This document shows, in pieces, positions 1 to 58,487 of a DNA stretch of 58,487 nucleotides (the first letter of the stretch is position 1; each line of letters opens with the position of its first letter). The translations under genes and the position numbers were made by a program. The notes beneath the pieces are model-generated. The model had not been told where the DNA came from. It ran no database searches and saw nothing but the letters and a program-made list of their open reading frames with translations. Source of the DNA: Thermodesulfobacteriota bacterium (GTDB taxonomy: Bacteria; Desulfobacterota_D; UBA1144); NCBI GenBank assembly GCA_030835345.1, contig JAURPH010000015.1, forward strand, positions 1 through 58,487, given 5' to 3'.

Positions 1-1622
1 AACCCTCCATCAAATATCTCAATGAATCTTGGAACCATTGCAACTATACATTGCTCAGCCATCCAAGTGCAGAATTCAGCTTCATTAAAATTTTCACCAT
101 CTTTTATTATTATATTTAATTTAAGCTCATCATCAGAAATATCTGGAAGTCTTAACCCTACTGCAATAGCATCTTGAATTGCAGGGTGCATTAAAGCCAG
201 ATCAGCCACCGCAATGGGATCAACATTTTCACCAGAAACTCTCAATCTAGAATATCTACCAATAAAGTAAAATCTCCCATCTGTTCCTGCAGCAAATAAA
301 TCATCGGAATTAAAAAAACCATCATCATCAAAAGCTTCTCTAGTTCTTCTCTCATCTTTAAAATACTCATTTAAAGTTGTATTTGGTACATTTGGTCTTA
401 TAAATAATAATCCTTTTGCAGATTCTGGAGGTTTTTCTTCTAAGCTGGGATCCCAATGAGGTTTGATTACTTCCTCAATGTTTTCAGGATTTCGGATTTC
501 TAGATAATACCCCTCAACAGGATATCCACACGAACCAACTCTTCCATCTTCAGGGCTTTTCCATAGAGGCATGCCCATTTCAGTAGAACCATATCCTTCA
601 ACTATTTTAAGATTAAATCTTTTTTCAAATTCTATTAAATTTCTTGGGGCAGGACCAGCTAAAACAATTCTAACATTATGTTTCTGATCATAATCACTTG
701 GCTTAGCCGACCATAGGTATTCCGCTACTGCTCCAAGGAAATTCGTTACAGTCGCACCACAGTCATGTGCCCATTTCCAAAAATTAGAAGCAGAAAATTT
801 AGGAAAAAAAACTGCAGTACAACCTGCACCTATAGCAGCAAATAAACACATTGCCTGAGCATTTGCATGGCCTAGGGACAAGACGCTCATCAAAGTATCA
901 TCACTTCTAATACCTTGATGTTGGATATAGCTTCTAACTGTCATAAGTACACCACCATGCTCTCTTACTACACCTTTTGGCATGCCAGTTGTACCAGATG
1001 TAAACATACATCTTTCTTTATTAGCTATGGTTAATTCAATATTTGGATTATCAATGCTACCTTTGTTAAATGATTCAAATTCTTCACAGTCAATATTTCC
1101 TAAATTACTTGGAATATTCCCCTCACTTCCAGAAATAAAAATTCTTTCCAAATTTTCAAATTTATCAGCGATAGGTTCAATTAAATCAATCGCACTTTTA
1201 TCTATAATTAAAACTTTCATCTCAGAATAATTAATCACATATAAAAGTCGTTCACCTTTTTCATCTTTATTAACAGGAACTTGAATGGCCCCGGTTTTAT
1301 GAGTTGCAAGTATTGAAAAAACAAACTCTGAGGAATTAAGCATGAAAATTCCTATTTTGTCTTCACTATTAATAGAACAGTTTTCAATGAGGTGATTAGC
1401 GATTTGATTAGATTTTTGATTGGTTTCTTTGTATGTAAATTCTTCAATAATCTTGCCATTGCCATCTCCCATTTTAAACATTGTTTTATTGGGAAACTCT
1501 ATAGCACCTTTCTCTAAATACTTAATTAAAGGATTCCAGTCATTAGTGTTGTTGAAAGTTCCATGAGGGAGAATTCCTTCTCCCTCATATTTATTTTCAG
1601 TAGGTCGGAAAAAAAGCTCCAT
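1..1622 (-). CDS. Acyl-CoA ligase (carnitine/crotonobetaine-CoA ligase-like), 3' end beyond window
   Basis: This is an ANL-superfamily adenylate-forming ligase, which activates a carboxylic acid with ATP and then CoA. Reading the minus strand from ATG 1622-1620 gives an open frame of about 540 residues that runs off the left edge. It contains the P-loop motif TSGTTGMPKGVV, a YGSTEMG motif and a C-terminal hinge region. It is a close paralogue of the next gene upstream, with long identical stretches such as LSLGHANAQA. The start lies 3 bases after that gene's stop, so the two are co-transcribed; no clear Shine-Dalgarno sequence is visible. The last residues, including the catalytic Lys loop, lie outside the window. 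Substrate is unknown; CaiC-like is the nearest family label I can give. Confidence 0.85.
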   Translation of the reverse strand, partial: MELFFRPTENKYEGEGILPHGTFNNTNDWNPLIKYLEKGAIEFPNKTMFKMGDGNGKIIEEFTYKETNQKSNQIANHLIENCSINSEDKIGIFMLNSSEFVFSILATHKTGAIQVPVNKDEKGERLLYVINYSEMKVLIIDKSAIDLIEPIADKFENLERIFISGSEGNIPSNLGNIDCEEFESFNKGSIDNPNIELTIANKERCMFTSGTTGMPKGVVREHGGVLMTVRSYIQHQGIRSDDTLMSVLSLGHANAQAMCLFAAIGAGCTAVFFPKFSASNFWKWAHDCGATVTNFLGAVAEYLWSAKPSDYDQKHNVRIVLAGPAPRNLIEFEKRFNLKIVEGYGSTEMGMPLWKSPEDGRVGSCGYPVEGYYLEIRNPENIEEVIKPHWDPSLEEKPPESAKGLLFIRPNVPNTTLNEYFKDERRTREAFDDDGFFNSDDLFAAGTDGRFYFIGRYSRLRVSGENVDPIAVADLALMHPAIQDAIAVGLRLPDISDDELKLNIIIKDGENFNEAEFCTWMAEQCIVAMVPRFIEIFDGG

Positions 1623-1625
1623 AAA

Positions 1626-3350
1626 TTATTTTCTAGCACTAAATTTAAGGCCAGCTTTTGCTCTATCCCATGTTTTATCAGTAATCTCTTTTAATTCGGC
1701 CACTTTAACTTTTTGAGTCGCAGTCATTGGCCAACCGTCAAGAACTTCTATAAATCTTGGTACCATGGCGATGATACATTGTTCAGCCATCCAAGTACAG
1801 AATTCGGCTTCATCAAATTTTTCACCATCTTTCAAGATAATATTAAGCTTCAGCTCATCATCAGAAACATCAGGCAGTCTTAATCCTACCGCTATAGCAT
1901 CTTGAACTGCTGGATACATAAGTGCTAAATCTGCAACGGCTACTGGATCAACATTTTCTCCTGACACTCTAAGTCTTGTATGTCTTCCAATGAAATAATA
2001 TCTACCATCAGTACCACATGCCATAACATCATCAGAATTAAAGAAGCCATCATCATCAAAAGCTTCTCTGGTTCTTCTGTCATCTTTAAAATATTCATTC
2101 AAGGTTGTATTTGGAACCAATGGTCTTATATAAAGAATTCCTTTAGCTGAATCAGGTGGTGTTGAATCAATATATGGATCCCAATGAGGTCTGATAACCT
2201 CTTGAATGTTTTCAGGATTTCTTAATTCCACATAAAAACCTTCTGTTGGATATCCACATGAGCCTGGTCTTACATCTTCAGGATTTTTCCAAAGGACCAT
2301 CCCCATCTCAGTTGAACCATAACCATCGATAACCCTTACATTGAATCTTTTTTGGAATTCTTCTAGATTTCTAGGAGCAGGAGATCCTAACATAATTCTA
2401 ATATTATGTTTTTGGTCATAATCACTAGGTTTTGAGGCATATAAATATTCTGCAACAGCTCCCAACATATTTACACATGTTGCACCGCAATCATGTGCCC
2501 ATTTGAAGAAGTTTGATGCCGAGAATTTAGGGAAGAAAACCGCAGTTGCACCAGCACCAATCGCACAGAATAAACATAATGCTTGAGCATTAGCATGTCC
2601 AAGCGAAAGGACGCTCATAAGTGTATCATCACTTCTCACACCTTGTTGTTGCATATAAGCTCTAACTGTTAGAACAACTCCACCGTGTTCTCTTACTACA
2701 CCTTTTGGCATACCTGTTGTACCAGATGTAAACATACATCTTTCTTTATCGCTTATTTGTACATCTACATTTGGATTATCCGTAGGGAATTCCTGTAATG
2801 CATTGAAAGGCTCAGCAGGGATGGTTCCAATTTTTTCAGGAACATTCGCAGCATCACCTGTTACATAAATAATTTTTAGGTTTTCTAGCTTATCAGCAAT
2901 GTCTTCAATTAGTGAAAGTCCAGACGGGTCAACAACAAGTGCAACTTGATCTGAATAGTTAATAATGTAAGCAAGTCTTTCACCTTTTTCATCTTTATTT
3001 ATTGGGACTTGAATCCCTCCAGTTTTATGAATTGCAAGAATAGAAAGAACAAACTCAGCACAATTTAGCATGTACATTCCAACCTTATCACCTTTTTTAA
3101 CCCCAACTTTTGAAATTAGGCCATTAGCAACTTGATTAGCTTTATCGTTTGTTTCCTTATAAGTATATGTTTCAACAACTTTTCCGTCTCCATCAGCAAT
3201 TTTGAACATGGCTTTATCAGGATAATTTTCAGCACCAGCCTCTAAATATTTAGTCATGGGCTTCCATTCGCCTGTATTATCAAGGCTGCCATTTGGCAAA
3301 CCACCAGGTCCAGTATATTCCGTGGATCGCGTTTTAAATAGTAATTCCAT
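1626..3350 (-). CDS. Acyl-CoA ligase (carnitine/crotonobetaine-CoA ligase-like)
   Basis: This full-length 574-residue cytoplasmic AMP-forming acyl-CoA ligase is the upstream member of a tandem pair. Visible motifs are TSGTTGMPKGVV (ATP/phosphate loop), YGSTEMG, and the C-terminal TATQKVKV segment with the catalytic Lys. The start at 3350 is supported by an AGGAGTG Shine-Dalgarno sequence about 7 bases upstream. The gene follows trpA after about 110 bases that carry a -10-like TATAAT and a 19-bp tandem repeat, so it probably has its own regulated promoter. The pair looks like a gene duplication that has since diverged. The substrate cannot be read from sequence; short or medium carboxylates, betaines or bile-acid-like acids are all possible. 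Confidence 0.9.
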   Translation of the reverse strand: MELLFKTRSTEYTGPGGLPNGSLDNTGEWKPMTKYLEAGAENYPDKAMFKIADGDGKVVETYTYKETNDKANQVANGLISKVGVKKGDKVGMYMLNCAEFVLSILAIHKTGGIQVPINKDEKGERLAYIINYSDQVALVVDPSGLSLIEDIADKLENLKIIYVTGDAANVPEKIGTIPAEPFNALQEFPTDNPNVDVQISDKERCMFTSGTTGMPKGVVREHGGVVLTVRAYMQQQGVRSDDTLMSVLSLGHANAQALCLFCAIGAGATAVFFPKFSASNFFKWAHDCGATCVNMLGAVAEYLYASKPSDYDQKHNIRIMLGSPAPRNLEEFQKRFNVRVIDGYGSTEMGMVLWKNPEDVRPGSCGYPTEGFYVELRNPENIQEVIRPHWDPYIDSTPPDSAKGILYIRPLVPNTTLNEYFKDDRRTREAFDDDGFFNSDDVMACGTDGRYYFIGRHTRLRVSGENVDPVAVADLALMYPAVQDAIAVGLRLPDVSDDELKLNIILKDGEKFDEAEFCTWMAEQCIIAMVPRFIEVLDGWPMTATQKVKVAELKEITDKTWDRAKAGLKFSARK

Positions 3351-3376
3351 AAATATTCACTCCTATATTTTATGTG

Positions 3377-3414
3377 ATAAGCTCACAAATGTTTAATAAG
3401 CTCACAAATGTTTA
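3377..3414. repeat. Perfect 19-bp tandem repeat, candidate operator
   Basis: The unit ATAAGCTCACAAATGTTTA occurs twice, back to back, at 3377-3395 and 3396-3414. It sits between a TATAAT -10-like hexamer (minus strand, 3428-3423) and the start of the acyl-CoA ligase at 3350. In the direction of transcription the repeats lie just downstream of the expected transcription start, where a bound protein would block transcription. The first copy also carries TGTGA-N5-TCACA (3373-3387), an inverted repeat resembling CRP/FNR-type half-sites but one base shorter than the usual CRP spacing. Binding is inferred, not shown. Confidence 0.6.
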
Positions 3415-3422
3415 AATTGAAT

Positions 3423-3428
3423 ATTATA
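3423..3428 (-). promoter_or_regulatory. Putative -10 element of the acyl-CoA ligase operon
   Basis: The minus strand reads TATAAT at 3428-3423, in the gap between trpA and the acyl-CoA ligase. A -35 match at 17-18 bp spacing is weak (TCTTTT), which would suit an activated or weak promoter. In this AT-rich DNA the hexamer alone is modest evidence. Confidence 0.35.
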
Positions 3429-3460
3429 TTCTGCCATATAGATAAAAAAGATTAAAGACC

Positions 3461-4258
3461 TTAAATTTTAGTAGCCTCTGATATTTTTTTGGAAAATTTA
3501 GATATCTTTTTGATTATTTCTTTCTTATTCTTTAGATTTTCTTCAATTATCTTGATAATTGCACTACCAATAACAATTCCATCAACATTTTTCTTCAATT
3601 CTAATACATGTTTTGGGGTAGAAATACCAAAACCGACACAGATAGGTCTTTTGGTCTGTTTTTTTAATCTTTTTATAAATGGAGTTAAATTTGAATCGAG
3701 GGTTGTTCTCGTACCAGTAACACCAGTTACAGAAACTAAATAAATAAACGAATTAGAAAGCTTAGCTATTGTCTGAATTCTTTTGTTTGTACTAGTTGGA
3801 GCTACAAGATAAACAAGTTCTAAGTTTTGCTTGTTAACAGCCTCTTGTATCTCTTCTGCTTCTTCAGGAGGGAGATCAACTACTAATACTCCATCTGCTC
3901 CCGCATCTTTAATATTCTTCATGATTTTATTTAATCCAAATTTTAAAAAAGGATTGTAGTATCCAAAAATGACTATTGGTGTAGAGTAATTTTTTCTAAA
4001 TTTCTTAACAAGGTCCAATACAGTTTTCATATCGACTTTATTGCTCAAGGCTCTTTCAGTGGCTTTTTGTATTGTTGGACCATCAGATATCGGATCTGAA
4101 AAAGGAACACCAAGCTCGATAATGTCAGTACCATTTTCTGCTAATTTTTTCATTATATTTAGACTTGTTTTAATATCGGGATCACCCGCAGTTATATAAG
4201 AAACAAAAGAAATTTTGCCAGATTTATTATTGGATTTTATTTTATCAACAAGCTTCAT
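3461..4258 (-). CDS. trpA: Tryptophan synthase alpha subunit
   Basis: TrpA cleaves indole-3-glycerol phosphate to indole, which is channelled to TrpB. The frame shows the TIM-barrel motif IELGVPFSDPISDGP, carrying the catalytic Glu and Asp, and later GFGIS near the phosphate site. I chose ATG 4258 (265 residues, the usual family length), one base after the trpB stop; a longer start at 4291 would overlap trpB and adds 11 residues without family support. It is the last gene of glycosyltransferase-trpF-trpB-trpA. No trpC, trpD, trpE or trpG is present here. Confidence 0.95.
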   Translation of the reverse strand: MKLVDKIKSNNKSGKISFVSYITAGDPDIKTSLNIMKKLAENGTDIIELGVPFSDPISDGPTIQKATERALSNKVDMKTVLDLVKKFRKNYSTPIVIFGYYNPFLKFGLNKIMKNIKDAGADGVLVVDLPPEEAEEIQEAVNKQNLELVYLVAPTSTNKRIQTIAKLSNSFIYLVSVTGVTGTRTTLDSNLTPFIKRLKKQTKRPICVGFGISTPKHVLELKKNVDGIVIGSAIIKIIEENLKNKKEIIKKISKFSKKISEATKI

Positions 4259-4259
4259 T

Positions 4260-5480
4260 CTAATTTGACCTATTTTTTTTGATAAAAGCATTGACTGACT
4301 GGAGGTCTTTGTCTCCTCTTCCAGATAGATTCACAATTATAGATTGATTTTTTTTCATTTTTTTTGCTACTTTCATTGCATAAAAAAGTGCATGTGAAGT
4401 TTCTAGAGCAGCAATGATTCCTTCTTTTTCAGAGAAATATTGTAATGCCTTTACAGCTTCAAAATCGTTAACTGATTTATATTCAACCCTTTTGATATCA
4501 TTTAAGTATGAGTGCTCGGGTCCAACTCCTGGATAATCTAAGCCTGCAGATACAGAATGAGTTTCTATAACTTGGCCTTGTTTATCTTGAAGGATGTAGG
4601 TTTTGCTACCATGTAATACTCCAACCGATCCAGCTACAATGGTAGCTGAGTGTTGTCCTGATTTAATTCCGCTGCCACCTGCTTCAACACCTATCATTTT
4701 TACTGATTCATCTTTTAAGAAAGGATGAAATAGTCCAATTGCATTAGAGCCCCCACCTACACAGGCTATTAATAAATCAGGCAATTTACCCTCTAATTTC
4801 AAAATTTGATTTCTACTTTCTTTACCAATTATAGATTGGAAATCTCTAACAATCATTGGGTAGGGATGAGGACCTGCAACACTTCCAATAATATAGAAAG
4901 TATCCCTTACATTTGTTACCCAGTCTCTTAGTGCTTCGTTTAGAGCATCTTTCAAGGTTTGAGAACCTGACGTTACAGGGATAACTTTTGCACCAAGTAA
5001 TTCCATTCTCTGGACATTAACCGACTGTCTAACCGTATCAGTTGCTCCCATATATATCTCACAATCTAGGCCAAGTAGTGCGCAAACGGTAGCAGTTGCT
5101 ACTCCATGTTGACCAGCCCCTGTTTCAGCAATTATCCTCTTTTTACCCATTAGTTTTGCAAGTATTGCTTGGCCAATTGTATTATTGATTTTGTGTGCCC
5201 CAGTATGGGCAAGGTCTTCTCTCTTTAAATAAATCTTTGCACCCCCAAGAGCTTTTGTAGTTCTCTCAGCTAAATATAGAGGCGTTGGTCTACCAACAAA
5301 ATCTTTTAGTAATTTTGAAACATCTTTTTTGAACTTATTATTATTTTTGATTTTCTTATAATTCTTTTCTAATTCATCTAGGGCAGGCATTAGTGTTTCA
5401 GATACAAACTTACCACCATAGTCACCAAATCTACCATTAGAGTCAGGCAGTGATGAAAAAGTAACTTTATTTTTTTTCAT
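4260..5480 (-). CDS. trpB: Tryptophan synthase beta subunit
   Basis: TrpB is the PLP enzyme that condenses indole with serine to make tryptophan. The 406-residue frame begins with the typical [19 protein letters not shown] segment and contains the PLP lysine in HTGAHKINN and the glycine-rich phosphate site [10 protein letters not shown]. Length and motifs fit the classical TrpB1 form that pairs with TrpA. Its start overlaps the end of trpF by 14 bases and it is followed at once by trpA, so translation is probably coupled. Confidence 0.97.
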
Positions 5481-6084
5481 TATGAATTAATTCTACTATA
5501 GTTTCTAACTTTTTTATATTTTTTATACCAGGGCTTTCTTCAACTCCTGAACAAACATCAAAGAATTCTATATTTGTTTCATTAATAGCCTTAATTATAT
5601 TAGCTTCATTTAAACCACCAGATAATATAATTTTAGACTTGTCTTTTATATTATTTAAATTTAACCAATTAAATGTTTTTCCTGTTCCTCCTTTTTGACC
5701 TGTAGTCATTGAATCAAGTAAAATTAAATCTGCATTTGAAAAAAGTTTAATTTCATTCCCTATATTTTTATTGTTGCCAGAGAGAGCCTTTATTACTGGA
5801 AAGTCTATTTTTTTAACTTCATCAGGATTTTCATCTCCATGAAGTTGAACATGAGTTAATCCTATTTCTTTGCCAATATTATTAATTTGCTCCGCTTTTG
5901 TATCAACAAATACACCTACCTTATTTGTATTTACACCTAACTTTTGAATTATTTTTTTTGCTTTTTGATAATTAATGAATCTTTTACTTTTTGGATAAAA
6001 GATAAAGCCTAGGTAATCAACTCTTAAAGTTTCACAGATGAGAGCATCTTCTTGATTTGTAATTCCACAAATTTTAATTTTCAT
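5467..6084 (-). CDS. trpF: Phosphoribosylanthranilate isomerase
   Basis: TrpF isomerises phosphoribosylanthranilate in tryptophan synthesis. The 205-residue protein has the diagnostic N-terminal KICGITN with the catalytic Cys, VQLHGDE in the middle, and the SGGLNEANI and [12 protein letters not shown] phosphate-binding loops at the end. It overlaps the upstream glycosyltransferase by 11 bases and the downstream trpB by 14, showing one transcription unit. Confidence 0.96.
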
Positions 6085-7228
6085 TTAGTATTTCCATATA
6101 TTTTTCAGCCATATTTTTATAAGAAAATTCCTTTTGAATCATATTATAAGCATTTAATCCAATATTTTTTAGTTCAGCTTTATTCTCATAAGCTAACAAT
6201 ATCTTTTTTTTAATGTCATCTACTTCATCACCATTAACTTTGAATCCTGTATTATTTTCGACAATAAGCTCTTCAGTGCCACTATTTCTTGATCCGATCA
6301 CAGGTTTCTTTCTAGCCATTGCTTCTATTGCAACATTCGGTAAACCTTCGATTTTAGAATTCCAGGTTCTATTGCATAATATGAAAACATCACATATATC
6401 ATAGTATTTGTGAATCTCATTTTTATCTTTTGGACCAACAAATAATACATTAGATTCAATATTAAGTTTTTTCGACATAGATTTAAATTTTTCTAAATAT
6501 TTACCTCCCCCTACACAAATGTATTTAATTTTCTTTATTCCCAATTCCGAGATGGCTTGGATTACATAGTCTTGACCTTTTCTGGGTAACACTCGAGAGA
6601 CAGTTAATAGAACAAAATCACTTTCATGATATCCAAGCTCTTTTTTAAGAGAGAGCTCCTTAGGTTTTCTAGTAAATTCTTCATCAAATCCATTATAAAT
6701 AAGTCTTATTTTTTGTTTATCTTCAAAGAAAGAATTGTTATTCATTAATTTTTTTGTGTTTTTGCTTACTGCTATGATATTTTTAGAATTCCTATAAAGC
6801 CTTAGCATTAAATATTTTTTCACTAGATTGATCAAGTTCTTACTTTCAAGGATGGATTTGATACCTGAGCCAGCTATTCTCACTATTTGCTTAATTTCTT
6901 TATTATTTAAAAGCCCGCCAACAATCTCTGCTTCTTCACCTAAGTAAAAAATTACATCAGGTCCTATATCCTTAATTTTCTTTTTTAGAAAATCAAGACC
7001 CTTAATATATTGCATTATGGGAATTTTTTTAAAATTTCTTCCACCTAAGAAGTTAATTCTATGTACTTTAAGATTTCCCTTAGTTTCACAATCATCCTTT
7101 AAACCATATTTTGGACAACAGACATATGTTGAATATTTAGAAGCAAAAATGGTTGCAATTTTCTCCGAAGAGGTTGCTATCCCCCCCTGGAAAGGTGGAT
7201 ATTCATGAGTATAAATTAATACTTTCAC
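6074..7228 (-). CDS. Glycosyltransferase family 4
   Basis: This GT4, GT-B fold glycosyltransferase of 384 residues probably acts in envelope polysaccharide or glycolipid synthesis. It begins with MKVLIYTHEYPPFQGG, has VSRVLPRKGQDYVI in the middle and the donor-binding EGLPNVAIEAMA motif near residue 295. The start is GTG (7228-7226), with no Shine-Dalgarno sequence; a TATACT hexamer lies exactly 6 bases upstream, suggesting a leaderless mRNA. It overlaps trpF by 11 bases, so it heads the trpFBA operon. That pairing has no metabolic reason I can see. Sugar donor and acceptor are unknown. Confidence 0.88.
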   Translation of the reverse strand: MKVLIYTHEYPPFQGGIATSSEKIATIFASKYSTYVCCPKYGLKDDCETKGNLKVHRINFLGGRNFKKIPIMQYIKGLDFLKKKIKDIGPDVIFYLGEEAEIVGGLLNNKEIKQIVRIAGSGIKSILESKNLINLVKKYLMLRLYRNSKNIIAVSKNTKKLMNNNSFFEDKQKIRLIYNGFDEEFTRKPKELSLKKELGYHESDFVLLTVSRVLPRKGQDYVIQAISELGIKKIKYICVGGGKYLEKFKSMSKKLNIESNVLFVGPKDKNEIHKYYDICDVFILCNRTWNSKIEGLPNVAIEAMARKKPVIGSRNSGTEELIVENNTGFKVNGDEVDDIKKKILLAYENKAELKNIGLNAYNMIQKEFSYKNMAEKYMEILNEN

Positions 7229-7234
7229 TTTTTA

Positions 7235-7240
7235 AGTATA
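7235..7240 (-). promoter_or_regulatory. Putative -10 element, leaderless start of the glycosyltransferase
   Basis: The minus strand reads TATACT, then 6 bases, then the GTG start codon at 7228. Transcription beginning about 7 bases after the -10 would start on the GTG itself. The -35 region is AT-rich without a good match. The same spacing recurs at other operon heads in this window. Confidence 0.5.
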
Positions 7241-7315
7241 TTAGATATATATCTTTATAAAAGGTGTAATTGACACTCCACTATCAATGAGTTAGCTTTA
7301 AATTATGAGGTTTTT

Positions 7316-7495
7316 ATGTTTGGTTTAGGTGCACAAGAATTAATAATCATATTAATCATTGTTCTTTTAATATTTGGTCCAAGTAAACTTGGGGATATCG
7401 GATCAGCTTTAGGTAAAGGAATCTCCGGATTCAAAAAAGCCGTTAAAGATGATGATTCTGAAAAAGATAGTCCAAAAGAAACTGATAAATCTTAA
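7316..7495 (+). CDS. tatA: Twin-arginine translocase subunit TatA/E
   Basis: TatA forms the protein-conducting part of the twin-arginine export system in the inner membrane. This 59-residue protein has a short N-terminal hydrophobic helix (about residues 8-20), the [10 protein letters not shown] hinge, the amphipathic helix with [11 protein letters not shown], and a charged tail, all typical of TatA. A GAGG Shine-Dalgarno lies 5 bases before the ATG, and a TTGACA -35-like hexamer is at 7270-7275 (its -10 is poor). It is transcribed alone, divergent from the glycosyltransferase, and its 3' end overlaps that of the convergent epimerase gene by 4 bases. No tatB or tatC is nearby. Confidence 0.92.
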
Positions 7496-7914
7496 ATCTT
7501 TTGAGCTAGTTCAATTAACACACTGTTCATGCTTTTTGGATGAGCAAATGCTACAAGTGTATTGTTTAGGCCTTCTCTGGGCTCATTATCAATCATTTCA
7601 ATACCTATTTCTTTAAGATGGTTAATCCCTATATTTATATCATCAACTAAATAGCAAATATGATGCATACCTTCACCTTTTTTATCCATAAATTTAGATA
7701 TAGGTGAATCTTCCACAACTGGTTCCAGCAATTCTATAGCAGTTGAATTCCCGTTTTCGGGTACCATCATTATGGCTCTCACTCCTTGATCCATAACGAC
7801 TTCGTCATGCTCAATTTTCAATCCTAATGTATCAATGTAAAGTTTTGCAGTCTTTTCCGCATCCCTAACAGCAATACCTATGTGGTACAAACTTCCAACT
7901 TTTAATATATTCAT
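7492..7914 (-). CDS. mce: Methylmalonyl-CoA epimerase
   Basis: The enzyme interconverts the 2S and 2R forms of methylmalonyl-CoA, linking propionyl-CoA carboxylation to the B12-dependent mutase. The 140-residue VOC-fold protein shows the metal-ligand pattern: His in YHIGIAVRD, His in [11 protein letters not shown], and Glu in the C-terminal VLIELAQ. Family length is about 135-150. It is the last gene of a run with the mutase chaperone MeaB two genes upstream, which supports the assignment. TATTAT lies 6 bases before its ATG, so it may also have its own leaderless transcript. Confidence 0.93.
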
Positions 7915-7948
7915 AGCGGAATAATATTATATAAGAATTTTTAATTCA

Positions 7949-9361
7949 TCAAATTATTTCGAAATCTCTTTCTATCTCTTCATTAATAAGTTTGATATTT
8001 AAACTCTTTAAAGACGGTGATGAAGAATTTTTTTTGATTATTTCATCTAAAAGCGAAAATAATCTATTTCCTATTTTTAAATTAATACTTTTCTTTTTAG
8101 TTCTTTTGGAATGGTTAATAATGTTTGAAATAATTTCATAGCATTTAATTTCTTTTCTTGGCATAACACCATAACCATGACAGATTTCACAATCCTCACT
8201 TAATGTGGTTGAAATTCTAGAACCCCTTTTTTGCCTTGTCATTTCTATGATTCCAAATTTGGACATTGGTAATATTGTATGTTTTGCTTTATCTTTTTTT
8301 AAGTTACTAATCATAGTATTTAATATCTCTTTTTTATCCTTGGGTTTTTTAAGATCAATAAAATCTATCAGTATTAACCCATGAAGATTCCTGAGAATTA
8401 TTTGTCTACATATTTCAATTGCAGCTAGTTTATTAATATTAAAAATTGTCTCTTTCTTATTATTCAGGCTATTACCTGAATTGATATCAATTACTGTTAA
8501 CCCCTCTTTTTCTTCTATTAAAAGGAAAGAGCCATTTTTTAATTTTACTTTTTTAAAGAAAATTTTATCTATTTCTTGTGATAAGTTATTATCTGAAAAA
8601 ATATTTTTGTTTTTATTTACTAGTTTAATATTAGTTTTTTTGTCTAAATCTTTTTTCAACCTGTTATATATAGCCCTTGAGTCAGTTTGAATTACGTTTT
8701 CATCATTAATTAAAAATTCTCTTAAAAGATTATCCACAATATTATTTTCTTGATGAATTATTCCAGTTTGATCGTTTTCTTTAAAATCTTTAATAATTTT
8801 TTTCCATTTCTTTTTGGTTATTGAAATATCTTTTTTAATGTCAGCGATAGTTTCATTTTCGGATGAAGTTCTTAGTATTATTCCACAATCTTTAGTTGAA
8901 AGTTTCTTTAGCGATGAAAACCTTTTTCTTTTTTTATCATTAATTTTCTTTGATATTCCAAAAAACTTGGGTTTTTTCACAATTACACAATATTTTGATG
9001 GTAATGCAATAAAATCCGATACTTTAGGTGCCTTCCTGGGATCATAATCACTTACACCTTGTACAAGAACAAAATTTCCAGATGTAATTTTACTTTGATC
9101 TTTTCCTTGATCTCCAACAACTTCTTTTAGAGGATTAAACTGCGATAAGAAAGCTGATCGACCAATTCCTATATCTATGAACGAAGCCTCCATACCCTTA
9201 GCTTTTGGATTAATTTTTGCCTTATATATGTTTCCTCTAATTGTTGATTGAACATTCTCATACTCAAGAAAAAAATGCGAAAGCTTGTTGTCGTCTATTA
9301 TTGCAATTTTTATTTGATCTAAAATTTTATTTATTAAAATCTTTCTCAAGCTAAGATCCAT
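7949..9361 (-). CDS. rng: Ribonuclease E/G family endoribonuclease
   Basis: This is a single-strand-specific endoribonuclease of the RNase E/G family, acting in rRNA maturation and mRNA decay. The 470-residue length matches RNase G (the catalytic half only, with no long RNase E scaffold tail). An S1-like domain comes first (YKAKINPKAKGMEASFIDIG), followed by LTVIDINSGN and LIDFIDL with catalytic Asp residues, and the zinc-link CEICHGYG near residue 395. It overlaps meaB by 11 bases and lies in the EVE-meaB-rng-mce run. RNase Y is also present in this genome (20743-22299). Confidence 0.93.
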   Translation of the reverse strand: MDLSLRKILINKILDQIKIAIIDDNKLSHFFLEYENVQSTIRGNIYKAKINPKAKGMEASFIDIGIGRSAFLSQFNPLKEVVGDQGKDQSKITSGNFVLVQGVSDYDPRKAPKVSDFIALPSKYCVIVKKPKFFGISKKINDKKRKRFSSLKKLSTKDCGIILRTSSENETIADIKKDISITKKKWKKIIKDFKENDQTGIIHQENNIVDNLLREFLINDENVIQTDSRAIYNRLKKDLDKKTNIKLVNKNKNIFSDNNLSQEIDKIFFKKVKLKNGSFLLIEEKEGLTVIDINSGNSLNNKKETIFNINKLAAIEICRQIILRNLHGLILIDFIDLKKPKDKKEILNTMISNLKKDKAKHTILPMSKFGIIEMTRQKRGSRISTTLSEDCEICHGYGVMPRKEIKCYEIISNIINHSKRTKKKSINLKIGNRLFSLLDEIIKKNSSSPSLKSLNIKLINEEIERDFEII

Positions 9362-10307
9362 TTTTGAAAAATTTAAAAATCAAATTTACTGCTTCTTCGG
9401 TTTTAATCTTGCCTGATGATGCATCTGAAATGATATTTATAATTTCTTCCCTTTTTTTTAGTTCTTCCACTTCGAGTTTAACTTTTTGTAATAGTAATGA
9501 TTCAATCTCTGTAATCTTTCGTTTGTTTCTTTTAACTTCTAGTAGTTTGTTTTGTTCTTCATAGGACTTGAATGATTCTATTTGCTGAACAATTTCGTCA
9601 ATCCCAACATTATTCTCAGCTTCAGCCAATATTACTTTTGTACTCCATGAACTATTTGTATGTTTAAGAGAAATCATATAATCAATTTCTCTTGCTAGTT
9701 TATCGGCACCACCTCTATCTGCTTTATTAACTATGAATACATCTCCAATTTCCATTAGCCCTGCTTTCATAGCCTGAACCCCATCCCCGGCTTCTGGTAC
9801 TAAAGTTACAAGTACACAATCTGATATCTTTATTATGTCCAACTCGGTTTGTCCAACACCAACAGTCTCAATTATTACAATATCCATTCCGAAGCTATCA
9901 AATAGCTTAATTATGGCAGAGGTTGAATTTGATAAACCACCCAGATCTCCTCTACTACCAATGCTTCGAATAAAAACTTGATCGTCTAATGCATGCTCTT
10001 GCATTCGGATTCTATCGCCTAAAACTGCCCCACCTGTAAAAGGACTACTTGGGTCAACCGCAAGAACACCAATTGATAGTTTTTTCGATCTAAACTTTTG
10101 TATCAATCTATTTGTCAAAGTACTTTTTCCAGCACCTGGGGGACCGGTTATACCAACAACATAAGTTGATTTAGGTTTCTTCTTTAACAAATTGGATATT
10201 CTAAAAATCGCAGATTTATCACTCTCAACTAAACTAATTAATCTTGAAAGAGAAACTCTACTTCCAGAATTGATTCCATTTATTAAATCATTTTCATTAT
10301 ATTTCAT
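9351..10307 (-). CDS. meaB: MeaB/ArgK-type GTPase, methylmalonyl-CoA mutase chaperone
   Basis: This is a G3E-type P-loop GTPase that protects and reloads the B12 cofactor of methylmalonyl-CoA mutase. The 318 residues include the Walker A GPPGAGKSTLTNRL, the MeaB signature ETVGVGQTELDI, and NKAD for guanine specificity. The older name ArgK (arginine transport kinase) refers to the same family. It overlaps its neighbours by 11 bases on each side. Position beside the epimerase supports the methylmalonyl role; the mutase large subunit is not in this window. Confidence 0.95.
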   Translation of the reverse strand: MKYNENDLINGINSGSRVSLSRLISLVESDKSAIFRISNLLKKKPKSTYVVGITGPPGAGKSTLTNRLIQKFRSKKLSIGVLAVDPSSPFTGGAVLGDRIRMQEHALDDQVFIRSIGSRGDLGGLSNSTSAIIKLFDSFGMDIVIIETVGVGQTELDIIKISDCVLVTLVPEAGDGVQAMKAGLMEIGDVFIVNKADRGGADKLAREIDYMISLKHTNSSWSTKVILAEAENNVGIDEIVQQIESFKSYEEQNKLLEVKRNKRKITEIESLLLQKVKLEVEELKKREEIINIISDASSGKIKTEEAVNLIFKFFKNGS

Positions 10308-10707
10308 TTGATAGTTTAATTATATGGTCAAAATGCATTTTATCTAATGGCATTACAGATAATCTTGATTGTTTTACAAGAGATATCTCTTTAAGTTTTT
10401 CTTCGTTCTTTATTTCCGCTAGTGAAATTGGCCTTTTTAGAGTTTCCTTAACCTTTAGGTCTACAACCACCCACTTATCATCATCCGTAGTTGGATCTTG
10501 ATAAAATTCCTTCACCACAGTTGTCAGTCCAATAATCTCTTTTCCTTCATTGCTATGATAGAAAAAAACTAAATCTCCTTTTTTCATATTTTTTAAATTA
10601 TTTCTTGCTTGATAATTGCGAACACCATCCCAGTAAGTTATTTTATCTTTGAGCATCATGTTCCAAGAATATTTAAAAGGTTCAGATTTAACAAGCCAAT
10701 ATTTCAT
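10297..10707 (-). CDS. EVE domain protein
   Basis: This 136-residue single-domain protein matches the EVE (PUA-like) family. It starts with MKYWLVKSEPFKYSW, followed by WDGVRNYQARNNLK and GDLVFFYHSN, then LVKQSRLSVMPL. EVE domains resemble YTH/ASCH readers and are thought to bind modified bases in nucleic acid; the cellular job of the stand-alone form is unsettled. It is first in the run EVE-meaB-rng-mce, divergent from hisA with a 46-base gap. Confidence 0.9.
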   Translation of the reverse strand: MKYWLVKSEPFKYSWNMMLKDKITYWDGVRNYQARNNLKNMKKGDLVFFYHSNEGKEIIGLTTVVKEFYQDPTTDDDKWVVVDLKVKETLKRPISLAEIKNEEKLKEISLVKQSRLSVMPLDKMHFDHIIKLSNEI

Positions 10708-10753
10708 GCCTTTTAATTTAATTTATTAATTTATTTTTGTAAAATGTAGAATT

Positions 10754-11485
10754 ATGATTTTAATACCAGCAATAGACATAAAAGATAAGAAATGTGTGAG
10801 ACTTTTTAAGGGCGATTTCACTCAACAAAAAGTTTATTCTGAAAATCCAGTAGATATGGCAATCAAGTGGGAAAAGTGTGGTGCACAACTAATTCATCTT
10901 GTGGACTTAGATGGTGCTCTTGAGGGAGAAAGTGTTAACTTCGAAGTGATTAAAGAAATTTCTAGTACAGTTGGATGTGAAATCCAAATAGGTGGTGGTA
11001 TAAGAAATGTTAAAACTATTGAGTCATATATAAAGATTGGTGCTTCAAGAGTAATAATTGGAACCTCAGCTTTTACTGATGAAGATTTTTTGGACGAAGC
11101 ATGTAAAGCTTTTCCAGGGAAAATTGCAGTAGGATTAGATATTAAAGATAATAAAATTGCAATAAAGGGTTGGAATACAAAAATCGATACAAAACTTTAC
11201 GAAGCTATTAAAAAATTTGAGGATAAAGGAATAGAGCTAATAGTCTTAACATCAGTTGACAGAGATGGCACCCTTGAAGGTTTTAATAAAAATTTAGTTC
11301 TTGAATATCTTGAAAATTCTACAATACCAATGATTGTTTCTGGTGGGATAAGAGACCATAAGGATTTAGAACAGATTAATTCTTTAAATAATAAATTAAT
11401 ATATGGGACAATATTAGGTAAATCGCTTTATGAAAATAGGATAGACTTAAAACAATGCATAACGGATTATCAAAATGTTAGCTAA
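10754..11485 (+). CDS. hisA: Phosphoribosyl-ProFAR isomerase (HisA)
   Basis: HisA catalyses the ProFAR to PRFAR Amadori rearrangement in histidine synthesis. The 243-residue TIM barrel begins [21 protein letters not shown] with the catalytic Asp near residue 8; IQIGGGIR and later [11 protein letters not shown] are the two phosphate loops. A TAAAAT hexamer ends 8 bases before the ATG and no Shine-Dalgarno is seen. The gene overlaps hisF by 11 bases. Other his genes are elsewhere. Confidence 0.96.
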
Positions 11486-12233
11486 AAGAATAATACCTTG
11501 CTTAGATATAGATCAAGGACGAGTTGTTAAAGGTGTCAATTTTGAAAATCTTGTAGATGCTGGAGATCCAGTAGAAGTTTCAAAAAGATATAGTAACGAA
11601 GGTGCTGATGAAATAACATTTTTAGACATAACTGCTTCGAATGAGAATAGAGACATTATGATTAATACTATTGAAAAAGCTGCGGACGAAGTTTTTGTTC
11701 CTTTGACCGTGGGTGGTGGAGTCAGAAGTTTAGATAATATAAGATCTTTGTTAATGGCAGGAGCAGATAAGGTCTCAATTAATACTGCTGCAGTTAATGA
11801 TCCTGGCCTTGTAAAAGAAGCTGCAAGTAAATTTGGGTCTCAATGTATTGTTGTGGCTGTTGATATAAAAAAAGTTAAAGATGAATCATGGGAGGTCTTT
11901 ACCCATGGTGGAAGAAATAAAACAGGCTTGGATGCTGAAGATTGGATTAAAAAAATGCAGAGCCTAGGTGCTGGAGAAATTTTGTTAACATCTATGGATA
12001 AAGATGGCACCAAAAAAGGGTATGATTTAGAAATTTTAGCAAAAATAAATGAATGGATAAATATACCAATAATAGCTTCTGGTGGTGCTGGTAAACTTGA
12101 ACATATTTCAGATGCTTTTTTGATTGGTAAGGCAGATGCAGCATTATGTGCATCAATTTTTCATTTTAATGAATACAGTGTCAATCAAGTTAAGGAATTC
12201 TTAAGAGGTAAAAATATTAAGGTAAGGATTTAA
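11475..12233 (+). CDS. hisF: Imidazole glycerol phosphate synthase cyclase subunit
   Basis: HisF uses ammonia from its partner HisH to turn PRFAR into imidazole glycerol phosphate and AICAR. The 252-residue barrel opens with [19 protein letters not shown] (first catalytic Asp) and has VAVDIKK with the second Asp, plus TVGGGVRS and IASGGAGK phosphate loops. hisH is not adjacent. The stop and the next gene's start share TAATG. Confidence 0.97.
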
Positions 12234-13276
12234 TGGAATCAATAAGATTAGAATTAGAGAAAAGAGAAAAAGAACTTTTATCAATTCATGCTTGTTTAAG
12301 TTCAGAGTCTAAAGGGCGTCAAAAAAAAGAAAAGAAATGTGATTTAAGAACAGAGTTTCAGAGAGATAGAGATAGAATTTTACATTCAAAATCTTTTAGA
12401 AGACTAAAGGATAAGACTCAAGTTTTTTTAGCTCCCTATGGTGATCATTTCAGAACAAGGCTCACACATGTTTTAGAAGTTTCTCAAATTGCTAGGACTA
12501 TATCTAAAGCACTTTTTTTAAATGAGGATTTAACTGAAGCAATTGCATTAGGACATGACTTAGGCCATACACCTTTTGGCCATGCAGGAGAGCAAGCTTT
12601 AGATGAGGTTCACAAAGGTGGATTTAAACATTATCTTCATAGCTTAAGAGTGGTTGATGAAATTGAGAGAGATGGTAATGGATTAAATTTAACATTTGAA
12701 GTTAGAGATGGAATTTCTAAGCACTCGAAAGGCAGGGGACCGATAGTTAATCCAAAAATCAAAATTAAAACATTAGAAGGGCAAATAGTTAGATTATCTG
12801 ATATATTTGCATATTTTACCCATGATTTAGATGATGCTCTGCGTGCAGCTTTAATAAAAAAAAAGGATATACCAAAAAAACTTATTAGTTTTTTTGGAGA
12901 TACACACTCTATGAGAATATCAAAAGTTGTTGAAGATACGATTGAGCAAACTATAAGAAAAGATTATAAAATGGTTACCATTTCTAGATCATTAGAAAAA
13001 AATCTTTCTTTAATGCGAGAGTTTTTATTTGAGAAAGTTTATTATCATGAAAAGTTAAGAAATAATTTTGATAAAGCTAGAAAAGTATTAGCGGATTTAT
13101 ATCTATTTTTTTTAAATAATCCCAAGAAGTTAAATGAGGTATATAAGTCTAAAGTAAAATCTCATACTGATAACTGCCGTGACTTTATTGCTGGTATGTC
13201 TGATGAGTATGCATTGGAAATCCATAGATTCATTTTTTCACCAAAAAAATGGTCAATAATTGATTTTGAAATATAA
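12233..13276 (+). CDS. dgt: dGTPase-like deoxynucleotide triphosphohydrolase
   Basis: This HD-domain enzyme hydrolyses dNTPs to deoxynucleosides and triphosphate and so controls dNTP pools. The 347-residue protein carries RDRDRILHSKSFRRLKDKTQVF, then TRLTHVLEVSQIAR, the HD motif GHDLGHTPFGHAGEQ, and a later TH-D (FAYFTHDLDDA). This is the shorter, type-2 dGTPase-like group. It is fused translationally to hisF by TAATG and is followed 2 bases later by mqnA. Confidence 0.92.
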   Translation: MESIRLELEKREKELLSIHACLSSESKGRQKKEKKCDLRTEFQRDRDRILHSKSFRRLKDKTQVFLAPYGDHFRTRLTHVLEVSQIARTISKALFLNEDLTEAIALGHDLGHTPFGHAGEQALDEVHKGGFKHYLHSLRVVDEIERDGNGLNLTFEVRDGISKHSKGRGPIVNPKIKIKTLEGQIVRLSDIFAYFTHDLDDALRAALIKKKDIPKKLISFFGDTHSMRISKVVEDTIEQTIRKDYKMVTISRSLEKNLSLMREFLFEKVYYHEKLRNNFDKARKVLADLYLFFLNNPKKLNEVYKSKVKSHTDNCRDFIAGMSDEYALEIHRFIFSPKKWSIIDFEI

Positions 13277-13278
13277 TT

Positions 13279-14067
13279 ATGAAGAAAATTATAGGAACAG
13301 TTCCATTTGTTAATTCGTATCCATTAACGTTTTATATCAATGATATAGATTCAAATATTAATTTAAAATATTTTTATCCAAATAATCTGATGGAATCATT
13401 AATGCAGAAAAAAGCAAATATTTCTTTATTGCCTATTGCAAGTCATTTCAGAAATAACAATGCCTTCTCATTAAATAAATATTGTATTAGCTCTAAGGGT
13501 CAAGTTAAGAGTGTGATTTTACTGTCAAAGTCCAATTTTAAAGATATAGATACAATATTTTTTGATAGCAGGTCTAAAAGTTCTAACTTATTAATGAGAG
13601 TGATTGCTGAGAAATTTTTCAAGATTAATTTTGAAGCGAAAACATATGTACCAACTAGGAGTATGACTTTTGAGCCAAATGCAGGATATGTAGTCATTGG
13701 AGACCTTGGTCTTGAAATCTCAACATCGAAAATGCCTGGGTTTAAAATTTATGATTTAGGTGAAATTTGGTTCAATGAAACAGGATATCCTTTCACATTT
13801 GCATCATTTAATTATGTTGAAACACCATCAAAAGATGTAATAAGTGTCTTGGATTCATCTTTCGAAAGAGGCATTAAAAGCTTGGAGAAAATACTTGATT
13901 ATATTATAAATATTAATGATATTAATGTATCTCATAAACTTATAAAGAAATACTTAGAGAAAAACATAGTTTATGAATTTTCAAAAGATCATTTTTCAGG
14001 TGTAGATTTATTTTTTTCACTTGTTAATGATGGAATTATGAATGGTAGGGCAAAATATAATGAATAA
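13279..14067 (+). CDS. mqnA: Chorismate dehydratase (futalosine menaquinone route)
   Basis: MqnA dehydrates chorismate to 3-enolpyruvylbenzoate, the first step of futalosine-type menaquinone synthesis. The 262-residue periplasmic-binding-like fold has IGTVPFVNSYPL at the start, ISLLPIASH, the VVIGDLGLE segment and the diagnostic WFNETGYPFTFA near residue 170. It belongs to the same fold family as the next gene. Gene order with mqnD and a deaminase supports the pathway. Confidence 0.92.
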   Translation: MKKIIGTVPFVNSYPLTFYINDIDSNINLKYFYPNNLMESLMQKKANISLLPIASHFRNNNAFSLNKYCISSKGQVKSVILLSKSNFKDIDTIFFDSRSKSSNLLMRVIAEKFFKINFEAKTYVPTRSMTFEPNAGYVVIGDLGLEISTSKMPGFKIYDLGEIWFNETGYPFTFASFNYVETPSKDVISVLDSSFERGIKSLEKILDYIININDINVSHKLIKKYLEKNIVYEFSKDHFSGVDLFFSLVNDGIMNGRAKYNE

Positions 14068-14905
14068 TAATGGAAATCAATTAATTACGTTAGGACATAG
14101 CCCTGATGCTGATGATGCATTTATGTTTTATGCAATAACGAACAATGTAGTCAGCTCAAAAAATTTTGAATTTGAACATGTAATAAAAGATATCCAGAGT
14201 CTAAATCATATGGCAATAGAAAAAAAATTGGATACAACTGCTGTTTCTGCTCATGCTTATTTGACTATTCAAGATGATTATCGAATCATGGATTGTGGAG
14301 CGAGTATGGGTGATGGCTATGGCCCTATAGTTGTTTCAAAAAAGAAATTATTATCAACAAAGGACATTAAAATCGGCATCCCTGGAAAATTAACCTCAGC
14401 TTTTTTATTGTTACAGCTTTATTGTGATGATGCAGAATTTGTTGAATATGATTTTGATTCACTTTTCGCAGCATTAGATAATGATGAAATTGATGCTGCA
14501 TTAATAATTCATGAAGGACAAATAACTTACGAAGAGCTTGGATATAATGTATTAGTAGATATTCCAAAACTTTGGGCTAGTGAATGTAAATATCCTATCC
14601 CATTAGGTCTGAATGTTATTAGAAGAAGTTTCCCTATTGAACACCAACAAGAAATATCGCAACTTATTAAAGCAAGTATCAATTATGCATTATCAAATAT
14701 CGACATAGCATTAGATTATGCTATGAAATTTGGCCGTGGAGTCTCAAGAGATATTGCCAAGGAATTTGTATTAATGTATGTAAACTCTGATACTGTTGAC
14801 ATTAATTTTAGAGGAATATATGGATTAGAGTTTTTCTACACAAAAGCTTTGCAAAAAAAAATAATTAACAAAATGCCTAAATTAGACATTATAAAAACTA
14901 GATAA
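14060..14905 (+). CDS. mqnD: 1,4-dihydroxy-6-naphthoate synthase
   Basis: MqnD opens cyclic dehypoxanthinylfutalosine to 1,4-dihydroxy-6-naphthoate. Signature segments are LGHSPDADDAFMFYA, VSAHAYL, CGASMGDGYGPIVV, IHEGQITY and IPLGLNVIRR. I prefer ATG 14060, which overlaps the mqnA stop and has AGGG about 9 bases upstream; ATG 14042 in the same frame is possible and adds six residues. Its 3' end overlaps the convergent deaminase gene by 8 bases. Confidence 0.94.
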   Translation: MNNNGNQLITLGHSPDADDAFMFYAITNNVVSSKNFEFEHVIKDIQSLNHMAIEKKLDTTAVSAHAYLTIQDDYRIMDCGASMGDGYGPIVVSKKKLLSTKDIKIGIPGKLTSAFLLLQLYCDDAEFVEYDFDSLFAALDNDEIDAALIIHEGQITYEELGYNVLVDIPKLWASECKYPIPLGLNVIRRSFPIEHQQEISQLIKASINYALSNIDIALDYAMKFGRGVSRDIAKEFVLMYVNSDTVDINFRGIYGLEFFYTKALQKKIINKMPKLDIIKTR

Positions 14906-16121
14906 CTTCCCCATTAATCATCTTTAATTTAATATCTTTATTCGATGCATTAATTATCGAGGTTAAAGGATCTTGAGATTTTATTTTAAATGCTATAAGA
15001 TCTGCAAATTTGCCATTTTCTATTGTACCAATTTGTTCTTCTAGATTAAGGCATTTAGCACCACCTAATGTAGCAATTTCGATAATTCTTTCAGCAGCTT
15101 TATTCTTCAAAATTTCTTTACTGATTAAATAAAGGAATCTTATCTCATCTAAAAAGTTTAATGAGTGGTTACTCGAGAGCCCATCAGTTCCTAGCCCAAT
15201 ATTGTGTCGGTTAATTAAAAATTTCAAGCCAGGCATTTTTTCATTCAAGAAAAGGTTGCTTCTTGGACAAATAGTTATGGGTAAATCATGTTCCTCTATA
15301 TCTAATCGATCGTTAACAGAAAGATTGTTCATATGGATTAATGTGGGATTTTGATTAAGTAAATTCAATTTCTTTAGATAGCCTAAGGGAGTAAAATTTT
15401 TATTCCTTAGAATTAATGGTTTATTGACAAGTAGCTGAAATATTTCGTCATCAAATTTATTTTTTAACCCTTTAATAAATTTTACTTCATCCTTACTTTC
15501 TGAAAGATGTATGCCTAGGCCAATTTTTAAATTATCGGCAATCTTAAATATTTTAATTAAGTTTTCTGTATCCAAAGAATATATAGAGTGAGGGAACAGT
15601 CTAAAGTTAATTAAGGAACCATCAATTGATTTGTATTTGGTTTTTAGTTTTTTCAATGATGCCATTTTTAATTTTGAATTTGCAATTTCAAAAAAATAAG
15701 CACAACGAATTTTCGAATTTTTTATTTCTTTTATATCTTCACCATCATAGGAACTAATTTGTCCAATTGTAGTTACACCACTAGCTATTGATGATGAAAG
15801 CGATTCAACTACAGAATCTCTAATCATTTTTTTTTCATTATTGGTTTTTTTCAATTCAATAATTTGTTGAAGCCATGATGGAAAATCACTAAATGGTTGA
15901 AGAAGTTGGTTAACCCAGTTTAGCTCTAGGTGAATATGAGCATTAACAAACCCTGGAATAATAATTGAATTGCCTAATGATATTTCTGGATATTTTATCT
16001 TAGCACTCATTTTTTTGGGTAAAATATTGAAAATTTTATTTTTTTTAATAACAATGGAGTAGTTCTCTAATAAGCCATTTTTTGGACAATAAATAAATTT
16101 AGCATTCAATATTTTGTTCAT
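14898..16121 (-). CDS. Amidohydrolase, probable aminodeoxyfutalosine deaminase
   Basis: This metal-dependent deaminase of the ATZ/TRZ/guanine-deaminase superfamily has 407 residues. It has the HxH metal site in VNAHIHLELNW, a third His in GIHLSESKDEV, a fourth in LIHMNNLSV, and the Asp in GLGTDGLSSNHSL. The neighbours mqnA and mqnD make aminodeoxyfutalosine deaminase, which joins MqnE to MqnB in one menaquinone variant, the most likely role. That role rests on context; another amino-purine or triazine-type deaminase cannot be excluded. It overlaps dapF by 4 bases (ATGA). Confidence 0.7.
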   Translation of the reverse strand: MNKILNAKFIYCPKNGLLENYSIVIKKNKIFNILPKKMSAKIKYPEISLGNSIIIPGFVNAHIHLELNWVNQLLQPFSDFPSWLQQIIELKKTNNEKKMIRDSVVESLSSSIASGVTTIGQISSYDGEDIKEIKNSKIRCAYFFEIANSKLKMASLKKLKTKYKSIDGSLINFRLFPHSIYSLDTENLIKIFKIADNLKIGLGIHLSESKDEVKFIKGLKNKFDDEIFQLLVNKPLILRNKNFTPLGYLKKLNLLNQNPTLIHMNNLSVNDRLDIEEHDLPITICPRSNLFLNEKMPGLKFLINRHNIGLGTDGLSSNHSLNFLDEIRFLYLISKEILKNKAAERIIEIATLGGAKCLNLEEQIGTIENGKFADLIAFKIKSQDPLTSIINASNKDIKLKMINGEVI

Positions 16122-16951
16122 TTAAATGATATTCTTCCTGAACAAATCTCTTCAACAGGACCTTCCATATTTAGATTATAATCCTTATCAATAGAAATAT
16201 TTAATGTTCCGCCAGGCATTTTTACTGCAACTTCATTGTCAAGAAATCCAAGCCTATAGCCAGCAGAAACTATAGCACACGAGCTGCTACCAGAGGCTAG
16301 TGTATATCCAGCACCCCTTTCCCATATTTCTGCTTCAACTTTTTTCCGATTAATTATTTTAGCAAATTGAACATTTATTCGTTTAGGAAAAATTTTGTTT
16401 GCTTCTAAATATGGTCCATATTCTTTGGCCATCTTCGAAGATATTTTTTTAAGAAAAATTACACAATGAGGATTGCCTACTGATACAGAGGTGAAAACAA
16501 AAGTTTTACCTTTAATTTTAATTTTTTTTGATATCGCTAATTCATCTTTGATTTTAACAGGAATATTTTTTGATTTAAAATTAGCTATTCCCATATTAAC
16601 TTTAAAATAAGAAATCTTTTTTATTTTTTTTATAAACTCACTAGTGACTATTCCGCCTTTAGTCTCAATGGTAAAAGTTTTTTTCTTGGTATATCCATAA
16701 TTATATAAAAAAGAAGAAAAAATCCTTAAGCCATTACCACTTTTTTCTGCTTGTGTGCCATCAGGATTATAAATTTTTAGCTTAAAATCTGCTTTTATGG
16801 ATTTATAGAGAATTAAAATTCCATCAGATCCAATGCCAAAGTTTCGATCACATATCTTCATGATCATTGCTTTAGACAATTTCTTTCTTAAATTTTTTCC
16901 ATCAATAACAATATAATCGTTTCCTAAACCGTGAGATTTGATAAATTTCAT
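16118..16951 (-). CDS. dapF: Diaminopimelate epimerase-like protein with Ser in place of both catalytic Cys
   Basis: DapF epimerises LL- to meso-diaminopimelate for lysine and peptidoglycan, normally with two Cys as acid/base pair. The 277-residue protein keeps the fold markers: HGLGNDYIVIDG at the start, NPDGTQAEKSGNG, GNPHCVIF and ERGAGYTLASGSSSCA. The two catalytic Cys positions (family pattern CGNG and ACGSG) are Ser71 and Ser220 here. The codons (AGT, TCT) are clear, so this is not a one-off frame error. I recall similar Ser/Ser homologues annotated as DapF in other bacteria but cannot check. It may be a working variant, a different epimerase, or need another DapF elsewhere. Confidence 0.8.
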   Translation of the reverse strand: MKFIKSHGLGNDYIVIDGKNLRKKLSKAMIMKICDRNFGIGSDGILILYKSIKADFKLKIYNPDGTQAEKSGNGLRIFSSFLYNYGYTKKKTFTIETKGGIVTSEFIKKIKKISYFKVNMGIANFKSKNIPVKIKDELAISKKIKIKGKTFVFTSVSVGNPHCVIFLKKISSKMAKEYGPYLEANKIFPKRINVQFAKIINRKKVEAEIWERGAGYTLASGSSSCAIVSAGYRLGFLDNEVAVKMPGGTLNISIDKDYNLNMEGPVEEICSGRISFK

Positions 16952-17057
16952 AATATTAATATTATATTGATGATTTTAATCTTGGTAAATATCTTAATGT
17001 AGATTATTAATCTTTTTTTGTATAGAATTAAACAGAGCAATCTAGGGAGGATTAAAA

Positions 17058-17819
17058 ATGATTGAAGATTTATATGACGTAAAGGATCGAGTTGCTGTAG
17101 TAACAGGTAGTTCTCGTGGTATTGGTAAGCAATGTGCTCTTGCTTTTGCTGAAGCAGGTGCAAAATTAGTTTTGAATTATGTAAGCAACAAACAGGCTGC
17201 AGAAATCACCGCTGAAGAAATTGAAGGTTTAGGGTCTGAAGCCATTGTTGTTCAAGCAGACGTTAAAGACTTTGAAGCTTGTCAATCGCTTGGTGAAGAA
17301 GCTGTAAAAAAATATGGGAAAATCGATTTTCTAGTTAACAATGCTGGTATTAATAGAGATATTACTTTCAGCAGAATGTCACAAGAAGAATGGCAAGAGG
17401 TTATTGATACTAACTTGGGAGCATTATTTAATATGTCTAAAGCTTGTGTTCCACACATGAGAGATGCAGGGTTTGGCTCTATTGTGTCAATTTCATCAAT
17501 TATTGGTGAAACTGGTAATATTGGCCAATCAAATTATGCTGCAACTAAAAGTGGAATGTATGGTTTTACTAGAAGTTTAGCAAGAGAGTTAGCAAAAGAT
17601 AATATTAGAGTTAATACTGTTTCACCTGGTTTTGTTGAAACAGATATGCTTCATAGTGTTCCTGCTGATCTTTTAGCAGGTATTAAGACTGAAATTCCAT
17701 TAGGCAGATTTGGATATCCAGATGAAGTTGCATTAGCAGTTCTTTATTTATGTTCAACAGCTGGTTCTTGGATTACTGGTACTAATTTAAGTATTAACGG
17801 CGGACACAATATGCTTTAA
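17058..17819 (+). CDS. fabG: 3-oxoacyl-[acyl-carrier-protein] reductase-type SDR
   Basis: This NAD(P)H-dependent short-chain dehydrogenase of 253 residues is most like FabG of fatty-acid synthesis. It shows TGSSRGIGKQ (cofactor loop), NNAGINRD, Ser in SISSIIG and the catalytic YAATK. The Shine-Dalgarno GGGAGG lies about 7 bases before the ATG, so this gene has a normal leader. It stands alone rather than with acpP or fabF, so a role in another ketoacyl reduction (for example acetoacetyl-CoA) is possible. Confidence 0.85.
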   Translation: MIEDLYDVKDRVAVVTGSSRGIGKQCALAFAEAGAKLVLNYVSNKQAAEITAEEIEGLGSEAIVVQADVKDFEACQSLGEEAVKKYGKIDFLVNNAGINRDITFSRMSQEEWQEVIDTNLGALFNMSKACVPHMRDAGFGSIVSISSIIGETGNIGQSNYAATKSGMYGFTRSLARELAKDNIRVNTVSPGFVETDMLHSVPADLLAGIKTEIPLGRFGYPDEVALAVLYLCSTAGSWITGTNLSINGGHNML

Positions 17820-17828
17820 TTTTTTCTT

Positions 17829-17853
17829 GGGTAGCTAGTAAAACTAGCTACCC
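17829..17853. terminator. Hairpin between convergent fabG and ccsA-like gene
   Basis: A perfect 11-bp inverted repeat, GGGTAGCTAGT and ACTAGCTACCC, has a 3-base loop. It begins 10 bases after the fabG stop and includes the last codons and stop of the ccsA-like gene on the other strand. There is no T-tract directly after the stem on either strand (a T run precedes it on the plus strand), so it may act as a 3' stabiliser or a weak bidirectional terminator. Confidence 0.6.
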
Positions 17854-18632
17854 ATAGAAATAAAGGTATGAGAAGGTAGCTCCAAAGAATACATTGCTAT
17901 GTAGCCAAGTATTATTGAAATGAATCCAATTAATGAATAGTAAGACATCTTTAAACCACTTAAATTAAAAAAAGCTTTCACTTGTATAATAAGAAAAAAA
18001 ATAGTCCATGAAATTATTGAGATGGCAGATACTGAACCAAACCAATAAGTACCTATTTGCTCTTTTGATAATATAAAACCAAGACCAAACCCAATTGTCA
18101 TTACTGGAAAAGCTATACAAATTAATAAAAAAATAATTTTTTCCATAGAGGACAAGCTAGGAAGCCTGTCTATTTTATTTATTATTTTGTTTTTAATATT
18201 TGTATGTTGATATATGTATAAGATTGCGACAATTGATGATATTAAAAAAATTGTATGTGAAATAAAATTAGACAAAACATGGAATGCAAGAATTTTATTT
18301 GAAAACAAAGAGCCATGTACTTCGGGAGCAAAAACTAATGGAATTGATAATAAAAAACAGGCAGGTGAGATGAAAAGAGTGTATAAATTTTTAATAAAAA
18401 ACCTTAAGAGGATAATGCTTACAATTCCGACTATCCAAGATGAAACAAACAGGTTTATTTCAAATGTTTTTGAATCAATGCTAACTTTATTGGTAAGAAT
18501 AAGAAAGGTTTGGAAGAGTAATGATGCTAAAATCAGAATTCTGGATAGTTTTGAGAAGAAAATATTACCAGCTGCTACATATATAACATTAGTTATAAAA
18601 GACAAAAGAAATATAGTTGGTATTAAAATCAT
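17844..18632 (-). CDS. CcsA/HemX-like cytochrome c assembly membrane protein
   Basis: This polytopic inner-membrane protein of 262 residues has about eight hydrophobic helices and belongs to the CcsA/ResC/HemX heme-handling family. Conserved His appear in FHVLSNFISHTIF and in ELPSHTF near the C-terminus. Family members hand heme to apocytochromes c or adjust glutamyl-tRNA reductase. It lies 3 bases downstream of prfA, a region where hemA is common in other bacteria, but hemA is absent here. The stop codon lies inside an 11-bp hairpin. Confidence 0.7.
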   Translation of the reverse strand: MILIPTIFLLSFITNVIYVAAGNIFFSKLSRILILASLLFQTFLILTNKVSIDSKTFEINLFVSSWIVGIVSIILLRFFIKNLYTLFISPACFLLSIPLVFAPEVHGSLFSNKILAFHVLSNFISHTIFLISSIVAILYIYQHTNIKNKIINKIDRLPSLSSMEKIIFLLICIAFPVMTIGFGLGFILSKEQIGTYWFGSVSAISIISWTIFFLIIQVKAFFNLSGLKMSYYSLIGFISIILGYIAMYSLELPSHTFISMGS

Positions 18633-18635
18633 TCG

Positions 18636-19700
18636 TTAATTTATCCCTGATGCTTCTTTTAAATAATTTTTTGATAATTCTATATTAAGATCATCTAAAT
18701 TACCGTCTAGTATTTCGTCTACTTTATGTAGCGTTAAATTAATTCTGTGGTCACTGATTCTTCCTTGCGGGAAGTTGTAAGTTCTTATCTTTTCACTTCT
18801 ATCACCACCGCCTACAAGTGCTTTCCTTGTTTGTGACATATTTTCAAATTGTTTCTCTTGTTCAATTTTAAGTATTTTTGCCCTTAAAACCTTCATAGCT
18901 CTTTGTTTATTCTTATTTTGAGATTTCTCATCTTGATTTTGTACTACAATACCAGAAGGTATATGAGTAATTCTTACAGCTGAATCGGTTTTGTTTACAT
19001 GTTGCCCTCCCGCGCCTGAGGCTCGATAAGTGTCAATTCTTAAATCTTTCTCATTTATTTCAATTTCTACCTCATCAGCTTCAGGTAGAACTGCAACTGT
19101 TGCAGTTGAGGTATGAACTCTCCCACTTGTTTCAGTTTCTGGAACTCTTTGCACTCTATGGACGCCACTTTCGAATTTCATATATCCATAAATTTTTTTT
19201 CCAGTGATTGAAATTATGGCTTCTTTGATTCCACCAAGACCAATATCATTCTTGTTGATAATTTCAGTCTTCCAACCCTTTCTTTCAGCACATCGCATGT
19301 ACATTCTTAACAAATCTGAGGCAAATAAGGCTGCTTCATCACCTCCTGCACCTGCTCTTATTTCTAATATGACATCTTTAGAATCTAAAGGATCTACTGG
19401 CTTTGCTTCCTCTTTGATTTTGTCAATTACTAAAATCAGTTCTTGATTAAGACTATCGATTTCTTCTTGAGCAAGTTCTTTAAAATCTTCTTCAGCTAGT
19501 AGCTCTATGTTTTCCTCTATTGACGCCTGAATTTCCTTGTATCTAATAAAGTATCCAACGACATCAGAAATTGTATTTCTTTTTTTTGATAGTTCTTTTA
19601 TTTGATTAGAATCAATATCTCCAGATGATAAAGCTTTATCAATATCGTTTAGCTCTTCTTCAGCTTTTTTTAAATCATTAAGTATTTTTTCATCAATCAT
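18636..19700 (-). CDS. prfA: Peptide chain release factor 1
   Basis: RF1 recognises UAA and UAG and triggers peptide release. The 354-residue protein has a helical N-terminal domain, [18 protein letters not shown], the segment [16 protein letters not shown] and the catalytic GGQ in [18 protein letters not shown]. Length matches E. coli RF1. The usual companion methylase prmC is not adjacent. It is transcribed divergently from the zapB-like gene with a 42-base gap holding the promoters. Confidence 0.97.
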
Positions 19701-19708
19701 AGCAAAAC

Positions 19709-19736
19709 TTGCAAACTCAACACTATTGGATAAAAT
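19709..19736 (+). promoter_or_regulatory. Promoter with leaderless start of the zapB-zapA-fthC-rny operon
   Basis: TTGCAA at 19709-19714, a 16-base spacer, and TAAAAT at 19731-19736. The ATG of the first gene is at 19743, exactly 6 bases after the -10, and there is no Shine-Dalgarno. Transcription would therefore begin at or next to the start codon. Confidence 0.55.
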
Positions 19737-19742
19737 CTTATT

Positions 19743-19952
19743 ATGGATGTTATTGATATCCTAGATAGTAAAGTTAAAGATATTATAAATACAAAAGGTG
19801 AACTTGAAAACAAAATTGAGGTTTTAGAAATAAAAGTAACAGAATATAGTAAATTAATTAAAAACCTCGAAGATAAGAATAGACTTTATAAAGATGAGTT
19901 AAAGACTGTTCTTATTGAATTAGAGAATGTTATAAAAGATTTAGATGTTTAG
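19743..19952 (+). CDS. Small coiled-coil protein, ZapB-like
   Basis: This 69-residue, almost entirely helical protein has heptad-like spacing of Leu, Ile and Val through its length ([19 protein letters not shown] and following). Nothing catalytic is visible. Size, coiled coil and position directly before a ZapA-like gene and rny recall the zapB-zapA pair of deltaproteobacteria, whose products link FtsZ filaments at midcell. The stop and the next start share TAGTG. The family call is from context. Confidence 0.6.
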
Positions 19953-20203
19953 TGAGAGAAATAAAGTTAAATCACATAAAGAAAAAGTTAAAGTTAAAAA
20001 CAGAATGTGACCAGGAAGTTATTGACCAAATTGAAGAATATATTAATGAAAATTATGAAAGACACAATTTAGAAAATACTTCTATTCCTAAACTAGAAAT
20101 ATCTAACCTTCTTCTAATTAATGCAGTTTTTGAAGTTCTTACCTTAAGAAAAGAAAGGGATAAGAATTTTGAGAGAATTAAAACAATATTGTCAAAAGTT
20201 TAA
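19952..20203 (+). CDS. zapA: ZapA-like cell division protein
   Basis: This 83-residue protein starts at GTG, overlapping the previous stop by one base. It has a short basic N-terminus followed by two long helices with the LLLINAVFEVLTLRKERD segment, resembling the ZapA dimer/tetramer coil (family pattern of an Ala/Asn-rich helix followed by a charged helix). ZapA binds and bundles FtsZ. Position between a small coiled-coil gene and fthC/rny matches the deltaproteobacterial order. Sequence match is weak, so the symbol is tentative. Confidence 0.5.
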   Translation: MREIKLNHIKKKLKLKTECDQEVIDQIEEYINENYERHNLENTSIPKLEISNLLLINAVFEVLTLRKERDKNFERIKTILSKV

Positions 20204-20756
20204 CAAGCATTCATTGAGAAGGACTATATTTGAAAGCTCTTCATTGGAAAATTTAAGCTTTGATTCGATTATAATTAAGAATTTAATTAATTTTCTTGAT
20301 AATCTTACTTTTAATTCGATGGCAATTTATTCTCCAACTAAGTATGAAATAGATACTGTAGAGATTTTCTATTATCTTAAAAGAAGGAAAATTGATATTT
20401 TTTATCCAAGAGTTAGTTCAGATTTATTGGAATTTGGCTTGGTAGATAAATTAGATGATTTAAAAAAAGGGAAATTTGGGGTTAGGGAGCCCAGAAGTTC
20501 AAAAAATACTAATATCGATTTTATTGATTTTTTCTTAATACCTTGCCTAGCAATAGATACTAATAACAAAAGATTGGGTTATGGAGGGGGATTTTATGAT
20601 AAAGCTATGAAAAATATTGATTCTGAAAAAACCTTTGCAATTTTAAGACCCGAAAGATTAATTAATGACTTTTCAGCTGAGGCTCATGATATAAGAATCG
20701 GAAGAGTGCTCTCAGTTGAAAAACAAAGTACGGAGGGAAGCTATGAACTTAATTGA
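20169..20756 (+). CDS. 5-formyltetrahydrofolate cyclo-ligase
   Basis: The enzyme (FthC/YgfA, MTHFS) uses ATP to turn 5-formyl-THF into 5,10-methenyl-THF, rescuing a folate side product. The 195-residue frame has SLRRTIFE near the start, MAIYSPTKYEIDT, FYPRV, and the family signature IDTNNKRLGYGGGFYDKAM. The start is TTG 20169, inside the zapA-like gene by 35 bases; later starts would delete the conserved first helix. It overlaps rny by 14 bases. Confidence 0.9.
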   Translation: MRELKQYCQKFNKHSLRRTIFESSSLENLSFDSIIIKNLINFLDNLTFNSMAIYSPTKYEIDTVEIFYYLKRRKIDIFYPRVSSDLLEFGLVDKLDDLKKGKFGVREPRSSKNTNIDFIDFFLIPCLAIDTNNKRLGYGGGFYDKAMKNIDSEKTFAILRPERLINDFSAEAHDIRIGRVLSVEKQSTEGSYELN

Positions 20757-22299
20757 AATAGGAATATATTTAGGGTGTTTTATTACAGGATTTGGAATTT
20801 TTTGGATTTTATCAAGACAAAAATTAATTTCTGATATAAAAAACAAAGAGAATAAATCTGAGGGGATTATTTCTTCTGCAAAAAGCAGAGCTAATAAGAT
20901 GATCAAAGACACTGAAAAAAAGGCAAAAAATTATAAAGAAAATCAGATGAAGAAAGTTAAGCAAGAGATAGACTCTTTAAAGAAAGATATTGAATCTAAG
21001 ACATCTATTATAAATAAAAAAGAAAAAGAACTAGATACTTCTCTTAAAGATATAACTAGGAAAGAAGCACAAATTGAAATGAGAGAAAGCTCTTGTGAAG
21101 AATTGATGGCCAAGTATCGTGAAAGAGAAACTGAATTAGAGAAAATCTTAGAAGATGCTAAAACAAAAATTGAATCAATTGCTGGTTTATCCAGAGATGA
21201 TGCCAAGGAAGAATTAATTAAAACAGTCGAAAATGAGGCAAAAATCATCTCAGCAAGAAGAATAAAAGAAATCGAGAAAGACATGCAAGATGATGCTGAA
21301 AGAAAGTCAAAAAATATAATTGCATTAGCAATACAAAAATATGCCGCATCTTATACTTCAGAGAAAACTGCTTCAGTTGTCAATCTTCCAAGTGATGATA
21401 TGAAGGGGAGGATTATAGGTAAAGAGGGAAGAAATATTAGGACAATAGAACTCAAAACAGGTGTTGATATAATTATTGATGATACCCCTGGCGTTGTTAC
21501 TGTTTCATCACATAATCCACTAAGAAGAGAAATTGCAGCTAGGGCTATAAAAAAGCTTCTAGATGATGGAAGAGTTCATCCAGGCAGAATTGAAGAAATA
21601 GTTGAAGAAATTGAGTCACAGCTTAGTAAAGAGCTTAGAAAGCTAGGTGATGATGCAATACTTGAGTTAGGACTTAGTAATATGCATCCTGATTTAGTTA
21701 CCTTGGTAGGAAGGATGAAGTACAGAACATCTTATTCTCAAAATATATTAGATCATTCATTAGAAGTTGCCCAGCTTTGTGGAGTCCTGGCAGCTGAAGT
21801 TGGACTTGATCCGAAACTCGCTAAGAGAGCGGGTTTACTTCATGATATTGGAAAGGCTGTGGATCACGACATGGAAGGAAGCCATGATGATTTGGGTGCC
21901 GAGTTAGTTAAAAAATATAATGAGCCAAAAGAGGTTGTAGATGCGGTTGAACTTTCGCACACTGACAATCCAGATAGTCTTTATTGTCTTCTTGTTCAAT
22001 CTGCAGATGCAATATCTGCAGCTAGGCCAGGAGCAAGGAAAGAATCTTATGAATCATATATTAAAAGGGTTAAAGAATTAGAAGATATAGCTCAATCCTT
22101 TAATGGGGTTGATAAGTGTTTTGCTATTCAAGCTGGGAGAGAGGTAAGGGTGATGGTCCAAAGCGATAAGGTTAATGATGATGAGGCAACAATATTATCT
22201 CATGACATTGCGAAGAAGATTGAAGAAGAAGTCTCTTATCCTGGAAATGTAAAAATCACTGTTGTTAGAGAGGTCAGAGTTTCATCAGTCGCTAATTAG
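20743..22299 (+). CDS. rny: Ribonuclease Y
   Basis: RNase Y is a membrane-anchored endoribonuclease that starts mRNA decay. I chose ATG 20743, with GGAGGG 5 bases upstream, giving 518 residues; a longer frame from 20716 lacks support. Order of domains: N-terminal transmembrane helix (about 5-25), a long charged coiled coil, a KH domain (GRIIGKEGRNIRTIE) and an HD domain (LLHDIGKAVDHD). Length matches the family (about 510-520). Its end overlaps the convergent ppdK by 15 bases. RNase E/G is also encoded in this window. Confidence 0.97.
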   Translation: MNLIEIGIYLGCFITGFGIFWILSRQKLISDIKNKENKSEGIISSAKSRANKMIKDTEKKAKNYKENQMKKVKQEIDSLKKDIESKTSIINKKEKELDTSLKDITRKEAQIEMRESSCEELMAKYRERETELEKILEDAKTKIESIAGLSRDDAKEELIKTVENEAKIISARRIKEIEKDMQDDAERKSKNIIALAIQKYAASYTSEKTASVVNLPSDDMKGRIIGKEGRNIRTIELKTGVDIIIDDTPGVVTVSSHNPLRREIAARAIKKLLDDGRVHPGRIEEIVEEIESQLSKELRKLGDDAILELGLSNMHPDLVTLVGRMKYRTSYSQNILDHSLEVAQLCGVLAAEVGLDPKLAKRAGLLHDIGKAVDHDMEGSHDDLGAELVKKYNEPKEVVDAVELSHTDNPDSLYCLLVQSADAISAARPGARKESYESYIKRVKELEDIAQSFNGVDKCFAIQAGREVRVMVQSDKVNDDEATILSHDIAKKIEEEVSYPGNVKITVVREVRVSSVAN

Positions 22300-25038
22300 C
22301 TGTTTATTGGCTAGTGCAACTCTAGCAGCAGCTAATCTTGCAATTGGAACTCTAAATGGAGAGCAGCTAACATAATTCAAGCCAATATTATGGCAAAATT
22401 CAATTGAACTTGGATCCCCACCATGTTCTCCGCAAATTCCAACTTTCAAATCTTTTCGTGTAGATCTCCCTTTATTTAAACCAATTTTCATAAATTCACC
22501 TACACCATCCCTATCAATACTTGCAAATGGATCTTTTTCGAGAATTTCCGTAGTTTTTCCATCTATGGTCACTGGTGTTTCCATGTAAGTATTAATAAAC
22601 TTTGCGGCATCATCTCGTGAATATGCGAAAACAGTCTGTGTTAAGTCATTGGTACCAAATGAGAAGAATTCAGCTTCTTTGGCTATTTGGTCTGCAACAG
22701 CTGTAGCTCTAGGAACTTCAATCATGGTTCCCACCATATAAGATATTTTTTTCTTACCTAAAGTTTTCTTCGCTACATTGTCTATTATATCTTTTTGATA
22801 TTTAAATTCACTTACCATCCCTACAAGCGGAATCATTATTTCTGGCAAGACTTTGATCTTTTTCTTTTCCACTTCAATTGCAGCTTCAAAAATTGCATTA
22901 GCCTGCATTTTAGTAATTTCTGGCATTGTTATACCTAATCTACAACCTCTTAATCCTAACATTGGATTGAACTCATGAAGTTCTTCAACTCTTTCCAAAA
23001 GTTTTATTTTCTCATCTAATAGCTGTTGATTATTTCCTGTTATCTCCATTTCTTTGATTTCTAACATCAGGTCTTCTCTGTTAGGCAAGAACTCATGTAA
23101 AGGAGGATCTAGAAGTCTAATTGTGCATGGATATCCATTCATAGCAGTGAATAATCCTATAAAATCCTCTTTTTGCATTTCTTGAAGTTTATTGAGATGT
23201 GAAACTCTATCTTTTTCATTGTTTGATAAAATCATGTCTTGCATAATTTTAATTCTATCTTCAGCAAAGAACATATGTTCTGTTCTACATAAACCAATTC
23301 CTTCCGCGCCAAATTTAATTGCAGTTTCAGCATCAACGGGAACATCTGCATTGGTCCTAATATTCAATGTCCTAAATTTATCTGCCCATTTGAGTATTGT
23401 TGAAAAAACTTGGTATCTTTCTGAAGCTATTTCTCTCATATTTCCTTGCATGACCTGTATGACCTCAGATGCTACAACTGGAATATCACCTGCATAAACT
23501 TTACCTTCAAATCCATCAATGGAGATATAATCCCCTTCGTTTATTACTTTATTGTCAACACTAAAAACTCTGTTAGACATATCAACTTTAATTTCCTCAG
23601 CGCCAACAACGCAAACTTTACCCATTTGCCTCCCAACTACTGCCGCATGACTTGTTCTCCCACCTCTTGCAGTAAGTAGGCCATTAGCTGCAGCCATTCC
23701 ATGAATATCATCAGGACTTGTTTCTTTGGTTACCAATATAACTCTTTTACCTTTTTTACTTAGTTCTACAGCTGTTTGAGCATCTAAGGCCACTATGCCT
23801 GAAGCTGCACCTGGAGAAGCTGCCAATCCTTTTGTCAACTCTTCAAATTTCTTTTTATCTTCTGGATTAAAAATAGGGAATAGAAACTGTTCAAGATGTT
23901 CTGGCTCAACTCTTAAAACTGCTTCTTCTTTTGTTATTAATGTTTCTTTTACCATATCGCATGCAATTTTTGCGGCAGCAATTCCTGATCTTTTACCTGA
24001 TCTTGTTTGTAATAAAAATAATGTTTCATTTTCTATCGTAAATTCGAAATCTTGCATGTCTTTAAAATGTCTTTCTAAAATTTTTGCAGTGTTCTCAATT
24101 TGCGAATGAACTTTTCTCATTTCTCTTTGCATGGTTTTAATATTTTTAGGAGTTCTAATTCCTGCTACTACATCTTCCCCTTGAGCATTTAGGAGATATT
24201 CCGCAAATAATTCCTTTTCACCAGAGAGAGGATCTCTTGTAAACCCAACACCAGTTCCACAGTCGTCTCCCATATTTCCAAATACCATTGATTGAACATT
24301 TACAGCTGTACCGATTTCTGAAGGAATATCATATTGTTTTCTATAAAATATTGCACGGTCATTATTCCAGGAGAGGAAGACAGCATTAATTGCGCTGAAA
24401 AGCTGATCTTTAGGATTTTGAGGGAAAGTTTTACCAGTTTTAGATTTAACTATTTTCTTATAGTCCTGAACTAAAGATTTTAATGAGTTATGATCTAAAT
24501 CAACATCATGTTTAACATTCTTCTTTCTTTTTAGTTCTTCCAACTTATCTTCAAAAAGTTCTTTATCAACTTTAAGAACAACATCGGAAAACATTTGAAT
24601 GAATCTTCTATATGAATCCCATGCAAACCTAGCATTTTTGGATTTCTCAATAACTCCTAAAACTGTTTTATCGTTTAAGCCCAAATTTAATATTGTATCC
24701 ATCATCCCAGGCATGGAGAACATGGCACCAGATCTTACAGATACAAGTAGGGGATTTTTTGAATCTCCGAAATTTTTCTTGGTCATTTTTTCCAGGTTTT
24801 TAATATTTTCATCAATTTGCTGGTTAATATCTTTAGGGATACTTTTCTTATTGTCATAAAATATTCCACATACTTCTGTTGAAATAGTAAAACCAGGTGG
24901 AACATTGATACCAATTTCAGTCATTTCAGCCAAACCAGCACCTTTGCCACCAAGAATTTCCTTCATGGAACCTTTTCCGTCTGCTTTTTTATTTCCAAAA
25001 AAATAGACGAAATTTTTATTTTTTTTGATAGTTCCCAT
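22285..25038 (-). CDS. ppdK: Pyruvate, phosphate dikinase
   Basis: PPDK interconverts pyruvate, ATP and phosphate with phosphoenolpyruvate, AMP and pyrophosphate. The 917 residues show the ATP-grasp nucleotide domain first (GGKGAGLAEM), then the phospho-His domain with GGRTSHAAVVGRQMG, and the C-terminal PEP/pyruvate barrel with LCRTEHMFF and the catalytic Cys in GICGEHGGDP. I chose ATG 25038 because GGAGGGG lies just upstream; the frame is open to a TTG at 25050. It follows glyS after 15 bases. Confidence 0.97.
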   Translation of the reverse strand: MGTIKKNKNFVYFFGNKKADGKGSMKEILGGKGAGLAEMTEIGINVPPGFTISTEVCGIFYDNKKSIPKDINQQIDENIKNLEKMTKKNFGDSKNPLLVSVRSGAMFSMPGMMDTILNLGLNDKTVLGVIEKSKNARFAWDSYRRFIQMFSDVVLKVDKELFEDKLEELKRKKNVKHDVDLDHNSLKSLVQDYKKIVKSKTGKTFPQNPKDQLFSAINAVFLSWNNDRAIFYRKQYDIPSEIGTAVNVQSMVFGNMGDDCGTGVGFTRDPLSGEKELFAEYLLNAQGEDVVAGIRTPKNIKTMQREMRKVHSQIENTAKILERHFKDMQDFEFTIENETLFLLQTRSGKRSGIAAAKIACDMVKETLITKEEAVLRVEPEHLEQFLFPIFNPEDKKKFEELTKGLAASPGAASGIVALDAQTAVELSKKGKRVILVTKETSPDDIHGMAAANGLLTARGGRTSHAAVVGRQMGKVCVVGAEEIKVDMSNRVFSVDNKVINEGDYISIDGFEGKVYAGDIPVVASEVIQVMQGNMREIASERYQVFSTILKWADKFRTLNIRTNADVPVDAETAIKFGAEGIGLCRTEHMFFAEDRIKIMQDMILSNNEKDRVSHLNKLQEMQKEDFIGLFTAMNGYPCTIRLLDPPLHEFLPNREDLMLEIKEMEITGNNQQLLDEKIKLLERVEELHEFNPMLGLRGCRLGITMPEITKMQANAIFEAAIEVEKKKIKVLPEIMIPLVGMVSEFKYQKDIIDNVAKKTLGKKKISYMVGTMIEVPRATAVADQIAKEAEFFSFGTNDLTQTVFAYSRDDAAKFINTYMETPVTIDGKTTEILEKDPFASIDRDGVGEFMKIGLNKGRSTRKDLKVGICGEHGGDPSSIEFCHNIGLNYVSCSPFRVPIARLAAARVALANKQLISD

Positions 25039-25053
25039 TATCCCCTCCAAACA

Positions 25054-27135
25054 TTAAAGTTCTGAAAGATTACTAAATTCAGAAATTAAATTTTTGAATT
25101 TTGTTAATAAATTAATTCTATTATTCTTTATTTCCTCGTTTTTATCCATTACCAATACATTTTCAAAAAAATCTGCAAGTTTATCAAAAGATTTTATAAT
25201 TTCGTATAAACATATTTCAGAATCTCTATTATTTGAATTCTCATTATAAAATCTTTCAATTCTTTTTATTTCGCTTAGTAAATCTTGCTCATAATTGTTG
25301 GTAAGAAGGGTTTCATTTATAATTTCAGAATTATTATTTTTAGTTATATTTTTTAGTCTTTTGAATATTTCTACACCTTTTTCTAGTTCAGGTGTTCCAG
25401 TAAGATTTTTTATAGCATTAATTTTGTTTGATATTGATTTAATATTTATCTCTTTATTTGTTTCTAATACTGAGTTCAATATATTTACACTGAAGCCATT
25501 TTCAACATAATAGTTTTTAACTCTATCAAGAATAAAATGTTTTGCTTTTTGCTTCGATTCCTTATCTGTTTTATTTTTTACACTCAAATCAACTTGAGTG
25601 AATGAACTATCTAAGATTTCATTTAAATCTATTTTTATATCAAGACTCTCGGTTATTCTAATTATACCTATACAACTCCTCCTAAGTCCATAAGGATCAG
25701 AGCTACCTGTAGGGTATAGTTTTAGCGAGAAAGCTGAAGCTAGGTTGTCGAATCTATCAGACAAGCTTATAATTTTGGACAAAATGGTTTTTGGTAACTC
25801 ATCACTTCTACCTTTTGGCAAATAATGTTGAGATAAAGTTTCACTAACTTCGATATCTATATCTTTATAATAATATTCACCCATTATCCCTTGGAGTTCC
25901 GGGAATTCAAATACCATTTGTGAGGCAAGATCAGCTTTACATAAATCAGCAGATGCTGCAATTTTTGAAGTTTTCAGATTAAAATTTCCAAGAATGTTAA
26001 ATTTCTTTGCAATCTCTATAATTCTTTTTGCTTTGTTTCCATAACTTCCCATTCCATCGATGAAAGTAATTTCATCGATTTTTTTACGAATATTATTCAA
26101 TCCTAATTTAGAATCTTCTTCATAGAAAAATTTTCCGTCGCTTAGTCGAGCATTTAATACTTTTTCGTTACCATTGATTACGGTTTTAGAATTTAAAAAA
26201 GGTGAACCTGCAACAAATGCAAAGCTTTCGACAAGTTTTTTATAGCTATTGTTTTTATATACTGAAAAATATTTTTGATGATTTTTCATAACAGAATTAA
26301 TTACTTCTTTAGGAATTTTTAAGAAATCTTTATTGTATTTACCGATTAAAACAATTGGAAATTCTGTAAGATTTGCAACATGATCTAACAGGTCTTGGTC
26401 TTTATTAATAAAAAATTTCTTTTCTTTTTCTATACTGTCTATTTCAGAAATAATTTTTGCTTTCCTCTCTTCAAAACATAAAATTACTTTTCCTTTTCTT
26501 AAAAATTTTAAATAATCAGAATAAGATTTAATTTCATTTGTTTCTAATTTTGAAAATCTATGTCCAAGAATAAGGTTTTTGCTTTCTATACTTTCAAATT
26601 TAATTTTGAGAAAAGTGCTATCAAAATTTGCATAAATATTTCTTATAGGTCTAACAAAAGGAAATTTACCTTCACCCCATCTCATAAATTTTTTATTTTT
26701 TATATCTTTCAGAGAATTACATAAAATATTTTTTAAATTTTCTTTATTAAGAGAACCTTTGATTTCTTTATTCAAATAAAGAAATTCGGAATTATTTTTT
26801 TCTCTGAATTTTATTTCTTCCTCTTTAATTCCATTTTTATTTAAAAAAGCCAATCCTGGTTTTAAAATATTCCCTTTTTCATCAAAGCATATTTTTTTTG
26901 GGGGCCCCCAAATTTCAACATTTTTATCTTTAGTCTTTTTATCTAGTCCGTTAATGTAAATAGTAAGCCTTCTTGGTGTATTTTTTGAAACAATATCTAG
27001 ATATTCAATATTATGTTCAGCTAAGCCTTTGATAAAGTTATTTTTTAATTGTAAGCCCAAATCATTGACGAGCCTGGCTGGTAATTCCTCAACATATATT
27101 TCAGAAAAAAATTCAATTTTTTTACTATTTTTCAT
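25054..27135 (-). CDS. glyS: Glycine-tRNA ligase beta subunit
   Basis: This is the beta chain of the heterotetrameric bacterial glycyl-tRNA synthetase and carries most of the tRNA binding. The 693-residue protein has the family start [41 protein letters not shown] and a C-terminal anticodon-binding helical domain. ATG 27135 is chosen, overlapping glyQ by 11 bases; a TTG-started extension of 12 residues inside glyQ has no family support. Confidence 0.95.
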
Positions 27136-27970
27136 ATTGTTCCATATATAAGCTTGCTGAGTTTTTTGCAAGTTCTCTAATTTCTAAAATATATCTTGCT
27201 CTTTCTGTGACACTAATACTTCCTCTTGCATCTAACAAGTTAAACAAATGAGAGCATTTTAAACAATAGTCATAGGCAGGTAAGGGGAGGTTGTTTTTAA
27301 TCAAATTAAGACATTCTTTTTTTGATGAATTGAAAAATTCTTTTAGCATTGAAACATCTGCTAGCTCAAAATTATATTTAGAAAATTCATATTCGGTTCT
27401 GTGATGTATATCTCTATAGCTAACTTTATCAGACCATTTTAGATCATAAACACTATCAACATTTTGAAGGTACATTGCTATTCTTTCTGTTCCATATGTT
27501 ATTTCTACTGTTATTGGATCTAAGTCAAATCCACCTGCTTGTTGGAAATAGGTAAATTGAGTAATTTCCATCCCATCGAGCCAAACTTCCCAACCTAAGC
27601 CCCATGCTCCAAGAGTTGGTGACTCCCAATCGTCCTCAACAAATCTTATATCATGTTTTTTTGTATTAATTCCTAAAAATTCCAAACTTTCTAGATAAAG
27701 TTCTTGGATATTGTCTATTGAAGGTTTTATTATTACCTGAAATTGATAATAATGTTGGAGTCTATTAGGGTTTTCCCCATATCTTCCATCAGTTGGCCGT
27801 CTACATGGCTCAACATATGCGGCAGACCACGGAGTGTTACCGAGACATCTTAAAAAAGTTCCAGGATGAAAAGTCCCCGCACCTTTTTCCAAGTCATATG
27901 GCTGAAGTATTACACATCCATTATTTGCCCAGAATTCTTGAAGTTTGAGTATAATATTCTGAAAATTCAT
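27125..27970 (-). CDS. glyQ: Glycine-tRNA ligase alpha subunit
   Basis: This is the catalytic class II chain that activates glycine. The 281 residues are highly conserved: [59 protein letters not shown]. It begins 18 bases after the trmFO stop and has no visible Shine-Dalgarno; TATTAA lies 6 bases before the ATG. The order trmFO-glyQ-glyS-ppdK is on one strand. Confidence 0.97.
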
Positions 27971-27988
27971 TAAACATTAATAATAACA

Positions 27989-29308
27989 TTAAACATATTT
28001 TTCGCTATTCATAAAATCATCAATAGCTTTTTTTGAATTATTTTGAATTATTTCAATATTTTTCTTTGGTTTTTCTATTCCAAACAAACCTAAGTTTATA
28101 TTCATTGGCTGTAATTCCTTAGAATTTGTTTTAGAAATATAATCCAGAAGAATTCCCAAGGCGGAGAATTTTGTAAAAGAGTAGAGTGGTTTTTTTTTAA
28201 AGGCTCTTCCCGCATTAATTCCTGCAACTATTCCCATTGCAGCAGACTCTGTATACCCTTCTACACCCGTGATCTGACCAGCAAAAAAAATCATTTCGTT
28301 ATTTTCAGACTGTAAAGTATTTTTTATTTTCCCAGGTGAATTTATATATGTATTCCTATGAATACTTCCAAATCTTAAAAATTCAGCATTTCTTAATGCG
28401 GGTATTATACCAAAAACTTTTTTTTGATCACCAATTCTCATTTTTGTTTGAAACCCTACGAGGTTCCACATTGTCTCCATTTCATTTTCCTTTCTAAGCT
28501 GTAAGACTGCATAAGGTCTTCTAGCTGTTTTGGGATCTGTTAAGCCAACTGGTTTCATTGGTCCAAACCTTAAAGTGTCCAAACCTCTTGAAGCCATTTC
28601 TTCAATTGGGAGACAGCTTTCAAAATAATTTACCTTTTCAAATTCATGAAAGTCTATCTTATCGGCTGAATTTAAGGATTCTATGAAATTTATATATTCG
28701 ACCTTAGTTAATGGGCAATTTATATAATCACCTTCCCCATCTTCATATCTTGAGGCTCTGAAAAAATGACTTTTATCTAAAGAGTCGAAGAGAATTATTG
28801 GAGATATGGAATCATAAAAAGATAATGATTCCGTGCCAATAAAGTTTTCAATTTCTTTTGCTAAAGAATTCGATGTCATTGGTCCACTAGCAATTATTAT
28901 AGGATTTGTATTGCTAAAGTTAATCTCAGTAACTTCTTCATTAATAACTTTTATATAATCATTCTTAGAAATTTTATTTGTAATATATTGTGCAAATTTC
29001 TCTCTATCAACAGCTAATGCGCCACCTGCGGAAACTTTATTTTCATATGCCGCTTCTAATACTAATGATTTAAGTTTTACCATCTCATTCTTTAGAATTC
29101 CTGCGGCCTTATCAATTGAATCTGATTTTAAAGAATTGCTACATACTAATTCGGCCAAATTTGAGGATTTATGAGCAGGTGTAAATTTTTTTGGTTTCAT
29201 CTCTATAAGTTGAACAGGAATTTTTTGCAGACTTAATTGGAATGCGGCTTCACATCCTGCCAAGCCTCCGCCAACTACTGTAACCCCATGAAAGCTTTCT
29301 GGTTTCAG
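27989..29308 (-). CDS. trmFO: Folate-dependent tRNA (uracil-54) methyltransferase TrmFO, probable CTG start
   Basis: TrmFO uses methylene-THF and FADH2 to make m5U54 in tRNA. FAD binding is shown by GVTVVGGGLAGCEAAFQL; downstream come AELVCSNSLKS, GALAVDREKFA, YEDGEGDYINCP, FAGQITGVEGYTESAAMG. The conserved N-terminus continues upstream of the first possible TTG, and the only plausible initiator before an in-frame stop is CTG at 29308-29306. It gives 439 residues, overlaps the miaB stop as CTGA, and has AGGAGA 6-8 bases upstream. A start at TTG 29263 would delete the FAD glycine loop. Confidence 0.93.
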   Translation of the reverse strand: MKPESFHGVTVVGGGLAGCEAAFQLSLQKIPVQLIEMKPKKFTPAHKSSNLAELVCSNSLKSDSIDKAAGILKNEMVKLKSLVLEAAYENKVSAGGALAVDREKFAQYITNKISKNDYIKVINEEVTEINFSNTNPIIIASGPMTSNSLAKEIENFIGTESLSFYDSISPIILFDSLDKSHFFRASRYEDGEGDYINCPLTKVEYINFIESLNSADKIDFHEFEKVNYFESCLPIEEMASRGLDTLRFGPMKPVGLTDPKTARRPYAVLQLRKENEMETMWNLVGFQTKMRIGDQKKVFGIIPALRNAEFLRFGSIHRNTYINSPGKIKNTLQSENNEMIFFAGQITGVEGYTESAAMGIVAGINAGRAFKKKPLYSFTKFSALGILLDYISKTNSKELQPMNINLGLFGIEKPKKNIEIIQNNSKKAIDDFMNSEKYV

Positions 29309-30609
29309 TTTATCTCTCCTACTAAAGAGTTCTGCATAGCATCAATAATTCTTACATTAATTATCTTTCCAATATTTATTGGGTCGATATTTTTAATATT
29401 TACAACTTTGTTATGGGTAGTTCTCCCAAATAAATCATCGGGATTTTGTTTGCTTCTTCCTTCAATAAGTACATCGAACTTCTTACCAATTTTCTCCATA
29501 TTGCTTTGAAGAGTTATTTCTCTTTGTCTAGATTGCAGTATCTGAAGTCTTTCGGATGCTACTTTTTCGGGCACATGAAATTCCATTTTTTCTCCTGGTG
29601 TGCCAGGCCTAACTGAATACTTAAAAGAGTAAACAGTATCAAACTTTATATCATTTATTAGCCTCATTGTTTCTTCGAAATCATTATCTGATTCCTTACC
29701 AAATCCTATTATTATGTCAGTGGATAGTGCTAAGTCTGGCATTGCTTCTTTAAGCTTTATAATTGAATCCCTATACCATTCTATTGAGTAAGTTCTATTC
29801 ATCTCTTTTAATACATGATTTGAACCTGACTGTACAGGTAAATGCAATTGCCTACAGACTTTATTGTTATCTCTCATTGATGAGACCATCTTTGATGTGA
29901 TATCTCTAGGGAAAGAAGTAGTAAACCTGATTCTTTCAAGTCCCTCTAATTCTTGGAGATGATTTAAAAGTTCATAGAATTTGAGCCTTTCATATTTCCA
30001 AGAATTAACAGTTTGGCCTATATAAGTAATTTCTTTGGCACCTTTTGATATCAAGATTCTTGATTCTTCCAATATGTCTTTCATCGGCCTATTAATTTCA
30101 TTGCCTCTTGTAGTAGGCACTATGCAATATGCACATCTTTTATTACAACCTTGTTGAATTGAGACAAAGCCAGAAATTTTACCTTCTTTATGATAAGGGT
30201 TTACATCAAAAACATCTTGAACATCCATAGATGTTTCTATTGTTCTATGGCTTGTCCCATCTTTAATTCCTTTTATTATCTCTGGCAACTTAGGAATGCC
30301 TCTGGGGCCTAAAACAAAATCAAGATATGGAATATCTTTAAGTAATTTTTTACCATATAGTTGAGCTACACAACCAGACATTCCAATTATCAGATTAGGA
30401 TTTTCTTTTTTTAATTTTTGATACTTTCCAGTTGCACTGACTGCTTTGTGATCCGCTTTTTCTCGAATCGCACATGTATTAACTATGATAATATCTGCAG
30501 ATTTAGCATCTGATACAGGATTTGCCCCTAATGAGTTAATAATACGATCAGAATCATATTCATTCATCTGACATCCATAAGTTTCAACAAAAATATTATC
30601 TTTTTTCAT
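29305..30609 (-). CDS. miaB: tRNA-2-methylthio-N6-dimethylallyladenosine synthase
   Basis: MiaB is a radical-SAM enzyme with two iron-sulfur clusters that adds the methylthio group to i6A37 of tRNA. N-terminal cluster ligands begin with ETYGCQMNEYDS; the radical-SAM motif is CNKRCAYCIVP; TRAM domain at the end. I chose ATG 30609 (434 residues); a TTG-started extension to 30645 adds 12 residues without family support. It shares four bases (CTGA) with trmFO, so both tRNA-modification genes are coupled. Confidence 0.95.
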   Translation of the reverse strand: MKKDNIFVETYGCQMNEYDSDRIINSLGANPVSDAKSADIIIVNTCAIREKADHKAVSATGKYQKLKKENPNLIIGMSGCVAQLYGKKLLKDIPYLDFVLGPRGIPKLPEIIKGIKDGTSHRTIETSMDVQDVFDVNPYHKEGKISGFVSIQQGCNKRCAYCIVPTTRGNEINRPMKDILEESRILISKGAKEITYIGQTVNSWKYERLKFYELLNHLQELEGLERIRFTTSFPRDITSKMVSSMRDNNKVCRQLHLPVQSGSNHVLKEMNRTYSIEWYRDSIIKLKEAMPDLALSTDIIIGFGKESDNDFEETMRLINDIKFDTVYSFKYSVRPGTPGEKMEFHVPEKVASERLQILQSRQREITLQSNMEKIGKKFDVLIEGRSKQNPDDLFGRTTHNKVVNIKNIDPINIGKIINVRIIDAMQNSLVGEIN

Positions 30610-30658
30610 TTTCTCAAATTTTAACAATGTTTTAAGTTTATTCAATAATTATTCTAAA

Positions 30659-30687
30659 TTGACTATTTTTGCTATTTTTAGTAACAT
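30659..30687 (+). promoter_or_regulatory. Promoter with leaderless start of the MFS transporter
   Basis: TTGACT at 30659-30664, a 17-base spacer, TAACAT at 30682-30687, then 6 bases to the ATG at 30694. No Shine-Dalgarno is present. This is one of the clearest leaderless arrangements in the window. Confidence 0.6.
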
Positions 30688-30693
30688 CTTTAA

Positions 30694-32037
30694 ATGCTTG
30701 CATGGACTAATGATATTAATTCAAAGCAATGGAAAACTTTCGTTGCGGCTTTCTTTGGGTGGACATTAGATGCTATGGATTTACTTTTGTATGTGTTTGC
30801 ATTCAAGTTCATTGCTCAGACTTTTGATATATCAGGAACACAAGCAGCTCTTTTATTTAGCATAACTCTTGCATCCTCAGCATTAGGTGGAATAGTTTTT
30901 GGAATAATATCTGATTATGTAGGAAGAGTGAAAGCATTAACTTATTCAATATTAATATATTCCTTATTCACAATGTTATCAGCCTTTGCCCCAGATATTT
31001 GGTTTTTTGTTGTTTGTAGATTTTTATTAGGATTAGGAATGGGTGGAGAATGGGCATCTGGTGAAATATTAGTTGCTGAAAGCTGGCCTAAGAAACATAG
31101 AGGTAAAGTTGTAGGTATGGTTCAAAGTGGTTGGGGTTTTGGTTTCATTTTTGCCGCAATTCTCGCAACTTTTGTTTTACCAATTACTGACTTTAATTTA
31201 AATATGTTGCCTTTTGTTAATACCGATTTCCCAGTAGAAAGCTGGAGAGTTTTATTTTTCCTTGGAGTTATTCCTGCTTTTCTAGTTTTTTATATCAGAA
31301 GAGTTTGTGAAGAGCCTGAAATTTGGAAAAAATCTTCTGAGGAAAGAACCAAAACCAGTCAAGAATTTACATTTTTAGAAATTTTTAAATCTGATCAAAT
31401 TAGACCTATGTTATTTAAGGCCACACTTTTAACTAGTTTTTGTATGATTTCATATTGGGGTCTGAGCTACTTCGTCCCAAATTATCTGGCAAGCCCTGTT
31501 TCTGAAGGGGGAGCTGGACTTGGAATAGTTAAAGGTTTTGGTTTTACCATACCACTTAATATAGGAGCTATCTTAGGATGTATTTCTTTTGGTCTAATAA
31601 GCGATAGAATTGGGCGAAAAATAACATTTGGATCATATTTAATAATTGTTGCATTGCTTGTTCCTATTTTTGGAAATATCGTGCAAATTCAACAATTTTT
31701 AGGATTCATATCTTTGGATGCATTAGTTCTTACTGTTGCACCATTATTAGGTTTCTTTGCAACAGGTTTTTATTCAGGATTTGGTGCAATTTTTGCGGAA
31801 ATTTTTCCTACAAGAGCTAGGGGTACTGCTCAAGGTTTTAGTTACAATGTAGGTAGAGGTGCATCTGCAATAGCTCCACCATTATTTGCATTTATTGCTG
31901 TAACTTCATTTTCCTTTTTATTTAACGGTGAAATCATCGGAAATGGTAGAGCATTAATTACTGCTTCTATATTTGCTTTACTTGCATTTGCAGTTCTCTT
32001 AACCCTGCCTGAGACTAAGGGAAAAGACTTAGACTAA
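30694..32037 (+). CDS. MFS transporter, carboxylate/sugar-acid:proton symporter type
   Basis: This inner-membrane secondary transporter has 447 residues and about 12 hydrophobic helices. The two MFS loop motifs are GIISDYVGRVKAL after helix 2 and GLISDRIGRKITFG after helix 8. The opening WKTFVAAFFGWTLDAMDLLLY and GMGGEWASGE are typical of the NanT/AAHS-like branch that carries organic anions such as aromatic acids, sialate or small carboxylates. The porin gene follows on the same strand about 100 bases downstream, but with its own promoter. The substrate cannot be read from sequence. Confidence 0.85.
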   Translation: MLAWTNDINSKQWKTFVAAFFGWTLDAMDLLLYVFAFKFIAQTFDISGTQAALLFSITLASSALGGIVFGIISDYVGRVKALTYSILIYSLFTMLSAFAPDIWFFVVCRFLLGLGMGGEWASGEILVAESWPKKHRGKVVGMVQSGWGFGFIFAAILATFVLPITDFNLNMLPFVNTDFPVESWRVLFFLGVIPAFLVFYIRRVCEEPEIWKKSSEERTKTSQEFTFLEIFKSDQIRPMLFKATLLTSFCMISYWGLSYFVPNYLASPVSEGGAGLGIVKGFGFTIPLNIGAILGCISFGLISDRIGRKITFGSYLIIVALLVPIFGNIVQIQQFLGFISLDALVLTVAPLLGFFATGFYSGFGAIFAEIFPTRARGTAQGFSYNVGRGASAIAPPLFAFIAVTSFSFLFNGEIIGNGRALITASIFALLAFAVLLTLPETKGKDLD

Positions 32038-32064
32038 TAATTTTTCTCTTTTTTTAAAAATTTC

Positions 32065-32092
32065 TTAATTTTTTCTCAAATCTTGGTATAGT
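32065..32092 (+). promoter_or_regulatory. Putative promoter of the porin gene
   Basis: TTAATT at 32065-32070, a 16-base spacer and TATAGT at 32087-32092. The start codon is 43 bases beyond the -10, leaving a leader with a strong GGGAGG Shine-Dalgarno. The T-rich stretch before it may end the MFS transcript. Confidence 0.45.
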
Positions 32093-32135
32093 AATTGCCA
32101 TAAATGACTATATAACCAAAGGGAGGTTAGTTTTT

Positions 32136-33218
32136 ATGCGTAATTTACTATCAATTATGTTTGCGTTGCTACTTGTATTATCAAGTAATAATGCGTTTTC
32201 AAAAGAAGCTGGTGAGACTATTCCACTAACTTTTTCTGGATATGTTGTAACTGAAGGTACAGCAAACTTCGGTGATAATGGTGGCGATAATGCTAATAAT
32301 TTTTATACATTTAGCGATGATGAGTCAACATTCACACCAAGTGCACAATTAGGTGTCTCTAATGATTATTTTGTTATTGATGCTTTATTTGGTGCAATGG
32401 CTGGTGATTTAGGTACAGGTGACGAAGAATTTTTCTTACACCAAGCATATGGAATAATTCCAGTAGGTCCATTCACAGTTATGGCTGGACACATGGATAC
32501 TATGCTAGGAAATGAGGTAATTAATCCTGGAGACAATCCTAACATTACAAGAAGTTTCCTTTTTGGATACTCAATCAATTTCCAAAATACAGGTGTTAGA
32601 GCAATGATGCCATCTCCTGTCTCATTTGTTGATGAGTTTTATCTTGGAGTAAGTAATGGTTCAGATGTAATCTATGATGAAGGTTCTGATCAGCAGAAAA
32701 TTATTGAAGCTGCTGCAGGTCTTACTATGGGAGAAGGAAGTTTATTCCTAGCAATGAACTACGGTAATGATGGAACTGATGCAAATACTATTCAGCAAAC
32801 TTATACTGCAGTATTTGGATATCCTTTAATGGATACAGTTGATCTTACATTGAATGGTGTTTATGGTAAGGAAACTAAATCAAATGCTATTGACGGCGAA
32901 TGGTTTGGATATGCTGCTTATCTTACTAAATCATTATCTGATACAGTATCAGTAACAGTAAGATATGAGTACTTCCAAGACGAAGGTGATACAAAATTAG
33001 ATTTTGATACTCTAGATTCATCTTTCGTAAATTCAACTGATGATGGTACTTTGGAGAGTTTCACAATTACTCCTCAAATTGCTATTGGTGGTGGTGTTCT
33101 AAGAGCTGAATACAGAATGGATTTTGCAAACTATAAAGCATTCCAGGACGGAGACAGTGGTTCACCAGAAAATAAAGAACAACAGACTGCTTCACTACAA
33201 TACATAGTAGCATTCTAA
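32136..33218 (+). CDS. Outer-membrane beta-barrel porin
   Basis: This 360-residue exported protein has a Sec signal peptide (about residues 1-22, MRNLLSIMFALLLVLSS, cut after NAFS-K). The mature part is Gly/Asp/Asn/Thr-rich with alternating hydrophobic residues of beta strands and ends in Phe (YIVAF), the usual C-terminal signal of outer-membrane barrels. GGGAGG precedes the ATG and a strong hairpin follows the stop, suggesting high expression. I cannot name the porin family; it is probably the main general porin of this cell. Confidence 0.8.
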   Translation: MRNLLSIMFALLLVLSSNNAFSKEAGETIPLTFSGYVVTEGTANFGDNGGDNANNFYTFSDDESTFTPSAQLGVSNDYFVIDALFGAMAGDLGTGDEEFFLHQAYGIIPVGPFTVMAGHMDTMLGNEVINPGDNPNITRSFLFGYSINFQNTGVRAMMPSPVSFVDEFYLGVSNGSDVIYDEGSDQQKIIEAAAGLTMGEGSLFLAMNYGNDGTDANTIQQTYTAVFGYPLMDTVDLTLNGVYGKETKSNAIDGEWFGYAAYLTKSLSDTVSVTVRYEYFQDEGDTKLDFDTLDSSFVNSTDDGTLESFTITPQIAIGGGVLRAEYRMDFANYKAFQDGDSGSPENKEQQTASLQYIVAF

Positions 33219-33228
33219 ATTAATTTTA

Positions 33229-33260
33229 AGCAGGGCTTATCTAAGCCCTGCTATTTTCTT
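33229..33260 (+). terminator. Intrinsic terminator after the porin gene
   Basis: A perfect 11-bp stem, AGCAGGGCTTA and TAAGCCCTGCT, with a 2-base spacer in the centre, is followed by ATTTTCTT. It lies 10 bases after the porin stop and separates it from tRNA-Phe. Confidence 0.85.
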
Positions 33261-33303
33261 GATTAAAATTTAATATTATATAAACTTTTTAGAATTTTTA
33301 TTT

Positions 33304-33376
<73 letters not shown>

Positions 33377-33404
33377 CTTTTTCTTCTATTTTTTCAAAAT
33401 ATAA

Positions 33405-34475
33405 CTAAGATATATTAGCGTCTAAGTTTTCCAATATTGATTCAATTAGTCTAGGTGGAACACCTTCCCCGACAACTTCTCTTATCATGTTTTCACTAGC
33501 CCATTTGGGTGCTTCCCAATTGTCTGGTAGCCCCGATAGTATAAGTATTTCTTTTAATGTTAAAACTCTTGCATCTGAATATTCTCCATTCTCTTTAAGA
33601 TATCCAGGATGTCCATTATTTTGAGAAGAGATTGCTCCATTACACATTGTTATAGTGGGAGCAGGCTTATCCCATTCAATCCTCTTATATGTCGTCATAA
33701 AGCCTTTTATTTTGGTTCCATCACTTTTTTTTGGATAATGAATTTTATTTTCAAAAGCTGTTTTGCCTGTAGGTGTGTTTTTTAACCATAAAATATGTCT
33801 ATCATTTTGTTTTTTTGCACTATGATATTTGATTTTACTTTTTTCATTACTCTCTAAGCTTGGTAAATGTGAAATTGCATCTCTAACAGATATGACTTTA
33901 TTTGATTTGATTGGCTCGTTCCAAGTTTTTAAATTTATATCAGATCCTAATGTAATGCTTCTCTTTCTTGTTTGAGGAGTTCCAAAATCAGCAGCATCTA
34001 ACAGACAAAAATTAATATTATAATCAGGTAATTCATTTATTAAAAAGTCACTTATTTTTATTTTTTCACCTTTAAATCTTATGTATGTTTTAGGCATTTT
34101 TTGAACATTTTCTATTAGAAAGTACTTTGGTTTGACCAGCTTAATAGCTTCTACAACTTTAATTATTAAAGAATTTCTGGGATCATCTTTTTTCATCTTC
34201 CCTGCTATACTCATTCCCTGGCATGGTGGGGTAGCCATAATAAAATTACATCTTTCTCTTAATGAACTTCTAATAATTTTATTAAATATAGTTTTATCTA
34301 AGATATTACCGCAAATCATATTTGTACTTGGATAAAGCTCTGAATAAAATTTTGCTCTTTTTTCAACTAATTCATTTGCTACTTTAATATCAACATATTT
34401 TTCTATATATGCTTCAGCAATTCCAACATTTGCAAAAAGGGAAAGCCCTTTCAAAGGTAATTTAATTCTATTCAT
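33405..34475 (-). CDS. DNA (cytosine-5-)-methyltransferase, solitary
   Basis: C5-cytosine methylases flip a cytosine out of DNA and methylate it from SAM. The 356 residues contain the catalytic PCQ loop in ATPPCQGMS (motif IV), ENV (motif VI), QTRKR (motif VIII) and GEGVPPRLI (motif X). Motif I is unusual (LFANVGIAEAY rather than FxGxG). The target recognition region lies near residues 220-290. No restriction enzyme is adjacent, so it is probably an orphan methylase or a restriction-modification remnant. It lies tail-on to tRNA-Phe and divergent from an XRE regulator. Confidence 0.92.
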   Translation of the reverse strand: MNRIKLPLKGLSLFANVGIAEAYIEKYVDIKVANELVEKRAKFYSELYPSTNMICGNILDKTIFNKIIRSSLRERCNFIMATPPCQGMSIAGKMKKDDPRNSLIIKVVEAIKLVKPKYFLIENVQKMPKTYIRFKGEKIKISDFLINELPDYNINFCLLDAADFGTPQTRKRSITLGSDINLKTWNEPIKSNKVISVRDAISHLPSLESNEKSKIKYHSAKKQNDRHILWLKNTPTGKTAFENKIHYPKKSDGTKIKGFMTTYKRIEWDKPAPTITMCNGAISSQNNGHPGYLKENGEYSDARVLTLKEILILSGLPDNWEAPKWASENMIREVVGEGVPPRLIESILENLDANIS

Positions 34476-34582
34476 ACAAGATTATTAATAATATAATATT
34501 CAACTGCTTCTACTTCAAATTGAATATTAAGAAAGCTAATATAATTATTTAAAAGTATAATTTGGATACAAATCTTTATTGA

Positions 34583-34611
34583 TTGCAATATTACTGGCAA
34601 CTCTGTACAAT
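34583..34611 (+). promoter_or_regulatory. Promoter with leaderless start of the XRE regulator
   Basis: TTGCAA at 34583-34588, a 17-base spacer, TACAAT at 34606-34611, and the ATG at 34618 after 6 bases. No Shine-Dalgarno is present. Leaderless mRNAs are known for phage and restriction-modification regulators such as lambda cI. Confidence 0.6.
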
Positions 34612-34617
34612 TAAATT

Positions 34618-35043
34618 ATGCAAAATAAATTTGGTAAATATTTAAAAAATCAAAGAAAACTTAAGAAAGTTACTCAAGAAGTCCTTGCATCAAGATTAGG
34701 TGTTTCAACTGTTTATATTCATCAACTGGAAACTGCTAAAGTTGATGCTCCCTCTAAAGATAAATGTTATAAAATTGCTAATGCCTTAAAGATATCTCCT
34801 GAAGATGTTTGGTCAAATGCCAAAGATCATAAGCTTTTAAGGTTTTTAAATAAGGAAAACATCATATCTTCAATTGATGAACCCATAACGAGTTCTGAGA
34901 AGCTTTTGCTAGATTTATTCCGCAATTTAGATTCCGATGTTAGAAAAGATTTTATAGGAATGATTTTCATGCTTCTTAAATCTGATAAAAGGGTAACATC
35001 TCAAATACTTGATAAAGTGACTAAATTAACCAAAAGTGCATAA
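34618..35043 (+). CDS. XRE-family HTH transcriptional regulator
   Basis: This 141-residue DNA-binding protein has an N-terminal Cro/C1-type helix-turn-helix at about residues 6-62 (LKNQRKLKKVTQEVLASRLGVST, then YIHQLETAKVDAPS), followed by a C-terminal helical segment of about 75 residues with no known domain. It is divergent from the cytosine methylase across 142 bases, so it could control that gene, itself, or both. It overlaps the next gene as TAATG and so is translated together with a membrane protein. No target site is proven. Confidence 0.88.
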   Translation: MQNKFGKYLKNQRKLKKVTQEVLASRLGVSTVYIHQLETAKVDAPSKDKCYKIANALKISPEDVWSNAKDHKLLRFLNKENIISSIDEPITSSEKLLLDLFRNLDSDVRKDFIGMIFMLLKSDKRVTSQILDKVTKLTKSA

Positions 35044-35741
35044 TGTATTTATTTAAAAGATTCTTAGTCATCCTAGCTTTACAATTAGTGATTTTATCAT
35101 TTATTTCTACAATTTTTGTTTTTAATTTTAATCTTGAAAGGGAAGCATTAAAGAAACAATCTAAACAATTTACTGAATTAATAGCTAAGCAAGCTGGTTC
35201 ATTTTATTCTAAGAATAAAAAAAATTTTAATCCAAAAGATTTTTTAGTTTTTATTGATAAATCTATTGGTATAGATGAGCTAGCATCTAGTTTTGCAATA
35301 ACTCGTCCCAATATTATTTCAATATATTTAGCTGAAGATATAAATTCTGGATTAGTTAAAGCAGGGGTTGATCAAAATTATCAAAAGGACGATAAAGCAG
35401 ATATAAATAGGAATACAAAGTTTTTTTTTAATAATAAATATGTTGCTATAAAGCCTTTTTATATAAATAACCAAGATAAACCATATGGAATTGTTAGAGT
35501 TGAAATCGATAATATTCCTTTGTTTTTTAGGACATTGTCAACTAATGCCGTTTTTTATTTGCTTTTATTTTTAATTTTAAATAACCAAGCCTTTTTGTTC
35601 TACCTATGGACAAAGAAAAAAAAACCAGCAGGATCAGATTTGGAATATATTAAAGAGAGTTCAATTGGATCAATTAAAATCATGCAAAAAATATTGAACC
35701 AGATTATTGACGATCATGATAAGGACAAAAGAAATAAATAA
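35043..35741 (+). CDS. Two-TM membrane protein with extracytoplasmic domain, function unknown
   Basis: This 232-residue protein is not recognised. An N-terminal helix (about 8-29) anchors it. A region of about 130 residues (30-165) then faces the periplasm and ends in PYGIVRVEIDNIPLF, which resembles the end of a PAS/CACHE-type sensor fold. A second helix follows at about 170-190, then a short basic and charged cytoplasmic tail. No kinase, GGDEF or HAMP domain is present. Overlap with the XRE gene (TAATG) suggests the pair works together, perhaps a membrane sensor for the regulator; this is inference. Confidence 0.65.
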   Translation: MYLFKRFLVILALQLVILSFISTIFVFNFNLEREALKKQSKQFTELIAKQAGSFYSKNKKNFNPKDFLVFIDKSIGIDELASSFAITRPNIISIYLAEDINSGLVKAGVDQNYQKDDKADINRNTKFFFNNKYVAIKPFYINNQDKPYGIVRVEIDNIPLFFRTLSTNAVFYLLLFLILNNQAFLFYLWTKKKKPAGSDLEYIKESSIGSIKIMQKILNQIIDDHDKDKRNK

Positions 35742-35743
35742 AT

Positions 35744-36082
35744 ATGTTTAGAATATCTATTATAGTTTTTTTATTTTTCCTAATTAATATTAAGGATGTT
35801 GAAGCTGGTAAATTGTATGCTGCTACTGCATTTGAGACAATTAACGCTAATGGGAAAATTGAATTTTCAGGGATTTATAGTAACCAAGGAATAGAATCCA
35901 ATATTTTTTTAAAGTTTATTGCCAAAGATAAATACGGAGAAATAATAGAAGCCGCTAAAATTCCAATTAATTCAAATTCAACAAAAATTTTAGGTAGAAA
36001 GGATAAAATATATTATAATTTTGTTATTAATTCTAAGCCATCAGATATCTATTCAAAGGAATTGTATTTTACTAGTGAATAG
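35744..36082 (+). CDS. Small secreted protein, function unknown
   Basis: This 112-residue protein has an N-terminal signal peptide (about residues 1-21, [14 protein letters not shown]). The mature part of about 90 residues is predicted beta-rich (alternating hydrophobics in [23 protein letters not shown]). No Cys pair, lipobox or known domain is visible. It follows the membrane protein gene after 2 bases and so is the third gene of the XRE module. It might be a periplasmic partner of the membrane protein. Confidence 0.6.
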
Positions 36083-36102
36083 TATATAAATTAAGGGAAG
36101 TT

Positions 36103-36498
36103 ATGTCAGATAAAATAAGAATTTTAATAGCTAAAGCAGGTCTAGATGGACATGATAGGGGAGCTAAAATAATCACCCGTGCACTTAGAGATGCTGGTTT
36201 TGAAGTTATATATACAGGTCTTCATCAAACCCCAGAAATGATATCAGAAGCTGCTCTCCAAGAAGATGTGGATGCAATTGGCATAAGTTTACTTTCAGGT
36301 GCTCATAATTTTTTATTTCCAGAAATAATCAAAAGCCTTGAAGAGAAGGACATGAAGGATGTTGTTGTATTTGGAGGTGGAATTATTCCAGATGAAGACA
36401 TACCAAAGCTAAAACAACAAGGTGTTAAGGAAATATTTGGACCAGGAACATCCACTGTGCAAATGATAGATTGGATCAATGCTAATGTTAAAAAATAA
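36103..36498 (+). CDS. Stand-alone B12-binding domain, methylmalonyl-CoA mutase small subunit type
   Basis: The 131-residue protein is a cobalamin-binding Rossmann domain equal to the C-terminal part of methylmalonyl-CoA mutase. The base-off/His-on motif is AGLDGHDRG (Asp-x-His-x-x-Gly), followed by SLLSGAH and [11 protein letters not shown]. Such proteins pair with a separate catalytic subunit (McmA1-type), or with related isobutyryl- or ethylmalonyl-type mutases. The catalytic subunit is not in this window. GGGAAG lies upstream of the ATG. MeaB and the epimerase at 7492-10307 belong to the same route. Confidence 0.92.
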
Positions 36499-36675
36499 CT
36501 ATTTGCTTGTTAAATAAGTTAGAAAACCAACTAAAATTCCAACAATTACAAATGAACCAATAATCTTAAAATATAAGGTCAACTCAAGATGAGAAGCCTT
36601 GGTTACTCCAATACCTATAAGAGAAAAAAGTATTAAACAAACAACAAAAGAACCTAAATAATCTTTTCTTAACAT
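36499..36675 (-). CDS. 58-residue two-helix membrane protein
   Basis: ATG 36675 has AAGGAG 6-7 bases upstream and opens a frame of 58 codons plus TAG, filling the gap between the B12-domain gene and gpsA. The peptide has a basic N-terminus (MLRKDYLG), a first hydrophobic helix (about 8-24), a short polar turn and a second helix (about 36-54), ending TYLTSK. It is probably a small inner-membrane protein. Its stop abuts the stop of the B12-domain gene. No family is recognised. Confidence 0.72.
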   Translation of the reverse strand: MLRKDYLGSFVVCLILFSLIGIGVTKASHLELTLYFKIIGSFVIVGILVGFLTYLTSK

Positions 36676-36702
36676 TGTAACTCCTTAGGAAATAAATATA
36701 AT
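36675..36702 (+). promoter_or_regulatory. Putative promoter of gpsA
   Basis: TTGTAA at 36675-36680, a 16-base spacer and TATAAT at 36697-36702. The ATG at 36714 is 11 bases after the -10, so the leader would be only about 5 bases with no room for a Shine-Dalgarno. Confidence 0.5.
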
Positions 36703-36713
36703 ATTAATAGCTG

Positions 36714-37724
36714 ATGAAATCAAACAATAAAATTTCAATATTTGGTGCAGGTAGTTGGGGAACTGCTTTGGCCAGCCTGATTTCTAGGAACACAAAGGAT
36801 GTTTTGATTTGGGCAAAAGAAAATTCTGTCTCAGATTCTATAAATAAGATTCAAGAAAATAAATTATTCCTACCAGGATTTAAATTACAAAAAAATCTAA
36901 AGGCCACTTCTGATATAAAAAGTAAAGAATTATTGGAATCAGATATTTATATATTTGCTATACCAACTCAATATCTTAGGCCGCTATTACTTAAAACAAA
37001 AAATATTTTAAACCCTAGAGCCATAATTATTAATGCATCTAAAGGAATTGAGATTAAATCTTCAAAGTTTATAAATGAAATATTTACTGAAGTATTAAAG
37101 CTGAGGCCCAAGAGCTATGTAAGTTTGTCTGGACCAAGTTTTGCAAAAGATGTGGTATCAGAATTGCCAACAGCTGTTTCAATAGCCTCAAAAAGTAATT
37201 CTGCACTTACTATTACATCTAACCTTTTTGACAATACTAACTTAAAAGTTTACAGATCAAACGATGTAATTGGTATTGAAATTGGTGGAGCATTAAAGAA
37301 TGTAATAGCGATTGGTGCAGGGATAATTGATGGTGTTGGACACAGTGAAAGTACAAAAGCTGCTTTTATAACGAGGAGTTATTACGAAATTAGGAGCTTT
37401 GCTAAAGTTTTAGGGGCAAAAGATCAAACTTTCTTTGGTTTGTCCGGTATAGGTGATTTAATGTTAACTTGTTATGGAATTCAAAGTAGGAACAGAAACT
37501 TAGGTTTCATGATTGGTAAGGGGATGAATATCAAGTCTGTTTTAAAATCTTCGAATGCAGTTGCAGAGGGATATTATACATCTAAAGCATCTATTAAATT
37601 GGCAAAAAAATTTAAATTTAAACTTCCTATTTTAGAGTCAGTCCACAAGGTTCTTTATAAAAATGCCGATCCTGAAAATCTTGTTTCTAATATTTTAAAA
37701 AAAGGTATGATTTCAGATATTTAG
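36714..37724 (+). CDS. gpsA: NAD(P)-dependent glycerol-3-phosphate dehydrogenase
   Basis: GpsA reduces dihydroxyacetone phosphate to sn-glycerol-3-phosphate for phospholipids. The 336 residues have the N-terminal GAGSWGTALA nucleotide loop, SLSGPSFAKDV, the catalytic Lys region GGALKNVIAIGAGI and GLSGIGDLMLTC. Length matches the family. It precedes gyrA with a short gap. Confidence 0.96.
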   Translation: MKSNNKISIFGAGSWGTALASLISRNTKDVLIWAKENSVSDSINKIQENKLFLPGFKLQKNLKATSDIKSKELLESDIYIFAIPTQYLRPLLLKTKNILNPRAIIINASKGIEIKSSKFINEIFTEVLKLRPKSYVSLSGPSFAKDVVSELPTAVSIASKSNSALTITSNLFDNTNLKVYRSNDVIGIEIGGALKNVIAIGAGIIDGVGHSESTKAAFITRSYYEIRSFAKVLGAKDQTFFGLSGIGDLMLTCYGIQSRNRNLGFMIGKGMNIKSVLKSSNAVAEGYYTSKASIKLAKKFKFKLPILESVHKVLYKNADPENLVSNILKKGMISDI

Positions 37725-37779
37725 ATTTCATTTTTCCTCCCTAGAATGTATAATATTTAAATAACCTTCTTGGAGATTT

Positions 37780-40221
37780 ATAGCAATTTCAACCGATAAG
37801 AATATTAAACAAACTGAAATTTTTGATGAGCTTAAAGATTCATATTTAAGCTATTCCCTTAGTGTAATTATTGGAAGAGCTCTTCCAGATGTCCGAGATG
37901 GACTCAAGCCTGTTCACAGAAGAATTTTATATGGGATGAAAGAATTGGGTTTAGAAAATTCAAAATCATATAAAAAATCAGCCAGAGTTGTTGGAGATGT
38001 TATGGGTAAGTTTCACCCTCATGGAGATACTGCATTGTATGAAGCAGTGGTGAGAATGGCTCAAGATTTTTCATTAAGATATCCTTTGGTCGATGGCCAA
38101 GGCAACTTTGGATCAATTGATGGTGACCCTGCCGCAGCAATGAGATACACAGAAGTAAGATTAGCCAAGATATCTTCTGAAATATTAGAGGATATAGATA
38201 AGGATACAGTGGATTTTGTCGAAAATTATGACGGATCAGCTGATGAGCCGAAAGTTTTGCCCTCGAAGATTCCAAATCTACTTTTAAATGGTGCATCAGG
38301 AATAGCCGTTGGCATGTCTACCAATATACCACCTCATAATTTTAAAGAACTAGCATTGTCTGTTATAGCTCAAATTAAGAAGCCTTCTATATCGATAGAT
38401 GAATTACTGAAGATTATTCCTGGCCCTGATTTTCCAACCGGTGGAACAATACATGGGTCAAAAGATATTATAAGACAAGCATACGAAACAGGAAGAGGAA
38501 TAATTAAGCTAAGGGGAACTGCTTATGTAGAAACTGAGTCTAATTCAATAATTATTACTGAAATACCATATCAAGTTAATAAAAGTAAATTAATTGAAAA
38601 AATAGCAGATCTTGTAAAAGAGGAAAAAATTAAGGGGATTTCTGATATTAGAGATGAATCAAGCAGAGATGGGATGAGGATTGTAATTGACCCAAAAAGA
38701 AATGAAGACCCTAATGTAATTCTTAATAATATTTTTTCATTAACTTCGTTAAGTACCTCTTTTGGCATTATTCTTTTAGCAATTGATAAAAATAAGCCTA
38801 AACTTATGGGTTTAAAAAATATTAATCAATGCTTTATCGAACATAGATTTGAAATAATAACAAAGAGGTTTTTATTTGAATTAAATAAGGCTCAGGATAG
38901 ATTGCATATTCTTGATGGCTTTAAAGCAGCTTTGGATAAGTTAGACGAGACCATTAAGATGATTCGAAATTCTAAAGACCCTTCAGTTGCAAGGGAATCA
39001 TTAATCAAAAAACTTAAAATTTCAGTCGTTCAAGCAAATGCAATACTTGAGTTGAGGTTGCAAAGACTGACCGGAATGGAACAAGAGAAAATTTTTGATG
39101 AGAGAAATTCTTTAATAAAAAGAATAAAAGAAATTGAAAAAATATTGTCAGATGATAATGAAATCAATAAAATAATGATTAATGAACTTGAAGAATTAAT
39201 AAAGAAATATGGTGATGAAAGGAAGTCAAAAATTGATGATAGAGATTTAGGTGGGATTTCGGTTGAGGACTTAATTACAGAAGAGGATATGGTTGTTACC
39301 ATAACTCATGAAGGATTTATTAAGCGTACTGCAACTACATCCTATAGGAGTCAGAAAAGAGGTGGTGTTGGAAAGACAGGGGCTACTAGTAAGAATAATG
39401 ATTTTGCTGAAAATGTATTTGTAGCATCAACACATGACTATGTCGTTTTCTTCACTAGTAGTGGGAAATGTTTCTGGAGAAAAGTTCACGAACTTCCTGA
39501 GTCTAGTCTTACAGCTAGAGGAAGAGCACTGACAAATATATTAGATTTACCTGAAGATGAAAAAATAAGAGCATTTGTTTCATTGAGGGATTTTGAGCAA
39601 GATGCTTATTTAATTATGACTACCAGAAGCGGTATTATTAAAAAAACTAAATTAGAGGAATATTCAAGGCCAAGGGCAAATGGAATTATAGCAATAAATT
39701 TAAAGAGTAACGATGAGTTAATTGCAGTTAGAACAAGTTCAGGCTCTGATGAAATATTGATTTCTACTAAGCTAGGCCAAGCAATTAGATTTAATGAAGA
39801 TAAAGTTAGATCTGTTGGTAGAAATAGCATGGGAGTTAAGGGTATTAGCTTAAAAGGTGATGATTTTGTTGTTAGTTCAGAGGTAATTAAAGATTCTAAA
39901 ACACAAATCTTAACAATCACTGAAAATGGTTTTGGGAAAAGAACCGAAGTAGAAAAATATAGACTTACTTCAAGAGGAGGTAAGGGTGTAACAACTCTTA
40001 AAATAACTGAAAAGACTGGAAAAATTGTTAATGCTTTTCAAGTTGATAATGAAACAGATGTAATTCTATTGTCATCAGTTGGAAAAGCGAATAGGTTAAA
40101 AGCATCTGAAATATCAATAATTGGAAGAGCTACTCAAGGTGTAAGGCTTATGAAGCTCAATGATGAAACTTGGGTCGTAGCAGCTGCAAAGCTTACAGAA
40201 GAAAAACAAAACAGTGAATAA
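37780..40221 (+). CDS. gyrA: DNA gyrase subunit A, apparent ATA start codon
   Basis: GyrA cuts and rejoins DNA in the gyrase complex. Active Tyr is in AAMRYTE; HPHGDTA and QGNFGS are typical; the C-terminal pinwheel carries a GyrA box, QKRGGVG, which favours GyrA over ParC. The first ATG (37936) would delete the conserved N-terminus [26 protein letters not shown]. The frame is open back to a TAA at 37762-37764, and between them there is no ATG, GTG, TTG or CTG before this block. ATA at 37780, 4 bases after GGAG, gives an AISTDKN start of normal gyrase length (813 residues); ATT 37786 is the alternative. Confidence 0.92.
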
Positions 40222-40711
40222 TATATGTGAGGAATTAAGAGTTTTATTTAAGAGCATTGAGGGATACAATTGCTTTGCATGTTCTCCTAATAATGAAATC
40301 GGTTTAAATTTGAATATTGTACAAGAAAAGGATCATTTCACTGCTTCCTTTGTGCTTGGAAATCTATATTCAGGATTTCCTGGGATAATTCATGGTGGCA
40401 TTCAAGCTACTATTATTGACGAGATTGGTTTTTGGGCTATGTTTGAAGAAGTTAAAACTATGGGTTTTACAACGGGATTAAATATTGAATATTTAAACAA
40501 GTTGGAAACTGATAAAGAATTAAAAGCTGTATCTAGGGACATTCTAATAAATAAAGATGAAACTGAAGTAACTGTTGAAATTTTAGATGGGTCAAAGGTT
40601 TGTACTTTGGGTAAATTAAAGTATAAATTGATAAAAGATAATGTAATAAAGAGATATTTTGGAGATAGTTTCTATAAAAGCTTTTTGGAAATAAAGAAAA
40701 AGTATGATTAA
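40214..40711 (+). CDS. Hotdog-fold thioesterase (PaaI/4HBT-like)
   Basis: This 165-residue acyl-CoA thioesterase-like protein is probably cytoplasmic. The core hotdog motif is [21 protein letters not shown], with the HGG and following acidic residue typical of the PaaI/YbgC-like group. An N-terminal [13 protein letters not shown] segment with two Cys is also common in this subgroup. The start is GTG 40214, 8 bases inside gyrA. Substrate is unknown. It overlaps the GST gene by 8 bases. Confidence 0.85.
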
Positions 40712-41303
40712 ATTATATGATAATCCCCTTTCTGGTAATTGTTTCAAGGTTAAACTTTTCCTAGTTCAATCTAAAATCCCATTTGAATCAATTATCATAG
40801 ATGTGTTCAAAGGTGAAAGTAGAAAAGCCCCGTTTTTACAAATTAATAATGCTGGGAAAATTCCTGCAATTGATGATAATGGATTTATTCTTAATGAGTC
40901 AAATGCAATTTTATTATATTTGGCAGAGAAATATAATAAGAATCTTCTATCTGAAAATTTAGATGAAAGAGGAAAGATTTACAGTTGGATTCTTTACAAT
41001 AAGACTAGTGTAGATCCTAATCTGGCTAAAGCTAGAGCAATAAAAAAATTTTTCCCTCCGGAAAAGCAAAATTCAAAAGAATTAGAATTTCTCCAAAGTG
41101 AAGGTATCAAGTCTCTCGAGTTGATTGATAAACATCTCTTTGGAAACGACTTTTTTGTAAACAACTATTCTGTTGTCGATATTGCAATGTATCCATATAT
41201 TAAGCTGTCATATGAAGGTGGAATTGATATTGATATTTTTAAAAACATTACTTTATGGATGAATAGAGTAGAAAACACTAAGGAGTTTATAAATATATAT
41301 TAG
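40704..41303 (+). CDS. Glutathione S-transferase family protein
   Basis: This 199-residue protein has the GST layout. The N-terminal thioredoxin-like domain begins [20 protein letters not shown], with INNAGKIPAIDDNGF (cis-Pro) and LNESNAILLYLAEKY (the Glu-Ser of the glutathione site); an all-helical C-terminal domain follows. Ser/Asn near residue 10-12 may be the catalytic position. It overlaps the thioesterase gene by 8 bases and ends 2 bases before tRNA-Gly on the other strand. A non-glutathione thiol role is possible. Confidence 0.88.
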   Translation: MIKLYDNPLSGNCFKVKLFLVQSKIPFESIIIDVFKGESRKAPFLQINNAGKIPAIDDNGFILNESNAILLYLAEKYNKNLLSENLDERGKIYSWILYNKTSVDPNLAKARAIKKFFPPEKQNSKELEFLQSEGIKSLELIDKHLFGNDFFVNNYSVVDIAMYPYIKLSYEGGIDIDIFKNITLWMNRVENTKEFINIY

Positions 41304-41305
41304 CT

Positions 41306-41379
41306 AGCGGGAAACGGGGCTCGAACCCGCGACCTTCTGCTTGGCAAGCAGACGCTCTAGCCAACTGAGCTACTCCCGC
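41306..41379 (-). tRNA. tRNA-Gly (GCC)
   Basis: This is a 74-base cloverleaf on the minus strand. Acceptor GCGGGAG pairs with TTCCCGC, discriminator T at 41306. D arm AGCTCAGTTGGCTAGAGC; anticodon stem TCTGC/GCAGA with loop TTGCCAA, anticodon at 41345-41343; T arm GGTTCGAGCCC. CCA is not encoded. It is convergent with the GST gene. Confidence 0.97.
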
Positions 41380-41414
41380 ACTAGACATTCTTTAATTATA
41401 CTTCTATATTTTTT

Positions 41415-42572
41415 ATGTCAATAGATATTGCTATGAGTGAGATTAGAGAAGAATATTTAAGTAAGACAAAAAGAGTCGTAATTAAAATTGGCTCAAAAGC
41501 TCTGTCCAATGGTGGTTTATCCATCAGCAAAAAAGTTTTATCAAATTTAGTTAGTTCAGTATGCAATCTTAGGCAAAAAGGATTAGAGGTTATATTAATT
41601 ACTTCTGGTGCAATTGTTGCGGGAAATAAAATATTCAAAATAAATTTAAAAAATCTAAATATAGTTAAAAAGCAAGTCTTATCATCTGTGGGTCAAATAA
41701 ATTTAATGTCTATGTATTCAGAAATTTTTAAAACAAAGGGCTATAGAGTATCTCAGCTTTTACTAACAAATGATATTTTTCAGGATAGGAAAAGATTTTT
41801 AAATGTTAAGACGACCTTACTTGAATTGTTAAAAATGGGAATTGTTCCTATTGTTAATGAAAATGATACTGTATCAATTGATGAGATAATGTTTGGTGAT
41901 AATGATATACTAGCCTCAAAAGTATCTTCAATGATATCAGCTGATTCTCTTATATTGCTAACTGATACAGATGGTCTTTTTGATCAGAATCCTAAAGATA
42001 ATAGTTTGGCTAAGTTAATCAATACAATATCTGAAGATAAGTTTGATAGGCGTGTTTTAAAAGATTCAAAAAAAAATATATCTTTTGGCGGAATGACATC
42101 TAAAATTGATGCCGCACTAAATGTTTCAAAATATGGAATCCCAACAATAATTGCAAATGGTATGAAGATAAAGATTATAGACAAGATCTTCAAATATGAA
42201 AATGTTGGGACAATGATCATTCCAAATAAAAGAACAATTAAGAGTAGAAAGCAATGGATTGGTATGGGTCTCAAGACCGCTGGTAAATTATTGTTAGATG
42301 ATGGTGCAATTGAAGCCATAATTTCAAAGGGCAAAAGCCTTTTACCATCTGGGATCAAATCTTTGGAAGGAAGATTTGTTAAAGGACAACAGGTTGAATG
42401 TGTTTCAATATCCACAGGTCAAAGTATAGCAAGGGGATTAACATCGTACAGCTCAGACGAATTGGAAAAAATTAAAGGTAAGAAATCAAATCAAATAGTA
42501 TCCATTTTGGGCTATAAATATTCAGATGAAGTTATAAACAGAGATAATATGATTGTTGATAAAATTAAATAA
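41415..42572 (+). CDS. proB: Glutamate 5-kinase
   Basis: ProB phosphorylates glutamate in the first step of proline synthesis. The amino-acid kinase domain shows VVIKIGSKALS, ITSGAIVAGN, VNENDTVSIDE and FGGMTSKIDAA; a C-terminal PUA domain follows (GKLLLDDGAIEAI onward). From ATG 41415 it has 385 residues; ATG 41433 (379 residues) is equally possible and nearer the family length. TATACT at 41397-41402 is a possible -10. proA is not adjacent. The 3' end overlaps the convergent VWA gene by 8 bases. Confidence 0.95.
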   Translation: MSIDIAMSEIREEYLSKTKRVVIKIGSKALSNGGLSISKKVLSNLVSSVCNLRQKGLEVILITSGAIVAGNKIFKINLKNLNIVKKQVLSSVGQINLMSMYSEIFKTKGYRVSQLLLTNDIFQDRKRFLNVKTTLLELLKMGIVPIVNENDTVSIDEIMFGDNDILASKVSSMISADSLILLTDTDGLFDQNPKDNSLAKLINTISEDKFDRRVLKDSKKNISFGGMTSKIDAALNVSKYGIPTIIANGMKIKIIDKIFKYENVGTMIIPNKRTIKSRKQWIGMGLKTAGKLLLDDGAIEAIISKGKSLLPSGIKSLEGRFVKGQQVECVSISTGQSIARGLTSYSSDELEKIKGKKSNQIVSILGYKYSDEVINRDNMIVDKIK

Positions 42573-43599
42573 AGTTAAGAATATTTTCAGAGTCTGCATC
42601 ATTTTTAACAGGAACTTGCTTTCTAAACTGAATACTATTCTCTTTTTTCTCAATTTTTATATTTCCATTGTTAGCTCTGTAAGCAACAAACTGCGACCCG
42701 TATGTCTCTTTTGATATTGCATTTAAAATCATTGGAAAATTTTTCGATCCGATAAAAATTGAATGTATACAAATTCCAAGTTTTTTTGCTCTTTCTCTTT
42801 CCTTTCTTACTTCGGTATCTCCAGATGTAGGTATTCCATCAGTAATAAAAAGTATATGCTTATTTCTAAGGCCTCTTCCTTTAAAATCTGATATTGCATC
42901 TTTTAGTGCTTCTTCATAGTTTGTGTTCCCGGAACATTCTGTTTTAGTTGCTTGATGTAGAATTGTTTCATAATCTTTCGTAAAGAATTTTTCTTCAACG
43001 ATTGTCTTATACGATTTATGGTTAAATTCGATATAGCCAACCCTCATTCTTTTTGTCCTTGCTAGCTCAACAACGGCATTTACAACAGATGAAGACCATT
43101 CGCTATAAACTCCCATCATCGATGTACTAATATCTCTAAGGATGGCTATTTCTCCACCCATATTTTCTTTTTCTCTTTGATGAACTCTAGGTAATTGAGG
43201 AGATAAGTTTTGAGACCAAATTGCAGCATCCATTGCATCAACATCATCTATTTCATAAAAAGAATTCATTCTTTTATATCTACGTGGAAGTCCACCAGGA
43301 TACAAACCTCTTTTAGCAATACTTCTTTGAATATTTCCCTCAAGAACTTTCATCACAATTTGTACATTTTGTGCTAGTTCAAAATTTTCTTGAGTGCCTA
43401 CCTTAGAAGCATCGGTATCTCCGGCTCTCTTAGATTTTGTAGCATAAATTTTTTCAGACAATGGAGCATTGTTGATATCACCCTCACCATCATCCTCACT
43501 TTTATTAGAAGGATTTGTTGGTATTTTTTTCTCTGAATCTATTGGTTTGGAATTATCCTCAGTGGTTAAATTATCTTGTAATTCCTCAAGTGCTTGCAT
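42565..43599 (-). CDS. VWA-domain (MIDAS) protein, partner or fusion part of MoxR
   Basis: From the first ATG this frame has 344 residues: an acidic, Asn/Ser/Asp/Glu/Lys-rich linker (1-65), then RGLYPGGLPRRYKRM and a von Willebrand A domain with the metal site DISTS (ILRDISTSMMG), and ITDGIPTSGDTE. Such proteins work with MoxR ATPases as metal-chelatase-like or chaperone pairs. ATG 43599 has no Shine-Dalgarno. The same frame is open upstream to 43773, into the end of moxR, and has the same linker composition, but offers no ATG, GTG, TTG or CTG. So the true product may be a MoxR-linker-VWA fusion made through the A10 run at 43738-43747. Confidence 0.82.
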   Translation of the reverse strand: MQALEELQDNLTTEDNSKPIDSEKKIPTNPSNKSEDDGEGDINNAPLSEKIYATKSKRAGDTDASKVGTQENFELAQNVQIVMKVLEGNIQRSIAKRGLYPGGLPRRYKRMNSFYEIDDVDAMDAAIWSQNLSPQLPRVHQREKENMGGEIAILRDISTSMMGVYSEWSSSVVNAVVELARTKRMRVGYIEFNHKSYKTIVEEKFFTKDYETILHQATKTECSGNTNYEEALKDAISDFKGRGLRNKHILFITDGIPTSGDTEVRKERERAKKLGICIHSIFIGSKNFPMILNAISKETYGSQFVAYRANNGNIKIEKKENSIQFRKQVPVKNDADSENILNFI

Positions 43600-43724
43600 G
43601 AAAGAATCTTCAGCATTTTCAAGTTGCTCTTGACTGATATCTGAGTCTTTATCTTGATTATCCCCAGCTTGTTTGTTCGGAGAATCCTTTTCATATTCTC
43701 CACCCTCTTTTTTTTGTTTATTTG

Positions 43725-44669
43725 CTATTTCTTGGTCTTTTTTTTTTGGTTCTCTAAAGACTCTAGTTTTTGTTCAGCAGCTTCTAAAATTTCTTCTGGG
43801 ACTCTAAAAGGTAAAAGGAATTTTAGAACTTTAAGATCAGATAAATTTGCTTCATTTCTGTTATCTATGACAGCGCTAGCTTTTATAAGTTTTAAAGATT
43901 TTACAAGAAAAGTTCTATCAGAAATCACAGAATTAGATTCATTCAGCCTTTGGTCTTCAACTAACCATGTAATAAAAGAAACTAGCCCCTCTTGAACTTC
44001 TACAGGTATTACAACATTTTGTAAACTTTCATAACTATCATCAAGAGCTTTTTTACCAACTTTAGCGACAAAATTAACAGCTCCATTCTTTGTAGCATAT
44101 AAACCAATTACTTTTTTTACATCTTCCCATTGTTTTCCATAAGATATTCCATTTGAATTAACTTGAATAACAAACCTATCAAGGTTTGCAGGATCCAGTG
44201 GCTCATTATAGTATTCATCTGCTGTAGGGTTACTTGTAGCAATCGCTGTTAATAATGGAATATTCTCTTCTCCATATTTTCTTTCATTTAATATTCTTAG
44301 TAAAACATTCAAGGATTCTCCAGGAGCTCTAGAAATATCATCTAATAAGCAGATATCGGAGGTTAGTATCCCACCTTTTAATATATTTTGTCTAATTATC
44401 TCTCCATCTTTAGTATCCTCTCTTGATATGACTAAATCGCCAACAAGTTCTGATAATCTTGTATCTCTGTGCATTTGATAAAAGAAAAAATCAAGTTCAG
44501 CTGATTTTGATACTATCTCAGACAACATAGTTTTTGCAGTTCCAGGAGGACCCTGAATATAAATATGTTCTCTGGCAACTACACCAAGTAACAAAGCTGT
44601 TTTAACGTCATCATGACCAACAACTAATTCGTCCATTTCAGATTTTAAAGTTTCAAAAGGATTAGACAT
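43725..44669 (-). CDS. MoxR/RavA-type AAA+ ATPase
   Basis: This 314-residue AAA+ ATPase belongs to the MoxR group, which forms hexamers and remodels or metallates partner proteins together with VWA proteins. Walker A is GPPGTAKT near residue 40, Walker B is CLLDDISRA, sensor ATSNPT, and the Arg-containing LDRFVIQV follows. Its C-terminus becomes Lys-rich (ENQKKKTKK) at the A10 run and stops there. A weak AAGG lies 10 bases before the ATG. The gene is upstream of the VWA frame on the same strand. Confidence 0.9.
   Translation of the reverse strand: MSNPFETLKSEMDELVVGHDDVKTALLLGVVAREHIYIQGPPGTAKTMLSEIVSKSAELDFFFYQMHRDTRLSELVGDLVISREDTKDGEIIRQNILKGGILTSDICLLDDISRAPGESLNVLLRILNERKYGEENIPLLTAIATSNPTADEYYNEPLDPANLDRFVIQVNSNGISYGKQWEDVKKVIGLYATKNGAVNFVAKVGKKALDDSYESLQNVVIPVEVQEGLVSFITWLVEDQRLNESNSVISDRTFLVKSLKLIKASAVIDNRNEANLSDLKVLKFLLPFRVPEEILEAAEQKLESLENQKKKTKK
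43738..43747 (-). other. A10 slippery run at the moxR/VWA junction, candidate -1 frameshift site
   Basis: On the coding strand ten A residues follow CC and precede GACC. In the moxR frame this reads CAA AAA AAA AAG, ending in the A_AAA_AAG heptamer used by E. coli dnaX, and moxR stops three codons later (TAG 43727-43725). A -1 shift, or one extra A in the mRNA, continues into the VWA frame, which is open to 42565. A 7-bp inverted repeat GGAGAAT/ATTCTCC (43679-43701) lies downstream, farther than usual for a stimulator. A homopolymer sequencing error is the main alternative. Confidence 0.6.
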
Positions 44670-44780
44670 AAAATAAAAACCTTAGGGAAAAAGCCCATTA
44701 TTAAATTTACATCAATCGTTTTTTATTTACAACTTTTTAATTATAAATTTATGTTTAAAAATTTATGCTAAATTTACTTT

Positions 44781-45437
44781 ATGGGTATAGAAGATAAAAT
44801 TGGCTATAAATTTCGAAAAAAAGAACTATTATTTCAGTGTTTAACTCATAAATCATATGGAAATGAAGAAAAAGTTCCTAACAATGAAAGATTAGAATTT
44901 CTTGGTGATTCTGTTCTTAGCATAGTAGTTTCTAAATATTTATATAAAAAACTTCCCAATTTCCAAGAGGGAGAACTGTCAAAAATAAAAAATCAATTAG
45001 TAAGTTCTAAATCCTTATCAGATTGTGTAAAAAAGTATAGGTTTGAAAAATTTTTAAAAATTGGAAAAGGTGAAAGTAAAACTAAAGGAAGATTAAAGGA
45101 GTCAAACCTCTCTTGTTTGTTTGAAGCGATAATAGGTGGAATATTTCTAGATTCTGGGATTAGGAATGCGGAGCAATTTGTACTGCGAACCTTGTTGGAT
45201 ATCAAACTAGAAGAATATCAGTTAGAAGATTATAAATCTCAATTACAAGTTTTTATTCAAAAAGAAATAAAGGAGATTCCTGTCTATAAAGTTATTAAAG
45301 AAGAGGGGCCTTCACATAATAAAACTTTCACTGTTTCAGTTGGTACTACAAAAGGTTTGTTAGCTAAAGGAAAAGGCGGATCAAAGAAATTAGCACAAAA
45401 CTCTGCTGCTGAAAAGGCATTGAGTAAACTATTATAA
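44781..45437 (+). CDS. rnc: Ribonuclease III
   Basis: RNase III cuts double-stranded RNA in rRNA and mRNA processing. The 218 residues carry the signature NERLEFLGDSVLS, LFEAIIGGIFLDSG with the second acidic metal ligand, and a C-terminal double-stranded RNA binding domain ending GGSKKLAQNSAAEKALSKL. TAAATT lies exactly 6 bases before the ATG and there is no Shine-Dalgarno. Usual neighbours lepB and era are absent. Its 3' end overlaps that of ntrC by 6 bases. Confidence 0.96.
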   Translation: MGIEDKIGYKFRKKELLFQCLTHKSYGNEEKVPNNERLEFLGDSVLSIVVSKYLYKKLPNFQEGELSKIKNQLVSSKSLSDCVKKYRFEKFLKIGKGESKTKGRLKESNLSCLFEAIIGGIFLDSGIRNAEQFVLRTLLDIKLEEYQLEDYKSQLQVFIQKEIKEIPVYKVIKEEGPSHNKTFTVSVGTTKGLLAKGKGGSKKLAQNSAAEKALSKLL

Positions 45438-46862
45438 TTTAAGAAAAATATTGGTATCAATATTTAATTCTTTAATAAGTTTTCCCAAGTTCTTATCACT
45501 TATTTCGAGTTGTTCTGCAGTTTTTTTCAAGATACCTTTATTTTTTATTAAGCTAGATTCTATGAGAGTTTTTTTAAATTTATTTACTATTGTTTCATAG
45601 CTAACATGATTATTTTTTTGATTCAAAAAATAGCCTACAAGGCTTTCAAAATTTATTTCATTATTAGTATTATTTACTTGCTTCATTATATTGGGGAAGT
45701 AGTTTTGAACATCAGCCTTTGAGATTTCTATATTTGTAGACATAATTGATAGTTTCTTTATTGTATTTTCAAATTCTCTTACATTTCCTGGCCAATCATA
45801 TTTTGCAAAAATATTTAAGACATCTTCGTCAAATGATTTAATTTGACCATTCAAACTAACATATTTTTCATTAAAGAAACTTAGTAGAAGAGGTAAATCA
45901 CTTTTTCTATCTTTCAGAGCGGGCAGGTCTACAGTTAATGTATTGAGTCGAAAAAACAAATCATCCCTAAACTCATTTTTTTTTACTAAAAGCTCAAGAG
46001 ATTTATTGGTTGATGCAATAATCCTAGAATTAAAAGATGTTGGCTTTTGTGAGCCCAATCTATAAAATTTTTTTTCTTCTAGAACTCTTAATAATTTGCT
46101 TTGTAAATCTAATGACATATCTCCAATTTCATCCAATAGAATTGTTCCATTGTTAGCTTCCTCAAATCTACCAATCTTCCTTTTCTCAGCCCCAGTAAAA
46201 GCTCCTTTTTCATATCCAAATAATTCACTTTCCAGGAGCTCTGAGGGAATTGCAGTTATATTAACTTGAACATAGTTACCATTTGAGTTGGGGCTATTTA
46301 AATGAATTGCTTTAGCAATTAGCTCTTTTCCAGTACCTGATTCGCCTCTTATTAAAACTGTGTGGTCATTTGTTGATATTTTTCCAATATCTTTAAAGAT
46401 TTTCTGCATTTGAGATGATTTTCCTATTATTTGAAAATCTTCTTTTTTAGAATCTATTAGGTCGGTTCTTAATTGGCTTATCTCTATGTTCTTTAATGTA
46501 TTTTTTACACCTCTTTCAGTAAGTAGCAATAAATCGTTGTTCAGATCAATTGGTTTAGGGACATAGTCATAGGCACCAAGCTTCATTGAATTTATTGCAT
46601 TTTGCATACTATCCTGAGCGGTCATTATTACTATAGATGTATTATTTGAAATATTAATTATTTTTTCCAAATAATCTAAACTCATACCATCTGGTAAATT
46701 TACATCCAAAAAAATTATACTATATGAATTTTCTTTAATTTTTTTATATGTTTGAGCCAAAGAGCTCGCAGTATCAACTGAATATTTATTCTTTTCAAAG
46801 AAAATTGAAAGAACTTTAACAATACTTTCTTCATCATCAACAATTAAAATTTTTTCACTCAT
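45432..46862 (-). CDS. NtrC-family sigma-54-dependent response regulator
   Basis: This 476-residue transcription activator has an N-terminal receiver (phospho-Asp in SIIFLDVNLPDG, Lys in VPKPID) and an AAA+ domain with GESGTGKE and the sigma-54 contact loop GAFTGA in YEKGAFTGAEK. The C-terminal Fis-type helix-turn-helix is at GILKKTAEQLEISDKNL. It is the third gene of hom-ntrB-ntrC and pairs with the kinase upstream. The sigma-54 contact loop implies rpoN exists in this genome. NtrC itself versus another family member (for example NtrX- or AtoC-like) is not settled. Confidence 0.9.
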   Translation of the reverse strand: MSEKILIVDDEESIVKVLSIFFEKNKYSVDTASSLAQTYKKIKENSYSIIFLDVNLPDGMSLDYLEKIINISNNTSIVIMTAQDSMQNAINSMKLGAYDYVPKPIDLNNDLLLLTERGVKNTLKNIEISQLRTDLIDSKKEDFQIIGKSSQMQKIFKDIGKISTNDHTVLIRGESGTGKELIAKAIHLNSPNSNGNYVQVNITAIPSELLESELFGYEKGAFTGAEKRKIGRFEEANNGTILLDEIGDMSLDLQSKLLRVLEEKKFYRLGSQKPTSFNSRIIASTNKSLELLVKKNEFRDDLFFRLNTLTVDLPALKDRKSDLPLLLSFFNEKYVSLNGQIKSFDEDVLNIFAKYDWPGNVREFENTIKKLSIMSTNIEISKADVQNYFPNIMKQVNNTNNEINFESLVGYFLNQKNNHVSYETIVNKFKKTLIESSLIKNKGILKKTAEQLEISDKNLGKLIKELNIDTNIFLKL

Positions 46863-46880
46863 TTGAAAGAATTATACCTT

Positions 46881-47954
46881 TTATTGACTTGCATCCGGAA
46901 GATAAATTTTAAAAGATGTTTTATTTTCAGAACTTTCAGCCTCGATAAATCCACCAATTTTATTCACAATCTTCTGACTTAAAAATAAACCAATTCCCTG
47001 GCCTTTCTTCTTGGTGCTGAAAAAAGGTTTGAAAAGATTATTTATACTTTCTTTTTCAATTCCTAATCCATCATCAGAAATTTCAGTTACAATGAAGTTT
47101 TTATTGTTAATTTTATAATCTTTTAAATGTTTAACCTTAATTTTAATAGAGCCTTTAATATCAATAGCCTCACAGGCATTTTTTATTATATTCATGAACA
47201 CAATTTTTAATAACTCTTTAAATCCATACACATTTGATGATTCAGTTATTGAATCAAAGCCTACTTGTATGTCTTTTTTGCCGGATCCTTTTAAGCATAC
47301 TGATACTGAAGATGTTATTAACTCATTTATATCGACAATTTCATAATCTGCTTCATTGCTTGGCTGTAACAATTTAAATGTATCAACAAGGCTTGAAAGT
47401 CTTGAAGCCTCTTTTTCAATAATTGAACAACAATCATTAATTTCTTTATTATTAGATTTTATTTGATTTATTAGTTGAGCGGCACCCTTAATCCCTGATA
47501 AAGGGTTTTTTATTTCATGAGCGAGACCATGGAAAAGCTGACTCATTATTTTTTCTTCATCATCAAGTTTACTTTTTTTACTTAGTAAACTAATTCCCTC
47601 TAAGTCAGATAATTGAATTAATATATAATCTACATGCTCCTTTTTCTGCGAGTAATCAATAATTGGATTAATATAAATGGATAAAAAAGTACTATTTTCA
47701 AATATATTTTTAATCTCAATATCATTTATGAGTTTTGTTTTCGGTTCATTATAAATAGATAGAATTTCATTATAAATTTCTTTATCAAATAGGCTTTCTA
47801 TGGATATTTTTTTTATTTGTTTTTCAGAATATCCAAGAATACTTTGGGCTTCATAATTTATAAAAACAACTTTTAAATTTTTATCAATTAGAACAATCCC
47901 TTCTTTTAGGTTTTCAATTATTAATGATAATCCAACTTCTTCAAATTGAGACAA
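46881..47954 (-). CDS. NtrB-like PAS histidine kinase
   Basis: This cytoplasmic sensor kinase of 357 residues has no transmembrane helix. A PAS domain fills residues 8-120, the dimerisation and phospho-His segment is FHGLAHEIKNPLSG, and the ATP-binding domain has N in IIKNACEAID, DDGLGIE and GQGIGLFLS. The AHEIKNPL box and the absence of membrane segments are typical of NtrB. Gap to hom is 2 bases and to ntrC 18 bases. In classical systems NtrB responds to PII protein; no glnB is present here. Confidence 0.88.
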   Translation of the reverse strand: MSQFEEVGLSLIIENLKEGIVLIDKNLKVVFINYEAQSILGYSEKQIKKISIESLFDKEIYNEILSIYNEPKTKLINDIEIKNIFENSTFLSIYINPIIDYSQKKEHVDYILIQLSDLEGISLLSKKSKLDDEEKIMSQLFHGLAHEIKNPLSGIKGAAQLINQIKSNNKEINDCCSIIEKEASRLSSLVDTFKLLQPSNEADYEIVDINELITSSVSVCLKGSGKKDIQVGFDSITESSNVYGFKELLKIVFMNIIKNACEAIDIKGSIKIKVKHLKDYKINNKNFIVTEISDDGLGIEKESINNLFKPFFSTKKKGQGIGLFLSQKIVNKIGGFIEAESSENKTSFKIYLPDASQ

Positions 47955-47956
47955 AT

Positions 47957-49228
47957 TTATTCCTCGAATGGTATCATAATAGATTCTTTTGAAGTAAGTC
48001 CGCTCTTATGAACCTCACTTAAAAGTTTATCTAATTCACTAAATTTAGATTTTTTTGTTGTGATAACTACTGGTACTTTTTTTAAATTTGCTATATGTGG
48101 GTTTTGGATTATCTTCTCGATGTTTATTTTATATTTTGCAAATTTGGATGTGATTTTTGCTAAATAACCTGATTTATTAACAACAAAAAACCTTATATAA
48201 AATCTTGATTTACTATCATTAATATTTAATAAATTATACTTCTTTGAGATTTGCATAGCTTTTGAACTGATATCTGTATTTAACCTAATTAGATCAGTTA
48301 TGACCGCACTAGCTGTTGGCAACATACCTGCACCATATCCATATTTCATTATTGGACCAAGATTTTTTGAATCTATAAGGACAGCATTAAATTCATTTTC
48401 TACATTAAATAAAGGATTATCTTTTTTTAAAAGCATAGGGTTAACAGAAAGGGATAGATCCTTTCCTTTAATCTTGCCTTTTCCAATTAGTTTAATTTTA
48501 CAGTTTAATTCTTTTGCAACATCAAGGTCAATTTTATTTATTTTCTCTATTCCTTCAATATGAATTTTTTTAATATTTGGACTATATCCAAAACATTCTT
48601 GAGCCATAACACAAACTTTATGTGCAGTATCATAACCATTTATGTCAAGGGTAGGGTCTGCCTCAGCAAAACCAAGTTTTTGTGCCTCTGATAAAGCACT
48701 ATTAAATTCTTTTCCTTCAGCCATCAAACTTAATATATAGTTACATGTTCCATTTAATATTCCATGGAAAGATTTTATTTCATTTATTATGATTGATTCT
48801 TTTATTGAATTTAAAAGTGGTATTCCTCCACCAACACTTGCTTCGTACATTAAATGTAGATTTTTTTTAGTCGCAACTCTTGATAAAGTATTGCCATGCA
48901 TTGCAATTAAAGCTTTGTTCGCGGTTACAAAATGTTTGTTAAATTTTAATGTTTTATCAGCTATAGTTTTTGCTATAGTAGTCCCACCTATGAGCTCAAC
49001 TACACAATCTATTTTAGGGTCCTCAACTATTTGATTGTAATTATTAGTAAATAATTTCTTTTCTATTTTGAGTTTCTTTGCTAACTTGTAATCTAGGTCA
49101 CATACTTTGATTATATTAATCTCAATATTAAATTTTTTCCTTATGGATGATTTTTGAGAATTTATTATTCTGAATAAACCTTCTCCAATAGTCCCAAGTC
49201 CAATAATACCAATATTAATTTTTCTCAT
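47957..49228 (-). CDS. hom: Homoserine dehydrogenase
   Basis: The enzyme reduces aspartate semialdehyde to homoserine on the way to threonine and methionine. The 423 residues have the N-terminal IGIIGLGTIGEGL cofactor loop, ANKALIAMHG, GGGIPLLNSI, the substrate motif GILNGTCNYILSLM, GFAEADPTLDINGYD, and a C-terminal ACT domain for feedback control. It heads an operon with ntrB and ntrC. A promoter TTGTTA-17-TAAATT ends 6 bases before the ATG, so the mRNA is probably leaderless. Confidence 0.96.
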   Translation of the reverse strand: MRKINIGIIGLGTIGEGLFRIINSQKSSIRKKFNIEINIIKVCDLDYKLAKKLKIEKKLFTNNYNQIVEDPKIDCVVELIGGTTIAKTIADKTLKFNKHFVTANKALIAMHGNTLSRVATKKNLHLMYEASVGGGIPLLNSIKESIIINEIKSFHGILNGTCNYILSLMAEGKEFNSALSEAQKLGFAEADPTLDINGYDTAHKVCVMAQECFGYSPNIKKIHIEGIEKINKIDLDVAKELNCKIKLIGKGKIKGKDLSLSVNPMLLKKDNPLFNVENEFNAVLIDSKNLGPIMKYGYGAGMLPTASAVITDLIRLNTDISSKAMQISKKYNLLNINDSKSRFYIRFFVVNKSGYLAKITSKFAKYKINIEKIIQNPHIANLKKVPVVITTKKSKFSELDKLLSEVHKSGLTSKESIMIPFEE

Positions 49229-49234
49229 AATTGA

Positions 49235-49263
49235 AATTTAAATAGATTCTTATATTCTAACAA
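49235..49263 (-). promoter_or_regulatory. Promoter with leaderless start of hom-ntrB-ntrC
   Basis: On the minus strand TTGTTA (49263-49258), a 17-base spacer and TAAATT (49240-49235) are followed by 6 bases and the ATG of hom at 49228. No Shine-Dalgarno is present. Confidence 0.55.
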
Positions 49264-49285
49264 ATTAAACACATTAATTAAAATA

Positions 49286-49358
49286 GGGGCCGTAGCTCAG
49301 CTGGGAGAGCGCTTGGATGGCATTCAAGAGGTCGAGGGTTCGATCCCCTTCGGCTCCA
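49286..49358 (+). tRNA. tRNA-Ala (GGC)
   Basis: This is a 73-base cloverleaf. Acceptor GGGGCCG pairs with CGGCTCC (one G-T), discriminator A at 49358. D arm AGCTCAGCTGGGAGAGC; anticodon loop ATGGCAT with GGC at 49319-49321; T arm GGTTCGATCCC. CCA is not encoded. The convergent aminotransferase gene ends at the next base. Confidence 0.97.
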
Positions 49359-50555
49359 TTAAGAAAAGAATTCGTTTAATTTTTCCTTGATTCTCTTAAC
49401 CCCTTCTTTAATGTCATGCATGGAAGTAGCATATGATATTCTTATGTTTTTATCTGAACCAAATTCAACACCAGGAACTACAGCTACTTTGGCCTCATTT
49501 AAAAGAAAGTCAGCAAAGTCTACCGAATTTTCTATTTTTCCATCTTTATAGCTTTTACCAAAATAATAAGAAATATCTGGAAATACATAAAAAGCACCAT
49601 CTGGGATTAGGCAGGATATACCCTCGATATTATTCAATTCTTCACAAATAAAATCTCTTCTTTTTTTAAATTCTATTACCATTTCACCGACTTTATCTTG
49701 TGGGCCCGAAAAAGCCTCTACAGATGCCTTTTGCGCAATTGAGGTTGGATTTGATGTTGATTGTCCAGAAAGGTTATTCATCGCAGCTAGAACATTTTTA
49801 TTTCCTGCTGCATATCCAATTCTCCATCCTGTCATTGAATATGTTTTAGATACTCCATTCACGAGGATTGTTCTTTCTTTAATTGAATTATTTATTTGAA
49901 CAAAAGATGTATGGTTGGTCTCTGAATATAAAGTTTTGTCATAAATTTCATCAGATATTATTATTAGGTTATTTTTTTCAGCTATATTGGCAATCTCAAT
50001 TAATTCTTCTTTTGTGAAAGTTACACCAGTAGGGTTTGATGGGTAATTAAGAACAAGTATTTTTGTTTTATCTGTAATTACACTTTGAATTTCAGAGGGT
50101 GTAACTTTAAAACCTTTACTTTGTTCAGTTGATAAGATTATTGGTTTACCTCCTGCTATGCGAACTTGCTCTGGATATGAAACCCAATAGGGCGCAGGAA
50201 TTATAACCTCATCATCTGCATCAAGAAGCACTTGGAACAAATTATATAAAACATGTTTTGCCCCTGATCCCACAAATATTTCTTTTTTATCATATTCAAC
50301 ACTGTAATCTTCTTTAATTCTTGAAATGATTGCATTTTTTAGTTCGTCAATCCCACTAGCCGCTGTATATTTTGTAAATCCATTATCAATAGATCTTTTT
50401 GCAAATTCTTTAATATTATCAGGTGTATCAAAGTCAGGCTCTCCAGCCCCAAAACCAATAACATCAATTCCTTGCGACTTCATTTCTTTGGCTTTAGCAG
50501 TGATCGCCAATGTGGCGGATGGTTTTAATTCTTTAGCAAGTTTTGATAATTCCAT
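49359..50555 (-). CDS. aspC: Aspartate aminotransferase (class I, fold type I PLP)
   Basis: This 398-residue class I aminotransferase is closest to the aspartate (and often prephenate) aminotransferases of the AspB/AspC-Ib type. It shows SATLAITAKAKEMK at the start, AAPYWVSYPEQV-like PLP stacking region (IPAPYWVSY), NYPSNPTG, SDEIYDKT and the PLP Lys in VNGVSKTYSMTGWRIG. It is likely to make aspartate, feeding the hom and DapF pathways. It begins 4 bases after coaD stops, and its own stop touches tRNA-Ala. The start is ATG 50555. Confidence 0.93.
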   Translation of the reverse strand: MELSKLAKELKPSATLAITAKAKEMKSQGIDVIGFGAGEPDFDTPDNIKEFAKRSIDNGFTKYTAASGIDELKNAIISRIKEDYSVEYDKKEIFVGSGAKHVLYNLFQVLLDADDEVIIPAPYWVSYPEQVRIAGGKPIILSTEQSKGFKVTPSEIQSVITDKTKILVLNYPSNPTGVTFTKEELIEIANIAEKNNLIIISDEIYDKTLYSETNHTSFVQINNSIKERTILVNGVSKTYSMTGWRIGYAAGNKNVLAAMNNLSGQSTSNPTSIAQKASVEAFSGPQDKVGEMVIEFKKRRDFICEELNNIEGISCLIPDGAFYVFPDISYYFGKSYKDGKIENSVDFADFLLNEAKVAVVPGVEFGSDKNIRISYATSMHDIKEGVKRIKEKLNEFFS

Positions 50556-50559
50556 ATAT

Positions 50560-51048
50560 CTACTTCCTTTTCTTTAAAATTTTTTTTAATTCTGATTCGA
50601 CTTTAGGATGAACAAACTCTTTTGCACTCCCACCTAATTTGATTATGTCCTTGATTAATGATGAGCTGATATGAGCATAATTAGCATCAGCAACCATAAA
50701 AACTGTCTCAATGGCTTGGTCTAATTTGTTATTAGATGTTGCCATTTGTAATTCATATTCAAAGTCTTGCACCGTTCTCATACCTCTTATGATGGTATTA
50801 ACTTTTTTACTTTTTGCATACTTTACTAGGAGGCCACTAAATTTATCTATTTTAATTTTTTTACTATTTTTGAAAATTGATTTAATGGTATTAACTCTTT
50901 CATCAACACTCATTATAGAGTTCTTATTGGAATTTATGGCAACAGCTATGATAACTTCATCAAAAGTCTTAGCAGCTCTTTTAATTATATTTATATGACC
51001 ATTAGTTAATGGATCAAAGCTGCCAGGGTATATTACTGTTTTTTTCAT
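50560..51048 (-). CDS. coaD: Phosphopantetheine adenylyltransferase
   Basis: CoaD adds AMP to 4'-phosphopantetheine, the step before final CoA formation. The 162-residue nucleotidyltransferase has the T/HxGH motif region in VIYPGSFDPLTNGHINII, IRGMRTVQDFEYE, and ISSSLIKDI near the end. I chose ATG 51048, which overlaps the rsmD stop as ATGA; the frame is open to a TTG at 51060. The rsmD-coaD pair is a common arrangement. Confidence 0.96.
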   Translation of the reverse strand: MKKTVIYPGSFDPLTNGHINIIKRAAKTFDEVIIAVAINSNKNSIMSVDERVNTIKSIFKNSKKIKIDKFSGLLVKYAKSKKVNTIIRGMRTVQDFEYELQMATSNNKLDQAIETVFMVADANYAHISSSLIKDIIKLGGSAKEFVHPKVESELKKILKKRK

Positions 51049-51590
51049 TTTTTTGTACAAAAAGTAATAAATTTGTCCTTATATTGTTTTATTTTATAGT
51101 TTGAAACATCTAATTTTAATTTTTCGTACATTGGATGTTCACAAACAATAATACCTTCATTCTTGCATAATTTTAAGGCAGTTCTAATGATACCATTAAG
51201 ACTTTTTTCATCAAAATAATCATATGGAGGATCAATAAAAATTAAATCAAATTTATCATTTTTTTTCAGTAATTCTCTTGTTGCAACAGAAAATTCTTTT
51301 TTTTGAACCTCGGATGAATCCTCAAAAGTACACTTCTTTAAATTCTCTTTAATATATTTTATTGAAATAGGGCTGCTATCGATAAATGTTACAAAATTTG
51401 CCCCCATACTTAAAGCTTCAATACCTAGAGAGCCACATCCTGCAAATAAATCTAATATTTTATAATTATCAACACTTTGAAGAACATCAAAAATCATTTT
51501 TCTGGTCTTACCAGTCTTCGGTCTTACATGACCAGTTGTTGGTACTTTCAGCTTGAACCCTTTTTTTGTTCCGTTAGAGATTTTAATCAT
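51045..51590 (-). CDS. rsmD: 16S rRNA (guanine-966-N2)-methyltransferase RsmD
   Basis: RsmD methylates G966 of 16S rRNA. The 181-residue SAM-dependent methylase has RPKTGKTRKMIFDVL near the start, motif I LDLFAGCGSLGIEALSMGA, and the catalytic FIDPPYDYF. It overlaps pepF by 4 bases upstream and coaD by 4 downstream (ATGA). Confidence 0.95.
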   Translation of the reverse strand: MIKISNGTKKGFKLKVPTTGHVRPKTGKTRKMIFDVLQSVDNYKILDLFAGCGSLGIEALSMGANFVTFIDSSPISIKYIKENLKKCTFEDSSEVQKKEFSVATRELLKKNDKFDLIFIDPPYDYFDEKSLNGIIRTALKLCKNEGIIVCEHPMYEKLKLDVSNYKIKQYKDKFITFCTKK

Positions 51591-53362
51591 TTATTTATTT
51601 TTCTATAAAGTCTTTCAGCTTGGCTTACTAAATCTTTCATTAAATACATACTGCTTTCCCAGAATTTTGGATCTGATATATTAATACCAACTTTTCTTAC
51701 TAACTTTTCAGGAGACATTGTACTTCCTGAGGATAATAAATTTATATATTTTGGTACAAAAGCCTTTCCTTCAGATTTGTATTTTGCAAAAAGTCCGTGC
51801 ACCAAGAGCTCACCAAATGAATAAGAATAACAATAGAACGGGGAATGAATAAAGTGAGGAATGTACATCCACCAGTTTTTATAAAACTCAGAAATTTCTA
51901 TAGATTTTCCAAACATTTTTGAATTTGCACTAATCCAATAATTATTTAATTCTTCCCATGTAAGCTCCCCACCAATCTTCCTTCTCTCATGAATCGATAA
52001 TTCAAAATTTGTCATAACAATTTGTCTGAAAACAGTCGCGAAGATATCTTCTAGTTTCGAGCATATTACATATAGTTTTTCTTTATCAGAACTCTCACTT
52101 GATAAAAGTTTATTAAATACAAGCATTTCAGCAAAAACACTAGCTGTTTCTGCAGTTGTCAAAGGTGTATTTTGTTGAAAATAGCCATTCTTTCTAGATA
52201 AATACTGATGAATTCCATGACCTAACTCATGAGCAAGAGTCATAACATCACGTATCTTTCCAGTAAAATTCATAAGTATGTATGGATGAACTGATGGAAC
52301 ACAAGAATGACTAAATGCACCAGATCTTTTACCATTCCTTATTCCGTAATCAATCCAGTTATTATCAAAGAACAATGAAGCAACTTCTGCCATTTCTGGT
52401 GAAAAATCTTCAAAAGCCTCAACGACTATTCTTTTGGATTCCGCAAAGGAGTATGTTTTTTGAGAAGAACCAAGAGGTGCATACCTATCATAGTCTTTGA
52501 AATCATTAATTTTAAGAATTTTAGCTTTTAGCTTGTAATATCTTTGTGCAATTGAATTATTGTTATTGCATGCTTGGATTAAACCTTTAACAGTTTGAAG
52601 TTTAATTTCATTAGATAAATTTCTGGAGTCTATTGGATTTTTATAACCTCTCAATTCGTTTATTATTTTACAATCACTTAAAATCTGATTAAAAATAAAT
52701 GTTATTAGTCTTTTTTCAGAATTTAGACCATCTGTTAAACTTTTTGCTGCTTTAACCCGTGTAGACCTTTTTCTATCATAGAGCAAAGCTAATATTTGAG
52801 TCTCAGACATTTTTTTGTTTTTTTTGTCTATTTTAATATTAAAAATTATGTTGTTTAGGGTCTGATCAAAAAGCCTATTAAATGCTCTTGAAGATGTGAG
52901 TGATTTTTGGTCTAGTATTTTTTCTTCTGCTTCAGACAAAACATATGGTTTATATTTTCTTTCTGATTCTAAAAGATTTTTATAATTCTTTAACTTCTCT
53001 GAAGAATATATTCGTTTTGCATTCGAATTTTTAATTTTATTCCAATCTAAAAAAAAGAAAATTAAGTTTTTTCTTATTAAAGAAACTTTTTCACTAGTTG
53101 ATTGATAAAATTGAGATACTTTTTCATTATTTGTATCGGATGCAAAGAGCAGAGATGCATAAGATGAAATTTTCCCCAAACCTTCATAAATCTTTTCTAA
53201 GTCAACCAGAGCAGAATTAATTACACCAGGAGTTACCTTATCATTTATTTTATTTTGATATTTTTTTGCAAAAGACAATGAATTTTTTTCTAATTTATTA
53301 AAATCTTTTTTTATTTTTTCAGAATCTATATTTTCATATAAGTCTGTTAAATTCCATTCCAT
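51587..53362 (-). CDS. pepF: M3-family oligoendopeptidase F
   Basis: PepF is a cytosolic zinc peptidase that degrades short peptides. The 591-residue frame has the zinc motif HELGHGIH (LAHELGHGIHQYLS) with the third ligand Glu in TTAETASVFAEML, and the C-terminal YCYSYSFGELLVHGLF. Length fits the group of about 600 residues. It follows yqeY after 3 bases and overlaps rsmD. Confidence 0.94.
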   Translation of the reverse strand: MEWNLTDLYENIDSEKIKKDFNKLEKNSLSFAKKYQNKINDKVTPGVINSALVDLEKIYEGLGKISSYASLLFASDTNNEKVSQFYQSTSEKVSLIRKNLIFFFLDWNKIKNSNAKRIYSSEKLKNYKNLLESERKYKPYVLSEAEEKILDQKSLTSSRAFNRLFDQTLNNIIFNIKIDKKNKKMSETQILALLYDRKRSTRVKAAKSLTDGLNSEKRLITFIFNQILSDCKIINELRGYKNPIDSRNLSNEIKLQTVKGLIQACNNNNSIAQRYYKLKAKILKINDFKDYDRYAPLGSSQKTYSFAESKRIVVEAFEDFSPEMAEVASLFFDNNWIDYGIRNGKRSGAFSHSCVPSVHPYILMNFTGKIRDVMTLAHELGHGIHQYLSRKNGYFQQNTPLTTAETASVFAEMLVFNKLLSSESSDKEKLYVICSKLEDIFATVFRQIVMTNFELSIHERRKIGGELTWEELNNYWISANSKMFGKSIEISEFYKNWWMYIPHFIHSPFYCYSYSFGELLVHGLFAKYKSEGKAFVPKYINLLSSGSTMSPEKLVRKVGINISDPKFWESSMYLMKDLVSQAERLYRKINK

Positions 53363-53365
53363 ACA

Positions 53366-53800
53366 TTACCCCTCCATAATTTCTTTACATAACTTACTAA
53401 TTGTTCCATTATCAGATTTTGAGCTATAAGATTTTATGCCCTCTCTAATAAAAATACCAATATTAAAATCTTTACTAACAGAAATTTCATTTTTTAAATT
53501 GATTAGACATTCTTTTAGCTCTTTTTCTGAAATCTGTTCTGGCAAGTATTTGGAAAGTATTTCCATTTCTGCTTGTTCAATTTTTTTTAAATCATCTCTA
53601 TTATTTGTTTCATAGAGAACAATCGCTTCTTTTCTCTTTTTAATTTCTTTTTTTATTATTGACTCAACATCAATAATTTTCTCGTTGCCTATTTTTTCCT
53701 CATTTGTATACATAGATATAATGCTTCTTAAAGTGTTTGCAGCAGTCTTATTTTTCTCGACTAGAGCTATTTTTAAATCTTCTTTTATCTGATTAATCAT
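53366..53800 (-). CDS. yqeY: YqeY/GatB-domain protein
   Basis: This 144-residue helical protein is of the GatB/Yqey family. It opens with MINQIKEDLKIALVEKN and TLRSIIS, then IIKKEIKKRKEAIVLYE and LSKYLPEQISEKEL, all conserved. The GatB C-terminal domain binds tRNA; the stand-alone protein's function is unclear, though it is often linked to rpsU, dnaG or rpoD, which are absent here. It lies 10 bases after the recF stop. Confidence 0.9.
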   Translation of the reverse strand: MINQIKEDLKIALVEKNKTAANTLRSIISMYTNEEKIGNEKIIDVESIIKKEIKKRKEAIVLYETNNRDDLKKIEQAEMEILSKYLPEQISEKELKECLINLKNEISVSKDFNIGIFIREGIKSYSSKSDNGTISKLCKEIMEG

Positions 53801-53810
53801 TTTTTTAAGA

Positions 53811-54881
53811 TTAACTTATTTTTTTGCAAACTCCATTTTTGATTCCAAAAATAGAGCAATTTGCGAAATTTTGAATAATTGATTTATCATTGCTTGTAAT
53901 CATAGATTGAACCTTACTTCTTTTAAGTAGTTGTAGGAAAAATTTTAATCTCTTTTTATCCAAGTAGCTCATTATCTCATCAATTAAAAAAATTGTATCT
54001 TTATTTAAAATTTTTGATGAAATTACAATTTCCGCAATTTTAATTAAAACACCTAAGGTTTTTTTTTCACCCTCTGATCCTAATTTTAATATATCTTTAC
54101 CATTATTAACAAATGTAAATGTATCTTTATGTGAACCTATCAACGGTTTACATAATAATTTTTCTTTATTTTTTGCCAAATCTAATTTGTTTAGTAGTGC
54201 ATCTTTTGAATTACAATTTGTTTCATATTTTAAGCTATATTTGTATTCTCCTGAAGATGTTGCTGACAACTTGTTAATTACATTTATGTGATTTTTTAAC
54301 CAATCTGCTCTTTTCTTAGAAACTAAAAGACTTAATTCAATAATTTTTTCATCAATAAATTTGATTAGCTTATCATCTTTTGAAGTTCTAAGAATATGAC
54401 TTTTTCTAGATAAGCACTCTTTTAATTCTCTTAATTGCTCTTTGAACTTTTGGTTGTAGTTTGAAATTATTTTATCAAAGGATTCTCTTCTTGGTTTGTT
54501 TGCACCCTCTATTGAATCAATAAAATTCTTGTTGAATAAAACTACATTTCCAAGCTTTTTGAGTTCCTCAGCTTTCTTGATTTTTTTACTATTAATCTGA
54601 ACTTTTTTCTTTCCATTTTCCAAAAAAATAGAACATTTGTTTATTTGATTTGAACCATTAAAAGTTCCTTCTACATATAAATTTGATTGATTAATATTTT
54701 TTATTTCATTCCAATCATTTGTTTTATCACTTTTACCATTAATCAAGAAATATATTGATTCAAGCAGGCTGGTTTTACCTTGTCCATTTGAACCTAGGAC
54801 AATATTTATTTCATTATTTAAAGCCAGCTCTGTAGTAAGAATATTTCTAAAATTAACAATTTTTAAATTATTTAAAGGCAT
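53811..54881 (-). CDS. recF: DNA replication and repair protein RecF
   Basis: RecF is an SMC-like ATPase that helps load RecA at gaps. It has LKIVNFRN and VLGSNGQGKTSLLESIYFL (Walker A) at the start, a short coiled-coil arm, then LGSEGEKKTLGVLIKIAE (signature motif) and FLIDEIMSYLD (Walker B). I chose ATG 54881 (356 residues, usual length). The longer start at 54920 is less likely because a TATAAT hexamer overlaps it and family proteins begin near MPLNNL. It lies away from dnaA-dnaN-gyrB and is divergent from cdc48. Confidence 0.88.
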   Translation of the reverse strand: MPLNNLKIVNFRNILTTELALNNEINIVLGSNGQGKTSLLESIYFLINGKSDKTNDWNEIKNINQSNLYVEGTFNGSNQINKCSIFLENGKKKVQINSKKIKKAEELKKLGNVVLFNKNFIDSIEGANKPRRESFDKIISNYNQKFKEQLRELKECLSRKSHILRTSKDDKLIKFIDEKIIELSLLVSKKRADWLKNHINVINKLSATSSGEYKYSLKYETNCNSKDALLNKLDLAKNKEKLLCKPLIGSHKDTFTFVNNGKDILKLGSEGEKKTLGVLIKIAEIVISSKILNKDTIFLIDEIMSYLDKKRLKFFLQLLKRSKVQSMITSNDKSIIQNFANCSIFGIKNGVCKKIS

Positions 54882-54908
54882 ATCAGTGACAAGCTTTAAG
54901 CTTGAAGT

Positions 54909-54914
54909 ATTATA
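54909..54914 (-). promoter_or_regulatory. Putative -10 element of recF
   Basis: The minus strand reads GGTTATAAT, an extended-type TATAAT at 54914-54909, about 27 bases before ATG 54881. No good -35 is visible, and none is strictly needed for an extended -10. It argues against the start codon at 54920. Confidence 0.4.
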
Positions 54915-54931
54915 ACCCATCGGTAATCTAT

Positions 54932-54937
54932 TAAAAT
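54932..54937 (+). promoter_or_regulatory. Putative -10 element, leaderless start of cdc48
   Basis: TAAAAT at 54932-54937 is followed by 6 bases and the ATG at 54944; no Shine-Dalgarno is present. The -35 is weak. The spacing matches the other leaderless candidates. Confidence 0.4.
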
Positions 54938-54943
54938 AAAGAT

Positions 54944-56983
54944 ATGAAATTTAAAATTGAAGATATAGGTGTTAAAGATGCAGGCAAAGGGTTTGCAAGA
55001 ATTTCGTCAACTATAATGCAGGAAATAGGAATTGAACCTTTAGATGTTGTTGAGATTTATGGTAAAAGAAAGTCTGCAATTCGAATAATGCCTGCTTCAG
55101 ATTCAACTAAAAATTCTATAAAAATTGATGGGATAACTCGAAGCAATATTAAGATGTCGATAAGTGATTCTATTACTATAAAAAAAATAATGCAAATTGA
55201 TACTAAGAAAGTAGTCTTATCTCCTACTAACTCAAAATCCTTATTATTCAATGATGATTCTAAAATTTTATTAACTAAAATTGATGGTCAAGTCGTAACT
55301 TCTGGGGATACAATCACTGCTAAACTTCCAGGTGGAAAGTCTGAGGATTTTAAAGTTGTTGCAACATCACCTTCAGGTTCATCTATTTTAAATTTAAAAA
55401 CCAAAATTGAAATTAAGAGACTTAGCAGTGAAGAGAAGACTAAAGATGTAACTACTTATAATGATGTTGGCGGTCTTGGCGAACAATTAAAAAAAATTAA
55501 AGATCTTGTTGAACTTCCTTTGAAACACCCTGAAATCTTTTATAGACTAGGCATTGATGCCCCCCGTGGAATATTGTTAGTTGGTCCGCCAGGTACCGGG
55601 AAAACTTTGATGGCAAGAGCAATTGCCCAGGAATGTGATGTTAATTTTATAGTAGTAAATGGTCCAGAAATTGTAAGGAAATTTTATGGTGAAAGCGAAG
55701 CTTTATTGAGAGACATATTTCAAAATGCCGCAGAAAATCAACCATCAATATTATTTATAGATGAAATCGATGCAATTGCACCTAAAAGAGATAGGGTTCA
55801 CGGTGAGGTTGAAAAAAGGATAGTTGGTCAACTTCTGGCTTTGATGGATGGTCTTAAAGATAGGGGAAAAATAATAGTTCTAGCTGCAACAAATTTACCA
55901 AATTCTATAGATTCTGCTCTCAGGAGACCAGGTAGATTTGATAAAGAGATTTTCTTAGATCCACCCAATCTCTCAGGAAGAAAGGAAATTATAAATATTC
56001 ATACAAGAGGAATGCCACTCGATGATGATATTGACTTTGATTTATTAGCATCATTAACTTCCGGATTTGTTGGTGCTGACATAGAAATGTTATGTAAAGA
56101 TGCGGCGCTAAATTCAGTACAAAAATTAATAGGTTCAACCGATATTGATTATGATGAAGTAGATTCAATTAGGGTTTCAGAGAGGAATTTTATCGATGCA
56201 ATCTCTAATATTCAACCATCTGCAATAAGAGAAATCTTTGTTGATACACCTAAAGTTAAATGGGATGAAATAGGTGGCTTAAAAGATTTAAAGGAAACTT
56301 TAAATCAAGTCATTTTGTCTCCATTGAAAGAAGAGGGGGAGTTCAAGCTTCCTAAGGGTGTAATGCTCTATGGGCCACCAGGGTCAGGCAAAACAATGAT
56401 TGCAAAAGCACTTGCTAATAGTAGTGGAATGAACTTTATATCCATTAAAGGGCCCGAATTATTATCCAAATACTTAGGTGAATCTGAGCAAATGATAAAA
56501 AACTTTTTTGATAAGGCTAGACAAGTTGCTCCAGCTATTTTATTTTTTGATGAGATTGATTCGTTATGTTCAAAAAATAAATCCGAAGAGTCATCAAACT
56601 CTGTTTCCTCAAGAATTATGAGCCAGTTGCTTCTTGAGCTTGACGGTTTTTCTGAGCTTAATAATGTCGTAGTACTTGCTGCAACAAATAGAATAGAAAA
56701 TATAGATAGTTCATTATTGAGATCAGGTAGGTTTGACCTTTTACTTGAAACTGTTTCTCCCAATAGCAAGGAAATAAAAGAGATTTTAGATTTAAAAATT
56801 AAATCAAAAGGTGTAACCATACAAGATATTTCTAAGATTAAATTAAAAGATTTTAACGGTGCAGATATTGACACTATGATTAACCTTGCAGTTCAGTTCT
56901 CTAACAGTAAAAATTTAACAATTAAGGGAGTTCAGAAAGCTATTGATGAAATTGATAAAAGAAAAAAAATTGCATCTAGTTAG
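54944..56983 (+). CDS. Cdc48/VAT-type double AAA+ ATPase
   Basis: This 679-residue homologue of archaeal VAT and eukaryotic Cdc48/p97 unfolds proteins in an ATP-driven hexamer. An N-domain of the double-psi-barrel type covers about residues 1-165. D1 has Walker A GPPGTGKT (about 214-221), Walker B FIDEID (about 271-276) and Arg fingers in LRRPGRFD. D2 has GPPGSGKT (about 477-484), FFDEID and LLRSGRFD. The D2 pore loop is KYLGES. The C-terminus (KRKKIASS) lacks the HbYX motif used to dock on proteasomes, so it probably works alone or with another partner. It is first in an operon with a DUF1460 protein and an unknown protein. Confidence 0.95.
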   Translation: MKFKIEDIGVKDAGKGFARISSTIMQEIGIEPLDVVEIYGKRKSAIRIMPASDSTKNSIKIDGITRSNIKMSISDSITIKKIMQIDTKKVVLSPTNSKSLLFNDDSKILLTKIDGQVVTSGDTITAKLPGGKSEDFKVVATSPSGSSILNLKTKIEIKRLSSEEKTKDVTTYNDVGGLGEQLKKIKDLVELPLKHPEIFYRLGIDAPRGILLVGPPGTGKTLMARAIAQECDVNFIVVNGPEIVRKFYGESEALLRDIFQNAAENQPSILFIDEIDAIAPKRDRVHGEVEKRIVGQLLALMDGLKDRGKIIVLAATNLPNSIDSALRRPGRFDKEIFLDPPNLSGRKEIINIHTRGMPLDDDIDFDLLASLTSGFVGADIEMLCKDAALNSVQKLIGSTDIDYDEVDSIRVSERNFIDAISNIQPSAIREIFVDTPKVKWDEIGGLKDLKETLNQVILSPLKEEGEFKLPKGVMLYGPPGSGKTMIAKALANSSGMNFISIKGPELLSKYLGESEQMIKNFFDKARQVAPAILFFDEIDSLCSKNKSEESSNSVSSRIMSQLLLELDGFSELNNVVVLAATNRIENIDSSLLRSGRFDLLLETVSPNSKEIKEILDLKIKSKGVTIQDISKIKLKDFNGADIDTMINLAVQFSNSKNLTIKGVQKAIDEIDKRKKIASS

Positions 56984-57701
56984 CATTATTTTTTTCTTTC
57001 TAACACTCACTTCTTTCTCTATAAATTTTGGTCAAATTGATAATCTAGTTATTAAGTACCAAGATCTTACTCTTGAAGAAAAGCTTGTTTCATACAGTGC
57101 ACTTTTATTGAATAAAAACTACAAAGAGAATGTTCTAATTGGTTCTGCAAGTATTGATGAGAAATTAACAATTGATTTGGAAAATCTTGATTGTTTTACT
57201 TATGTAGAATATGTTTATGCTCTTGCCCTTTCAAGTTCAAAAAAAGATTTTAGGAGTAACTTAATATCATTAAGATATGAAGATAATGTTATTAGTTTTT
57301 CTAAAAGAAACCATTTTTTTACAAATTGGGCTGATGATAATAATCTGAAAAGAGTTTCAAATGACAAAAAAATAAATAAAATTTTAAACAAGAAGGATGT
57401 TAATAAAAAATATTTAAACGGAATACCACTAGAGAATAAAATGATTTATTATGAAGATATAAACAATAGGGATTATACTAAATTAAATGAAAAGATTTAT
57501 GTTGTAGGCATTTTATCTAGTAGTCAAGGTTTAGATGTATCTCATGTTGGCTTCTTAATAATCAATGAAAATGAGTTGAAGTTCAGACATGCCTCTAGTA
57601 AGAAGAAATATAGAAAAGTGGTTGATGAGGATTTTCTCGAATATATAGAAAATAAGCCTGGTATAATAATTTATAAATTTGTAGGAGCTAATAATGGGTG
57701 A
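56946..57701 (+). CDS. DUF1460 N-acetylmuramoyl-L-alanine amidase-like protein
   Basis: This exported protein has about 251 residues from ATG 56946 (TTG 56943 is the alternative). A hydrophobic signal or anchor segment covers about residues 10-27. The DUF1460 marks are LDCFTYVE with the probable catalytic Cys (about residue 83), RNHFFTNWADDN, and VSHVGFLI with the His (about 200). The family has an NlpC/P60-like papain fold and includes murein amidases. It overlaps the end of cdc48 by about 38 bases and the next gene by 8. It probably acts on peptidoglycan in the periplasm. Confidence 0.82.
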   Translation: MKLIKEKKLHLVSIIFFFLTLTSFSINFGQIDNLVIKYQDLTLEEKLVSYSALLLNKNYKENVLIGSASIDEKLTIDLENLDCFTYVEYVYALALSSSKKDFRSNLISLRYEDNVISFSKRNHFFTNWADDNNLKRVSNDKKINKILNKKDVNKKYLNGIPLENKMIYYEDINNRDYTKLNEKIYVVGILSSSQGLDVSHVGFLIINENELKFRHASSKKKYRKVVDEDFLEYIENKPGIIIYKFVGANNG

Positions 57702-58119
57702 TTTAACTAAGGCAAAAATTTCACAAGAAAATGTATCTGATTCAAGACAATTAACTACTTTAATAAAAGAGCTGCAAAATTCTATGAGGAGTCTTCAGTC
57801 AGTTGATGATTATTTAACAAGAGTTTCTAAAGCTAAAGAAATTCTCGGAAACGATTTAGATTCATTATCTGATGATATAGACAAAAAGAAAACAGATTTA
57901 AATGATTCACTAATTCAAATGGGCCGTTTTGTTAGTTCTGTATTGGATTCCATTGAAATTACTGAGGACGAATTGGATTCTGCTGCTGAGCAGCTAGTTC
58001 TCTTTACTCAGGGAAAAGATGATGCCATAACCTATGCTAAAAAAGAATTAAAGGCACAAGTTGAAGACTCATATTGGCATAAATATTGGACAGGAGTAGT
58101 TCAAAGATTAACTTCTTAA
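57694..58119 (+). CDS. Helical protein of unknown function
   Basis: This 141-residue soluble protein is not recognised. It is mostly helical, with a coiled-coil-like stretch at about 20-80 (LTTLIKELQNSMRSLQSVDDYL, NDLDSLSDDIDKKKTDLND) and an acidic region followed by an aromatic end (YWHKYWTGVVQRL). No signal peptide, membrane segment or catalytic motif is seen. AGGAG lies 7 bases before the ATG. It overlaps the DUF1460 gene by 8 bases, so it is the third member of the cdc48 operon. It could be an adaptor or substrate of the ATPase; that is a guess. Confidence 0.7.
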   Translation: MGDLTKAKISQENVSDSRQLTTLIKELQNSMRSLQSVDDYLTRVSKAKEILGNDLDSLSDDIDKKKTDLNDSLIQMGRFVSSVLDSIEITEDELDSAAEQLVLFTQGKDDAITYAKKELKAQVEDSYWHKYWTGVVQRLTS

Positions 58120-58487
58120 AGTTCAGGTATTAATTCTTTCCCTATTGTTTCCATAGTGTCAATTATTTCTTCTGAATTAGGAGATATAAAATCGAGTACA
58201 ACCTCTTTAATCTTTAAATTCTTATAAGCTTTAATCTTATCAAAGACTTCATTTTTTGTTCCAATAAGAGCAGTCTCTGGATTATCACCCACTTTCTTTT
58301 CATCAGTTATTAAAACTCTATTTCGTAGAGAAATATTATAATTTTTAATATTAGTACCTTTAGATTGAGAATAAGACTCTAGATATTGAATTTTTTTTGA
58401 TAATTCATCAGGACTGAACCAAATAGGTTGCCAGCCATCAGCATAATCTATAGCTCTTTCAATAGCAGCATCAGCATTACCACCCAT
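58116..58487 (-). CDS. Luciferase-like F420/FMN-dependent oxidoreductase, C-terminal part
   Basis: This is the C-terminal 123 residues or so of a luciferase-like monooxygenase (LLM class). The GGNADAAIERAIDYADGWQPIWFSP segment is the typical last third of the F420-dependent TIM barrel, followed by LIGTKNEVFDKIKAYK, which matches the G-(T/S)-P-E-x-V cofactor region. The gene continues beyond the right edge, so ATG at 58487 is an internal Met. It is convergent with the unknown helical gene and overlaps it by 4 bases. Substrate and cofactor choice are unknown. Confidence 0.8.
   Translation of the reverse strand: MGGNADAAIERAIDYADGWQPIWFSPDELSKKIQYLESYSQSKGTNIKNYNISLRNRVLITDEKKVGDNPETALIGTKNEVFDKIKAYKNLKIKEVVLDFISPNSEEIIDTMETIGKELIPEL

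Follow-up and report, generated by a model that had tools for sequence, protein, structure and literature searches.

A single gene of a marine Dadabacterium appears to give rise to two proteins, a MoxR AAA+ ATPase and a longer MoxR-linker-VWA fusion, with a conserved run of 9-11 A residues changing the frame in a share of the products, most likely (probability about 0.7) through slippage of RNA polymerase. Comparison of the gene across the phylum makes some form of programmed frame change highly probable. The gene lies on a 58,487-nucleotide stretch of DNA (contig C11, referred to here as the window) from a metagenome-assembled genome (MAG) of 0.97 Mb in 15 contigs, whose closest named relatives are marine Candidatus Dadabacteria (PMC8115339).

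The 3' end of moxR reads CAA AAA AAA AAG ACC AAG AAA TAG. The VWA reading frame, which is -1 relative to that of MoxR and open from 43773 to 42565, overlaps it, and the two frames meet at an A10 run that is the sole A/T run of at least 10 in the 58 kb window. In the VWA frame the first ATG, GTG or TTG codon does not occur until 43599 (an ATG), 138 nt past the run, and no Shine-Dalgarno is present in the sequence that precedes it, AATGCTGAAGATTCTTTC. The initial annotation had reported these coordinates, the -1 offset, the A10 run and the start-less stretch leading to an ATG that lacks a Shine-Dalgarno, and every one of these details was confirmed on the sequence. The features of the gene are:

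42565 to 44669, minus strand: whole recoded gene, predicted to encode MoxR alone or, counted from the MoxR ATG, a fusion of MoxR, linker and VWA about 701 aa long (in-frame orthologues in eight f2/f3 genomes are 704-735 aa)
43725 to 44669, minus strand: MoxR AAA+ ATPase open reading frame, short product of 314 aa from the ATG (Pfam bpMoxR 1.8e-22, AAA_5, AAA_3, AAA_lid_8)
about 44567 to 44166, minus strand: AAA core of MoxR, with Walker A GPPGTAKT
43738 to 43747, minus strand: A10 slippery run in the context CC-A10-GACC, the proposed slippage site; A9-A11 occupies this position in 51/51 Dadabacteria genomes that could be read
43725 to 43727, minus strand: TAG that terminates the short MoxR product; it coincides with an I/L/V codon in the VWA frame, a placement seen in 51/51 genomes
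43600 to 43737, minus strand: start-less first part of the linker, in the VWA frame and reached only by a frame change; evolves as coding sequence, with no conserved start codon
42565 to 43737, minus strand: VWA frame after the run, an acidic/lysine-rich linker and VWA domain of 390 codons plus stop (Pfam VWA 5.5e-9, VWA_CoxE 1e-8)
about 43149 to 42670, minus strand: VWA domain with MIDAS DxSxS..T..D, from Pfam and structure search

By sequence comparison, the MoxR part resembles RavA and 2r44. Across the 51 genomes in which the junction can be read, Walker A is intact in every one, sensor 1 in 50, and a complete MIDAS (DxSxS, T, D) is present in all 51; these features, together with the AAA lid, are those expected of a MoxR-clade ATPase coupled to a VWA partner. 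A predicted model of the VWA core (pLDDT 64) was recognized as a VWA fold by structure search, with the NorD VWA among the matches. The AlphaFold model of the whole fusion is poor (mean pLDDT 53) and was used only to describe a long linker of low confidence. The predicted translation of 43600-43737 in the VWA frame includes EGGEYEKDSPNK and QAGDNQDK. Neighbouring genes are of the housekeeping type, in L030 an amino-acid kinase with a PUA domain (ProB-like), a GST and YceG, and there is no target operon among the neighbours of the MoxR-VWA gene.

We compared this locus across 58 Dadabacteria genomes, 56 of which yield a match to the VWA protein query. The junction is readable in 51 of them, metagenome and single-cell assemblies that are nearly all MAGs or single cells and that cover 22 of 22 genera. 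A run of A residues lies at the junction in all 51 genomes and 22 genera, as A9 in 5, A10 in 30 and A11 in 16, and the VWA frame is -1 relative to MoxR in 41, in-frame in 8 and +1 in 2; thus, both the run and the offset that the initial annotation described in one genome are found in its relatives. Run length follows family, with A10 in 12/13 genomes of f1 and 13/13 of f7 and A11 in 13/13 of f8, and A9 and A10 both occur within genera g4 and g14. The base 3' of the run is G, C or T depending on the genome. The single-cell genome AG-470-J09 (L020) carries the same A10, which is therefore not an artefact of a population consensus. In one contig scan for homologues, only records from Dadabacteria, records labelled Thermodesulfobacteriota or Deltaproteobacteria, and records of unnamed bacteria were returned; searches of plasmids and of viral contigs for homologues outside Dadabacteria found none.

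The eight in-frame genomes are seven of family f2 together with f3. Each has a single open reading frame of 704-735 codons that retains the run, and these orthologues align over the junction with the split ones (ISKKKARRDSKSNIEQ vs TSKKKDRDRGSELEP). On a tree of the two domains built with the linker excluded, fused and split states are separated by one change; the tree has no outgroup and so does not fix the ancestral state, and midpoint rooting places the split state first. The two +1 genomes, G008 and G025, both have A9, and one added A makes each of them an ordinary A10 member; their state may reflect homopolymer error or real drift. Both of the frames other than the VWA frame reach a stop 4-19 codons from the start of the run. 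The stop of the short form, in the frame that is +1 to VWA, falls on the same I/L/V codon type in 51/51 genomes, the fused ones included.

The region between the MoxR stop and the first usable start codon of the VWA frame, which we call the gap, was analyzed for signs of translation. In the VWA frame, pN/pS of the gap is 0.07 for g1 and g2, 0.08 for g3 and g4, 0.23 for all of f1 and 0.23-0.26 for f8, and the differences fall mainly at third positions (45/21/280 by codon position in g1 and g2, for example). As judged from these substitutions, the gap codons evolve as VWA-frame coding sequence under purifying selection, and the initial annotation's impression that the codons upstream of 43599 are translated is borne out by both the pN/pS values and the third-position excess. 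The first VWA-frame start in split genomes lies anywhere from 34 to 392 nt after the run (345 nt in G009 and G010 and 392 nt in G026), and its position is not conserved. Genus g2 has a TGA immediately 5' of the run, which leaves GAACC-A10-GACCAAGAA as the only place where the frame can change. The in-frame relatives, in which MoxR and VWA form a single open reading frame, indicate that the fusion is a genuine product. The proposal that a programmed event yields MoxR alone plus a MoxR-linker-VWA fusion is thus strongly supported by the conserved run, the offset, the short-form stop, the evolution of the gap and the relatives with one open reading frame.

Several observations bear on whether the run itself is under selection. 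The rest of the joined coding sequences (109,443 nt) holds 13 A8 runs, two A9 runs and none longer, and loci that do not belong to the marine family contain, over 283.5 kb, one other A/T run of at least 10 on either strand, compared with 24 at the junction. In f2, f7 and f8, AAA accounts for just 50-52% of lysine codons. All seven genera of the in-frame families hold three AAA lysine codons at the run, with A9-A11 in 8/8 genomes; between these genera, four-fold sites differ at 0.56-0.79 and lysine codons elsewhere at 0.32-0.53. KKK triplets elsewhere in the data are few and never form A9. The naive chance of AAA at 21/21 codons is about 1e-6 when the genera are treated as independent. Given that both the run and the short-form stop are kept in the in-frame families, the capacity to make MoxR alone seems to be retained even where the DNA encodes the fusion. 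It is rather likely that selection acts on the run and not on the frame, that the frame in the DNA has alternated between the split and the in-frame arrangement with both proteins still made, and that polymerase slippage at an ancient run determines in what proportion bare and VWA-tethered subunits enter the MoxR ring.

The mechanism that we propose is transcriptional realignment as in Thermus dnaX. In the source genome, unslipped mRNA would yield MoxR alone (314 aa, ending at the TAG 10 nt past the run), and the fusion of about 701 aa would come from mRNA that has gained one A or lost two. Families f2 and f3 encode the fusion in frame in their DNA; there, MoxR alone would come from slipped mRNA. 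From these comparisons we infer that both proteins are produced, that the shift takes place in transcription, and that the likely purpose would be to assemble MoxR hexamers, a minority of whose subunits would bear a covalently tethered VWA. Such tethering would fix a motor-to-partner ratio that couples of the NorQ:NorD type reach with two genes.

RNA polymerase and, with a -1 shift, the ribosome can each slip on runs of A residues. The chief alternative to polymerase slippage is therefore programmed -1 ribosomal frameshifting on A_AAA_AAG or A_AAA_AAA, of the E. coli dnaX or chlD type, in which a uniform mRNA would give rise to the fusion. An X_XXY_YYZ heptamer is indeed in the right phase, as A_AAA_AAG in the window and in f8 and as A-rich equivalents elsewhere (A_AAA_AAR is available), exactly -1 is required in 41/43 split genomes, and a -1 shift would also truncate the in-frame fusions, so that without G008 and G025 this explanation fits split and fused states alike. 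Frameshifting on such heptamers in chlD reaches efficiencies of up to 63% (PMC3711429). However, 6-7 A residues suffice for the ribosome, yet the run is never shorter than 9, even where half of the lysine codons are AAG. Neither a conserved upstream Shine-Dalgarno nor a stem-loop near the run, including a stimulatory stem-loop 5-9 nt downstream, is shared across families: a hairpin lies downstream of the run in f7 and f4, but its core in f7 begins about 25 nt after the run, which is far for a stimulator, and in f2 and f8 structure downstream of the run has a mean z of about 0. Two genomes (G008 and G025, whose A9 may be a homopolymer error), moreover, require +1, and orthologues that require different shift directions are a criterion for transcriptional realignment (Antonov et al., PMC3711429). 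Insertions made during bacterial transcription mostly add one base within an A/T run, and their frequency grows exponentially with the length of the run (PMC5574713). The run that is never below 9, the varying 3' base, the lack of a shared stimulator and the varying frame relation thus lead us to favour polymerase slippage over the ribosomal mechanism, without proof; of the probability that polymerase slippage leaves, most goes to the ribosome, which makes frameshifting in translation a possible but doubtful explanation, and a small remainder to all others. The dnaX-type signal suggested in the initial annotation is accordingly correct in that the heptamer is present, but a long A run acted upon by the polymerase explains the variable 3' base and the minimum of 9 better.

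It is improbable that translation of the VWA protein is independent of a frame change and begins by reinitiation or at an internal site (ATG 43599 or a non-AUG codon overlapping the MoxR stop): most genomes do have a downstream ATG, and the MoxR stop overlaps an I/L/V codon (ATAG, CTAG, CTGA) in all of them, but the position of the start is not conserved, some genomes have none for 345-392 nt, purifying selection acts in the VWA frame on the codons between the run and the start, ATA, CTA and TTA are very poor start codons, and both the A run and the fused orthologues are left unexplained. No relative has a normal ATG with a Shine-Dalgarno for the VWA gene, and we rejected a separate start given the lack of any conserved start or Shine-Dalgarno and the coding-type evolution upstream of the candidate starts. 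Phase variation in the DNA, with replication slippage in the run toggling the fusion between cells, could draw on the occurrence of A9 and A10 inside genera g4 and g14; it is very unlikely, since run length is constant within families, unlike the scatter of a phase-variable tract, and the gene, which nearly all of the phylum carries, is not a surface gene. Least credible of all is a sequencing or assembly error or a decaying gene. Homopolymers are error-prone and the source genome is a MAG, but the same offset is found with A10 or A11 in 41 species, single-cell AG-470-J09 included, and purifying selection is strong on both sides of the junction; a simple assembly error, which the initial annotation had named as a refutation, is excluded by conservation of the A9-A11 run in 51 genomes.

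The proposed recoding of this gene has parallels among known systems. Frameshifted chlD genes (fs-chlD) produce AAA+ and AAA+-VWA proteins, the small and medium subunits of Mg/Co-chelatase, from one gene (PMC9227772, PMC3711429). The Dadabacteria gene shares with them a predicted short AAA+ form, a predicted long AAA+-linker-VWA form and relatives with in-frame fusions (PMC9227772, PMC3711429), but its ATPase is of the MoxR/RavA type and not ChlI, and its run of 9-11 A residues without a consistent stem-loop points to transcription over the ribosome. Searches for CobN/ChlH gave no match in 55/58 genomes at E 0.001, the source genome included, which indicates that the protein does not belong to a CobN-dependent chelatase, and the Mg_chelatase Pfam model falls below its cut-off on MoxR-VWA. 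Membership in the Mg/Co-chelatases (ChlD/CobT) was rejected on these two results.

The MoxR and VWA parts also resemble the two-gene couples NorQ-NorD, RavA-ViaA and CoxD-CoxE, in which a MoxR hexamer is paired with a VWA partner that has an intact MIDAS. A NorQ hexamer binds one NorD, whose VWA plugs the pore and is preceded by a disordered linker, as in the linker-VWA layout found here (PMC9976466, PMC13036017). In these couples the partner is a separate gene, whereas the VWA described here would be tethered to its ATPase by recoding. How many VWA partners a MoxR ring has, and whether they need to be recruited, is an open question for a large chaperone family; tethered and bare subunits from one gene appear to solve the partner question, and their stoichiometry is directly testable.

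We found no case of frameshifting or slippage in MoxR, and no frameshift paper on Dadabacteria, in the open-access literature, where absence is not proof; frameshifts are likewise not mentioned in the parts consulted of a survey of MoxR-vWA systems (PMC7159879). The initial annotation's statement that no such case is described thus holds for MoxR, but the AAA+/AAA+-VWA architecture was already known to arise by frameshifting in chlD. Only the MoxR case is new; the production of both forms from one gene (chlD) and slippage (dnaX) have been described before. The phylum provides a natural series of split genes, in-frame genes and different run lengths for the study of how slippage sites evolve. 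Gene callers that follow one frame would report two open reading frames or a truncated VWA gene, and, judging from this behaviour, predicted Dadabacteria proteomes probably lack a conserved protein.

In the dnaX gene of Thermus thermophilus an A9 run supports transcriptional slippage, and the two-ORF dnaX genes of Chlorobi and others have A10 (PMC5009743, PMC3711429, PMC1088944). The MoxR-VWA gene has the Thermus-type features of a run of at least 9 A residues at the junction and nearby stops in both non-productive frames. As in Thermus and Chlorobi dnaX, a run of 9-10 A residues is associated with a short AAA+ form, a longer form with a C-terminal extension, and in-frame and split versions of the DNA (PMC5009743, PMC3711429, PMC1088944). 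Unlike dnaX, it is a gene of other function in which the short form is MoxR and the extension VWA, and in-frame and split states of one orthologue occur within one phylum. E. coli dnaX has the same A_AAA_AAG that is found at the junction in the window, but here an upstream Shine-Dalgarno and a close downstream stem-loop are not conserved and the run is longer than needed. The dnaX genes of Dadabacteria were also inspected. No conserved run of this kind was seen in dnaX of the other families. The dnaX gene of the source genome has A11 near codon 385, and all 11 readable marine dnaX genes, that of the source genome included, have A9-A11 at codons 374-413, in agreement with the slippage reading.

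In the marine family, dnaX carries its own homopolymeric A run. The copy in the genome from which the window derives, a single open reading frame, has an A11 near codon 385 and lies as follows:

contig C7, about 22.7-23.1 kb, minus strand: own-genome dnaX (L115)

A comparison of the loci L115, L146 and L148-L156 places a run of A9-A11 at codons 374-413 in every readable marine-family dnaX gene. A conserved run of this kind was not seen in the dnaX genes of other families. The marine-family dnaX is a candidate Thermus-type slippage site that could yield gamma and tau.

In the sponge Dadabacteria (family f7), a conserved hairpin follows the A run that joins the MoxR and VWA frames, as in this example:

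L052 (an f7 locus), about 5018-5070: hairpin 3' of the run

Since this hairpin begins about 20-25 nucleotides past the run, it is too distant for a classical frameshift stimulator. Its loop holds a VWA-frame ATG in most f7 loci, but not in those of G027 or G035. In one sponge-clade genome (G041, locus L109), frame changes and stops interrupt the VWA match, indicating either a pseudogene or a poor assembly.

The MoxR portion of the gene under study includes the following motif:

about 44350-44330, minus strand: MoxR Walker B

Where DE is usual, 50 of the 51 genomes have LLDD here: throughout the phylum, the catalytic Glu is Asp. Genomes G042 and G045 have an additional A9 at nucleotide 14 of the stop-to-stop MoxR frame, near its 5' end, which sits 5' of, or close to, the MoxR start codon.

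An open reading frame resembling CobN or the Mg-chelatase H subunit (1,248 amino acids) scores above the family cut-off in G024 and G025, both of family f5, and in no other genome of the phylum. The single-cell genome AG-470-J09 (locus L020) is labeled Candidatus Hydrogenedens in its public record; the locus itself is that of marine Dadabacteria.
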